A stretch of DNA of 48,148 nt from an uncultured Pseudomonadota bacterium (GTDB lineage Bacteria > Pseudomonadota > Gammaproteobacteria > Steroidobacterales > Steroidobacteraceae): assembly GCA_903862885.1 (NCBI GenBank), contig CAIOZU010000032.1:1-48148 (forward strand), given 5' to 3'. The first letter of the stretch is position 1. Every line of letters begins with the position of its first letter. A program made the position numbers and the translations under genes. The notes below the pieces were generated by a model. It searched no databases and was not told the DNA's origin. It saw only the letters and a program-made list of their open reading frames with translations. Shown in pieces: positions 1 to 48,148 of this stretch.

Positions 1-1
1 A

Positions 2-385
2 ACCTACGCCATTTACAAAACGCGGTTTCGACGCACTTACCCGTTTTCGTACGATCTCGTCGAGCTTGCTGATTTTATTATTGGTTATCGACGCCTGATG
101 GCACATTGGCATCAGGTGCTGCCGGGCCGCATACTCGATGTGGCCTATGAAGATGTGGTGCAGTCACAGGAAACCTCCACGCGACGGCTTCTCGATCACT
201 GCGACCTTACCTTTGAAGATGCCTGCCTGCAGTTTCATAAAAATCCAGCGGCCAGCACCACAGCGAGCGCTGTACAGGTGCGTCAGCCCATTTATGACTC
301 GTCGCTCCACGAGTGGCGCCATCACGCGGAAGCTTTGAGCCCCGCACGCGCACGCTTTGAAGCAGCGGGCATCTCCGTCGATTAA
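2..385 (+). CDS. Sulfotransferase, C-terminal part (runs off the left edge)
   Basis: The reading frame is open from the first bases of the window, so only the last ~127 residues are visible. Sulfotransferases of this kind move sulfate from PAPS to a hydroxyl or amine acceptor. The visible part has the typical C-terminal layout: a YEDVV motif after a GRILDV strand, a helix with RRLLDHCDL, then the TTASAVQVRQPIYDSS stretch that in this family closes the PAPS site (TxSxxQVRxPIY), and a WRHH..L end. Many relatives carry N-terminal TPR repeats, which would lie outside the window. The next gene is convergent, its stop only 7 bases away. Family assignment is firm; substrate is unknown. Confidence 0.85.
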   Translation, partial: TYAIYKTRFRRTYPFSYDLVELADFIIGYRRLMAHWHQVLPGRILDVAYEDVVQSQETSTRRLLDHCDLTFEDACLQFHKNPAASTTASAVQVRQPIYDSSLHEWRHHAEALSPARARFEAAGISVD

Positions 386-392
386 TCCCCAG

Positions 393-911
393 TCACCGCG
401 CGCGCGTCACTTTGCAGTTGCGACCGGAGGCAGCCTTCAGCCAGTAAGAGCCGAGCGCCCCGCGCGACAAATGCACCGTCTCGCCCAACTTCGCGAGCAA
501 ATCATCTCCCGGCACCAGTTGGCGCCAAATCTGTCCATTGTCTAGCGTGAAAACCACCCTGCCGTCAGCAGCCACTCGCATCGCAATGAGTTTGGCATCC
601 AGCACATCCGCGGGCGGCGGCAAATCGGAACGCACCGCCTCCTCGCGCAATGCCACCAGCGGCGGGAGGCCAAAGGACTGCTGCGGCGCCAGCACATTGG
701 CCGCCGGTTTATCCACCAGCACAGACACCTCGCGGTCAAAGCACGCCAACCGCTGAACCTCCTCGGTAATCGAACGGCAAACTCGCAAAGCCGCTAGTCG
801 ATCAGCCGCCTCAACACAACCTATGGAAGTGGAAAAAACCACGAACACCCAGGCCACACTCGACGACCACAAGTGACTGCACAGCGCTCTCGATCTCAGT
901 GCCACCCTCAT
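393..911 (-). CDS. Exported protein of unknown function (172 aa)
   Basis: No function recognised. The N-terminus looks like a Sec signal peptide (basic start, hydrophobic stretch around residues 13-30, cleavage probably after VEA near residue 35). Next comes a short CRSI...RLACFD motif seen at the N-terminus of many small proteobacterial periplasmic proteins (also in TagO/VasI-type proteins), then a low-complexity Pro/Ala linker, and a C-terminal region with FTLDNGQIWRQ and RGALGSYWL that recurs in uncharacterised gammaproteobacterial proteins. The start is supported by GAGG 7 nt upstream. Its ATG overlaps the stop of the upstream hydroxylase gene (ATGA), so the two are translationally coupled and probably work in one process. 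Confidence 0.75.
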   Translation of the reverse strand: MRVALRSRALCSHLWSSSVAWVFVVFSTSIGCVEAADRLAALRVCRSITEEVQRLACFDREVSVLVDKPAANVLAPQQSFGLPPLVALREEAVRSDLPPPADVLDAKLIAMRVAADGRVVFTLDNGQIWRQLVPGDDLLAKLGETVHLSRGALGSYWLKAASGRNCKVTRAR

Positions 912-2215
912 AAACCCACCTCATCCATCCCATCGGCGCTCGAGAACTCCGCCAAAGCCAGTGTCGCTTCGCGAACCACATCGCGCTCTCGCTCAGTCAA
1001 TTCTGGATTCCAGACGTCAAAAATCAGTATGGCACGAGGCACGTCTGCATCATTCCAAGCTTCATGCTCTATCGTGTCATCAAATACCCAAGCCTCCCCC
1101 GCCTTCCATTCACGCGTTTCATTGCCGACCCTAAACCGGCACCCCGCTGGCACAATGAGCGGCAGGTGAACGGTCAGACGCGTATTGGTAATTCCATGGT
1201 GCGCTGGAATATGTGTATGGGCATCCAAGATTGAATAGAACGCCGTGGGGCCGTGACCGGCAATATCTACTCTGGGTATCGCATCCAGTGCAGTCATCGT
1301 GCGCGGACAGCGCGCCGCATGCTCAGACAACCGCTGGCCTTCCTTCCACAAGAAGTAAGCGCTCCAACGGCGCGAGTGATTGAGATCTTTCCACTGATCA
1401 AGCGGCAAACCGTCACGGTATGCGATATACGGTTCAAGCCCAGCACCCTCATCACTGAGCACAGCCAAACATTCGTCGCGAATCGCTGCGGTGGCCGCCT
1501 CCAGTGACTCAAGCCACGGGAACTGTTCGCGGCCGTAGTATTCGTAGTTATGTAGATGCGGGAAAAATAAGCTGCTCGGCCTTGGCGCGTAGGAGCGAGC
1601 ACGCCCTAGCAGCATGTCAATGGATCGATTCACACGTTGAAATTCATGGCCATCACGCTGTGACCCCAATCGACGGTCCAGAAAGGCTGACAGCTCGACC
1701 GTGCTCTCTGTCACTCGCCGCTGCGCCTCGCGCACTAATGGCTCGAGGGTGGGCGCAAAACGCGCACCTGGGCCCGCGGCTTGTATAGCATTGCCATAAA
1801 TTCTAGCCGCGGCGCGCCGTTTCCCCATGCGATCAAGTGCAGCGCCCTTGTAAAGCAGCGCCAATACATCTCGCGGCTGCAGCACGAGCGCCCGATCCAG
1901 CGCGACCAATTCTTTTTCGTTCAGGACCAACACACGGAAACAGGCGGCCAGGCTGTGCCACAGTGCAGGCTCTTGTGCCGCCACCGCCACCGCCCGCTCA
2001 AGTAACTCGCGCGCGCCCTGTGCATCGCCAGTGGCCAACAAGCGGCGAGCTTGCTCATGCAACACCCGAGGGTGCTCTGGCAGCAGGGCGGCGGCCGCCT
2101 GAAGTGCCCGTAGCGCATCCGACTCACGGCGCTCCCCTAAGGCTTTTTCACACGCGCCCATGAGCGCAAGCACCTGCTGCTCTGCCGAAACGATTGGGGG
2201 TTTTGGCGTACTCAC
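908..2215 (-). CDS. TPR-containing aspartyl/asparaginyl beta-hydroxylase family protein
   Basis: The N-terminal half holds TPR-like helices rich in Ala and Leu (roughly residues 10-190); the C-terminal half is an Asp/Asn beta-hydroxylase domain, a 2-oxoglutarate/Fe(II) dioxygenase. Visible signatures are HHGITNTRLTVH near residue 340, RVGNE, and FDDTIEHEAWN near residue 384; by comparison with human AspH the two iron-binding histidines are the first H of HHG and the H of EHEAW. The start is uncertain: an ATG at 2245 would give 445 aa, but a TATAAT lies on the minus strand at 2228-2223, so I place the start at the GTG at 2215 (435 aa), nearly leaderless. ATG 2161 is another option. Target protein or peptide unknown. 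Confidence 0.85.
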   Translation of the reverse strand: MSTPKPPIVSAEQQVLALMGACEKALGERRESDALRALQAAAALLPEHPRVLHEQARRLLATGDAQGARELLERAVAVAAQEPALWHSLAACFRVLVLNEKELVALDRALVLQPRDVLALLYKGAALDRMGKRRAAARIYGNAIQAAGPGARFAPTLEPLVREAQRRVTESTVELSAFLDRRLGSQRDGHEFQRVNRSIDMLLGRARSYAPRPSSLFFPHLHNYEYYGREQFPWLESLEAATAAIRDECLAVLSDEGAGLEPYIAYRDGLPLDQWKDLNHSRRWSAYFLWKEGQRLSEHAARCPRTMTALDAIPRVDIAGHGPTAFYSILDAHTHIPAHHGITNTRLTVHLPLIVPAGCRFRVGNETREWKAGEAWVFDDTIEHEAWNDADVPRAILIFDVWNPELTERERDVVREATLALAEFSSADGMDEVGL

Positions 2216-2222
2216 GGGTGGG

Positions 2223-2228
2223 ATTATA
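2223..2228 (-). promoter_or_regulatory. Possible -10 box for the TPR/hydroxylase gene
   Basis: A perfect TATAAT lies on the minus strand 7 bases before the GTG at 2215. No good -35 box is seen at the expected distance, so this is a weak promoter call. If real, translation begins at 2215 or later rather than at the ATG at 2245. Confidence 0.3.
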
Positions 2229-2307
2229 GCGCCCCTCGCGCCCATCGGCAGCGAGGGTGGTTACAATGGGGCGCAAAGACCCCACGCCACCTACCCGAAG
2301 AGCCGCC

Positions 2308-2979
2308 ATGAGCCCCCCGGACATCGTACCCATGTTCGCCGTTCCCTTCGCCTTCAGCCGGCATCCAGAGCCGGATCGGCTGAACGCATCACTGCGACGA
2401 TTTTTACTGGCAGAGGAATCGCGTGGTGAGGCAGCGGCCAACCCGCGCCCTCTGACCACGCGCAACGCGCCCGTTTTTGAAAGTGATTTCAACCTATTCC
2501 GCAATCCAGATCCGGCGATTCAAGAGCTGAAATTGTTCTGCTGGGACCAGCTGCTCGCCGTCATCGGCCACCTCAATGGCTACTCTTTGCAGATACTTCA
2601 GACGCTACAGATCTACAATGACGCTTGGTTTCATATCTCACGCCGGGGCGGATTTTTTGGCCTGCACAATCACCCCAATGCGTCTTGGAGCGGGGTCTAT
2701 TGTGTAGACCCTGGCACGCATGATCCAGACCGCAAAGACAGCGGTGCGCTCTGCTTCGTGAATCCGATGACTGCCGGCGCGATGTTTATGGATGCCGGGA
2801 ACGGCCTGATCCCGCCACCCTTCGGCACCCAGCTACGCAGCGTTCACTTCGAACCAGGGCAACTCGTCCTGTTTCCTTCTTCTATCCTGCACGACGTCAA
2901 ACCATTTGAAGGACAGGGCGAACGAATCACCATCGCCTTTAATTGTTGGTTCACTCGACCGGACACCGAGTGCTCATGA
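2308..2979 (+). CDS. 2OG-Fe(II) oxygenase family protein (TIGR02466 type)
   Basis: A 223-aa protein of the putative 2-oxoglutarate/Fe(II) oxygenase family that starts with a PMFAVPF motif. The double-stranded beta-helix signature is clear: HNHPNASWSGVYCV (iron-site histidines at about residues 120-122), DSGALCFVNP, then FPSSILHDV with the distal histidine at about 195 and an ERITIAFN segment whose Arg (206) should bind 2-oxoglutarate. I chose the ATG at 2308 because the family begins just before PMFAVPF; an in-frame ATG at 2257 adds 17 non-conserved residues. It is divergent from the TPR-hydroxylase gene, so two 2OG enzymes and a sulfotransferase cluster here. Substrate unknown; family call is firm. 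Confidence 0.88.
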   Translation: MSPPDIVPMFAVPFAFSRHPEPDRLNASLRRFLLAEESRGEAAANPRPLTTRNAPVFESDFNLFRNPDPAIQELKLFCWDQLLAVIGHLNGYSLQILQTLQIYNDAWFHISRRGGFFGLHNHPNASWSGVYCVDPGTHDPDRKDSGALCFVNPMTAGAMFMDAGNGLIPPPFGTQLRSVHFEPGQLVLFPSSILHDVKPFEGQGERITIAFNCWFTRPDTECS

Positions 2980-3096
2980 ATGCAGCATCAATAGACTCAA
3001 TGCATCTTGCCAAGTGGGCGTGGGGCGCTTAAGTTACCATCGTGATTTGGTCAGTATAGCCATCAGCTCTCTAATACACTCGAGTAGCTTAATTTT

Positions 3097-3483
3097 ATGT
3101 ACAAGTCTGCTTTCTACTCTCGCCTGAGTATCGCCTTATTGCTGTGTCTTACCGGTTGCTCAAGCCAGCCCAAATTGGCCCCGCCCACAGGGGCACCCGC
3201 CGACGTGATCGCGCCAGCCGCTGCTAAAGCCACTGGAGCAGCAGCCGACAACTTGGTTAGCTCAGACACCTATGCAAAGGCACAGGCCTTAGGCTTTCAT
3301 CCACGCGTTCGCGACGGACTGACCGTGTTCTGTCACAACGACGCGGCCATCGGAACTCACTTCAAATCTGAGCGTTGTATCAAACCTGAGACAGTCGATC
3401 TAGAGGTGGAATTGGCCGCGCAGTTGCGGCAAAAGAGTGGCCAAGTGAGGCCCTGCACCGGCGCCAGTTGTGGGACCAACTAA
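3097..3483 (+). CDS. Small predicted lipoprotein
   Basis: A 128-aa protein with a short basic N-terminus, a hydrophobic stretch and a lipobox L18-T19-G20-C21, so it is probably lipidated and anchored in a membrane facing the periplasm. The segment after the lipobox is Pro/Ala-rich. Its folded part contains FCHNDAAIGTHFKSERC, matching a pattern (FCR..A.iGS.....C) seen in other small uncharacterised proteobacterial envelope proteins, and two more Cys near the C-terminus. There is no obvious Shine-Dalgarno. Stands alone between the oxygenase and the MATE gene. Function unknown. Confidence 0.65.
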   Translation: MYKSAFYSRLSIALLLCLTGCSSQPKLAPPTGAPADVIAPAAAKATGAAADNLVSSDTYAKAQALGFHPRVRDGLTVFCHNDAAIGTHFKSERCIKPETVDLEVELAAQLRQKSGQVRPCTGASCGTN

Positions 3484-3645
3484 GGCTAACACGCCCTGCA
3501 CACTGCTCACGTTTTCGTATTGTTAAATTATTTCATCAATGACTTCTTACCCTCACATCAGGTGAGCCGGACCAACGTGCGCGAAGACGTGGTTTATCAG
3601 GATTCATAAAAGGTATGGCCACTATCTGATGCGTCACTTTTTATA

Positions 3646-5076
3646 ATGAAATCCACCACAAGTCTCACTGAAGGTTCGATCAGTCGCACGCTGCTTGTCT
3701 TCACGCTTCCCATTTTAATGGGCAACGTCCTGCAGTCCTTAAACGCATCAGTCAATGCGGTTTGGGTGGGGCGGTTCTTGGGTAAAGCGGCGCTCACCGC
3801 CACTTCTAATGCCAATGCCATCCTATTCTTGTTAATGGGCGGCGCGTTCGGGGTATCTTTGGCCGCCACCGTCTTAGTCGCCCAATACACCGGCGCCAAA
3901 CAGCCGGATCAGGCCCGCCGAGTGGTCGGCGCTAGCGCTGCTTTTTTCACTGTAGTGGCTATCAGTTTCAGTGTACTTGGTCTGCTGCTCACTAATTCCC
4001 TACTGGTATCGATCCATACCCCATCTGATGCCTTACCCTTCGCTCGCGATTACTTAAGAGTCATCTTCGTCGCCTTGCCGTTCATCTATCTGAATACCTA
4101 TGTGATGGCGGTGCTACGCGGCGCAGGAGACTCTAAAACACCGTTTAAGTTTTTGGTGCTGGCAGTGTGTCTGGACATTGCTTTAAACCCGCTGCTCATT
4201 TTTGGTTGGGGCCCAATACCGAGGCTAGGTATCACTGGCGCTGCCAGCGCCACGCTCATCGCTAACGTCATCAGTCTTATTGCCCTGATCACGGTCCTCT
4301 ATCGCCGCCATGATCCCTTGTGCCTTAAGGGCCCTGACCTCTCCTTACTACGCTTTGACGGACCCATCATCAGTGCGTTACTGCGCAAGGGACTACCGAT
4401 GGGATTACAAATGGTGGTGATCGCGGCCAATGCGGTCATGATTATCACTCTAGTGAATCCTTTCGGTTCCGACACCACGGCAGCCTATGGTGCTTCTTGG
4501 CAATTATGGAACTATGTGCAAATGCCCGCCCTCGCCTTAGGAGCAGCTGTCTCTGCCATGGCCGCTCAGAACGTGGGTGCAAAACGATGGGATCGGGTCA
4601 AGCGCATTGCTCACGTGGGTATTTTGTTTAGTTTGGTCGCCACAGGGACGGCAGCGTTGGCTCTGATACTTTTTGATGAAGTCGCATTGCGGTGGTTTTT
4701 GCCCTCTGATGAATTGGTGAACATCGCTCGCCACATCAATGTCATCGGCGCGCCCTCATTCGTATTCTTCGGCCTCGCCATGGTGCTGTTTGGCGTAATC
4801 CGCTCAACCGGAGCGGTGATGCCGCCGCTTGTGATTCTAATCGTTTCCCTGTGGGGATTCAGGTTGCCCTTTGCTACGCTACTCATGCCTCGCTTCGGCG
4901 CAGATGCGATCTGGTGGAGCTTCCCGCTGGCGGGGGCTCTGTCGGCACTTTTGGCGATTATGTATTATCACTTTGGTCACTGGCGCCAGGCGCACATGCT
5001 GACCGAAACCCACGCTGCTGACCTCAACCAGCGCCCAGTAACGGTCGCCACATCCGCCGACAGCAAGCCAAGCTGA
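3646..5076 (+). CDS. MATE family efflux transporter
   Basis: A 476-aa multidrug and toxic-compound exporter of the inner membrane, driven by an H+ or Na+ gradient. It begins LTEGSISRTLLVFTLPILMGNVLQSL, the classic MATE N-terminus, and has about 12 hydrophobic segments in two homologous halves; other family marks are VLRGAGDSKTPF near residue 155 and the second-half motif PMGLQMVV near residue 250. No Shine-Dalgarno is visible before the ATG. The next gene on the same strand (metallophosphoesterase) has its own upstream spacing of about 86 bases. Exported compound cannot be read from the sequence. Confidence 0.93.
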   Translation: MKSTTSLTEGSISRTLLVFTLPILMGNVLQSLNASVNAVWVGRFLGKAALTATSNANAILFLLMGGAFGVSLAATVLVAQYTGAKQPDQARRVVGASAAFFTVVAISFSVLGLLLTNSLLVSIHTPSDALPFARDYLRVIFVALPFIYLNTYVMAVLRGAGDSKTPFKFLVLAVCLDIALNPLLIFGWGPIPRLGITGAASATLIANVISLIALITVLYRRHDPLCLKGPDLSLLRFDGPIISALLRKGLPMGLQMVVIAANAVMIITLVNPFGSDTTAAYGASWQLWNYVQMPALALGAAVSAMAAQNVGAKRWDRVKRIAHVGILFSLVATGTAALALILFDEVALRWFLPSDELVNIARHINVIGAPSFVFFGLAMVLFGVIRSTGAVMPPLVILIVSLWGFRLPFATLLMPRFGADAIWWSFPLAGALSALLAIMYYHFGHWRQAHMLTETHAADLNQRPVTVATSADSKPS

Positions 5077-5162
5077 TATTGCTATGCAAAACCAACAGCA
5101 CTCGCCAGACCATTGTCACATCCGCCTGCTACAGTCACGTTATTGTGTATAAATTGACTCCT

Positions 5163-6044
5163 ATGCGCCGCCACCTCCGCTTACTGGTTGCTTTGCTACT
5201 GGCTCTTGGACTCACCCATCCTGCATGGGCTGGTCTCAAGGTGTATGCAGCCGGCGACATCGCTCAGTGTGGCTCTAATCCACAAAACAGCGCGGCCGCG
5301 CACACCGCTGCGTTGATTCCGGATGGAGGAATCGCATTGGTGTTGGGTGATACCACGTATTTGAACGCGGACACAGCCACGCTTAATAGCTGCTATGAAC
5401 CGACTTGGGGTCGGTTTAAAGCCACGAGCTACGTGGTGCCGGGCAACCATGATTATGTGAATGGTGATGTCACCGACTTTTTGACTTACTTCGGCGCGAG
5501 GACACCCAGTAAAACTTGGTTTCGAGCCCCGTTGGGTGAGTCCTGGTGGGTTATTGGTCTCGACAGTAACCTAAAAGAGCCCGCACTCACGCAACAGCAA
5601 GCGTGGCTGATGCATGAACTGACCACCATCAAGGGAGACGGCAAATGCATTGTTGCCCTCTGGCACCACGCGCTGTTCTCCACCGGCCTACACCACGGCG
5701 ACGGCGATTTGATGAAGCCCGCGTGGCGTGCATTGGATGCCGCAGGGGCGGATATGGTGCTCTCCGGGCACGAACACTTTTACGAGTCCTTCGAGCCCTT
5801 AGACGCCAATGGTCATCCGCAGAAAATGGGCATACGGCAGTTTGTGGTGGGCACCGGCGGTGGACAGCTGGCTGATTTATCCTTTCATCTCAACCATCGG
5901 GTCTACACACGTCGGTATGGTGTGCTGCAATTGGACTTAGAATCAGATCATTACAGTTGGGTATTTGAGACCATCAGCCATAAATACCTAGACGCCGGGT
6001 CCGCCCGCTGCCGCAATGCCCCGCGCCTCTCTGGCAGTCATTAA
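5163..6044 (+). CDS. Secreted metallophosphoesterase
   Basis: A 293-aa calcineurin-like phosphoesterase with a Sec signal peptide (hydrophobic segment 7-19, cleavage near AWA|G, residue 23). All metal-site motifs are present: GDIAQCG (D32), LGDTTY (D63), GNHDY (95-97), a WHHALFSTG block and SGHEHFYESF. It resembles the purple-acid-phosphatase/PhoX-unrelated secreted phosphoesterases that act in the periplasm or outside the cell. I prefer the ATG at 5163, which places the signal peptide at the N-terminus; the longer frame from 5079 adds 28 unlikely residues. The bufferin precursor starts only 31 bases downstream on the same strand, so the two may be transcribed together. Confidence 0.9.
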   Translation: MRRHLRLLVALLLALGLTHPAWAGLKVYAAGDIAQCGSNPQNSAAAHTAALIPDGGIALVLGDTTYLNADTATLNSCYEPTWGRFKATSYVVPGNHDYVNGDVTDFLTYFGARTPSKTWFRAPLGESWWVIGLDSNLKEPALTQQQAWLMHELTTIKGDGKCIVALWHHALFSTGLHHGDGDLMKPAWRALDAAGADMVLSGHEHFYESFEPLDANGHPQKMGIRQFVVGTGGGQLADLSFHLNHRVYTRRYGVLQLDLESDHYSWVFETISHKYLDAGSARCRNAPRLSGSH

Positions 6045-6075
6045 TATACTTTTTCGCTCGACTCAGGAGACCCTT

Positions 6076-6342
6076 ATGACCGATACAACCCGAAGCGCCC
6101 CACGAGTGGGCCCGGCCATCGCTAGCGCTGCGGCTTTGTTGTTCACTTCTCTGGTCATACCCACTGTGCATGCCACTGAGGCAAAACTCCAATGCGATGG
6201 CGTCAATGCCTGCAAAGGGACCTCTGCGTGCGGCACCGCCAACAATCACTGCGCCGGACAAAACGCCTGCAAAGGTCAAGGCTGGCTACTGTTAACGCAG
6301 GCTGACTGTGACGCCGCCAAAGAAAAGCTTCGCACGCCCTGA
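6076..6342 (+). CDS. bufA2: BufA2-like periplasmic bufferin precursor (Cys-rich RiPP metallophore)
   Basis: An 88-aa precursor with an N-terminal signal sequence (hydrophobic segment about residues 12-32, probable cleavage after VHA at 33) followed by a short Cys-rich core. Six cysteines (40, 46, 52, 59, 65, 78) are present; two copies of a C-x-G-x-N-A-C-K-G motif start at C40 and C59. Bufferins are ribosomal peptides exported to the periplasm that bind copper after conversion of cysteines to thiooxazole-type heterocycles by an MNIO enzyme; this gene is followed directly by bufB and bufC homologues. AGGAG at 6065-6069 sits 6 nt before the ATG, supporting the start. The stop overlaps the bufB ATG (TGATG). 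Confidence 0.85.
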   Translation: MTDTTRSAPRVGPAIASAAALLFTSLVIPTVHATEAKLQCDGVNACKGTSACGTANNHCAGQNACKGQGWLLLTQADCDAAKEKLRTP

Positions 6343-7202
6343 TGGGTACGCGGCGGATGCCCGCCCCCATCGAAAATCCATTGTCGGGTGTGGGTGTGGG
6401 ACTCAGACCCACGCACTATCAGGCGATTTTAGATAACGCCCCACGCATCGATTGGTTTGAGGCACTCACGGAGAACTACCTCGTGGGTGGCGGTCAACCT
6501 CTCTATTACCTGGATGCAATCGCTGAGCGCTACCCCATTGCACTGCATGGAGTGTCCCTCTCCATCGGGTCTACGGACCCTTTGAATCGAGTCTACCTGC
6601 ACGAGCTGAAGACACTGGCGGCGCGCTGCCGCCCCGCATTGATCTCAGATCACTTATGCTGGACTGGCATCGATGGCATGAATACCCATGACCTACTGCC
6701 ACTCCCTTATCACGAAGAGACACTCAAGCACCTCACGCGCCGCATCCGCCAAGTTCAAGATATTTTAGATCGGCCACTGGTGCTCGAGAATATCTCTCGG
6801 TACGTAAGCTTTTCCGCGTCGACCTTCAGTGAATGGGGCTTTCTAGCGACGCTCACTCGCGAGACGGGCTGCCGCTTGCTATTAGATATTAATAATATCT
6901 ATGTCAACGCACACAACTTTGGATTTTCTGCAACCGACTTTATCGACGGTATCCCAGTCGATGCAGTAGCGCAGTTTCATATCGCTGGTCATAGCGTGCA
7001 ACAGGCACTGCTCATTGACACGCATGATCAACCAGTCAGCCCGCCGGTTTTTAATTTACTGACCCATGCGCTCGCTCGCTTTGGCGCACAGCCCATTTTA
7101 TTAGAACGAGATGATAGCATTCCACCGCTCGATGAGCTGGTCGGTGAACTTGATACCGCTCGACAGCTATTAGCAGCACATCAGTCGAACACATCAGAAT
7201 GA
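6342..7202 (+). CDS. bufB: MNIO-family bufferin maturase (DUF692)
   Basis: A 286-aa TIM-barrel multinuclear non-heme iron-dependent oxidase, the enzyme class that oxidises cysteines of the precursor peptide. Family hallmarks are GVGVGLRPTHY at the N-terminus, FEALTENYL, HGVSLSIGS, ISDHLCW, LVLENISRY, LLLDINNIYVNAHN and FHIAGH, which supply the conserved His, Glu, Asp and Asn iron ligands, and a late LLERDD. Its start codon shares one base with the stop of the precursor gene and its end overlaps bufC by four bases (ATGA), so the three are translationally coupled. It acts in the cytoplasm before peptide export. Confidence 0.93.
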   Translation: MGTRRMPAPIENPLSGVGVGLRPTHYQAILDNAPRIDWFEALTENYLVGGGQPLYYLDAIAERYPIALHGVSLSIGSTDPLNRVYLHELKTLAARCRPALISDHLCWTGIDGMNTHDLLPLPYHEETLKHLTRRIRQVQDILDRPLVLENISRYVSFSASTFSEWGFLATLTRETGCRLLLDINNIYVNAHNFGFSATDFIDGIPVDAVAQFHIAGHSVQQALLIDTHDQPVSPPVFNLLTHALARFGAQPILLERDDSIPPLDELVGELDTARQLLAAHQSNTSE

Positions 7203-7996
7203 CGCTCCACCAATTGCAACGCGACTTCCAGTACGCCTTGATTGAGCGCAATGTGAGCGCACTGCAGGAGTCTACAGCCCTCACCGAGGGCACCGAACTG
7301 GCGCTATCTATTTATCAGCACGCCTATCGGGTGCGACTGCGCGACGCGCTGCGCAGCCACTATCCCATACTGGAGAAGTATCTGGGCCGAATGGCTTTCA
7401 ACGCCTATGTGGATGGATACATCTCACGTTACCCGTCACGATCGGTGTCGCTCACTGACTATGGGGATCAGTTGGCCGCTGATTGTTTGGCGCACTTAAA
7501 CGATGTGGATGTGAATACAGCCTCGGAGCTAGCGGCTTTTGAGTGGTTGCTCGGACGCGCCTTTGGGGCCGCTCAGGGCGCGCCGGTGACGGTGGCACAA
7601 TTGTCTGCCATCAATCCGATTCACTGGGCGGGCCTTCGCTTCACACCGGTACCAAGCGTGAGCCGACACACCGTCACCACCTCAGCCGTTACAATCTGGC
7701 GGCAGCTGAAAATGGCCTCTACCGATACGCACAGTCCGCCAACGGCCGCACCGCCCATCACGCCGGAAACAGCCGACACACCCACACACTGGGTGATCGC
7801 CCGAGTCGACCTTGATGTGCGCTTTCAGTCGATCCCTCGAGAGGAAGCCAGTGCCCTCGACAGAGTCTTATCGGGATCTCCATTCGCCGAGGTCTGTGAG
7901 CCCTTGGCTGCACACCATGGGGAGGAAGCAGCCCGAGTCGCAGCCACCTGGCTTAAAAGGTGGATTGAAGCCGGCTGGCTTGAATTAGTATCATGA
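7199..7996 (+). CDS. bufC: BufC/HvfC-type MNIO partner protein (DUF2063)
   Basis: A 265-aa protein with the DUF2063 N-terminal domain (LHQLQRDFQYALIE, LSIYQHAYRVRLRDALRSHYPILEKYLG, residues 1-70) that recruits precursor peptides to the MNIO enzyme, then a variable C-terminal region (from about residue 165) ending in a small winged-helix-like part (AARVAATWLKRWIEAGWLE). It overlaps bufB by four bases. In characterised systems the pair BufB-BufC is needed for peptide modification. The C-terminal Thr/Pro-rich linker (about 160-190) is longer than I would expect, but no broken frame is seen. Confidence 0.88.
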   Translation: MTLHQLQRDFQYALIERNVSALQESTALTEGTELALSIYQHAYRVRLRDALRSHYPILEKYLGRMAFNAYVDGYISRYPSRSVSLTDYGDQLAADCLAHLNDVDVNTASELAAFEWLLGRAFGAAQGAPVTVAQLSAINPIHWAGLRFTPVPSVSRHTVTTSAVTIWRQLKMASTDTHSPPTAAPPITPETADTPTHWVIARVDLDVRFQSIPREEASALDRVLSGSPFAEVCEPLAAHHGEEAARVAATWLKRWIEAGWLELVS

Positions 7997-8024
7997 CGAT
8001 CCACCTAAATAAAGGAGGTTGGCC

Positions 8025-10214
8025 GTGCGGATGTCACACACACCCAAATGCCTTGAGCTCATTTTAGTCACTATTTTTTTGAGTCTTGTTATGCCACTGA
8101 GCACCGCCGCCACGTCCACCCCTCCTTCAGAAAATGCCTTGCTACGTTCGTGGGTGGGGCCTTACGGCGGCGTGCCCCCCTTCGATCAAATCAAAGTGGC
8201 TGACTTCCCAGCCGCTTTCACTGTCGGCATGCAAGAGCAACTGACAGAGATTGAGCACATCGCCAAAGACCACGCGCCGGCACGCTTTGACAACACCATT
8301 GCGGCATTAGAGCGCTCCGGTCGCACCTTAGATCGCGTCTCACGGCTCTTTGGTATTTATGGCTCCACACTCAAAGACGAGCAGGTTCAAGCCATCGAAG
8401 CCGACTGGGCGCCAAAGCTTGCCAAACAGTCTGACCTCATCACCCAGAATACGGCACTTTTTAGGCGCGTCGCCGCGGTGTATGCCGCTCGCGAACGCAG
8501 TCATCTGACCGCAGAACAGCAGCGTCTGACGTGGGTGGTTTACACCCACTTCGTACGGGCCGGCGCACAGCTTGATGGAGCGGCTAAAGAGAAGCTGTCG
8601 GCGCTAAATCAGTCATTGGCCAGCCTGTATACGCAGTTTAGTCAGCGCCTCTTAAATGATGAGAATGAACACTGGCTGCCTTTAAAAACGGAAGCAGATT
8701 TTGCCGGTCTACCAGACTCTGTGCGGGAGGGCTTGATCGCGGGCGCACAGGCACGCGGCATTGACGCATTGGGCGCTGTATTAAATACGCGCTCCAGTGT
8801 AGAGCCGTTTCTGGAGTACTCCTCTCGGCGTGATCTTCGAGAAACGGTGTGGCGTACTTTTATCAGCCGGGGTGATCAAGCAGATAAAAATGGCACCAAA
8901 GAGATCATCACTGAGATCCTTTCGCTGCGCGCTCAACGCGCGAAACTGTTGGGTTTTAAAACACACGCCCATTGGCGACTTGAAGACTCCATGGCAAAGA
9001 CACCAGAGCGCGCCATGGCACTCATGGAGGCTGTCTGGCCGTCCGCTGTTGCCCGCGTGCATGAAGAAGTCGCTGATATGCAGGTGCTGGCGGATCAAGA
9101 CAGTGTGCAAAGCAATACACCGACTAGCCGCCTAGAAGCATGGGATTATCGCTACTACGCCGAGAAAGTTCGCAAGCAAAAATATGATCTCGATTCCAAT
9201 GAGGTAAAGCCGTACTTACAGCTAGAAAAGCTACGAGAGGGCATGTTCTGGGTAGCGGGCCAGTTGTTTGGCTTTTATTTTAAAGAGGTGCCAGCCGGAC
9301 AAGTCCCCGTCGCCCACCCCGATATACGAGTGTTTGAGGTCACTGATGCGGCCCAGCAACACATCGGTCTGTGGTACTTCGATCCCTATGCGCGACCTAA
9401 TAAGGAATCCGGCGCATGGATGAACGAATATCGTTCACAGGAACGCTTCGACGGCGCGATCACTACCATCGTCTCGAATAATTCCAATTTTGTAAAAGGC
9501 AAACCAGGCGATCCCGTTCTGATCAGCTGGGAAGATGCTACGACGTTGTTCCACGAATTTGGTCATGCATTACACGGGTTATCATCCCACGTGACCTATC
9601 CGACATTAGCCGGCACCTCCGTTGCTCGTGACTATGTGGAATTTCCGTCGCAGTTGCTAGAGCATTGGCTCTCCACACCGGAGGTGCTCAATCACTTTGC
9701 ATTACATGTTGACACCGGGCAACCTATGCCAGTGAGCCTGGTTCAGAAGATCCACAATGCCTCGACCTTCAATCAAGGATTTAAGACGGTCGAATACTTA
9801 TCAAGCGCGCTGATTGATATGAAGCTCCATTTGGCGGGTGACATTCGCATTGACCCCACCACCTTTGAAGCGAGCACCCTGACAGCACTCGGCATGCCCA
9901 GAGAGATGGTGATGCGCCATCGCACCCCTCAATTCGGTCATATATTTTCAAGTGATGGCTACTCAGCGGGTTACTACAGCTACCTCTGGGCAGATACCTT
10001 ATCGGCCGATGCCTGGGAGGCTTTCGTGGAAGCCGGTGGCGCTTATGACCCCGCGGTGGCCAAACGACTCCGCGAGCACGTGTTTATGATTGGCAACACG
10101 GTGGATCCGGCGGATGCTTATCGAGCCTTTCGCGGACGAGATCCAGGAACCGACGCCTTAATGCGCCAACGGGGATTCCCGGTGACAGCGGATCGGTCTG
10201 CTGCAATAAAGTAA
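8025..10214 (+). CDS. dcp: Exported M3 family peptidyl-dipeptidase (Dcp-like)
   Basis: A 729-aa zinc metallopeptidase of family M3. The zinc motif HEFGHALH lies at about residue 510, with the downstream Glu helix and FSSDGYSAGYYSYLWAD near the C-terminus, as in Dcp and oligopeptidase A. It removes dipeptides from, or cleaves, short peptides. A signal peptide (hydrophobic segment about 11-27, cleavage near STA|A) places it in the periplasm, unlike cytoplasmic E. coli OpdA. The start is decided by a full AAAGGAGG (8011-8018) 6 nt before the GTG at 8025; TTG 8019 and ATG 8031 are less well spaced. It begins 28 bases after bufC on the same strand. Confidence 0.92.
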   Translation: MRMSHTPKCLELILVTIFLSLVMPLSTAATSTPPSENALLRSWVGPYGGVPPFDQIKVADFPAAFTVGMQEQLTEIEHIAKDHAPARFDNTIAALERSGRTLDRVSRLFGIYGSTLKDEQVQAIEADWAPKLAKQSDLITQNTALFRRVAAVYAARERSHLTAEQQRLTWVVYTHFVRAGAQLDGAAKEKLSALNQSLASLYTQFSQRLLNDENEHWLPLKTEADFAGLPDSVREGLIAGAQARGIDALGAVLNTRSSVEPFLEYSSRRDLRETVWRTFISRGDQADKNGTKEIITEILSLRAQRAKLLGFKTHAHWRLEDSMAKTPERAMALMEAVWPSAVARVHEEVADMQVLADQDSVQSNTPTSRLEAWDYRYYAEKVRKQKYDLDSNEVKPYLQLEKLREGMFWVAGQLFGFYFKEVPAGQVPVAHPDIRVFEVTDAAQQHIGLWYFDPYARPNKESGAWMNEYRSQERFDGAITTIVSNNSNFVKGKPGDPVLISWEDATTLFHEFGHALHGLSSHVTYPTLAGTSVARDYVEFPSQLLEHWLSTPEVLNHFALHVDTGQPMPVSLVQKIHNASTFNQGFKTVEYLSSALIDMKLHLAGDIRIDPTTFEASTLTALGMPREMVMRHRTPQFGHIFSSDGYSAGYYSYLWADTLSADAWEAFVEAGGAYDPAVAKRLREHVFMIGNTVDPADAYRAFRGRDPGTDALMRQRGFPVTADRSAAIK

Positions 10215-10256
10215 GCGGTGCGGCGTTAGCGGGCCGATTAAGACGAGCGGCGTGGC

Positions 10257-11459
10257 TCAGTACAGCCATGCCCCTGCCCATTCCTCCCGCCATGCCCGCT
10301 CATCATGCGATGTCATTAACTCCAGATCCCGTGGCGTGGCATTAGAGTCATCCACCCACTCTCGCAGCCAAGGGCCGCCGTTGATCACATCGATGGCCAA
10401 GCGCCCTTGCACATACTCATAAGGGAAATCACGCCACAGCGGGTAATCCGATCGCAAGGCTCGCAGCGCCTTAAAAGCCACTGCCATTAAGCGCCACGGC
10501 TTGAATGTCTGATGACCATACGCGCCATCATCTAAATGAATCTGCAAGCCGTTACACAGCTGCCCCACATGCTTATGAACGGTGGGCTCAAACCAGCACG
10601 GTCTTAAACGGCAGCCAGTCAGCCACTCAGGCGCCAGTCGGTGCATCTGTTCAAGCCATTCGTGTGCATCCACATCGGGTGCACCAAATAACTCCAACGG
10701 TCGAGTGGTACCCCGCCCCTCAGAGAGGGTAGTGCCCTCCAAAAGCACCGTCCCAGAGTAGGCGCGCGCCATGGAGAGTGAGGCGGCATTGGGACTTGGG
10801 TTAACCCACGCCCGCTCACCCAAGGGCCATCCAAAGCCTGGCCCCTCGTCGGGCAACCAACCGCGCAGGGGAACGACGTCATAATCAACCTGCAGGGCAA
10901 GCTCACGAATGAACCAGTGCCCCGCCTCGCCTAGCGTGAGGCCATGACGCATAGGGAAACGTCCGGCCCCCACGAAACTCTCGTAGCCTGCCTGCAGAGC
11001 CAACCCCTCCACAATCCGGCCGGCCGGATTGGGCCGATCGAGCACCCACACGGTTTTGCCGTGTTTGGCGGCAGCCTCCAACAGATAGCGCAGAGTAGTT
11101 AAAAAAGTATAGATGCGACAACCCAGATCCTGCAGATCGATCAGCAAGACATCAAAACTGTCCATCATCTCGTCCGTGGGCTGACGCACGTCGCCGTACA
11201 GACTAAACACCGGGATACCCAAGCGAGGATCCAGATAGTCCAAAGACTCCACCATATTGTCTTGCTTGTCGCCACGCAGCCCATGCTGTGGACCAAACGC
11301 GGCGGTGAGGGTGATATCCGCAGCCAGCGCCAGCGCATCCATCGCGTGCGTCAACTCTTTGGTTACCGAGGCGGGATGGGCAAGCAAGGCCACCCGACAC
11401 CCTGATAGGCGTCGACGTCGCACCGGATCTGCCAGCAGCTGATCAATCCCAAAATCCAT
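10257..11459 (-). CDS. namZ: NamZ-type exo-beta-N-acetylmuramidase (DUF1343)
   Basis: A 400-aa DUF1343 protein. Members of this family remove terminal MurNAc from muropeptide or peptidoglycan-derived sugars. Motifs seen are GIDQLL, VALLAHPASV, FGPQHGLRGDKQDNM, IPVFSLYG, DVLLIDLQDLGCRIYT, VLDRPNPAGR, EGTTLSEGRGTTRPLELFGAP and a C-terminal DLFEYV-like FPYEYV segment, all in family order. No signal peptide is visible, so it would act in the cytoplasm, whereas many known members are exported. AGGA lies 8 nt upstream of the ATG. It follows the DOMON-like gene on the same strand by 11 bases, suggesting one transcript with alkB and fba. Confidence 0.9.
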   Translation of the reverse strand: MDFGIDQLLADPVRRRRLSGCRVALLAHPASVTKELTHAMDALALAADITLTAAFGPQHGLRGDKQDNMVESLDYLDPRLGIPVFSLYGDVRQPTDEMMDSFDVLLIDLQDLGCRIYTFLTTLRYLLEAAAKHGKTVWVLDRPNPAGRIVEGLALQAGYESFVGAGRFPMRHGLTLGEAGHWFIRELALQVDYDVVPLRGWLPDEGPGFGWPLGERAWVNPSPNAASLSMARAYSGTVLLEGTTLSEGRGTTRPLELFGAPDVDAHEWLEQMHRLAPEWLTGCRLRPCWFEPTVHKHVGQLCNGLQIHLDDGAYGHQTFKPWRLMAVAFKALRALRSDYPLWRDFPYEYVQGRLAIDVINGGPWLREWVDDSNATPRDLELMTSHDERAWREEWAGAWLY

Positions 11460-11470
11460 GGGCGTTGATC

Positions 11471-12019
11471 CTACGCTATACGCAGCAAAAATCCGCGTCG
11501 ATCATGAAAATCTGGCCGCTTCAGTGGGTGATGCACTGCAAAATAATGCAGACCACCACCGACTGCCTCGATCACGGCTGATAGACCAAGCTCCAAAGGT
11601 CCAGCCGGCCAGGTGCCCGATCGCAATCGCACAATCACGGTGGCTTGCGACTCAGATACTTCGCTCGTGATCAGTGGCACCCCGGCGTCGATGTCCTCTG
11701 CCCTCACCCGATAATCAGAAAATGCATACGCGGCGTAGGCCCCTGACGGCGACCAGTTAAACTCATGGTAGCCGAGCTCACCGGGACGTCCGACAAACGC
11801 CTCAAAACAGGTATGTCGCCACAACTCATCGGCTCGCTGCGTGCGGCTATGGGAAGGCATCACGCACTGATCCAGCGTGCCTGACAGATCATAGCGACAT
11901 TCAATAACCCCAGTAACAAAGCAGGTCACGGTAGCCTCAATGCTCACGGACAAAGGGGCAGCCGGCACCGTGGGGTGCGGCAGCAGCGGTGCGATCCAAT
12001 GCGCGCGAATGGGGTCCAT
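11471..12019 (-). CDS. DOMON-like domain protein
   Basis: A 182-aa protein with the pattern ADELWRHTCFEAFVG, YHEFNWSPSGAYAAYAFSDYR and a final HHPLKRPDFHDRRGF, which defines the DOMON-like family of proteobacteria, a single beta-sandwich. The family has no established role. I place the start at the ATG at 12019, with an AGG 9 nt upstream; the longer frame begins with a TTG at 12052 and has no Shine-Dalgarno. It lies between alkB and namZ on the same strand with short gaps. Confidence 0.82.
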   Translation of the reverse strand: MDPIRAHWIAPLLPHPTVPAAPLSVSIEATVTCFVTGVIECRYDLSGTLDQCVMPSHSRTQRADELWRHTCFEAFVGRPGELGYHEFNWSPSGAYAAYAFSDYRVRAEDIDAGVPLITSEVSESQATVIVRLRSGTWPAGPLELGLSAVIEAVGGGLHYFAVHHPLKRPDFHDRRGFLLRIA

Positions 12020-12083
12020 AACATGAAGCCTACGCGGTATCGACTCGGACAATGGAAGATTAACATTCAGCTATCAAGAGCGT

Positions 12084-12719
12084 CTAGTTTGCTCGTCTGA
12101 AGGTTAAGTTATAGCGACACGACGTCTTAACGGTACTAGACAAGGCCTTGACTGTACGCACCGCATGGTAGCCCAGTCGCGCCGCTCGTCCCCACACCAG
12201 CACATCGCCGTCTTCCACAGGCACAGGGATGGACGGACCCGATCGGTTCGCGCCGTACCAAACAAACACCGCTGGCAAGCCGATGGACACGGAGACGATC
12301 GGCTGGCTGAGATCGATCTCATCCTGATCTCGGTGCGATCCCATCTTCGCGCCGATGGCATAGCGATTGAGCAAGCAACAGTCGGGATGGAAGTGCTGAA
12401 AGCCAGCGACCGCCGCTGCCCGCTGCGCCAGCTCTAAAAATAAGGCTGGCATGACCGGCCACGGCTTGCCGGTGAGCGGATCCACAGAAACATAACGATA
12501 GCCGCTGGCATCTGAGTGCCAACCCTGAGTACCCACATTGCTCATGGCGACTGACATCGCGCCATGATGGGGCGTCGTCAGGTGCCTAAAAGGCGCCTGC
12601 GCGGTGACCTCATCAATCACGACCGCCAGTGGGTCGGTACTCACAAATCGCTTTAGCCAAAAGACATCGGGCGCCACCGGTATTACCGATGGCGAAAAGC
12701 CCGCCCACAGATCTCCCAT
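12084..12719 (-). CDS. alkB: Alpha-ketoglutarate-dependent DNA repair dioxygenase AlkB
   Basis: A 211-aa protein that oxidatively removes 1-methyladenine and 3-methylcytosine damage from DNA. The core matches E. coli AlkB closely: NRYAIGAKMGSHRDQDE (iron ligands H and D in HRD), IVSVSIGLPAVF, DGDVLVWG, the distal YHAV histidine, and a final CRYNLTFR with the 2-oxoglutarate-binding arginines. The start is the ATG at 12719, 7 bases after the end of fba on the same strand; a longer frame would run into fba. Expressed probably together with fba. Normal length for the family. Confidence 0.95.
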   Translation of the reverse strand: MGDLWAGFSPSVIPVAPDVFWLKRFVSTDPLAVVIDEVTAQAPFRHLTTPHHGAMSVAMSNVGTQGWHSDASGYRYVSVDPLTGKPWPVMPALFLELAQRAAAVAGFQHFHPDCCLLNRYAIGAKMGSHRDQDEIDLSQPIVSVSIGLPAVFVWYGANRSGPSIPVPVEDGDVLVWGRAARLGYHAVRTVKALSSTVKTSCRYNLTFRRAN

Positions 12720-12726
12720 CACTGCC

Positions 12727-13764
12727 TTAGACGTAGCGCTTGGCCATCGCTTCAATGGGAATCGGTTTGATACGATCGGCGTGCCCCGCACAGCCGAAGG
12801 CCTCAAAGCGCGCCTTACAAATTGCACGCGCCGCCTTGGTGGCAAGACTCAAATATTTTCTTGGATCGAATTCGCTCGGATCTTTCGCAAAAGCCTGTCG
12901 AATCGCACCGGTCATAGACAAGCGAATATCCGTATCGATATTGATTTTACGCACGCCGCTTTTGATCCCGCGCTGGATTTCTTCTACCGGCACGCCATAG
13001 GTCTCTTTTATGTCGCCGCCATTGTCGCGAATCACCTTGAGCCACTCTTGCGGCACACTCGACGAGCCATGCATCACCAAGTGAGTATTAGGTATCGCCG
13101 CATGGATCTTCACAATACGATCCATCGCCAAAATATCTCCCGTGGGTTTACGAGTGAACTTATAAGCACCGTGACTGGTGCCGATGGCGATCGCCAGGGC
13201 ATCCACACCGGTTTTAGCCACAAAGTCTTTAGCCTCGGCGGGATCAGTGAGCATCATATCGTGAGTGAGAATGCCTTCTGCACCCCCTCCATCCTCCTCA
13301 CCGGCCTGTCCAGTTTCTAAAGATCCCAAGCAACCCAACTCGCCCTCCACCGAGACGCCTAAGGAATGCGCCATATCGCAGACCCACTTGGTCACCCGCA
13401 CGTTGTACTCATAATCAGCCGGCGTTTTGGCATCTTCTTTCAAGGAGCCATCCATCATCACCGACGAGAACCCTGAGCGAATTGATGCCAGACACACGCT
13501 CGGGGCAGCACCATGATCTTGGTGCATCACCAGCGGAATATCAGGATGCGACTCGATCGCTGCTAACACTAAGTGCCTCAAGTAGGGCTCGCCAGCATAT
13601 TTTCGAGCACCGGCCGAGGCCTGCAGAATCACTGGGCTTCGCGTCTCTTCAGCGGCCTCCATGATCGCTCGGACTTGCTCCAGGTTATTCACATTAAACG
13701 CAGGAACTCCGTAATCGTGTTCAGCCGCATGATCAAGCAACTGCCGCAGTGACACTAAAGCCAT
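12727..13764 (-). CDS. fba: Class II fructose-bisphosphate aldolase
   Basis: A 345-aa zinc-dependent aldolase that splits fructose 1,6-bisphosphate into glyceraldehyde 3-phosphate and dihydroxyacetone phosphate in glycolysis and gluconeogenesis. Signatures are [22 protein letters not shown] (catalytic Asp and zinc His), [30 protein letters not shown] and KINIDTDIR. It is of the longer CbbA-like form common in proteobacteria. AAGGAG lies 6 nt before the ATG. The first gene of a probable fba-alkB-DOMON-namZ transcript. Confidence 0.96.
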
Positions 13765-13923
13765 GTGATCTCCTTAAAAACTCAACGGTTTTCTCAGTGC
13801 CCCGTGCCAGCCCGCGGGCGCGATGGGCGAATACGCCTAGTTTACATACATCAGCGGGATAGGCGTACCCGTCACGCGGCCTCAAAAGGCGGCCCGGTGG
13901 TCGCCAATGACCAAGGTCGCCCC

Positions 13924-15510
13924 TTACGACCGGGTGGGCCTTAGCCCCTGTGACCACCCGCGGCGAGCGCGCGGAGGGACCCATTGCACCAGAGCCCATT
14001 CGGGCCTCGAGGCCACTTTTAAATACCCCATTAAATCGGGCAACTGCTCAAGCTCTGAGGGGAGTACCGCCGACTCAACGAGGCGCTGCATCGAGCGATT
14101 CTCAGACCGATGGGCGCCTTTTGCCCAGCCCATCGGCCGCTGACGCGAGACCTGCTCACGGACCACCTCACGCTCACCAATCAGACGCGCCGCAAAGCGC
14201 GCTGTACCGCCCTGCTCACTCGCTGAACAGCGCAAAATGAGCGTGTTCCCACAATTTTCCACAATAGTTTGTGCGGCTTGGTTCCCATAGGTAGCAGACA
14301 CCTGGGCAATAGACTGAAAGCCGAGCACGCAGCGCCCTCCAAACTTTCTTAAGCGAGCGAGCGCATCTTTGAGGCCATCGATAGCGCCTAACGCATCTAA
14401 CTCATCGACCACAAACCACAGCCGTTGATCCCCTTGACCGCCACTCATCGCTTCAAAGATTGCGAGTCGCATCCACGTGGAGATGACACTTCGCAAAGAA
14501 GAAATTTGATCCGCCTGATAAGGCAGAAACAAGACGCCTCTCCCTTCGCGCACGAAGCGGCGAATTGAAAATCCATCGGCCTGTTGCTGATTGATATACC
14601 CCAAAGGAGCCAGAGCACTGACTAACACCGTGCGAACCGAGGCAAACATTCGCTCATTGCCTGATTGTAAGAAAGGCTGAGCGGTGCTGCCCTCCAACAT
14701 CACGGCAAGCTCATCGATCGGCGCCGAACGACATAAGTAAAGCAGCTCCTTCAGATCACGCAGACCCCCTTGATGGGTACGCGCGAGCAATGCGCTGAAA
14801 AACACGCGCGCATATTGATTCCATTGATGATCACCCACCCCCGAATCAGGAATCAACGAACGCGCCATTTGATCAAAGTCATAGGGCTCAGCAAGCTCCG
14901 TATACAGATCCCAGCGCAACGACCTTGGATCAAAAGGATTTAAAATCACGTCTCCGCGTTCGGGCTGATAAAAATGTGAAAGATAACCGCCGTCTGGATC
15001 TGCAAATACGGCTCGATCTCCACGCACCAACGCCCGAGCGAGCAACTCATGGATCGCCGTGCTCTTACCGGTACCGGTACTGCCAATCATTTTAAAATGT
15101 TTCGTTTCATCTAATAGGCTGATCGGGTGACCAGCCAATGACAGCGCTGCACCCAGAGATCCTCGATCAAACGCTCGCGATCGCTGGGCGATCACACGCG
15201 TCCCGCGACGCACGCTCATCTGATCGCCGCCAATCGGCACGCGACGTGCCGCCCAAAACCCGAGTAGGGGGACCCACCCGACCGACATCGACGCACAGAC
15301 CAGAGGCGGTGCACCCAGCGCACTCATTCCCCACCGCAACACGCCACCCACCAACAGACCCATCGGCAATACCACCACCGCCATCAGCGGGGCTGTTAAT
15401 AGGTGGTGTCTAGGCGCCGCTCTGGATCGAAATCCGATCCAAAGCGCCAGCACACACAGCGCGTACAGCAAACAAGCACCGATCGCGCCTCCCCCCAATA
15501 CCACTTGCAT
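13924..15510 (-). CDS. VirD4/TraD-like type IV coupling protein (orphan)
   Basis: A 528-aa ATPase of the conjugation coupling-protein family. Two membrane segments occupy residues 1-75 (hydrophobic blocks near 7-27 and 40-62), followed by the nucleotide-binding region with Walker A GSTGTGKSTAI near residue 144 and Walker B FVVDELDALG near 357, a QSIAQVSATYG motif and ENCGNTLILR typical of TraD/TrwB. In conjugation such proteins feed DNA-relaxase complexes into a type IV channel. No relaxase, channel or integrase gene is nearby, and it sits beside a RadC gene, so it looks like a remnant of an integrative element. GAGG 4 nt before the ATG supports the start. Confidence 0.88.
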   Translation of the reverse strand: MQVVLGGGAIGACLLYALCVLALWIGFRSRAAPRHHLLTAPLMAVVVLPMGLLVGGVLRWGMSALGAPPLVCASMSVGWVPLLGFWAARRVPIGGDQMSVRRGTRVIAQRSRAFDRGSLGAALSLAGHPISLLDETKHFKMIGSTGTGKSTAIHELLARALVRGDRAVFADPDGGYLSHFYQPERGDVILNPFDPRSLRWDLYTELAEPYDFDQMARSLIPDSGVGDHQWNQYARVFFSALLARTHQGGLRDLKELLYLCRSAPIDELAVMLEGSTAQPFLQSGNERMFASVRTVLVSALAPLGYINQQQADGFSIRRFVREGRGVLFLPYQADQISSLRSVISTWMRLAIFEAMSGGQGDQRLWFVVDELDALGAIDGLKDALARLRKFGGRCVLGFQSIAQVSATYGNQAAQTIVENCGNTLILRCSASEQGGTARFAARLIGEREVVREQVSRQRPMGWAKGAHRSENRSMQRLVESAVLPSELEQLPDLMGYLKVASRPEWALVQWVPPRARRGWSQGLRPTRS

Positions 15511-15614
15511 AAACCCTCAGACGTCATCTCTTAAAGACGCTCAGTGAATGACTTTTAAGGACACCTGTCACGACGCATTTGTGGTGATTCATCGAGAAAT
15601 AGATCTCATGCGCT

Positions 15615-16091
15615 CTAAAGTAAGCCGCGCTCAGCTAACGAAACTATCTCACCCCCTGCGATGATCAGATGGTCAAGGACTCGAATATCAACGAGGGCAA
15701 GCGCGGCGATGAGCCGCCGCGTGATGTGCTCATCGGCACGACTTGCCTCGGCGACGCCAGAGGGATGGGGATGACACAAAATGACCGCAGCGGCATTTTT
15801 GGCGAGTGCTAACTTCACGACCTCACGTGGGTGGACGCTGGCACTGTCAATCGTGCCCCTAAAAAGTTCAATCAGTTCAATCAGTCGGTGACGAGTGTCT
15901 AACAACACCACCACGAACACCTCATGCTCGAGTGCTCCGAGCTGTAGTGTCAAGAAATCACGAACCAGCTTGGGATTGGATAATGATGTTCCGCGCCGCA
16001 GTCGGCTCGAGAGCGCCTGCTTAGCAGCGAGAACAATCTCTTCGGTCGATGCGGGCGCAAAACCGCCCTGTGCGCGTGCTTTATAAAACAT
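15615..16091 (-). CDS. radC: Short RadC-family JAB/MPN protein
   Basis: A 158-aa RadC. It holds the JAMM metal motif HPHPSG followed by S..D (about residues 106-118) and the upstream DTRHRLIE and TIDSASVHPREVVKLAL blocks. Despite the name, this family is not proven to repair DNA; short versions of this kind are common on plasmids and integrative elements. The start is the ATG at 16091, with GGAGA 6 nt upstream; a longer frame to 16262 is probably not translated. It lies just upstream of the coupling-protein gene on the same strand. Confidence 0.88.
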   Translation of the reverse strand: MFYKARAQGGFAPASTEEIVLAAKQALSSRLRRGTSLSNPKLVRDFLTLQLGALEHEVFVVVLLDTRHRLIELIELFRGTIDSASVHPREVVKLALAKNAAAVILCHPHPSGVAEASRADEHITRRLIAALALVDIRVLDHLIIAGGEIVSLAERGLL

Positions 16092-16175
16092 CAGGTCTCC
16101 GTCGATATAACCCGCGCAGAGCGCACTCAAGGCGTCATAACGGGATCGGGAGACGGTAGCGCGTCGCGCGCTTAA

Positions 16176-16197
16176 ACACCCGTCGCATTTCGGGTGT
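16176..16197 (-). terminator. Possible terminator hairpin downstream of sucD
   Basis: A 7-bp perfect stem (ACACCCG / CGGGTGT) with an 8-base loop lies about 105 bases after the sucD stop on the same strand. It is followed by TTTAAG rather than a long T-run, so it is only a weak candidate for ending sucCD transcription. Confidence 0.3.
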
Positions 16198-16300
16198 GAT
16201 TGTCGAATAACAGATCGGTCAGCAGCGGATGTAAAGGCAACGCACCGACCAGGGCTTCCCACAATGCACAGCCCCGCGACTCGTGCGACGACGCTTTACT

Positions 16301-17176
16301 TTATAAAACGGATTGGAGCAATCGACCCATGTCAGCCGGATTACGGGTCACTTTAATGCCGCACTCCTCCATCACGGCCAACTTCTCCTGCGCCGTGCCC
16401 TTACCACCGGAGATGATCGCACCGGCATGGCCCATGCGTTTGCCAGGCGGCGCAGTGACACCGGCAATGAACCCGACAACCGGTTTACGCATATGTGTCT
16501 TAATCCAGCGGGCACAGGTTTCTTCATCATCGCCGCCGATCTCACCGACCATAATGACGGCATCTGTTTCAGGATCGGCATTAAAGAGTCGCATCACATC
16601 AATGTGCTTCAAGCCGTTGACCGGATCACCACCGATACCCACGCAGGTGGACTGACCGAGACCCAATTCCATCAACTGGCCCACAGCTTCATAGGTCAGC
16701 GTGCCTGAACGTGACACCACGCCAATACGTCCTTTCTTATGGATATGGCCAGGCATGATCCCAATCTTGATTTCTTCAGGGGTAATAACACCGGGGCAGT
16801 TTGGGCCGACCAAGAGAGTCGACTTACCCCTCATGCGATCCCGGGTATTGATCATATCCCGCACCGGCACGCCCTCTGTAATGCAGATCACAAGCTCTAT
16901 ACCGGCATCGACTGCTTCATCAATGGCAGCTGCTGCAAACGGTGGCGGTACGTAAATGACTGAAGCGGTTGCACCGGTTTGCTGCATGGCTTCTTTGACA
17001 GTTCCATAAATCGGAATGCCCTCAAAGTTCTCGCCAGCCTTGTTTGGATTCACGCCACCCACAAAGCATGCTTTACCGTTCGCATAATCGCGACACATGC
17101 GGGTGTGAAACTGCCCCGTCTTGCCTGTGATCCCCTGGGTGATCACTTTGGTGTGTTTGTTAATCAAAATACTCAT
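16301..17176 (-). CDS. sucD: Succinate--CoA ligase, alpha subunit
   Basis: A 291-aa subunit of succinyl-CoA synthetase, which makes ATP or GTP from succinyl-CoA in the TCA cycle. It starts [21 protein letters not shown] (CoA-binding Rossmann part) and carries the phosphohistidine segment [16 protein letters not shown] with H at about residue 250. The gene starts 9 bases after the sucC stop, so both are one operon. Considered and set aside as a malate-CoA ligase subunit because the sequence reads as ordinary SucD. Confidence 0.97.
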
Positions 17177-17185
17177 GGGTGTTCT

Positions 17186-18355
17186 CTACTTGCTGGCGCC
17201 GATCGCAGCCACAATCTTCTGGGCGGCATCGGCCATGTTATCAGCGGAAATGATAGGTAGGCCTGACTTGGCGAGCAGCTCTCGGCCCAACTCCTCATTG
17301 GTACCCTTCATGCGGACCACCAACGGCACTTTGAGATTGACCTCGCGAACCGCAGCGATGACGCCTTCAGCGATCGTATCGCAGCGCATGATGCCTCCGA
17401 AGATATTCACCAAAATGCCTTTAACGGCAGGATTCTTCAGCATCAGCTTGAAAGCCTCGGTGACTTTTTGCGCAGTCGCGCCACCACCGACATCTAAGAA
17501 ATTAGCAGGCTCGGCGCCAAATAGCTTAATGGTGTCCATCGTCGCCATGGCAAGGCCGGCCCCATTGACCAGACATCCAATGTTGCCGCCAAGAGAAATG
17601 TAGGACAGATCAAACTTAGATGCCTCAATTTCTGCCGGGTCTTCCTCATCTAAGTCGCGCATCGCCACAATCTCTGGATGCCGGAACAGCGCGTTGGAAT
17701 CAAAATTAAGCTTGGCGTCCAATGCCAGCACCCGACCATCGCCTGTTAAGATCAAGGGATTGATCTCAGCGAGTGAGGCATCACATTCAGTGAAGGCGCG
17801 ATAAAGACCTTGCATGAAGGTGCGAGCCTCAGCGACAGAGGCTTCCGGCACACCGATTTTACGTGCGGTCGCCTCTGCGTCAGCGTCTGTCAAACCGGTA
17901 CGCGGGTCGATTGCTATTTTATAAATCCTCTCAGGGGTATGCGAAGCGACCTCTTCAATGTCCATACCGCCTTCGGAACTGGCCATCAACGTGACGCGCT
18001 GAGTAACGCGGTCAACCACCATACCGACATACAGTTCTTTACGAATATCAGCGCCTTCCTCAACGAGAAGCCGCTTCACCAATCGACCTTCAGGGCCGGT
18101 TTGATGAGTCACCAGTGTCATGCCCAAAATCTGAGTCGCTTCTTTACGGACGTCGTCGATGGACTTCACCACCTTCACGCCGCCCCCCTTACCCCGACCA
18201 CCGGCATGAATCTGTGCTTTTACCACCCAGACGGCACCACCAAGGTCTTTGGCAGCTTGAACCGCTTCATCGACTGAGAAACAGGCGAACCCACGTGGCG
18301 TGTGTACCCCGTACCGGCGGAGGATTTCCTTACCCTGATACTCGTGAATATTCAT
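17186..18355 (-). CDS. sucC: Succinate--CoA ligase, beta subunit
   Basis: A 389-aa ATP-grasp subunit that pairs with SucD. Motifs are [34 protein letters not shown] (ATP-grasp), [49 protein letters not shown] and FGGIMRC. The start is the ATG at 18355, matching the family's MNIHEYQ; an upstream TTG at 18370 would add five residues. Its leader holds a stable hairpin about 110 bases before the start. Normal length. Confidence 0.97.
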
Positions 18356-18783
18356 TCTTATATTACCCAATCACTGTACTGAAATAACCGAGCGGGTGAC
18401 TTCACTGTCGCAAGACCCCGCGTTAAACCGCCCACCGTACCGATGCCGCTACCTTTAGCTGCTGAGGGCAACACCATACGGTAATTACCCTCGCTCGATA
18501 CGCCCATGTTAGCCCATCTGTCCCGAATCCTCACCGACCGCGCTACCGATTCGTCCTCAGCACGCGCTGTATCTGCACAATGCGTGGTCGAATATCTGCG
18601 GCTCATGGCCGCTACGGCGCATTCTGCGAGTCGCCGTCAGACCGAAAGGACAGCTCAAATTATAAATCTGGTTTAGCAGCTTGCGCCAGCCAATCCGTGA
18701 TCTAGCATCTACCCATCGAGGCCATCGTCAGAGGCGGTTTAGGGCTCTTTCAAGCGGCGCCTGCTTTCTAGGCGATGACCCGG
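18356..18783 (-). other. Gene-less leader region between frc and sucC
   Basis: About 430 bases with no supportable gene. The short open frame here shows no family pattern. It must contain the sucCD promoter, which I could not place, and it holds the hairpin at 18464-18492. Confidence 0.5.
18464..18492 (-). promoter_or_regulatory. Nested hairpin in the sucC leader
   Basis: On the minus strand GAGGGTAA pairs with TTGCCCTC (8 bp with one G-U), and a second small stem ACC/GGT sits inside the loop. No T-run follows, so it is not a typical terminator. It lies about 110 bases upstream of the sucC start and could be part of a structured leader. Confidence 0.4.
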
Positions 18784-20031
18784 TTAAATGGCCTTATCTG
18801 CACGCAGCGTGGCGACTTCGCTTACCGTCAGTCCAAGCTCTGCCAACACCTCATCCGTGTGCTCTCCAAGCAGCGGTGAGCGGGTCACCTCGGTGCTACT
18901 GTCGGACATCTTGATGGGATTGCCCACACTCAGGTACGGTCCACGAGTTGGATGCTCGACCTCCACAATCGTACCGGTAGCCCGCAGCGATGGTTCTGCC
19001 ATGAGCTCCTCCATTGATAGGATCGGACCGCACGGAATGTCGTGCTCACTGAGCCGCTGCATGGCTTCAAACTTACTCAGAGTCTTCGTCCAATTCTCAA
19101 CAGCTGAAAAAATCTCGGTAAGCCGGGGCAGCCGAGTGGCTGGGGAAGAAAAATGAGGATCCGTGAGCCACTCCGGTTTACCAATCACCTCGCAGATCGC
19201 CTCCCACACCTGCGCTTGCGCCACAAAGTACAAGTAAGCATTCGGATCGGTTTCCCAGCCTTTACACTTCACGATCGTGCCTGGCTGACCACCACCTGAG
19301 GCATTGCCTGCACGCGGCACCGCGGTCCCAAACTGGCCATGTGGGTACTGCGGGTATTCTTTCATCACGCCATCGCGCGCGAGGCGCTGCTGATCACGCA
19401 ATTTAATTCGGCACAGATTTAATACGCCATCTTGCATGGCAGCCAGCACTTTTTGTCCACGTCCAGTGGTTTTTCTTTGGTACAGGGCTGCCACAATGCC
19501 TAAAGCCAGATTCAGGCCTGTGCCACTGTCACCGATCTGCGCGCCAGTGACGAGCGGCAAACCATCATCAAAGCCAGTGGTCGACGCAGCACCTCCGGTA
19601 CACTGAGCCACATTCTCATAGACTTTGCAGTCTTCATAAGGCCCAGGCCCGAAGCCTTTGACAGAAGCAACGATCATCGCCGGATTGAGCGCCTGTATGC
19701 GCTCCCACGTAAAGCCCATGCGATCAAGCGCACCCGGCGCAAAATTCTCGACTAACACGTCACATCGTTTAATCAGCTTCTCGAGTACTGCCTGCCCGCT
19801 GGGCACTTTAGTATCCAAGGTGATCGAGCGCTTGTTGTGATTCAACATGGTGAAATAGAGACTATCGACATCAGGAATATCGCGTAACTGCTGACGCGTG
19901 ATATCACCGACGCCCGCTTTCTCCACTTTGATGACATCCGCACCGAGCCACGCGAGCAATTGCGTACAAGTGGGGCCAGACTGCACATGAGTGAAATCCA
20001 AAATCCGTATGCCATCTAACGCTTTGCTCAT
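18784..20031 (-). CDS. frc: Formyl-CoA:oxalate CoA-transferase
   Basis: A 415-aa class III CoA-transferase that moves CoA from formyl-CoA to oxalate, giving oxalyl-CoA. It aligns along its length with E. coli Frc: [42 protein letters not shown], the catalytic Asp in GDSGTG (residue 168), the glycine loop [10 protein letters not shown] and [11 protein letters not shown]. Usually frc stands with oxalyl-CoA decarboxylase (oxc), which is absent within the window; a MatB-type ligase and glyoxylate/glycerate genes lie instead on the far side. No convincing Shine-Dalgarno. Length is normal. Confidence 0.94.
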
Positions 20032-20519
20032 AATCCGTGTGCTCTCTCAGCTGCTGTCACTTGCTTATACATCATCTTACTTCTTAGCCATCCAACCCAT
20101 TCATAGCGATCCACGCCAACGGCCGATGAAGCTCCCGTCACGGCGATCACAAACGGCAGCGCAAAGACTAAGCAACCCCACGTAGGCGCTGGCCGGATAG
20201 CCATTAAACCAGTGATAACACGCTGATTTAACTGCTTAATTATCCCTTCGCACTACTGCTTAGCGCAACATACCACGCTGATAAAGGTACGCTCTGTGTC
20301 GTTGACGGTCTCTACTCAGCCCGACTCTTAGAGGATTGTCGTCTCACACATCCACTGTCACCCACGATAAACACCATCGCCGCCATGCCGGTGAGCCACC
20401 GTAAGCCGATACTTTCAAAAGTGCACTGATCTGTGAGAGGGTGGCAACGATCGTCACCCCCTCATGCAGAGACTGGGGACGGCGGTTGGAATGTCGATGC
20501 GCAATGCCAAGGAGGTTGC
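20032..20519. other. Gene-less divergent region between frc and panE
   Basis: About 490 bases without a supportable gene, between two divergent start codons. It should hold both promoters but I cannot place them. A short minus-strand stretch reads like the first membrane helix of an MFS transporter, which is too little to call. Confidence 0.45.
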
Positions 20520-21494
20520 ATGAAAGTAGCGATTGTTGGCGCGGGCGCCGTCGGCGGGTACGTGGGCGCGAAACTGGCTCGCGCCGGTGAGCACGTCACC
20601 TTCATGGCGCGTGGCACCAACCTTCAGGTGCTGCGTGACACCGGCATCACTCTGCTATTGCCAGATGGAACGACCCAAGGGCCTACCCACGTGTCGGCCA
20701 CCGATGATTACCCAGCCACCGGTCATCAAGATCTACTGATCTTGGCCGTCAAGGCGCATCAATTGGAAGCCGTCGCCGCACCCGCCTCTCACTTGATCGG
20801 ACCTCACACGCTGATCGTCACCATGCAAAACGGCATCCCTTACTGGTATTTCCATCAATACGGCGGCGCATTATCTGGTCATATACTCACCTCCGTCGAC
20901 CCTAGCGGCCATATCGCCCGACATATTCCTGCTAGCCAAGTGATTGGCTGTGTGGTCTATCCAGCCGCCGAACAAGTGGCGCCAGGCATCGTGCGCTTGA
21001 TCGAGGGAGATCGATTCCCAGTCGGTGAGCCGGATGGTTCTGTGAGTGAACGGGCGCGCACCATCTCGGCTTGTTTTGAAAAGGCGGGCTTTAAATCACC
21101 GGTTCTCGCCTCCATTCGCGCGGAGATCTGGCTCAAGCTGTGGGGAAATCTGGCGTTTAATCCCATCAGCGCGCTGACTCGCTCGACCTTAGCGGATATG
21201 TGTGAAGACACGGGCGCCCGCCAACTGGCCTTTAATATGATGAGCGAGGCTCAGCGCATTGGTGAATCCCTCGGCATCACGTTTCGCGTGCCAATTGATA
21301 AGCGCATTGCCGGTGCGGCCAAAGTTGGTCACCACAAGACCTCCATGCTGCAAGACCTGGAGGCAGGGCGGACATTAGAGATCGATGCTTTGTTAGGCGC
21401 GGTGACAGAGTTAGGCCGCTTGACCGGCATCCGCACGCCGCATCTTGATGCGATCTATGCCTTAACTCGAAGGCTCAGTCATACAATCCGCTGA
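20520..21494 (+). CDS. panE: 2-dehydropantoate 2-reductase (ketopantoate reductase family)
   Basis: A 324-aa NADPH-dependent reductase. The dinucleotide motif GAGAVGGYVG is at residues 7-16, followed by the catalytic-lysine block KLWGNLAFNPISALT and the C-terminal KTSMLQDLEAGRTLEID. True PanE makes pantoate for coenzyme A; relatives beside CoA-transferase or organic acid genes often reduce other 2-keto acids, so the substrate is open. AAGGAGG (20509-20515) lies 4 nt before the ATG and decides the start; the longer frame from 20433 is not supported. Confidence 0.88.
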   Translation: MKVAIVGAGAVGGYVGAKLARAGEHVTFMARGTNLQVLRDTGITLLLPDGTTQGPTHVSATDDYPATGHQDLLILAVKAHQLEAVAAPASHLIGPHTLIVTMQNGIPYWYFHQYGGALSGHILTSVDPSGHIARHIPASQVIGCVVYPAAEQVAPGIVRLIEGDRFPVGEPDGSVSERARTISACFEKAGFKSPVLASIRAEIWLKLWGNLAFNPISALTRSTLADMCEDTGARQLAFNMMSEAQRIGESLGITFRVPIDKRIAGAAKVGHHKTSMLQDLEAGRTLEIDALLGAVTELGRLTGIRTPHLDAIYALTRRLSHTIR

Positions 21495-21529
21495 GATCGC
21501 AAAGACTGGACGTCTGACTGCAGTGCTTT

Positions 21530-22792
21530 TCAAAGCATCAAAATTGCTCGAAAATCATTGACATTAGTACGCGTCGGTCCAGTGAATAGCAGATCCCCTA
21601 ACACTTCAAAAAAAGTGTAGGCATCGTTACGATCTAAGTACTCACGCGAATCAAGCGCGAGGCCACGAGCACGTGACAGCGTACTCGGATAGGCAAGCGC
21701 ACCCGCATTGTCTTGCGTGCCATCGATACCGTCGGTGTCACCCGCTAAAGCGTAAACGCCCTCAAGACCGTCCAAGGCAAGTACCACACTCAATAAAAAC
21801 TCCGCATTGCGGCCACCCTTCCCTGACCCACGCACCGTCACAGTGGTTTCGCCACCTGACAACAGCACGCAAGGTCTCGGCAAAAGCTGATGATGCAGCA
21901 TTCCCTGGCGAGCGATGGCTGCATGCGCATAACCGACCTCCCGAGCCTCCCCCTCAAGGCTATCGCCCAAAATAAACGGGGTGACGCCGTGGGCCTTTGC
22001 AACAGCGGCAGCCGCCTCCAGTGACCTCTGGGGAGAAGCGATTAAGCGATGCTCCACAGCGGATAACAAGGGGTCTCCCGGCTTGATTGTTTCGTCTAAA
22101 CCCGATTCTAAATAAGCCCGCACACTGACCGGCAAAGGGATGCGATAACGCGAACAAATAGACAGCGCATCGGCCGCCCTCGTAGGATCAGGCGCCGTGG
22201 GTCCAGATGCAATGATCGCAAAATCATCTCCCGGCACATCTGAGATCGCCAGCGTAAGCACTTTGGCAGGCCAACAGCGTGCCGCTAACTTACCCCCTTG
22301 CAACTGCGACAGGTGTTTGCGCACACAATTCATGTCACTGATGGTGGCCCCAGACAGCAGTAGTGCACGCGTGATGGATTGTAGATCCTCCAACGAAACA
22401 CCCTCCACCGGCAGTGCCAGCAGCGCTGAGCCGCCGCCCGAAATCAGGCACAACACGAGATCGTCGGCACAAAGATCCGCAGTCATCGCCGCAATCCGCA
22501 CCGCTGCTCGCTGACCGGCCTGATCAGGCACAGGATGGCCAGCCTCCACCACATCGATATGCTGCGTCGGCACGCTGTGTCCATAACGCGTCACCACCAG
22601 ACCGTCCATCGGATGACGCCAGACGGTCTCCACCGCAGCCGCCATCGCAGCGGCTGCCTTACCGGCACCGACCACCACCGTACGACCACGGGGCCTCGGC
22701 GGCAATGCCGCCGCCATCGCCTTGCTCGGATCAGCCGCTGCAACAGCGGCTGCAAATAGGGCACGCAAAAAATCGTCGGGGGCCAAAGACAT
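21530..22792 (-). CDS. Glycerate kinase (DUF4147, glycerate 2-kinase type)
   Basis: A 420-aa kinase that phosphorylates glycerate to 2-phosphoglycerate, also filed as GckA/TtuD or, mistakenly, as hydroxypyruvate reductase. Signatures are GRTVVVGAGKAAAAMA, EAGHPVPDQ, CLISGGGSALL, ISGATISDMNCVRKHLS-like LLSGATISDMNCVRKHLS, LAISDVPGD, SGPTAPDP, LSGGETTVTVRG and AGDTDGIDGT. I use the ATG at 22792 (GGAG 5 nt upstream), which fits the family's MSLxP start. An in-frame TTG at 22816 has an even better AGGAGG 5 nt upstream, so an 8-residue longer form is possible. Convergent with panE. Confidence 0.93.
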   Translation of the reverse strand: MSLAPDDFLRALFAAAVAAADPSKAMAAALPPRPRGRTVVVGAGKAAAAMAAAVETVWRHPMDGLVVTRYGHSVPTQHIDVVEAGHPVPDQAGQRAAVRIAAMTADLCADDLVLCLISGGGSALLALPVEGVSLEDLQSITRALLLSGATISDMNCVRKHLSQLQGGKLAARCWPAKVLTLAISDVPGDDFAIIASGPTAPDPTRAADALSICSRYRIPLPVSVRAYLESGLDETIKPGDPLLSAVEHRLIASPQRSLEAAAAVAKAHGVTPFILGDSLEGEAREVGYAHAAIARQGMLHHQLLPRPCVLLSGGETTVTVRGSGKGGRNAEFLLSVVLALDGLEGVYALAGDTDGIDGTQDNAGALAYPSTLSRARGLALDSREYLDRNDAYTFFEVLGDLLFTGPTRTNVNDFRAILML

Positions 22793-22927
22793 GCTCACTC
22801 CAACCTCTGTAGTCAAGCTCGCCTCCTGATCTTATCGACATGCATACATCAATGCGAATGGCACATCGCCTAGCACATCGTTTTCGCTCATAATATCGAC
22901 CGAATATTGATCTGATGAAGGGCTTCC

Positions 22928-23218
22928 ATGCTCGGCAAGAACTTTCTGCTTGTTCCCGGTCCTAGCAACATGCCGGAGCGTATTCTTCTGGCGATGACCG
23001 TCTCTCTCACTAGCGGCACTCGCCACTCTAAAGCGGCGGGTCAGTTATCGCAGACCGGCCATTTAGGCGGTCTCCATGAACTCATGCCGATGAGCGAACG
23101 TTATGGAGCAGAAGTGGCGGTACTCGACACTGCATTTATAGTGAAGCCCAACAGTGGTGTCGGCGTAAGCCGCGCCGGGTGGCCAATTTGCTTCGCTCCG
23201 AAAAGCATTGGGGGTTAA
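22928..23218 (+). pseudogene. Serine--glyoxylate aminotransferase remnant with large internal deletion
   Basis: A 96-codon open frame made of both ends of a class V aminotransferase. Residues 1-23 (FLLVPGPSNMPERILLAM) match the start of serine--glyoxylate/alanine--glyoxylate aminotransferases (FLxxPGPTNVPxRVLxAM); residues from about 44 (TGHLGGLHELMPMSERYGAEVAVLD) match their C-terminal end (IGHLGDLNELMLLGALAGVEMAL). The roughly 280 residues between, with the PLP lysine, are missing, yet the frame stays open. It cannot be an active transaminase. It lies between glycerate kinase and a 2-hydroxyacid dehydrogenase, exactly where the intact enzyme would fit. Confidence 0.75.
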
Positions 23219-23221
23219 TCA

Positions 23222-24166
23222 GTGCGCGCAGTCTTTCTCGATCGTCAATCACTGCCAGTGCGCTTCACGCAGCCGGCGGCAGTGACTGACTACGTTGAAT
23301 ATGCAGCAACATCAACCGACCAAGTGGTCGCCCGTTTACAAGACGCCACTGTGGCTATTATCAACAAGGTGGCTCTACGTGAAGCCTCGTTGGCGCAACT
23401 GCCGAGTCTAAAGCTCATTGCCATTGCAGCCACTGGCTATGACTGCGTTGATATTCCTTATTGCCGGGCGAACGGCATTACCGTGGTAAATATTCGTGAT
23501 TATGCGGTGAATGCTGTACCTGAGCATGTATTCGCGTTATTACTTGCCTTGCGGCGTAATCTGATGGGCTACCGAGAGGCCGTTACCCAAGGCGCCTGGG
23601 AAAATGCCAGCCAGTTCTGTGTATTTAAAGGCACAATCCGCGATTTAAATCACTCGGTGCTGGGACTGGTCGGTCGTGGCTCAATCGCCAAGGCCGTAGC
23701 CAAGATCGCAGTCGGCTTTGGAATGCGCGTCTTTTATTCTCACCCAACAGCCGCAGCCAACGATGCAGAAAGCAAGTCACTCAGCGAGCTACTCGCCCTC
23801 TCGGATGTCATCTCTCTGCATTGCCCACTCACGCCGGCAACACGCGGAATGATCGGCGAGGCTGAGCTTCGCAGCATGAAGCCAGACGCGATACTCATTA
23901 ATACGGCCCGCGGGGGACTGGTCGATGAGCCCGCTCTGGCACGAGCGCTGACCGAGGGTTGGATCGGTGGTGCTGGGTTAGATGTCCTGAGCACCGAGCC
24001 GCCCAGAGAGGGGAATGCGTTGCTCGATCTCAATTTGCCCAATTTTATTTTGACGCCGCATGTCGCATGGGCGTCTATTGAGGCGATGGAGGGACTCGCC
24101 GATCAGCTCACCGAAAATATTGCGGCGTGGGCCGCGGGAGCGCCTCGGCACATCGTCGGTCAATAG
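23222..24166 (+). CDS. D-2-hydroxyacid dehydrogenase (hydroxypyruvate/glyoxylate reductase type)
   Basis: A 314-aa NAD(P)-dependent dehydrogenase. The catalytic triad is visible: Arg in NTARGGLVDE, Glu in LSTEPPREG and His in TPHVAWAS; the nucleotide region has a slightly unusual GLVGRGSIAKAVA in place of G.G.IG. EHVFALLLALRRNL is as in HprA/glycerate dehydrogenases. It likely interconverts hydroxypyruvate and D-glycerate, or glyoxylate and glycolate. Starts with GTG, with GGGGG 7 nt upstream, 3 bases after the stop of the aminotransferase remnant, so the two were once an operon. Confidence 0.9.
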   Translation: MRAVFLDRQSLPVRFTQPAAVTDYVEYAATSTDQVVARLQDATVAIINKVALREASLAQLPSLKLIAIAATGYDCVDIPYCRANGITVVNIRDYAVNAVPEHVFALLLALRRNLMGYREAVTQGAWENASQFCVFKGTIRDLNHSVLGLVGRGSIAKAVAKIAVGFGMRVFYSHPTAAANDAESKSLSELLALSDVISLHCPLTPATRGMIGEAELRSMKPDAILINTARGGLVDEPALARALTEGWIGGAGLDVLSTEPPREGNALLDLNLPNFILTPHVAWASIEAMEGLADQLTENIAAWAAGAPRHIVGQ

Positions 24167-24289
24167 CCTCTCACCGCTTTGGTGCGGACACGGCTAAGCA
24201 GAGCCCAAGCCGCTCTCTACGCACGTCAGCCCTCGAATGTGCCATTATTCGACGCCTCAGCAATCTAAGGCAGCGCCATCATCTTGCCT

Positions 24290-25813
24290 ATGCACACCGA
24301 CCCCTATCTATGGATAAGCCAGTGGGCTGCGGCCGAACCTACACGCATCTGTCTTACCTCCGATACTCGGCAACTGAGCTATCAGACGCTGGATCTTGAG
24401 GCGGGTCGTTACGCCATGGTACTCACTGATCTCGGCGTTGGTTGTGGCGATCGAGTCGCCGCACAAGTAGACAATGCCATAGAGGTGGTGATTTTATATT
24501 GCGCCTGCCTACGACTCGGCGCCGTGTATGTGCCCATTAATCCGGCTAACACCTCGCATGAAGTTGCATACTTTCTAAATGACGCAGCGCCTAAGCTCGC
24601 CGTGGTGCGTCCAGCTGAGCGGCCGGCACTGCTGCCTTTAGCTGAGCAAGCACGCGTCCTGCATGTAGAGAGCCTCGGTCATCAGGGAGAAGGCTCGCTC
24701 ATTGATCGTGTACAGGCATCCGCCCGTCTAGTGCCGCCACCCGCTCAGCTGCCAGCGGACGCCTTGGCGGCGCTGGTGTACACCTCAGGCACCACCGGCC
24801 GCCCGAAAGGCGCCATGCTCACCCGAGGCAATTTAGCCTCCAACGCCGCAGCGTTAGCGACGGCGTGGCAATTTAGCGCCGACGATGTACTGCTTCATTG
24901 CTTGCCGCTATGTCATGTACATGGTCTCTTTGTGGCGCTCAACACAGCCTTCGCCGCTGGGGCCTGTGTGCGCTTAATCCCTCAATTTAATCCCGAGAAG
25001 ATATTACAGCTGCTGCCGTTGGCAACCGTCTTCATGGGCGTGCCCACGCACTACATGCGGCTGTTAGCACTGCCCCGACTTAATCGGGATTCGACGGCAG
25101 CAGTTCGCTTGTTCATATCTGGCTCCGCACCACTACTCCCCCAGACACATCAAGAATTTGCAAGACGCACAGGACACTTCATTTTAGAGCGTTATGGCAT
25201 GACAGAGACACTGATAAACACCTCAAATCCTTATGATGGCCTACGCTTGCCAGGGGCGGTGGGTCCTGCGCTACCGGGAACCACCATTCGGGTAATTAAT
25301 ACCGACACCGGACTGCCAGACAACGCGCCCGATGTGGTGGGCTGCCTAGAGATCATGGGTCCTAACGTGTGTGCCGGCTACTGGCGCTCATCGGATAAAA
25401 CGGCAGCTGAATTCAGTGTCGATGGCTGGTTTAACAGCGGCGATGTAGGGCGTATCGACGCATCCGGCTATGTGCATATCGTCGGACGAGTCAAGGATCT
25501 GATCATTACCGGCGGCTACAATGTGTACCCCAAAGAAGTCGAGTCAGAGATTGACGCGCTAGCAGGGGTCGTTGAAAGCGCCGTCATCGGCGTGCCTCAT
25601 GCTGATCTCGGCGAGGCGGTGATCGCGGTGGTGGTGCTCTCTAAAGAGCGCACGCTCACTGAGGAGAGCGTCCTAGCGAATATACGAGTGCGCTTGGCTA
25701 AGTACAAAACACCCAAGCGGGTGCTTTTAGTCAGTGAGTTGCCCCGCAATACGATGGGTAAAGTGCAAAAAAATATTCTGCGAGAGCGGTATAAGGGGCT
25801 TTATACAGTCTAA
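24290..25813 (+). CDS. matB: Malonate--CoA ligase (malonyl-CoA synthetase)
   Basis: A 507-aa AMP-forming acyl-CoA synthetase with the P-loop-like YTSGTTGRPKGAMLTRGNL (about residues 160-180), the core ERYGMTETLINTSNPYDG, GWFNSGDVG, and the C-terminal GGYNVYPKEVESEID and LPRNTMGKVQKNIL lysine motif. The ERYGMTET..NTSNPY.G run is typical of MatB, which makes malonyl-CoA from free malonate. The related AAE3 group activates oxalate, and the nearby frc makes that worth testing. I use the ATG at 24290; a TTG lies six bases earlier. Confidence 0.88.
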   Translation: MHTDPYLWISQWAAAEPTRICLTSDTRQLSYQTLDLEAGRYAMVLTDLGVGCGDRVAAQVDNAIEVVILYCACLRLGAVYVPINPANTSHEVAYFLNDAAPKLAVVRPAERPALLPLAEQARVLHVESLGHQGEGSLIDRVQASARLVPPPAQLPADALAALVYTSGTTGRPKGAMLTRGNLASNAAALATAWQFSADDVLLHCLPLCHVHGLFVALNTAFAAGACVRLIPQFNPEKILQLLPLATVFMGVPTHYMRLLALPRLNRDSTAAVRLFISGSAPLLPQTHQEFARRTGHFILERYGMTETLINTSNPYDGLRLPGAVGPALPGTTIRVINTDTGLPDNAPDVVGCLEIMGPNVCAGYWRSSDKTAAEFSVDGWFNSGDVGRIDASGYVHIVGRVKDLIITGGYNVYPKEVESEIDALAGVVESAVIGVPHADLGEAVIAVVVLSKERTLTEESVLANIRVRLAKYKTPKRVLLVSELPRNTMGKVQKNILRERYKGLYTV

Positions 25814-25881
25814 GGGCGGTCTTAATAGGCATTTACTTATCGCACAGCCGCTTGGCAGGCCGCATCAGAAGCGACACCCTA

Positions 25882-25900
25882 GGTAACCTCTTCGGTAACC
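25882..25900 (+). repeat. Direct repeat GGTAACC x2 upstream of the CDF gene
   Basis: Two identical 7-base units (25882-25888 and 25894-25900) repeat at a 12-base period 47 bases before the start of the metal exporter gene. Could be a regulator site; nothing else supports it. Confidence 0.3.
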
Positions 25901-25946
25901 CGTATGATAGACACACGAACCAAACGTTTTGACGCCGGCTGACGAT

Positions 25947-26897
25947 ATGCAACACGATCACCGACATACCCCTCTAGAAGAAGCAGGAGAGGCATCTGAA
26001 TTACGCACGCCAGCGGTCCGGCGTGCCATATGGACCAGCACTGCGGTTAATTTAGGATTATCACTTAGCAAAGTGTGGGTTGGCCTCATCGCTCACTCAG
26101 CCGCTTTGGTGGCTGATGGAGTTCATTCATTGTCCGACTTAGTGGTCGACTTCATCGCACTCGCAGTCAGTGGCGAGAGCCAAAAAGACGCAGATCAAGA
26201 ACATCCTTATGGCCATCAGCGCTTTGAGACGGCGGCGTCGCTCGCGGTAGGCGCCTTATTAATTGGTGTCGGCATCAGCATGCTGTACTCCAGCATCAGT
26301 CAACTACAGTCGCCGGCTAACATTCCCCCAGTCGAAGTCATCGCACTGTGGGTCGCGCTGATTGGGCTGGTCACCAAAGAGATGTTATTCCGGTACATGT
26401 TACGAATAGCGAAACGAGTTAAGTCGAGCTTCGTAGTAACTAATGCATGGCATGCGCGATCAGATGCCGCCGCCTCACTGATGGTGGCAGTGGGCATTGT
26501 AGGAAATCTAGCCGGCTATCGAATGCTTGATGCGATTGCCGCATTGGTCGTTGGTCTAATTATTGCAAAAATGGGTTGGACATTCGCTTGGAACGCTTTG
26601 AATGAATTAATGGACGGCTCGGCTGATGGAGCGGAAGTTGAAGCCATTCGGCAAACATTGCTCAACACACCGGGCGTCTGTGGCGTACACGATCTCCGAA
26701 CGCGGAAAATGGGCGACCTAATTGCCGTTGATGCGCACTTGGAAGTAGATGCCGACATCACGGTAGAGGCCGGCCACGAGATTGCGGTTGAAGCGCGTGT
26801 GCGCGTGCTAAAGCGGCATCGGGTGCTAGATTTAATGACTCATTTGGATCCATTTCGTCGACCCGATCTTGATCATGAGGTCGCTCCTCGACGATAA
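25947..26897 (+). CDS. Cation diffusion facilitator (CDF) metal transporter
   Basis: A 316-aa inner-membrane exporter of divalent metal ions (Zn, Fe, Co or Mn) in exchange for protons. Six hydrophobic segments fill residues 25-215; metal-site motifs are ADGVHSLSD in the second and HARSD in the fifth segment, and a KEMLFRY stretch is shared with many FieF-like members. A short cytoplasmic C-terminal domain (VRVLKRHRVLDLMTHLDP) follows. The His-rich N-terminus (MQHDHRHT) may bind metal. I prefer the ATG at 25947 to a TTG at 25929. Confidence 0.93.
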   Translation: MQHDHRHTPLEEAGEASELRTPAVRRAIWTSTAVNLGLSLSKVWVGLIAHSAALVADGVHSLSDLVVDFIALAVSGESQKDADQEHPYGHQRFETAASLAVGALLIGVGISMLYSSISQLQSPANIPPVEVIALWVALIGLVTKEMLFRYMLRIAKRVKSSFVVTNAWHARSDAAASLMVAVGIVGNLAGYRMLDAIAALVVGLIIAKMGWTFAWNALNELMDGSADGAEVEAIRQTLLNTPGVCGVHDLRTRKMGDLIAVDAHLEVDADITVEAGHEIAVEARVRVLKRHRVLDLMTHLDPFRRPDLDHEVAPRR

Positions 26898-26929
26898 CGG
26901 CATAGTGCCATAGTCGATGTTTGTAAAGA

Positions 26930-27631
26930 CTACAGACCGAGCAAAGCCGGTAGCTCTGCAAAGCTATTAATAAGATAGTCGCCCGTCAATTCGTCAGAGG
27001 ATGCGCCCTCATTGTAGCCGTAAGGCACACACACGACCGGCACACCTGCGGCTCGCGCAGCGTCTACATCGTTCATTGAATCCCCCACCATGACGGCAGC
27101 GTCTGCGGCAACCCCTAAGAGGGCGCAGGCATGGAGTATTGGCATGGGGTGTGGCTTTCGTTGAGCGCAGGTATCTCCTCCCACAATATGATCAAAGTAC
27201 GATAACAGGCCTACATGGCGCAAAGTGGCGCAGGCGAGATTTCGCTGCTTATTGGTGACGACCGACAGCGCAACACCTGCTGACTGAAGTGCGGCCAACG
27301 CACTGATCACATTTGGAAAGAGTGTGGCGGTAGATTCTGAACGTTCGTGCAAACGCTCATAATGAATAATAAATTCATTGAAGATTGCTGCTTTCATAGG
27401 CGTATCAGCTACTACCTGGGATCGCTCTAAGGCACGGGCAATCAGGCGAGGTGCCCCTTTACCAACCCATGTGCGAACCAAAGATGTCGGTAGCCTATCC
27501 ACTTGGTGATCCTGCAACGCCCGATTGAGAGCGAGCGCTATGTCGTCGATGGTATCGACCAGAGTGCCATCCAAATCGAATAAGACCGCTCGGGTAGTGC
27601 GCCTCGTGATTGGCGACGACTCATCACTCAT
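26930..27631 (-). CDS. gph: Phosphoglycolate phosphatase (HAD family)
   Basis: A 233-aa HAD hydrolase with motif I FDLDGTLVDT (nucleophile Asp), motif II VVTNK, KPHP lysine region and motif IV MVGDSMNDVDAARAAG. The insertion cap and wording match Gph, which removes phosphate from 2-phosphoglycolate formed by DNA repair or oxygenase side reactions, yielding glycolate. This fits next to the glycerate and glyoxylate genes. Convergent with the CDF gene. Confidence 0.9.
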   Translation of the reverse strand: MSDESSPITRRTTRAVLFDLDGTLVDTIDDIALALNRALQDHQVDRLPTSLVRTWVGKGAPRLIARALERSQVVADTPMKAAIFNEFIIHYERLHERSESTATLFPNVISALAALQSAGVALSVVTNKQRNLACATLRHVGLLSYFDHIVGGDTCAQRKPHPMPILHACALLGVAADAAVMVGDSMNDVDAARAAGVPVVCVPYGYNEGASSDELTGDYLINSFAELPALLGL

Positions 27632-27758
27632 TAATATTTACCCCCCTTGTGACCATCCTACCTGACAGGTGCTACCCAATAAACCACTGTTTCGTCTAAT
27701 ATACTGACCACACGTAGCCTAATTCCTACTTATAGGTATCGCATCCAAGAGGTCCTTC

Positions 27759-29528
27759 ATGCGTTACAGAACTCTGTTTTTAAGTCTCACACTATTATTG
27801 ATTGGCGATCTGACGCACGCGTACGGCGCGGGTGACATCGCGCAGCGAACGGAAAAACTGAACGCGTTGATTGCCGAACAGTGGCAATACACAATGGAAC
27901 AATCTCCTGAATTTGCAACCGCCGTTGGCGACTACCGATACAACAATCGGTGGAGTGACATGTCCCTCGCCCATGTGCGCGCCGACCGGCGTGCCACTGA
28001 GCGGTTCCTGCACCGCTTCATGGAAGTGTCAACTGATGGCTTGGCTGAGCAAGATCGGCTCAATCATGAACTGATGGTGCAACAGCTACGTGAATCTATT
28101 GAATCGACAGATCTCAAATTGTACGAAATGCCAGTCGATCAATTTTCAGGAATTCAAATTGGCCTACCGGGGACCGTACCCACCATTCCGTTTGATACGG
28201 TTAGACAGTATGAAGACTATATCGCGCGCCTCAATGGCATTCCTCGGTTGCTGCTCGATGTGACCGAGGTATTAAAGCAAGGTCGCAAAGACGGAATGAT
28301 GCCACCTCGCTTTTTGCTTGAGAAAGTTGTCGATCAGACGAAGGCTATCGGCGCTCCTGCCGGCCTTAGTAATGCATTTGGCCAGCCGGCACTTAAGTTT
28401 CCAGAATCTATCTCAACAGCCGATCGTAAGCGTCTTCAGGCTCTAATTGTTTATGCAGTGAATACCAAGGTTCGCCCTGCATATCAGAGATTTGCGGCTT
28501 ACCTAGAGAAAGAGTATGCGCCCTTCGGCCGAGAGCGAGCGGGGCTTTGGTCTTTGCCGAACGGCGATCGGCTCTACGAATTTCAAGTACGGCGGCAAAC
28601 GACGACCGCGATGCGTCCGCAGGACATTCATGACCTTGGGCTTCGAGAAGTGGCGCGCATTGAAGGTGAGATGGCTGCGGTTGCTCAGACACTCGGCTTC
28701 AAGGACTTAGCTTCCTTCCGCGTATCTGTGTCAGGTGATCCCTCTCAACATGCAACCTCGCGTGAGCAGATTCTAGAGCTATACCGTGGCTACATCGCGG
28801 GGATAGAACCCAAGCTGCCCAACTTATTCGGACTTCTACCGAAGACACCCGTTGAGGTTCGCGCTGTTCAGGAGTATCGAGAGCAAGAAGCGGCAGGAGC
28901 TGAGTACAGCCCAGGCACACCGGATGGCACGCGTCCTGGTATCGTGTTCGTTAACACCGGGTCTTTCGCCCAACGAGAACTGCAGACCGTGGAATCAACG
29001 GCCTACCATGAGGGGCTTCCAGGACACCACATGCAGATATCCATTGCCCAAGCACTGCCTGAGCTGCCTTTGTTTAGGCAGAATGCCGGTTACACGGCGT
29101 ACGTCGAGGGCTGGGCTCTCTACTCTGAACGTCTAGGTAAGGACATTGGTCTCTATCAAAACCCCTACAGCGACTATGGCCGCCTGGTGAGCGAGTTGCT
29201 GCGTGCCGACCGACTGGCATTAGATACAGGTGTGCACTACAAGCATTGGACACGCGAGCAGATGATCGAGTTTTTCCATGCGCACCCTGCGGGCGATGAG
29301 CCTACCTTTCAGGCGGAAACCGATCGCTATATTGCGGTACCCGGACAGGCACTCTGCTACAAGTTGGGCCAGCTCAAATTTCTGGCACTGCGTGACCGAG
29401 CCAAGGCGGTACTGGGTGAGCGGTTTGATATCCGTGCATTCCATGATCAGATGCTTAAAGGCGGCGCGTTGCCGCTGAGCATTTTAGAGGCGCGATTTGA
29501 TGCCTGGTTGTCTGAGGTATCGCACTAA
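27759..29528 (+). CDS. Exported DUF885 family peptidase-like protein
   Basis: A 589-aa DUF885 protein with a Sec signal peptide (residues 5-20, cleavage near THA or YGA). The zinc-binding-like HEGLPGHHMQ motif is at about residue 417, followed by YVEGWALYSERLG with the third glutamate, as in M32/M3-like metallopeptidases, and by ETDRYIAVPGQALCYKLG near the C-terminus. Probably a periplasmic carboxypeptidase-like enzyme; substrate unknown. Stands alone, with a stem of 8 bp just after the stop. Confidence 0.9.
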   Translation: MRYRTLFLSLTLLLIGDLTHAYGAGDIAQRTEKLNALIAEQWQYTMEQSPEFATAVGDYRYNNRWSDMSLAHVRADRRATERFLHRFMEVSTDGLAEQDRLNHELMVQQLRESIESTDLKLYEMPVDQFSGIQIGLPGTVPTIPFDTVRQYEDYIARLNGIPRLLLDVTEVLKQGRKDGMMPPRFLLEKVVDQTKAIGAPAGLSNAFGQPALKFPESISTADRKRLQALIVYAVNTKVRPAYQRFAAYLEKEYAPFGRERAGLWSLPNGDRLYEFQVRRQTTTAMRPQDIHDLGLREVARIEGEMAAVAQTLGFKDLASFRVSVSGDPSQHATSREQILELYRGYIAGIEPKLPNLFGLLPKTPVEVRAVQEYREQEAAGAEYSPGTPDGTRPGIVFVNTGSFAQRELQTVESTAYHEGLPGHHMQISIAQALPELPLFRQNAGYTAYVEGWALYSERLGKDIGLYQNPYSDYGRLVSELLRADRLALDTGVHYKHWTREQMIEFFHAHPAGDEPTFQAETDRYIAVPGQALCYKLGQLKFLALRDRAKAVLGERFDIRAFHDQMLKGGALPLSILEARFDAWLSEVSH

Positions 29529-29540
29529 GCATTGTCAAAG

Positions 29541-29570
29541 GCGTCATGCGTCTCAGTCAGGCCATGACGC
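29541..29570 (+). terminator. Hairpin after the DUF885 gene
   Basis: Perfect 8-bp inverted repeat GCGTCATG / CATGACGC with a 14-base loop, starting 13 bases after the stop. No T-run follows, so it may be an mRNA 3' end stem rather than an intrinsic terminator. Confidence 0.35.
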
Positions 29571-29891
29571 TACCTAAACCGGGTCGATTTTGAATAGTCA
29601 CGCGATCACGTCATTGCAGAATCAAGCACCATTTCGCTGCCGCAATCAGAAGCGTGTAGCGCAGGCTAGATCCACTGCCGATCGGTATGCTTTTGGCACG
29701 TATCGCGCGCACCCATCGGACTCCCTACTAAAAAAAGTAGCAAGCCGAATGTAACAACATGATTCTACTCATAAGTTGTAACGAGCGGGTTGCTAGGCGC
29801 CCCCGCTCAATCGTCTGGTCAGCGTATACTTTGCCCTCGTGCTGGCGCCAATCCCCCAGCGACGCCACGCCCCAACACAAGTGAGCCCCCT
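29571..29891 (+). other. Gene-less region upstream of the SPFH gene
   Basis: About 320 bases with no supportable gene. The frame open from 29790 into the SPFH gene lacks family match before 29892. It presumably carries the SPFH promoter; no good boxes were found. Confidence 0.45.
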
Positions 29892-30848
29892 ATGTCAGAC
29901 TTCATCCCATCCCCTTGGATCATTGCAATCCTCATTGCCGTCATTTATTTAGTCACCTCGATGGCCAGAACCGTGTCACAAGCCACCGTGGGTGTGGTCA
30001 CTGTCTTTGGAAAATACCACCGCACGATGCGCGAGGGTCTTAACTTTAAGCTGCCGTGGGAAAAAGTGGACTACCGTCTGTCTTTACAAAATCGCGCACT
30101 GCAATTGGAGTTCCAAGCGATCACACAGGACCAGGCCAACGTGAAGTTCGCGACAATGGTTCTCTATGCCGTTGGCGGATCCGATGAAGAGTCAATAAAG
30201 AAGGCTGTGTTTAGCTTCGCATCGATGCAGGAATTCCAATTGGCTCTGCAGCGCACCATTGATGGCTCAATCCGACAGTTTGTAGCAACTACTAAGCAGT
30301 CAGATATTTTAGGCATGCGCGCCGAAATCGTTGACCACACCAAGAAAAATCTGGATGAGGTGGTACTGGCATGGGGCTATGTTGTCCGTGATATTCAGAT
30401 AACGGATATGACCTTTGACAAAGAGATTATCGACTCAATGGCGCGAGTCGTCTCGTCCAAAAACTTACTGGCGGCTGCCGCCAACGAGGGCGCGGCCTTG
30501 CTAGTCAAGCGCACCAAGGATGCTGAAGCTGAAGCGGCGTTTAAAACCATCGGCGCGGAAGCAGAGAAAAAAGCATCCGCACTGCGCGGGGAAGGTCTGG
30601 CCTTATTCCGTAAAAACATTGCATCCGGCATGAAGGACGCCGCTGACAGTCTCAAGGCGGCTGGCGTCACCGCAGAGTTTTTGCTGTTCTTAGAGTATAC
30701 CGATGCACTGAAGTACGTTGCTGACCACGGACAGGGCAAGGTTATTTTTATGGATAACGGGGCAAGCTCCGCGGCTCGCGTCATGCAAGGCATTTTAAGC
30801 ATGGGCGCTGACACCACCCACCACGCGACCAACCCCTTGGCTGAATAA
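29892..30848 (+). CDS. SPFH/band-7 domain protein
   Basis: A 318-aa membrane-anchored protein of the stomatin/prohibitin group. One N-terminal membrane helix (about residues 8-26) is followed by the SPFH core (GVVTVFGKYHRTMREGLNFKLPW, about 35-190) and an Ala/Glu/Lys-rich helical region likely to be coiled coil (about 195-260). Such proteins form ring or raft assemblies in the inner membrane and often scaffold proteases. The start at 29892 gives the usual N-terminus. No NfeD partner is next to it. Confidence 0.88.
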   Translation: MSDFIPSPWIIAILIAVIYLVTSMARTVSQATVGVVTVFGKYHRTMREGLNFKLPWEKVDYRLSLQNRALQLEFQAITQDQANVKFATMVLYAVGGSDEESIKKAVFSFASMQEFQLALQRTIDGSIRQFVATTKQSDILGMRAEIVDHTKKNLDEVVLAWGYVVRDIQITDMTFDKEIIDSMARVVSSKNLLAAAANEGAALLVKRTKDAEAEAAFKTIGAEAEKKASALRGEGLALFRKNIASGMKDAADSLKAAGVTAEFLLFLEYTDALKYVADHGQGKVIFMDNGASSAARVMQGILSMGADTTHHATNPLAE

Positions 30849-30914
30849 ACGGTCGCTGCGCAGATGACTAGAACCATCTGCGCAGCTAACTGATGTCAGC
30901 CGCCGGCGATGCAC

Positions 30915-31186
30915 ACGGAGGTATATCCGAGTATGTTGCAAATTGCCGAACGTCATCTCAAGAAGCACATCGGCACGACGTCGCTGATTGGCTTCACCGA
31001 TCCGTACTTTATTTCGGGCCACAGCATAGAAGTCAGCGACATCGAGAAAAGCCATGCTGAACTCAAGCCGGCGCTGAATGACCCTAATGGATGCCCATCG
31101 GCTTGTCCCCTATAAAAGTGAGCCATGCCCATACACCCCAGGCTGATGGCAGATACATAGAGACCATCACAACCTAACTGGCGCAT
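30915..31186 (-). pseudogene. Aldo/keto reductase remnant (frameshifted N-terminal fragment)
   Basis: On the minus strand from 31186 the first ~28 codons read MRQLGCDGLYVSAISLGCMG and AHFY, the usual start of aldo/keto reductases. The frame then shifts: another frame from about 31060 reads MAFLDVADFYAVARNKVRIG and RRRADVLLEMTFGN, matching the family's FLDTADxYGxGRNE..IGEA and VVLATKFG segments. The rest of the ~330-residue enzyme is missing. The piece lies between the SPFH gene and modA. A decayed gene, not functional. Confidence 0.7.
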
Positions 31187-31280
31187 TTGCACTCTGTCAT
31201 CCTCACCCAAGTAAAATGGCCACAGTGATTGCTGGCGCGCTGTTGTTGTAGTCAACAGTGACTGGTGGCAGGATGGTCGC

Positions 31281-32087
31281 ATGCCCCAATCACGCGTCAA
31301 ACGCCATACGGTCACCCAACTCACCCAGTTGCTGCTCGCCGCTGTCACGATCAGTACACTCATCGTTCCGCGGTCGTTGACCGCAATGGTCCCAGCCAAA
31401 CCCGTGACTGTATATGCCGCTGCATCCCTCACCGCTGTATTACAGGTGCTGGGTCCGCGATTCACAGCTGAGACGGGTGTTCCAGTCACATTCTCATTCG
31501 CAGCGAGCTCGCAGCTCGCTAGACAAATTGAGTCAGGAGCGCCCGCCGAGGTGTTTGTGTCTGCTGACGAAGCCTGGATGGACTACTTAGAACAAAGACA
31601 TCTCATTCAAGCCAGCAGCCGCACAGATGTGGCAGGCAATCGGTTGGTACTGATCGCGGCGGCCAACAGCACACTGTCTCTGAAGATATCGCCTCATTTC
31701 CAGCTACTGGAGGCAATCGGCACAGGGCGACTCTCCATTGGCGACCCTCTGTCGGTGCCGATCGGTCGCTATGCGAAGGCTGCCTTAACATCTCTGGGTG
31801 TCTGGGTTCAGGTCGCAGACCATGTTCTGCCCGCTGAGAATGCGCGCAGTGCGCTCATGTATGTCGAGCGTGGGGAGGCTCCGCTTGGAATCGTCTATGA
31901 GACGGACGCCCAGTCAGCGAGAGGCGTCCGCATCATCGGCACTTTCCCAGCCTCTACACACCCCCCGATCCGCTACCCCGCTGCATTAACTCAACAGGCG
32001 AGTGCTAACGCGAATCGATGGCTGCACTATTTGCAAAGCACGGATGCCGCCCATGTGTTTCAGGCGCAAGGCTTTATCGCACCTTAG
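31281..32087 (+). CDS. modA: Molybdate ABC transporter substrate-binding protein (orphan)
   Basis: A 268-aa periplasmic binding protein. After a signal region (hydrophobic segment about 13-30) come VTVYAAASLTAVL, the ASSQLARQIESGAPAEVFVSADEAWMDYL block, VPIGRYAKAAL and GIVYETDA, all typical of ModA, which captures molybdate or tungstate. The usual modB permease and modC ATPase genes are not next to it, so it is an orphan that may serve a transporter elsewhere. Convergent with btuB. Confidence 0.9.
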   Translation: MPQSRVKRHTVTQLTQLLLAAVTISTLIVPRSLTAMVPAKPVTVYAAASLTAVLQVLGPRFTAETGVPVTFSFAASSQLARQIESGAPAEVFVSADEAWMDYLEQRHLIQASSRTDVAGNRLVLIAAANSTLSLKISPHFQLLEAIGTGRLSIGDPLSVPIGRYAKAALTSLGVWVQVADHVLPAENARSALMYVERGEAPLGIVYETDAQSARGVRIIGTFPASTHPPIRYPAALTQQASANANRWLHYLQSTDAAHVFQAQGFIAP

Positions 32088-32170
32088 GGCACTGTCTCGC
32101 TAAAGACCAACGCACAGGATGAACGGCACTCTGCGAAATGGGAGAAGTCACCGAAAAGGTAGCCGCCCCG

Positions 32171-34138
32171 CTAGAAATGCGCACGGAATCCTAGGTAGCC
32201 ACTGCGACCCGGGGTGCCATACTGATAAGCCATTTCATACTGTTTATCGCCGGCGTTCTCAAGTCGCGCATACAACTCAAGATGATCGCTGATAGTGTAA
32301 GACGCTCGCAGATTGATCAGTGTATAGCCACCCAGTCTCACAGTATTGGCACTGTCCTCGAAGCTCGGCCCCGCATAGCGAACGGCAACTGTCGCGTTCC
32401 ATCGGCGGTCCCATTGATAATTGACAGACGCATTGGCAGCATGCTGCGGTCGACGCGGCAACTGAGCGTCATGAACAGCAGCATCTGCTGACTGATCAGC
32501 CGTATACGTATAGGTGTAATTTGACGCGATTGTTATGCGGCTATTAGCCTTAAACTCACCCTGCCACTCAACACCACGAGCCGCCGTTTGGCCAATGTTT
32601 GCATAGTAGCCACCAGCCACTGCACAGAGAGGATTGGAACTGCTTGAAGGGCATGAGAAAAAATTAATGAGTTCGTGACTGGCAGACTGAAAGTAGGTTG
32701 CTGATAGCATCAAACGATTGTTTAGCAAGTGTCGCTCGATACCTGCATCCCAGGTAGTAGATGTCTCAGGCTGTAAGCCGAGGTTTCCATAGGGACTATA
32801 GAGCTGATACAGCGCCGGCGCTTTAAACCCTTGACCGACGCTTGCTCGCACGATGGTGCTCCGGTCGTCTAACACCCAAGCGACAGCCATCTGTCCAGTA
32901 GCGTGACCGCCATATACATTATGACGGTCGTAACGCTCACCGGCCGTGAGCGTCACACCAGACATGAGCTCACGCTGCAGCTGCGCATACCCACTGACCA
33001 GCGATACCTGATCCTTAATAGGTGCTGGACCACCGAAATCATAAGCAGGTGAATCGGTATTAATCGTCGAGGTTTCATGCTGAACACCAAACACTAGGTT
33101 GGTGCGGAAATTCGGCGTCCAGGTGCCTTGATACTCTTCGCGAATATTGCGACCCGTACCATAAAAAGTTTCATTACTAGGGCTTCCGAAATTCACAATG
33201 GCGTTCGGATCATAGGTGCGCGTATGAGACCCCGTGTACTGAACCGCAATACGATTGACCAGAGCATAATCCGTAGAGCGAAGCGTCAGACCGGCATAGG
33301 CGAGCAACTGCTGGTTATATCCATACTCGCTATCATCCCCGAACGTATAGGTCGGGGTGTCATATCCATCAAAATCGGTTTTAGAATGCGTAAAATAGGC
33401 GCGTATATCCAGCTGCGCTTCAGGAGTAAACTCATATCGAAGTTGCCCTGAGCCACCTTCAATCTGTGTCGCACAATCACGCTTACCACCCAACGCTTTG
33501 TCAAAGCAAGGGAAGCCCCTTGAGGCGTAGTAGTCAGTCGACATGCGCCAAAGCAATGAATCCGTCTTTCCACCAAAGTGGGCAATCGCCTGGCCGGTTC
33601 CGTAGGACCCCGCCTCGCTACTTAAACCACCACTCAGAGCACCGACGGGCTCCGCTGTCATAATGTTAATGACGCCGCCCATGGCCTGACTGCCATATAG
33701 CGTGGACTGCGCACCGCGCAGCACTTCAATGCGCGAGATATCACCCATCATTAGATGCTGGAAATCGAAGCCGCCACTAGTTACTGATGGGTCGTTGAGC
33801 TGGACGCCATCTATGATCACGACCGTCTGGTCACTGGCAGCGCCGCGTATGAATACGGACGTGCTCTGACCGATGCCACCTGCTCTAAACATGGAGATGC
33901 CAGGCGTCTGCACCAGCAAGTCAGCGACATCCACAGCTTGGCTCTCTTGGATCGCAGCGGCATCGATCAGCGTCACCGACCCACCGATTTTTGAAAGCGG
34001 TTCCGGCGAGCGCGTGGCCACAACCACCACAGACTCCAGCTCACTCATAGGGAGCGCCTCTGCCAACGCCCCCTGCCCACACCAACATACCAGCGAAACC
34101 GCTGTGACACGGCAAAAATATAAGGATTTCAATTGCAT
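32171..34138 (-). CDS. btuB: TonB-dependent vitamin B12 receptor (BtuB)
   Basis: A 655-aa outer-membrane receptor. A signal peptide (residues 1-26) is followed by a TonB-box-like ESVVVVATR, the plug domain (ISMFRAGGIGQSTSVFIRGAASDQTVVIIDGVQLNDP, IEVLRGAQSTLYGSQAMGGVINI) and a beta barrel ending in F (YLGFRAHF). The plug run is that of BtuB, and a cobalamin riboswitch precedes it on the same strand, so the substrate assignment is well supported. I use the ATG at 34138 that begins the signal peptide; a GTG at 34189 would add 17 residues. Confidence 0.93.
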   Translation of the reverse strand: MQLKSLYFCRVTAVSLVCWCGQGALAEALPMSELESVVVVATRSPEPLSKIGGSVTLIDAAAIQESQAVDVADLLVQTPGISMFRAGGIGQSTSVFIRGAASDQTVVIIDGVQLNDPSVTSGGFDFQHLMMGDISRIEVLRGAQSTLYGSQAMGGVINIMTAEPVGALSGGLSSEAGSYGTGQAIAHFGGKTDSLLWRMSTDYYASRGFPCFDKALGGKRDCATQIEGGSGQLRYEFTPEAQLDIRAYFTHSKTDFDGYDTPTYTFGDDSEYGYNQQLLAYAGLTLRSTDYALVNRIAVQYTGSHTRTYDPNAIVNFGSPSNETFYGTGRNIREEYQGTWTPNFRTNLVFGVQHETSTINTDSPAYDFGGPAPIKDQVSLVSGYAQLQRELMSGVTLTAGERYDRHNVYGGHATGQMAVAWVLDDRSTIVRASVGQGFKAPALYQLYSPYGNLGLQPETSTTWDAGIERHLLNNRLMLSATYFQSASHELINFFSCPSSSSNPLCAVAGGYYANIGQTAARGVEWQGEFKANSRITIASNYTYTYTADQSADAAVHDAQLPRRPQHAANASVNYQWDRRWNATVAVRYAGPSFEDSANTVRLGGYTLINLRASYTISDHLELYARLENAGDKQYEMAYQYGTPGRSGYLGFRAHF

Positions 34139-34220
34139 ACTCCCACGCAGCGGACTACTCAGAGCAGTCCTGACTGGCGGGCAACGCACGCTTCGCGCAT
34201 TGAGTAGGCGAAACGGCGCT

Positions 34221-34241
34221 GGCCCGACACTCAGGTCGGCC
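34221..34241 (-). promoter_or_regulatory. Hairpin between the cobalamin riboswitch and btuB
   Basis: GGCCGAC / GTC-GG-GCC stem with one bulged base and a 6-base loop, about 83 bases before the btuB start and downstream of the aptamer. It could be part of the expression platform; no T-run is present. Confidence 0.35.
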
Positions 34242-34301
34242 CTCCTCCGTCGCCACTAGGGTTTCCTTTCGACCAGCGCACCCCGGCTGCTCGATGGGCG
34301 A

Positions 34302-34472
34302 CCACGACGAGTAGGTCTCCTGGCTCGCGGCTTGGAGTCCTTCTATCACCTTCCCGGATCAAAACGATCCAGTGGTCTTTGATAAAAGGCACACCGCTTA
34401 CAGTTGCGGGGGCAGCCCGGGCTTCAAACCCGAGTTCCCTTTTAATCCCCTGACGGGGAACTTGTCGTGTGG
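34302..34472 (-). promoter_or_regulatory. Cobalamin riboswitch controlling btuB
   Basis: Read on the minus strand the region has the conserved parts of a B12 aptamer in order: AAAAGGGAA, a GGGTTTGAAGCCC stem, GCTGCCCCCGCAACTGTAA, a CCACTGG element, GGGAAGG and the B12 box AGCCAGGAGACCT at 34325-34313. The ends pair as CACGAC / GTCGTGG to close the outer stem. Binding adenosyl- or other cobalamin would repress btuB. Clear match. Confidence 0.95.
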
Positions 34473-35585
<1,113 letters not shown>

Positions 35586-35595
35586 CCCTGTCCGC

Positions 35596-36249
35596 ATGAG
35601 CGTCCTCGAAATCTTCTGGCAACTTCTTCAAGGCGCTCCATACACGCTTCTGGTGACCGCAGTCTGCGCGGTCACCGGTCTTTCTGTGGGACTATGCGTC
35701 GCCACTCTGCGGCGAGCGCAGATACCGGGCTTGCAGTCCATCATCGGCGTCTATACTTATGTCTTTCGCGGCGTACCGGTCTTGGTGCTGCTGTTCCTAG
35801 CCTACTTCGGCTTACCATCAATCGGCATCAAGCTATCCCCGCTTCTAGCCATGGCGCTAAGCCTTGGCTTAACCGCTGGCGCCTACCTCGCAGAGGTGTT
35901 CCGTGGAGCTCTCGCCTCCGTTGACACCACAGAAATTGTTGCCGCAGAGGCTATGGGCCTTAGTCGATTCCAGATTATGCGTCTCATCGAATTCCCGCAG
36001 ATGCTGCGATTTGCAGTTCCCGGCATGATCAATGAGTTCACCACCATTTTGAAGTATTCACCTTTTGCATATACCGTTGGCATACCAGAAATCACTAAGC
36101 AGGCAACGAGCCTCACCGCTCGAACCTTGCAGGGCATAGAGATCTACCTCTGCGTCGGCTTACTGTACTTTGTTATCTACCGCGTCACCGTGAGCGCAAT
36201 CCGGTTGTTTGCCAACTACTACCAAGTCCCTGGGATCGGCAGCACATGA
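35596..36249 (+). CDS. Amino acid ABC transporter permease
   Basis: A 217-aa inner-membrane permease of the HisM/GlnP type, about five membrane segments, with RGVPVLVLLFLAYFGLP near residue 58 and the EAA loop EIVAAEAMGLSRFQIMRLIEFPQ near 115. It starts 10 bases after the binding-protein gene. Forms the channel together with the second permease at 37014. Confidence 0.92.
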   Translation: MSVLEIFWQLLQGAPYTLLVTAVCAVTGLSVGLCVATLRRAQIPGLQSIIGVYTYVFRGVPVLVLLFLAYFGLPSIGIKLSPLLAMALSLGLTAGAYLAEVFRGALASVDTTEIVAAEAMGLSRFQIMRLIEFPQMLRFAVPGMINEFTTILKYSPFAYTVGIPEITKQATSLTARTLQGIEIYLCVGLLYFVIYRVTVSAIRLFANYYQVPGIGST

Positions 36250-36279
36250 TTACTCGGCGTGAGGCTTCTGGAAATAATC

Positions 36280-37017
36280 ATGGCCCTTCTTGAAGTAAGA
36301 AATCTCGTCAAGCGCTTCGGTGACGCCACTATTTTGGATGGTGTCAACTTAGAGATAAAAAAAGGCGATGTCAAAGTCGTCATGGGTCGCTCCGGTAGCG
36401 GCAAGTCCACTCTGATTCGCTGCATCAACCGCCTGGAGGAACCGACCTCCGGGAGCATTCGACTACATGACCGGGAGGTCACCGGACCAGACGTCAATAT
36501 CCGCGAACTACGCCGCAGCATCGGCTTTGTCTTTCAACAGTTTGCGCTCTACCGTCATCTGTCGGTGCTCGATAATGTGACGCTCGCGCTCCGCCATCTC
36601 GGCGGGCTGCGCCGGAGCGAAGCCGAAGAGAAGGCGCGTCATGAGCTCGCGCGCGTCGACATGGCTCAGCACCAGCGCAAATTTCCCGCCGAACTTTCTG
36701 GCGGTCAAAAACAACGAGTCGCCCTAGCACGCGCCCTGGCGATGAATCCGGATGTTGTATTTTTTGATGAGCCGACCTCGGCACTCGACCCCTTGATGTG
36801 CCGCGAAGTGTCTACGCTCATTAATCGCTTATTCATCGATGGAGTAACGGTCCTGTGTGTCACTCATGATTTGACACTCGCTCGTTTTATATCAGACCGG
36901 GTGATCTTCCTTGATCGAGGACGCGTCTGCGCTGAAGATGCCATTGAAAACCTATCGCGTGGCCACGCGGACCCGCGCGTCCAGGAATTTTTCGGCCAAG
37001 AGCTCAATGTAAGATGA
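36280..37017 (+). CDS. Amino acid ABC transporter ATP-binding protein
   Basis: A 245-aa ATPase of the GlnQ/HisP group. Walker A GRSGSGKST near residue 36, Q-loop FVFQQFALYRHLSVLDN, signature LSGGQKQR and Walker B VVFFDEPTSALDP are intact, and the switch His follows in CVTHD. Start at the ATG at 36280; a GTG at 36259 would be an in-frame alternative. The gene overlaps the next permease by four bases (ATGA). Confidence 0.94.
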   Translation: MALLEVRNLVKRFGDATILDGVNLEIKKGDVKVVMGRSGSGKSTLIRCINRLEEPTSGSIRLHDREVTGPDVNIRELRRSIGFVFQQFALYRHLSVLDNVTLALRHLGGLRRSEAEEKARHELARVDMAQHQRKFPAELSGGQKQRVALARALAMNPDVVFFDEPTSALDPLMCREVSTLINRLFIDGVTVLCVTHDLTLARFISDRVIFLDRGRVCAEDAIENLSRGHADPRVQEFFGQELNVR

Positions 37018-37694
37018 CTAGCTGGTCCACATTTTGGCTTGATCTAGTCGACCAGTGGCCACTTATTCTCGCTGGCTTATATAAAACGCTACTGCTAGCC
37101 GCCATAGTGAGCGTCACCGGCCTTGCGCTGGGCATCCTCGTTCTTTACTTTCACGGCAGTTCTCGGCCGGTCGTCAGGCGCATTGTCAGTGGCTATATCT
37201 CGTTTTTTGTTGGGACGCCGTTGTTGGTATTGCTATTTTTAATGTACTACGGCTTACCACGCGTGGGCCTTGGAATGTCTCCGATCGCGGTAGCGCTAGT
37301 CGGCTTCACACTTAATATTGCTGCCTACAATTCGGCTTACCTCAGCACCGCGCGTAACGCACTCGATCCTGTCGAACTGGAGGCGGCAAGAGCCCAGGGA
37401 TTTTCGGATCGACATGTGTTTTTTCTCATCACGCTGCCGCAAGTATTGCGCATGTCGATACCCGCATTAACGAATCAAGTCATACTGAATTTAAAAGACA
37501 CATCGATAGCTTTTCTTATCCAATACACAGAGTTTTTTGCGCGCATGCAAGAGTTAGCATCGACTAATTTTCAGTTTTTTAAGGCGTACTTGGTCTCGGC
37601 AGGGGTCTACCTGACTCTGGTTTCTATCGTAGTGCTCGCGGCGAGAAGTATTGAGAAAAGACTGCGGCTTCCAGGCTCCTACACACCACCATAG
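37014..37694 (+). CDS. Amino acid ABC transporter permease (second)
   Basis: A 226-aa permease with about five membrane segments, FFVGTPLLVLLFLMYYGLP near residue 62 and the EAA loop DPVELEAARAQGFSDRHVFFLITLPQ near 118. It overlaps the ATPase gene by four bases. The two permeases, ATPase and lipoprotein form one complete importer. Confidence 0.92.
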   Translation: MTSWSTFWLDLVDQWPLILAGLYKTLLLAAIVSVTGLALGILVLYFHGSSRPVVRRIVSGYISFFVGTPLLVLLFLMYYGLPRVGLGMSPIAVALVGFTLNIAAYNSAYLSTARNALDPVELEAARAQGFSDRHVFFLITLPQVLRMSIPALTNQVILNLKDTSIAFLIQYTEFFARMQELASTNFQFFKAYLVSAGVYLTLVSIVVLAARSIEKRLRLPGSYTPP

Positions 37695-38004
37695 AGCGTG
37701 GTCAACACGCGATCGTAAGGTAGGCCGATTTTTTAGAGCAGTCGGCTGATCAATATGGATGTGAGTGGCGCCCTCACTGTTCGCTCACAGCGACCGTCAC
37801 ACGGGTCGGAGCAGTGATGCCATCGAAGCCCACACGGGGTCGATCAACGTGTTTTCGCAGCGGACTGGCCTTACTAGGCCCCCATAACGCCGCGTGGCGA
37901 CTTAAATTCCGACGCATGAGCCGACACACTACGGAAACTGCGGATATCGACTGAAGGGTCATTGTGCCAGTCTAAGTGCGTGACGTTAGGCCAGAGGAGT
38001 CGTC
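37695..38004 (+). other. Gene-less region downstream of the importer
   Basis: About 310 bases. A 62-codon frame on the minus strand (37774-37962) has no family pattern and I leave it out. The DUF883 promoter should lie here. Confidence 0.4.
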
Positions 38005-38307
38005 ATGAAAGAGGACAGTATCCAGTCATTTATCAGTGAGTTACGAAAGGTCGTGACAGACGCTGAAGCGCTCTTACAGGCGGACGGCACCGAAATTGGG
38101 GATGAGCTCCACGCCGTGCGACAGAAGCTCAGCCGTTCCATGGAAGAGGTAGGGCACACAATACAGCGGCTGCAGACGCAAATCCGCTCACAAGCGGGTC
38201 AGGTGGCACATAGTGCGGGTCAATATGTGCACGAGAACCCATGGACCTCAGTCGGCGTGGCAGGTGTCGCGGGTCTTTTGGTCGGCCTGATTCTGCGGCG
38301 CCGATAA
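38005..38307 (+). CDS. DUF883 (YqjD/ElaB-like) membrane-anchored protein
   Basis: A 100-aa protein of the YqjD/ElaB group. The front 70 residues are a long amphipathic helix (coiled-coil-like), and the end has VHENPWTSVGVAGVAGLLVGLILRRR, the conserved ENPW..VG..AG..G..G...RR tail helix that anchors it in the inner membrane. In E. coli such proteins bind ribosomes in stationary phase. AGGAG lies 5 nt before the ATG. Confidence 0.93.
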   Translation: MKEDSIQSFISELRKVVTDAEALLQADGTEIGDELHAVRQKLSRSMEEVGHTIQRLQTQIRSQAGQVAHSAGQYVHENPWTSVGVAGVAGLLVGLILRRR

Positions 38308-38318
38308 GGTATTTAGGC

Positions 38319-38705
38319 ATGTCGAATAATGAGAGTGGGGTGCTATTGGGGGGCTTGGTACGGGTGGCTGCCACAGGGGTCGCGATACTCGGAACGCGCC
38401 TGTCTTTGGTTGCAATCGAGACGGAGCAGCAGATTCGGTTGCTAACCCGGGTGGCGTGCCTCACCGTCGGGGCCGCTTTGGCAGCAGGATTTGCACTTTT
38501 CTTTATGTCAGCGCTGATGATTGTCATTTTCTGGGAAAGTCACCGCGTACTAGCCACCGCGCTTGTGTCCCTGGGATTCAGTGCTATGGCACTGATTCTG
38601 CTTATTTATGCGAGCCACTTGCGGCGTAGCCGACCCCAATGGCTAGCCTCGAGCATTCACGAGATTACCCAAGACCTGACCGCACTCCGCGATGCGATGC
38701 CATGA
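38319..38705 (+). CDS. YqjE-like phage-holin family membrane protein
   Basis: A 128-aa protein with two long membrane segments (about 47-70 and 76-97) after an amphipathic region GLVRVAATGVAILGTRLSLVAIE.E, the layout of YqjE (holin superfamily 6). It follows the DUF883 gene by 11 bases, as in E. coli yqjD-yqjE-yqjK. I use the ATG at 38319; the frame from 38241 lies within the upstream gene. Function unknown. Confidence 0.9.
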   Translation: MSNNESGVLLGGLVRVAATGVAILGTRLSLVAIETEQQIRLLTRVACLTVGAALAAGFALFFMSALMIVIFWESHRVLATALVSLGFSAMALILLIYASHLRRSRPQWLASSIHEITQDLTALRDAMP

Positions 38706-38896
38706 TCGGTCGCAGTGCTCAGTTGGAAAGTCAGCGGCTGACTTTGGTACGTCAAAGCGCGTGCTTGCGACACTTACTCATCAAACAAGTGCACTCCGCT
38801 CTTCAAACTGCATCACGGGTCAGTCAGGCGTGGGCGCTGTGCCGCTGCATTTTCGGCCTCATCCAACGCACCGCCCGGCGGATGCCTTCGCGGTAA
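38702..38896 (+). CDS. YqjK-like small protein
   Basis: A 64-aa basic protein starting MIGRSAQLESQRLTLVRQSA, with an alternating R/L helix like E. coli YqjK. Its ATG overlaps the stop of the YqjE gene (ATGA). Assigned mainly from its place in the trio. Confidence 0.72.
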   Translation: MIGRSAQLESQRLTLVRQSACLRHLLIKQVHSALQTASRVSQAWALCRCIFGLIQRTARRMPSR

Positions 38897-39067
38897 TCGA
38901 CAGGCCGCTCACAAAAGACCCTCCTTTGGCCCCAGGGGGCTAGGCGCCGTCGCTCACTTGGTAGGGGGTGGCTAGGCGACACAGGCCAGTCAGTGGTTCC
39001 GGCCGGATCTGCCCCATGGTTTATCTACGTCCGCCCCTCGTTAATACACCGATGTACAGTTAGTTAT

Positions 39068-39106
39068 CGCCAGATAACCGCAAGTTACGAGCACGCGGTT
39101 GCGGCG
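39068..39106 (+). promoter_or_regulatory. Stem-loop upstream of metY
   Basis: AACCGC / GCGGTT with a 13-base loop, and an outer CGCC / GGCG, about 50-90 bases before the metY start. No match I recognise to a SAM or B12 aptamer. Could be part of a leader structure. Confidence 0.35.
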
Positions 39107-39155
39107 GCCTAAAGTGACTTGTATAACAGAGGTCCCGACAGTCGGAGATACGCTC

Positions 39156-40427
39156 ATGCGCCTTGAAACCTTGGCCGTCCACGGTGGCTACAGTCCTGAT
39201 CCCACCACCAAAGCGGTCGCTGTACCGATCTATCAGACGACATCCTATGCGTTTGATGACACTCAGCATGGCGCGGATCTCTTTGATCTTAAAGTCGCAG
39301 GCAACATCTACACGCGGATCATGAACCCAACGACCGACGTGCTTGAAAAGCGCGTTGCTGCCCTCGAGGGCGGCGTTGGTGCACTCGGTCTCGCCTCCGG
39401 TCAGGCAGCTATCACCTATGCCCTTCAAACGATCGTCGAGGCAGGCCAGAACATCGTCAGTTCAACCACGCTATACGGCGGCACATATAACCTTTTTGCG
39501 CACACCCTGCCGCAGTTTGGAATTGACACTCGTTTTGGTGACTCTCGCGACCCCGCCTCTTTCAAGAAACTGATCGATTCGAAAACACGCGCGATCTTCT
39601 GTGAATCCGTCGGCAACCCATTTGGCAATGTCACTGACATTGCTGCCTTAGCGGACATCGCACATCAAGCCGGCATTCCACTGATTGTGGACAACACAGT
39701 TCCTAGCCCGTACCTGTGCCGCCCTTTCGAGCATGGAGCTGACATCGTTGTACACTCACTCACCAAGTACCTAGGTGGCCACGGAACCACCATTGGTGGC
39801 GCACTCGTCGACAGCGGAAAATTTCCATGGGCAACACATGCCGAGCGCTTTCCGAGACTTAACACACCCGACGTGTCCTACCATGGCGTGGTCTATACAG
39901 AAGCCTTTGGGGCTGCCGCGTACATTGGGCGAGCGCGTGTCGTTCCATTACGAAACATGGGCGCTGCCATCTCACCCTTTAACAGCTTCCTGATACTGCA
40001 GGGCATTGAAACGCTTGCCCTTCGCATGGACCGCATCTGCAGTAACACGCTAGCCGTCGCTCAACATTTGGAGCGACACCCCAAAGTGAAGTGGATACGG
40101 TACGCGGGCCTCCCCAACGATGAAGGTCATGCACTGGCTCAACGCTATATGGGTGGAAGAGCCTCCGGATTACTCACATTCGGTGTTGCCGACGGCAGCG
40201 CAGGTGGCGCGAGATTCCAAGATGCGCTGAAGTTATTCACTCGCCTCGTCAACATTGGTGATGCGAAGTCGCTTGCCTGTCACCCTGCCAGCACCACACA
40301 CAGACAACTGACGCCAGCTGAGTTAGCGCGCTCCGGCGTCAGCGATGACATGGTGCGCTTATCGATTGGCATTGAGCATATCGACGATCTTCTAGAAGAT
40401 CTCGACCAAGCACTCGCTGCGGTGTGA
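39156..40427 (+). CDS. metY: O-acetylhomoserine sulfhydrylase (MetY type)
   Basis: A 423-aa PLP enzyme of the Cys/Met metabolism family, making homocysteine or methionine precursors from O-acetylhomoserine and sulfide. The PLP lysine is in [11 protein letters not shown] at about residue 204; other family blocks are [67 protein letters not shown] and [14 protein letters not shown]. Start at the ATG at 39156 (GGAG 8 nt upstream); the longer frame from 39099 lies over the leader. Good terminator follows. Confidence 0.94.
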
Positions 40428-40431
40428 TTTA

Positions 40432-40465
40432 ATCGGCGTCTGCGAACTCACTCGCAGGCGCCGAT
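40432..40465 (+). terminator. Terminator hairpin after metY
   Basis: ATCGGCGTCTGCGA / TCGCAGGCGCCGAT, a 14-bp stem with one G-U wobble and a 6-base loop, starting 5 bases after the stop. The T-run that follows is weak. Strong stem, probable terminator. Confidence 0.7.
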
Positions 40466-40756
40466 CAGATATCTTTACGGCTTGTAGCAAATCTGCAGCA
40501 TCTTTTTTAAATAATTCGGTATAGAGCACGACTACCACTGAGCGCGCCGGTAGACGCTCAATCGCCGTGAAGACAAGAGAATATCTGGTTAACCGAGACC
40601 GCCGATATCGGACAAGATGTGGAAACGCCCGCTGCTAGACTGGCGAAATGATTAAACAACAAGCGCATCGGCTGTGTTTTAGGAACCCAGTGGCCCATGC
40701 AAATGAGCCTAGACGCGATCGTCTTCTTCGCCGATCGACGTCGCGAGCTATGTAAA
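40466..40756 (-). other. Gene-less region after metY
   Basis: About 290 bases beyond the hairpin, before the convergent GNAT gene. A second run of T's (near 40502) occurs. No gene supported. Confidence 0.4.
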
Positions 40757-41215
40757 TTACAATTCGCGAACCCAATATCGAACCACTTTACCGGTCCGCA
40801 AGGTGGCGCCGCCGATTGGCGAGAATCCGAGTCGCGTATGAAACACCTCGGACTTCACATTGGGCGGGTCCTCATTGATTTCGCACGCTAAGTAAGGCCA
40901 CCCCTTGGACTTCGCCTTTTCTGCCAGCTCTGCATAAAGGCGGCTCGCCAGACCCCGCCCTCGGCAGCTCGCTGCGACTATCACTCGATCAATGTAAACA
41001 AACCGATCATAGCGGTCACAAAACCACCTAAAGTTTTCATTCTCATATGACGCGCTAGCATCTAACGCTATCAGAAAGGCGTCTGCGCCCTCAGTGACAG
41101 CGCTGACAAAAAAAGCCTGCGTAAGGAGCGCGTTTAACTCTATACGTGTTAAGAGCGAGGTGTCACTCGAGTTATCGTTATTCAGCTGCAACATGGCATC
41201 GATATTGAATGTCAT
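40757..41215 (-). CDS. GNAT family N-acetyltransferase
   Basis: A 152-aa acetyl-CoA-dependent acyltransferase with the CoA loop VYIDRVIVAASCRGRGLASRLYAEL near residue 73-97 and the later FHTRLGF segment. Substrate not readable. GAGG 7 nt before the ATG supports the start. Stands alone. Confidence 0.85.
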   Translation of the reverse strand: MTFNIDAMLQLNNDNSSDTSLLTRIELNALLTQAFFVSAVTEGADAFLIALDASASYENENFRWFCDRYDRFVYIDRVIVAASCRGRGLASRLYAELAEKAKSKGWPYLACEINEDPPNVKSEVFHTRLGFSPIGGATLRTGKVVRYWVREL

Positions 41216-41467
41216 CTTGGGCCCTCACCCGATCAATTTTTCCACGGGCATCAGCGTATCTTATACGAGCGGCCCTTAACCGCGATGCTCATCGTGGAGC
41301 CATAGTCGGACCGCGTGACTTAGCGGGTGGGTAAGTGATGGCGCTGGCGGCCGATAGGTCACCTGATTAAAAGGGGCGCTTTACCTTGCACGCGGCCATG
41401 CCTCCAGTGCGCGATAGGCCAGCGAGGAGTAGTGGGGCACGCCGATCAACTGTTACTATCAACCGGA

Positions 41468-43141
41468 ATGAATCTACTCGCAGCATGGCCGCGCCGTATC
41501 AAGCGGTTATTTCTACCGATCTGTCTACTGCTCGGCATGCAGGGGCTGCTTAATTCCTTGTGGAGTGGCCTAGAGGTCAGACCAGTTATCGTCGGATCGA
41601 TCATCTCCATTCCTGGGCTTTTCTTGCTCATGCTGACACTCAGCTACATCAGAGGTCCGCTAATAAGAGCAGCGGCCACCGGTGCTCTATTCCTGTCAAA
41701 TTATGCGCAATTCACTTTTCAGTCTTATTTCGGACGATTTATTGGCACCGATGAACTGAGATTGGCAGTCGCCAATCCAACCCATGAACTACTTGCCAGC
41801 GCGATGCTTTATTTCAGCACAGGAGCGCTGGTGGCTACACTCGCCACGACCGCAATTTACGCGCGTGCCATGTACGTACACCGAGACGGTGACACACGGA
41901 TAAGGATTAGGGTGCTAGCGTCAGCCGCACTGATTGCTTGGTGCGCCTTAGTTGATACTGCCCTTCCTGGCCAGCGCGCCTACTCTCCGGTAGTTGCGAT
42001 CGCAGCGACCCACCTTCGCTCTGGGCTCGACTTGTTGCAGGCACTCAATCAACCACCTCTCTCACGAGAGGAACCCCCCTCACCAACCGGTAGTAGGGCC
42101 GACTTTGATGTTATTTTTATTGTTGGGGAGAGCCTACGAGCTGATCGCTTCCACCCTGGCGCGTACCGAAGGAATATAAGCGCCAATCTCACCTCACTGA
42201 GGCTCCCACATGTTGCATTCAGCAACGTAGCCAGCGACGGAGACTGCACTAATCGATCTCTACCCTTGCTAATGGTTGAGCCTAGTCAGCCCATATCCGC
42301 GAATATTTTTAAGTTTCCGACGCTGTTTTCGTATGCCAAGGCTGCTGGCTACAGAACATCATTTGTCACCGCGAACGACAATGAGTGGCGCGAATTTATT
42401 GACCCACACATTGATTTCCTGCGCCGAAATCTCGCAGCGTCGACTCATTCAGAGCAGTATACGTTTTCAAATGACGATGATATGTTGCCCGTTATTGCTG
42501 GCATCGCGCAGTCTGCCGATAAGCACTTTATGGTGGTGGAGTCCTATGCTGCCCACTGGCCTTACAGTGACCGATATGAAAGCTGCCCTCTATGTCGCCG
42601 CTATCTACCGGATCGCACTCAGAAGCCGCTGTCCTTCTCACCAGAATCTCATCGGGAGATTGAAAATAGCTACGACAATGCCGTTATCTACTTTGATCAA
42701 TTTGTGGATCAGTTAATTCGCGGTCTCACGAGACCTTCGTTAATCGTTATTACCAGTGATCACGGCGAATCGCTAGGGGAGGCTGGGAAGTGGGGCCACT
42801 GCTCGGCAGGGCTTCAGCAGATGTGGGTCCCACTTGTTTTCATCGCGACGGACGCGATAGTCGCTCGCGCGGCGGCGTTTCAGGAACTACAAGAACACCG
42901 AGACTTTCCGGTGTCACATGCCAACATATTTCCCACGCTGCTGCGAATATTCGGATTTCAGCTAGACACACTCACTCGCGCCTACAATCCAGATCTCTAT
43001 TCCGTCCGACCAGAGGACGGAGCACGGCGCAGGGTTCTAGTGTCTGCGATCGGAAACACTGATAGTGAGTCGGTATTTCGCTATATCGCCAATGGTCACT
43101 TACTTGAGGACAGTGAGCCGACATTATCAGGACAGCGCTAG
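41468..43141 (+). CDS. Phosphoethanolamine transferase/sulfatase-like inner-membrane protein
   Basis: A 557-aa protein. Several membrane segments fill the first ~180 residues, then comes a periplasmic alkaline-phosphatase-like domain: FIVGESLRADRF (metal site), DCTNRS with the likely catalytic Thr, HWPYSDRY, and SDHGESLGEAGKWGHCSAGLQQMWVPL near the end. Relatives such as EptA, CptA and OpgE add phosphoethanolamine to lipid A or sugars. The nucleophile context (DCTN) departs from the usual GT.T, so the acceptor is open. I use the ATG at 41468; a GTG at 41432 has AGGAG only 2 nt upstream and would add 12 residues. Confidence 0.85.
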   Translation: MNLLAAWPRRIKRLFLPICLLLGMQGLLNSLWSGLEVRPVIVGSIISIPGLFLLMLTLSYIRGPLIRAAATGALFLSNYAQFTFQSYFGRFIGTDELRLAVANPTHELLASAMLYFSTGALVATLATTAIYARAMYVHRDGDTRIRIRVLASAALIAWCALVDTALPGQRAYSPVVAIAATHLRSGLDLLQALNQPPLSREEPPSPTGSRADFDVIFIVGESLRADRFHPGAYRRNISANLTSLRLPHVAFSNVASDGDCTNRSLPLLMVEPSQPISANIFKFPTLFSYAKAAGYRTSFVTANDNEWREFIDPHIDFLRRNLAASTHSEQYTFSNDDDMLPVIAGIAQSADKHFMVVESYAAHWPYSDRYESCPLCRRYLPDRTQKPLSFSPESHREIENSYDNAVIYFDQFVDQLIRGLTRPSLIVITSDHGESLGEAGKWGHCSAGLQQMWVPLVFIATDAIVARAAAFQELQEHRDFPVSHANIFPTLLRIFGFQLDTLTRAYNPDLYSVRPEDGARRRVLVSAIGNTDSESVFRYIANGHLLEDSEPTLSGQR

Positions 43142-43160
43142 TAGATTCTGATAGCGCGGG

Positions 43161-44447
43161 CTATGACGGCAGTGGTGCGCCACGTGTTTCGACGCTCCAA
43201 GGGATGAGTGCAATGCCAAGCACAAAAGCCAAAGCCGTTAGAGCAACCGGCATACCGATACTGCCATAGCCGGCGACCCCTGCTCCGATCACGAAGTTAA
43301 TAGCGGCACCGATGAAACGGCCAACCGAGGTGACGACAGAAAACGCTGTGGCGCGGATCGCGGTGGGGTATTGCTCAGGTAGCCACAGACTGTACATCGC
43401 GAAATTCCCCCCAAAGACACCTAGCAGGAACAGGAGGCCTATAAAAAGACCGAGGCCATCGGCCAAATAGAATGCCCATCCGAAGCTGAGCCAGATAGTG
43501 ACGGCCATCCCTAGAAAATAGACTGCGTGAACGGGTCGGCGCCCATAGCGCTCAGCCAGCACCGGCAGTATCAGACACCCCAAACAAGTGCCTATGGAGA
43601 GAAGTCCTGTGCCAAATGAGGCGAGTCGTGCAGCGTCTGCTGCACTGTGGCCAGACTGCTTGGCGAGGACAATAATCGCCGACGGCTCATACACGGCCCC
43701 CGCCCACAAGCCGATGATAGACACTGTCACCAGCGCGCCATTTACCAGTGTACGACGGCCATACCTTGCACTGAAAAGTTGGCGAAGCGGAGTGATCGTA
43801 TTATTTTTTTGCACGACCCATCGGGTCGGTTCTCGCACCCGCGCCAGCATGTAAAATGCAACGAGCACAGGCACAGCGCCACACAGGAACATCACGCGCC
43901 AACCGTATGCTGCGCCGACGGTATAGTTAAGGGCCGCCGCGAGAAAAAAACCAACGTAATAACCGGTCTGCAAATAGCCGGCGCCCATTTTTCGGCGACT
44001 TTCGGGCCAGGATTCAGCGACGTACGCACCGGCAAGCGCCCACTCACCACCGATACCAATGCCAGACAGAAAGCGAAAGAAACCCAATTGCCAGACGTCT
44101 TGAGCGAACGCAGCCGCACCAGTGAATATCGCATAGACAAGTACTGAGGCCACTAACGTGCGCGTGCGCCCGAACCGGTCCGCGATCGGCCCCCATACAA
44201 ATGACATACCCCAGCCCACTAAAAATACCGCGAACAGCACTGAGGCAGCCAATGCAACATGCGTCGATGAAGAAGCCATCCCGGATTTTGGCAGTAACTC
44301 GGTCAATGCAGGCGCGAGAACTAACGCAAAAATAAACGAGTCCATGCCATCTAGCGTCCAGCCCGCCCATGCGGCCCAGAAGCCGCGTATTTGGTCCGAG
44401 GTCAAGGCCTCGCTCGTAGCACTTAAGCGCATTCCGGTCCGTGCCAT
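43161..44447 (-). CDS. MFS transporter, probable organic acid/proton symporter
   Basis: A 428-aa inner-membrane carrier of the major facilitator superfamily, about 12 membrane helices. The loop-2 motif GPIADRFGRTRTL and the IGIGGEWALAGAYVAESWP block of the sialate/lactate (SHS) and AAHS-type families are present, and WTLDGMDSFIF lies near the start, typical of carboxylate carriers. Substrate not determined. GAGG 8 nt upstream of the ATG. Confidence 0.9.
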   Translation of the reverse strand: MARTGMRLSATSEALTSDQIRGFWAAWAGWTLDGMDSFIFALVLAPALTELLPKSGMASSSTHVALAASVLFAVFLVGWGMSFVWGPIADRFGRTRTLVASVLVYAIFTGAAAFAQDVWQLGFFRFLSGIGIGGEWALAGAYVAESWPESRRKMGAGYLQTGYYVGFFLAAALNYTVGAAYGWRVMFLCGAVPVLVAFYMLARVREPTRWVVQKNNTITPLRQLFSARYGRRTLVNGALVTVSIIGLWAGAVYEPSAIIVLAKQSGHSAADAARLASFGTGLLSIGTCLGCLILPVLAERYGRRPVHAVYFLGMAVTIWLSFGWAFYLADGLGLFIGLLFLLGVFGGNFAMYSLWLPEQYPTAIRATAFSVVTSVGRFIGAAINFVIGAGVAGYGSIGMPVALTALAFVLGIALIPWSVETRGAPLPS

Positions 44448-44615
44448 ATGCTGATCCTCTCGAGATTCACACTAATGTCGTATCTTTATTATCATAGAAC
44501 CACGCCAGGATTCGATGACTATCCAGTCGACGAAGCCGAACGCCCATCGAGCAGGATGAGCCGCACATCGCGCACGCGTGGATCTGCTTTGCAAGGGATT
44601 AACCCATACTGTCGG

Positions 44616-45875
44616 TCACTGATGAGACCCACGGAAGCCCCTAATTTGCACCATCAAACGAAAAGTCCATGGTGTTTGCCCGCCATACGGAGCTGCCCAT
44701 ACCCTCGGTAGGGCATCTATTGTTATAGATGATCCAATACCGACCTGAACTGGCCCTGCGCGCGTTGACCAATGTGTGTAGCCAAGGGTGAATGCGGAGA
44801 CCCATCGCGACGGATCCATGCTGCGCTGCTCAGGAACCATAAGGCCCAATTCAGAGGCTAAGCGCTGAAGGATTTCGATGCGCGCCCAAAGATCTGACTT
44901 TCCACGAGTCATGACAGTTTCGTCTAGAAAAGAAGTTAACGACGATCCTCCGGGGTGACGACTAATGGAACCGACAATGAGAGAGTGGTCAACCGTATCT
45001 AACTCACCAGCACTAAAGCGGTCATACAGTGACGCGGACAGCCGGGTTGCCGACTCGGTCCCTGGGTACTGTGGATCGTACTGTTGGACATGCGCCCATG
45101 ACACCATCGTCCTATGTTCGGGGGTCAACGCATAGGTAAAGCGTATAGCCTGCGAATTGAGCGCACCGACTGTCATTTTAAGTATCGTTGGGCTCGGCTC
45201 GGTACCATTAAACACAGACCCTTCAACGCTTAAGCGGCCAAGGGCCAACTGCGCGCCGATCACCGTACTACTAATATGTCCAACGTCTTGACCGACGTGG
45301 TGCCCAAGGGGGGCATCTGGATTGTCACGGGCTGAGTCACGGTGCATGAAAGCAACTGGACCATCGGTGCTCTCGCCACGCGGTGCAAAAAATACTTTGA
45401 GCGTGCCAGACTGTCCGATAGTAAAGCTGTCGCTTAATGTCAGACCCATAATGGGGGAGCTATGTGGATGTTGAGCATCTACATAGGGCGTTCCATCGCT
45501 TCGCTCTTCGCCAATTTGCAGCAACTCTGGGTATCCATGACGAGGATAGGTCCACAGTTCCGTCGTACCCATTAACTCTAGGTTGAGAAAATGGCTTGCT
45601 CCGACACTCTGACCGAGATCGACCATAACCATATTAGGCGCAGCCCATGCATCCACGCCCCGCGGTCCCTGCGCGATAGCAAACATCCCAAAGGCGTTGA
45701 ACTGCGCCGAGAGGGCGACCGATTCTGAGCCAGCATCGTTTTCTGGCATGCACATAGCCATCGCATAGTCCCACGACTCATGTGGCGCACATCTCGGCGC
45801 ATCTACCGCGTTCGATGGTACCGACACGGCAGCCAATCCGATTAAGGAGGCTAGAATCAAGGCGATGCGAAGCAT
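44616..45875 (-). CDS. Uncharacterised exported barrel-like protein
   Basis: A 419-aa protein with a signal peptide (about 1-23). It resembles an uncharacterised outer-membrane family often next to copper-resistance genes, by the pattern DAQHPHSSP, AFMHRDSARDNPDAPLGHHVGQD, HISSTVIGAQ and alternating strands in the C-terminal half. Several His and Met residues occur but no firm metal site. It starts 9 bases after the GFA gene on the same strand. Function unknown. Confidence 0.8.
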   Translation of the reverse strand: MLRIALILASLIGLAAVSVPSNAVDAPRCAPHESWDYAMAMCMPENDAGSESVALSAQFNAFGMFAIAQGPRGVDAWAAPNMVMVDLGQSVGASHFLNLELMGTTELWTYPRHGYPELLQIGEERSDGTPYVDAQHPHSSPIMGLTLSDSFTIGQSGTLKVFFAPRGESTDGPVAFMHRDSARDNPDAPLGHHVGQDVGHISSTVIGAQLALGRLSVEGSVFNGTEPSPTILKMTVGALNSQAIRFTYALTPEHRTMVSWAHVQQYDPQYPGTESATRLSASLYDRFSAGELDTVDHSLIVGSISRHPGGSSLTSFLDETVMTRGKSDLWARIEILQRLASELGLMVPEQRSMDPSRWVSAFTLGYTHWSTRAGPVQVGIGSSITIDALPRVWAAPYGGQTPWTFRLMVQIRGFRGSHQ

Positions 45876-45884
45876 ATTGATGCC

Positions 45885-46292
45885 CTAATAGGTGCCACCG
45901 TCGTACTTAGGTAATGAGTCGGTAATCCCAAACCAGGGCAATTTTTCCGCCCAGTACACATGGAACGTCGGCGGATATGCCATTGGTTGATCAAACGTCG
46001 GCGTATAGAGGTGGATTTCACTTGGCCACCGTGCTGACCGGTAAGACAAAGGGCTTCCGCAATTGGCGCAGTAACTCCGCTCGACGCCTGGCGACGAGCT
46101 AAACAGACGTCGAGCATCTCCCGTAAACGTAACCGATGCCTCGTTAAAGCCAACAAAGGCGGCGACAGGTGATCCGGTCGTGCGACGGCAGCTGCTGCAA
46201 TGGCAATAAGCACTCCATAGCGGTTGCGCAACGACAGAAAATCGCACGGCTCCGCATAGACATCCACCGACATCATCGTTAAAGGTGTTCAA
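45885..46292 (-). CDS. GFA/CENP-V domain protein
   Basis: A 135-aa zinc-binding protein of the glutathione-dependent formaldehyde-activating family. Zn ligands are GCLCGAVRF, CHCSSCRRTTGSP and YCANCGSPL; typical for the family. It starts at a TTG at 46292, since no in-frame ATG precedes the first zinc Cys and no Shine-Dalgarno is seen. Follows mazF by 58 bases on the same strand. True substrate unknown. Confidence 0.9.
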   Translation of the reverse strand: MNTFNDDVGGCLCGAVRFSVVAQPLWSAYCHCSSCRRTTGSPVAAFVGFNEASVTFTGDARRLFSSSPGVERSYCANCGSPLSYRSARWPSEIHLYTPTFDQPMAYPPTFHVYWAEKLPWFGITDSLPKYDGGTY

Positions 46293-46350
46293 TTTTTATT
46301 TTTTTGCTACTACTAGTCGTTGCTGTTGGACGTAACTAAGTCGACCGCGG

Positions 46351-46671
46351 TTACTCCGCGAATACCTCTTGCAAAATACTAAGGGCAGAAGCGAGCGTCT
46401 TAGCACTAATGACACCCAACTGCTTGGTCAGACGTATTTTATCGACAGTCCTGATTTGATCGAGGACGATCAAACCTTTTGTGCCAGCATGCGTCACAGG
46501 CACACGGAAAGGCGCCACGAAGCCTTTACTCGTTAGCGGTGCAACGATGACCGTTCGTAGGTGCTGGTTGAGCTCAGAAGGCGAAACAATGACACATGGC
46601 CGCGATTTCTGAATCTCACTGCCGACTGTCGGGTCTAGAGCGACCAGCCAGACCTCACCGCGTTTCACCAC
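46351..46671 (-). CDS. mazF: MazF/PemK-type mRNA interferase toxin
   Basis: A 106-aa toxin that cuts RNA at short single-stranded motifs. The family's VKRGEVWLVALDP, GSEIQKSRPCVIVSP, VIVAPLTS, TKGLIVLDQIRTVDK and RL blocks are intact. It overlaps the antitoxin gene by 7 bases on the same strand, the usual coupled order. Confidence 0.93.
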   Translation of the reverse strand: MVKRGEVWLVALDPTVGSEIQKSRPCVIVSPSELNQHLRTVIVAPLTSKGFVAPFRVPVTHAGTKGLIVLDQIRTVDKIRLTKQLGVISAKTLASALSILQEVFAE

Positions 46672-46922
46672 TCAAGCTCCGAGTCCGCGGCGTTGGAAAA
46701 CTCGCCCATCAGGAGTTTATCTTCACCGTCTCTTGCCACCTTTAGCGCAGCATCAGCCCACCCCGCGCGCACGGCCTTGCTAGGCTTTCGCAGTACAATG
46801 GCCCCGTGCTCAACCGTGAGGTCAGCGTGCCCAGCTAAGCCGACCTGCGCTAGCAATGGCTTTGGAATCACTATCCCTAGTGAATTTCCAATACGACGTA
46901 AGGTGACGGACAACGCTTTCAT
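46665..46922 (-). CDS. mazE: MazE/AbrB-type antitoxin
   Basis: An 85-aa antitoxin. The N-terminal AbrB-like swapped-hairpin DNA-binding domain (VTLRRIGNSLGIVIPKPLLAQVGL) is followed by the flexible acidic C-terminal part that holds MazF. There is no Shine-Dalgarno; the start lies 12 bases after a -10 box, so the mRNA is nearly leaderless. Its own DNA-binding domain should bind the palindrome just upstream. Confidence 0.92.
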   Translation of the reverse strand: MKALSVTLRRIGNSLGIVIPKPLLAQVGLAGHADLTVEHGAIVLRKPSKAVRAGWADAALKVARDGEDKLLMGEFSNAADSELEW

Positions 46923-46923
46923 A

Positions 46924-46942
46924 GTTATAATAATGTTATAAC
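46924..46942. promoter_or_regulatory. Palindromic operator of mazEF
   Basis: Perfect inverted repeat GTTATAA-(5)-TTATAAC directly upstream of the mazE start and covering the -10 box. A good candidate for the MazE/MazEF autoregulatory site. Confidence 0.65.
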
Positions 46943-46962
46943 AAGTGATTTCTGCGAGTCAA
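46935..46962 (-). promoter_or_regulatory. Promoter of mazEF
   Basis: On the minus strand a -35 TTGACT (46962-46957), a 16-base spacer and a -10 TATAAC (46940-46935). The start of transcription falls about 5 bases before the mazE ATG. Confidence 0.65.
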
Positions 46963-47082
46963 TAGTAGTGCCGCTAGAAAACAGGCATACGACGGCGTAA
47001 GCGAGCAAAACGGTGCAAAAGGTGTGCTAAGGCCACTTGCCGCAGACCTGAGTCGCTAACCGTTTGATATCGCTTAAAGAAA

Positions 47083-47131
47083 TGGTGGCCAGGGAGGGAA
47101 TTGAACCCCCGACACGCGGATTTTCAGTCCG
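47083..47131 (-). repeat. 3' half of tRNA-Phe (likely attachment-site scar)
   Basis: Read on the minus strand: anticodon loop CTGAAAA (anticodon GAA), 3' stem TCCGC, variable GTGTC, T arm GGGGG-TTCAATT-CCCTC, then CCTGGCC-A-CCA. All of the 3' half from about position 28 to 76 is present, the 5' half is missing and the flanking DNA cannot pair as an acceptor stem. Duplicated tRNA 3' ends of this kind mark the far end of integrated elements; the element side is to the right. Confidence 0.8.
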
Positions 47132-47363
47132 TGGGCTTGGCGCCGCCCGCGAGGTAGTCATCCAGCACCTCGTGGAGTTCGTCCGGGAAGGCGGCAGCAG
47201 CAGGGTCGGCGATGGCGGCGGCGGTGTCGTTCATGAACCGATTGTAGCGAAGGTTTGGCCTAAGGCATCCTCCGGTTCGAATTGCGTTTCTTTTTACAGG
47301 GCGCGATAGTCTGGCCAGAGCGCGAGGAATGAAAAGACGGAACCCGAACGGGAGATTTGCTGG
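47132..47363. other. Junction region with a short frame ending in the tRNA scar
   Basis: About 230 bases between the tRNA piece and the CPBP gene. On the minus strand a 36-codon frame (47234-47124, MNDTAAAIADP...) ends at a TGA inside the tRNA fragment. Not recognised; could be a gene cut by integration. Confidence 0.35.
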
Positions 47364-48011
47364 ATGGACAACCAACTCCTGGCCAATGCAGCGTTAGGCG
47401 CGACCTGCTTCAGCGTGGCTGCGCTTCCGTGGATGGCCATGCGTGGAAAGCGCGCCCTCGCGGGGTGGGTTGTTCTGGTGGCCACGGCGGATGTCGTGGC
47501 AACGCTCTTCCCATGGCTATTCCCATGGCTCTTTCCCGCCACTTTCCCTGCCCTAGGAAACTGGAACTGGAGCGGTAAACTCCTGGACCTGTTGGCGATG
47601 CTCGGCTTGAGTGCCCTGCTGGTCCATCGTGGAATGCTTACGCGGATGTCTATCGGGCTCCAAGTGCGCCAGGCGCCGGGCAGCGGACGCGCACTATTGA
47701 TGTTCCTGACGCCCTATTTTCTTACCTTGGCCGCACTGAAGGGTTTGACTTCCGCTGCAGGCGAGTGGCCTTCCCTGAAAACCTTGGCATTCGAGGCGAC
47801 CATGCCGGGGCTAGCCGAGGAATTGGCCTACCGTGGAGTACTCACCGCGCTCTATGACCTTCTGACACGTGACTTGCCCAACGCCCGCGTACGCATTCTC
47901 GGTGCAGAGATGGGATACGGCGCACTGACGATCTCCGTGGCTTTCGGCTTGCTCCACGGCATTACGTTCGATGAGCAACTGACGCTGCAGTGCTCTCTCC
48001 TGACCGTGTGA
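47364..48011 (+). CDS. CPBP family intramembrane metalloprotease, 3'-truncated
   Basis: A 215-aa membrane protein with about five membrane segments. The CPBP/CAAX-protease motifs EELAYRG (about residue 152) and FGLLHG (198) are present. The family's last part, which holds the second His/Asn motif and final helices, is missing; the frame ends shortly after FGLLHG, probably because an IS element entered (transposase end follows). Likely non-functional as an enzyme. GGGAG 9 nt upstream. Confidence 0.75.
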   Translation: MDNQLLANAALGATCFSVAALPWMAMRGKRALAGWVVLVATADVVATLFPWLFPWLFPATFPALGNWNWSGKLLDLLAMLGLSALLVHRGMLTRMSIGLQVRQAPGSGRALLMFLTPYFLTLAALKGLTSAAGEWPSLKTLAFEATMPGLAEELAYRGVLTALYDLLTRDLPNARVRILGAEMGYGALTISVAFGLLHGITFDEQLTLQCSLLTV

Positions 48012-48046
48012 CCGACCTGCTTTAACTGGTCCAGCTCTGATGTCTG

Positions 48047-48148
48047 TTACGCAGCGATCTGAGTCTCGCTTATTTTCTTCAACGTCGTCAAACGCACCAC
48101 CGTCGTCTCAGGTGCGGGTGGCCTATAGCCCAGTGCGCTATGCGGCCT
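48047..48148 (-). mobile_element. IS3-type transposase, C-terminal end (runs off the right edge)
   Basis: The minus strand reads RPHSALGYRPPAPETT... to a TAA at 48049-48047, the standard C-terminus of IS3-group integrase-core transposases. Only the last 33 residues are visible; the rest of the IS and its inner end lie outside the window. The IS tip on this side lies between about 47975 and 48040. Confidence 0.85.

What the first reader, a model, noticed from the sequence alone, without database searches (positions are those of the whole stretch)
5163..10214. Bufferin operon flanked by secreted phosphoesterase and peptidyl-dipeptidase
Seen: BufA2-like precursor, MNIO maturase and DUF2063 partner in a tightly coupled array (TGATG and ATGA overlaps). 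A signal-peptide metallophosphoesterase lies 31 bases upstream and an exported M3 peptidase with a strong Shine-Dalgarno 28 bases downstream, all on one strand. Known: MNIO/BufC pairs make copper-binding thiooxazole peptides. Inferred: the two flanking enzymes could belong to the system, e.g. processing or recycling of the peptide or serving metal or phosphate needs in the periplasm. This extended five-gene layout may not have been described.
Basis: partly seen in the sequence, partly recalled or inferred. Interest (0 to 1): 0.75.

Follow-up and report, generated by a model that had tools for sequence, protein, structure and literature searches.

The report
Bufferin-2 copper-peptide operon with genus-level neighbours
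The stretch holds an ordinary three-gene cluster for a modified, probably copper-binding peptide; a peptidase gene rides along behind it in its close relatives only, the phosphoesterase looks like a bystander, and most close relatives carry a likely dedicated regulatory switch at the cluster that this genome lacks.

Summary
BufA2 (6076-6342), MNIO maturase BufB (6342-7202) and DUF2063 partner BufC (7199-7996) overlap as described, a metallophosphoesterase (MPE) lies 31 bases upstream, an M3 peptidase 28 bases downstream. The core is a Buf2 bufferin cluster. The "five-gene system" is only partly supported. M3 follows bufC in 10 of the 11 genus genomes with this BufB (gaps 28-37 bases), so co-transcription is likely, but three congeners keep M3 in place with no bufferin beside it, and none of 52 assessable bufferin loci outside the genus has it. 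MPE fares worse: in five of the seven congeners (window included) that have it, a divergent ECF sigma/DUF3379 anti-sigma pair separates it from the operon; only the window genome and its closest relative have MPE without the pair, so their MPE-bufA contact looks derived. The unexpected result is that pair: GTAAnAA-N13-CCGGTCT precedes sigma and the bufferin operon, and some distant bufA2 genes. Exact genus matches fall only in the sigma/bufferin spacer (10 of 10; control 0). The motif scores high in 14 of 15 Buf2 genomes with this sigma and 0 of 5 without, the window's included. A sigma/DUF3379 Buf2 regulon differs from the published sigma-F/NrsF/Buf1 one.

The parts
5163..6044 (+). Metallophosphoesterase (MPE) with signal-peptide-like N-terminus (by eye); neighbour, probably not part of the bufferin system
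   Evidence: PF00149 3.6e-10; D32, D63, N95, H96, H168, H203, H205 among the residues invariant in 10 homologues; their role as metal ligands is recalled
6076..6342 (+). bufA2: bufferin-2 precursor, signal-peptide-like N-terminus and six Cys (by eye)
   Evidence: NF050166 81.1 bits, cut-off 60
6342..7202 (+). bufB: MNIO maturase
   Evidence: NF050167 359.8 bits, cut-off 310; PF05114 1.3e-105
7199..7996 (+). bufC: DUF2063 partner protein (PME type 1)
   Evidence: PF09836 4.2e-17
8025..10214 (+). M3 peptidase, Dcp-like, GTG start behind AAAGGAGGT, HEFGH motif; presumed last gene of the transcript
   Evidence: PF01432 3.5e-114; 28-37 base gap to bufC in 10 of 10 genus genomes that have both, window included
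3646..5076 (+). MATE transporter; neighbour to the left, directly left of M3 in congener G002
   Evidence: TIGR00797 240.3 bits; L109 layout
10257..11459 (-). NamZ-type exo-muramidase; backbone gene right of M3
   Evidence: PF07075, PF20732; beside M3 in G002, G007, G014, which have no bufferin there

Best explanation
The core is a standard Buf2 bufferin cluster: BufB with BufC oxidises Cys residues of the precursor BufA2 (inferred from characterised relatives, to thiooxazoles), the product goes to the periplasm and binds excess copper (inferred). It sits in a chromosomal block of this genus ending in M3 and NamZ. M3 is a resident of that block that stands, in the genus, right behind bufC and is probably co-transcribed (inferred from spacing); a role in trimming or recycling the peptide is unproven. 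MPE is a neighbour. The most complete layout in the genus is MPE> <DUF3379 <sigma | DoxX> bufA> bufB> bufC> M3>; the lineage of the window and G004 probably lost sigma, anti-sigma, DoxX and the sigma-type promoter, which brought bufA to within 28-31 bases of MPE, so that the operon is probably read here from a promoter at or before MPE (inferred). In relatives the ECF sigma factor, held by the DUF3379 anti-sigma protein, very likely drives its own gene, the bufferin operon and some bufA2 genes at other loci through GTAAnAA-N13-CCGGTCT. Shown: gene identities, layouts, the motif and its co-occurrence with sigma. Inferred: transcription, the signal (copper or thiol stress), the chemistry, the order of losses.
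For: Families. Genus layouts. Polarity: MPE-DUF3379-sigma in the same order, without BufB on the contig stretch held, outside the genus (L091 of G046 and L134). Three congeners with M3 beside NamZ and no bufferin there: G002 (MATE-M3-NamZ), G007, G014; the M3 tree puts G002 as sister of G000+G004 inside the genus (96/97), which suggests loss of the operon with M3 kept. Motif: exact matches 10 in 7 of 15 genus genomes, all in the sigma/bufferin spacer, reversed control 0; 25 in 150 family genomes (genus members included), control 2, of which 17 lie within 1.5 kb of a sigma or bufferin-precursor hit. Matrix score >= 14 before the bufferin operon or a distant bufA2 in 14 of 15 Buf2 genomes with the sigma and in 0 of 5 without (G000, G004, G005, G021, G033; best 4.3). 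No sigma (E <= 1e-40) or DUF3379 (E <= 1e-5) hit in G000, G004, G005. The bufA2 genes of G003 and G008 stand on other contigs, each with the motif about 90 bases upstream.
Against: M3 adjacency is so regular in the genus (10 of 11) that a functional link cannot be excluded; against co-transcription, the one sigma-70-like site found in 4900-10400 lies at 7965-7994, just before M3 (weak, fewer sites than in shuffles). Of the 20 genomes in the sigma/motif count, 7 gave training sites to the matrix (6 the very operon sites counted; G003 only its sigma site), and the genomes are related, so the counts are not independent. G019 has the sigma and scores only 6.3; the bufB promoter of G003 has no good site (7.6); two more bufA2 copies of G001 score 8.9 and 0.5. 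Outside the genus only 8 of 16 exact family matches are near a sigma or bufferin hit. The looser order-wide pattern was common in pattern and control alike; only its place near sigma or BufB in some genomes speaks for it. None of 15 further sigma loci fetched (L152-L166) holds a bufferin gene. G013's contig ends inside DUF3379 and G008's inside bufC, so these layouts are incomplete or pieced from two contigs. Sigma absence means absence at the stated thresholds in draft genomes (G021 is 74% complete). No expression data.
Confidence: 0.76

Rival explanations
1. M3 peptidase is a working part of the genus's bufferin system: a periplasmic peptidyl-dipeptidase that trims or recycles the leader or the spent copper peptide, co-expressed with it.
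For: Same-strand position 28-37 bases behind bufC in 10 of 10 genus genomes with both genes; signal-peptide-like N-terminus and HEFGH motif (by eye); no sigma-type motif of its own before M3 in 7 tested, so it could share the upstream promoter.
Against: M3 stays in place with no bufferin beside it in G002, G007, G014; G003 has bufB-bufC without it; 16 of 16 fetched M3 regions of other genera hold no BufB, some cut short by contig ends; 0 of 52 assessable bufferin loci outside the genus hold it.
Confidence: 0.2
2. MPE and the bufferin genes form one functional unit, e.g. supplying phosphate or metal in the periplasm, with MPE the first gene of the operon.
For: 31-base gap in the window and 28 in G004, whose MPE is 85% identical; MPE near bufB in 7 of 11 genus genomes with the Buf2-type BufB.
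Against: Sigma/DUF3379 pair on the other strand between MPE and operon in five of the seven; MPE absent from 4 of 11; found without BufB at L131, L132, L134, L136 and at the loci of G033, G046, G052; no good sigma-type site before MPE in 5 sigma-bearing relatives (best 5.1).
Confidence: 0.07
3. The sigma/DUF3379 pair is only a chromosomal neighbour and the shared motif is a binding site of another regulator.
For: The pair occurs away from bufferins at 15 of 15 further loci fetched; sigma is not adjacent to the operon in G016, G019, G027, G046.
Against: The motif lies before sigma itself and before bufferin genes even when the two are on different contigs (G027, G046; distant bufA2 of G003, G008), has a two-box form with fixed spacing as in ECF promoters, and is missing in 5 of 5 Buf2 genomes without the sigma.
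Confidence: 0.12

Closest known systems
Buf2 (Buf_6/12Cys) bufferin clusters
   Same: Six-Cys precursor with signal-peptide-like start, MNIO, DUF2063 partner; DoxX in relatives (PMC12452194, sections 14 and 18 and passages seen; own)
   Different: DoxX missing in the window; M3 peptidase attached in the genus; [quoted passage not shown]
Caulobacter sigma-F / NrsF / Buf1 regulon (CC3252-CC3257, CC2905-CC2907)
   Same: ECF sigma and its negative regulator next to a bufferin operon, same promoter type before both, a second precursor operon elsewhere in the regulon (PMC3511200, passages seen)
   Different: Anti-sigma is DUF3379 with an HxxxCxxC element, not NrsF (DUF1109 in that paper); precursor is Buf2; promoter GTAAnAA-N13-CCGGTCT rather than GTAACC-N16-CGAA
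C. metallidurans rpoQ beside the gig operon
   Same: Sigma and anti-sigma genes near a bufferin operon (PMC13192273, one passage seen)
   Different: Relation of that anti-sigma to DUF3379 not tested
Peptidyl-dipeptidase Dcp (M3)
   Same: Full-length match, NF007624 567.6 bits; PDB relatives 5l43 and 1y79
   Different: Below NCBIfam's cut-off of 944 bits; exported-looking (by eye)

Membership tests
Buf2 bufferin cluster | Buf2 precursor over family cut-off, signal peptide, six Cys | tested here: met
   NF050166 81.1 against 60; Cys and signal peptide by eye only
Buf2 bufferin cluster | MNIO maturase over cut-off | tested here: met
   NF050167 359.8 against 310
Buf2 bufferin cluster | DUF2063 partner directly after the MNIO gene | tested here: met
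   PF09836 62.6 against 27.2, ATGA overlap
Buf2 bufferin cluster | DoxX gene (frequent, not obligatory) | tested here: not met
   None of the 8 main ORFs of 3097-11459 matches DoxX. In relatives: DoxX PF07681 53.6 bits against 23.6 for G011; similar ORFs by eye in four more
Buf2 bufferin cluster | Thiooxazole formation, copper binding | not testable with these tools
   Needs mass spectrometry and metal binding
Sigma-F/NrsF-type bufferin regulon | ECF sigma and anti-sigma with the bufferin, window genome | tested here: not met
   No hit in G000 to the relatives' sigma (E <= 1e-40) or DUF3379 (E <= 1e-5); NrsF itself was not searched in G000
Sigma-F/NrsF-type bufferin regulon | Anti-sigma of NrsF type, relatives | tested here: not met
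   Two proteins tested: PF11859 DUF3379, 66.7 and 89.6 bits against 33.2; no NrsF match
Sigma-F/NrsF-type bufferin regulon | Promoter shared by sigma and bufferin operon, relatives | tested here: met
   Same motif facing both ways in the spacer, other sequence than sigma-F's
M3 peptidase | M3 domain with HExxH | tested here: met
   PF01432 383 bits; HEFGH
Dcp equivalog | NCBIfam cut-off | tested here: not met
   567.6 against 944

The most novel reading that the evidence does not exclude
A previously undescribed bufferin regulon: an ECF sigma factor with a DUF3379 anti-sigma protein, whose conserved presumed-periplasmic Cys and VPH residues could sense copper or thiol stress, switches on Buf2 (and in other genera Buf1) genes at one or several loci through GTAAnAA-N13-CCGGTCT, with an M3 peptidase as operon-borne processing or recycling enzyme in one genus; the window lineage has dropped the switch and runs the peptide from another promoter.
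Probability: 0.4. Interest if true: 0.6.

Novelty: new variant of a known kind. Interest (0 to 1): 0.42.

Why it matters
The five-gene idea as given is mostly local gene order, which is useful to know before anyone assigns peptide processing to these enzymes. The comparison, however, gives a testable promoter and regulator for Buf2 bufferins, where a recent survey found no sigma factor (PMC12452194, section 14), and a likely function for DUF3379, a domain that Pfam lists as unknown; it also suggests how single bufA2 genes are tied to maturases at other loci, a point that survey leaves open.

Tried and rejected
Considered that MPE, M3 and bufferin are one conserved system: rejected by loci outside the genus and by G002, G007, G014. 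Considered that MPE belongs to the sigma regulon: no good site before MPE in 5 sigma-bearing relatives (best 5.1). Consensus scan of 4900-10400: one sigma-70-like site, 7965-7994 just before M3, against a mean of 3.4 in shuffles; 12 terminator-like sites against a mean of 4.2, which is an excess, but by position all 12 lie inside genes and none in the two gaps, so I drew nothing from it. MPE has no PDB sequence relative at E <= 0.001, so no closer function. Motif patterns had wrong or loose spacing and were replaced. The greedy ORF caller gives spurious antisense ORFs in G+C-rich relatives; layouts rest on the tblastn tables. The DoxX query was out of frame, so its DOXX rows are meaningless and unused; DoxX was tested properly. 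The order-wide loose pattern was too common, in the control too, to count.

Literature: all in the open-licence PMC library only; DUF3379 gave 0 papers. PMC12452194: abstract, sections 14 and 18, and passages; PMC13097082, PMC12538549, PMC13192273, PMC3511200: passages only. Supplements were not available.
Full report
What is there. BufA2 and BufB pass their NCBIfam cut-offs, BufC carries DUF2063, the upstream gene is a calcineurin-like phosphoesterase and the downstream one an M3 peptidase. The window is contig C32 of a 2.79 Mb genome; equal contig lengths tie several relatives to uncultured proteobacterial MAGs, e.g. G004 to VK_bin-4049.

Conservation of the flanks. I searched 98 genomes (the window's own and relatives) for BufB, MPE and M3 and read 75 fetched loci with BufB besides the window, 13 of the genus and 62 of others (a few partial BufB hits were not fetched). 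In the 15-genome genus, 11 genomes have the close, Buf2-type BufB (58% identity or more): G000, 1, 3, 4, 5, 6, 8, 9, 11, 12, 13; G007, 10 and 14 have a more distant BufB (43-45%) and G002 none. M3 follows bufC in 10 of the 11 (G008 by a second contig, L112), at 28-37 bases with the start codon that I judged likeliest; G003 lacks it there. MPE stands upstream in 7 of 11 (G000, 1, 3, 4, 8, 11, 12) and is not found in G005, 6, 9, 13 (G013 is 83% complete). Outside the genus MPE occurs at 0 of 49 BufB loci with at least 3 kb upstream and M3 at 0 of 52 with at least 4 kb downstream (21 of 62 loci fail one or both limits). Only 9 of those 62 loci have a clear BufA2-like precursor; for these it is 0 of 8 and 0 of 8. 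The 16 fetched M3 regions of other genera show no BufB, some being cut short.

M3 without bufferin. In G002 the order is MATE, M3, NamZ with no gene between MATE and M3; in G007 and G014 M3 lies by NamZ, with no MATE or bufferin in the fetched stretch, their distant BufB being elsewhere (L087, L090). The M3 tree puts G002 as sister to G000+G004 (96/97) within the genus, deeper forks open. So M3 is a backbone gene that the operon abuts, and probably stayed behind when the operon was lost.

MPE. In G001, 3, 8, 11 and 12 a DUF3379 gene and an ECF sigma gene, on the strand opposite to the operon, lie between MPE and the operon (families of the G012 pair). The same MPE-DUF3379-sigma order occurs outside the genus with no BufB on the stretch held (L091 of G046, L134). 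The pair is thus probably the older state, and its loss in the lineage of G000 and G004 brought MPE to 31 and 28 bases from bufA. Five further MPE loci (L131, L132, L136, L092, L093) show no bufferin or sigma hit.

The lost switch. In G001, 6, 9, 11 and 13 the stretch after sigma holds a DoxX-like ORF (PF07681 confirmed for G011) and a six-Cys BufA2; in G003, 8 and 12 bufB comes next and no six-Cys ORF is present. Those three have BufA2 on another contig (partial in G012). The spacers share GTAAnAA-N13-CCGGTCT facing sigma, the operon or both. Exact matches in 15 genus genomes: 10, all in this spacer; reversed control 0. In 150 family genomes: 25, control 2; 17 of 25 are within 1.5 kb of a sigma or bufferin-precursor hit and 8 are not; leaving out the 9 genus sites it is 8 of 16. 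Two of them precede Buf1 precursors, in G025 and G042 (PF10048). A matrix from 12 genus sites scores at least 14 before the operon or a distant bufA2 in 14 of 15 Buf2 genomes with sigma, and at most 4.3 in the five without (sigma). Of the 14, the counted sites of G009, 16, 27, 28, 46, 47, 56 and the distant bufA2 of G003 were not in training; neither were the further distant bufA2 of G008 (19.9) and G001 C82 (18.8). G019 is the miss (6.3), the bufB promoter of G003 scores 7.6, and two bufA2 copies of G001 on C128 score 8.9 and 0.5. The window scores -0.5 before bufA and -3.8 before MPE. G005 lacks pair and site too.

How it probably works. By analogy with Caulobacter sigma-F and NrsF (PMC3511200 passages), DUF3379 would hold sigma until a periplasmic signal releases it. 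An alignment of 16 DUF3379 sequences has, in 15 or more rows, the His and two Cys of an HxxxCxxC element and, after a hydrophobic stretch (by eye), a Cys and a VPH, fit for metal or thiol sensing; this is inference. [quoted passage not shown] these loci are Buf2 and use another anti-sigma family. I found no paper on DUF3379 in the library searched.

Verdict. Core: known kind. Five-gene layout: M3 partly, MPE not. The sigma/DUF3379 regulon is the new element, seen in relatives and missing here.

Noticed in passing
L054, L055, L059 (G003, G012, G008): bufB-bufC without any six-Cys precursor ORF between sigma and bufB; BufA2 lies on another contig, with the sigma-type motif about 90 bases upstream in G003 and G008 (G012's copy is cut by a contig end).
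   Followed up: yes
L101 and L041 (G074, G062): The motif stands 83 and 60 bases before a BufB homologue with no evident precursor between, in other families of the order.
   Followed up: partly
L081, L076 (G025, G042): The motif precedes Buf1-type (DUF2282) precursors; in G025 a sigma/DUF3379 pair lies just downstream of the cluster.
   Followed up: partly
L152, L153, L155-L158, L160, L165: Sigma/DUF3379 pairs without a bufferin lie within about 6 kb of a distant M3 homologue (29-33% identity, perhaps oligopeptidase A), in eight genomes.
   Followed up: no
window 3646-5076: MATE transporter with a weak match to the methanobactin exporter MbnM (2.9e-05); best matches are general MATE families.
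   Followed up: no
window 3097-3483: Small lipoprotein-like ORF (by eye) with no Pfam or NCBIfam match and no tblastn hit in the loci.
   Followed up: no
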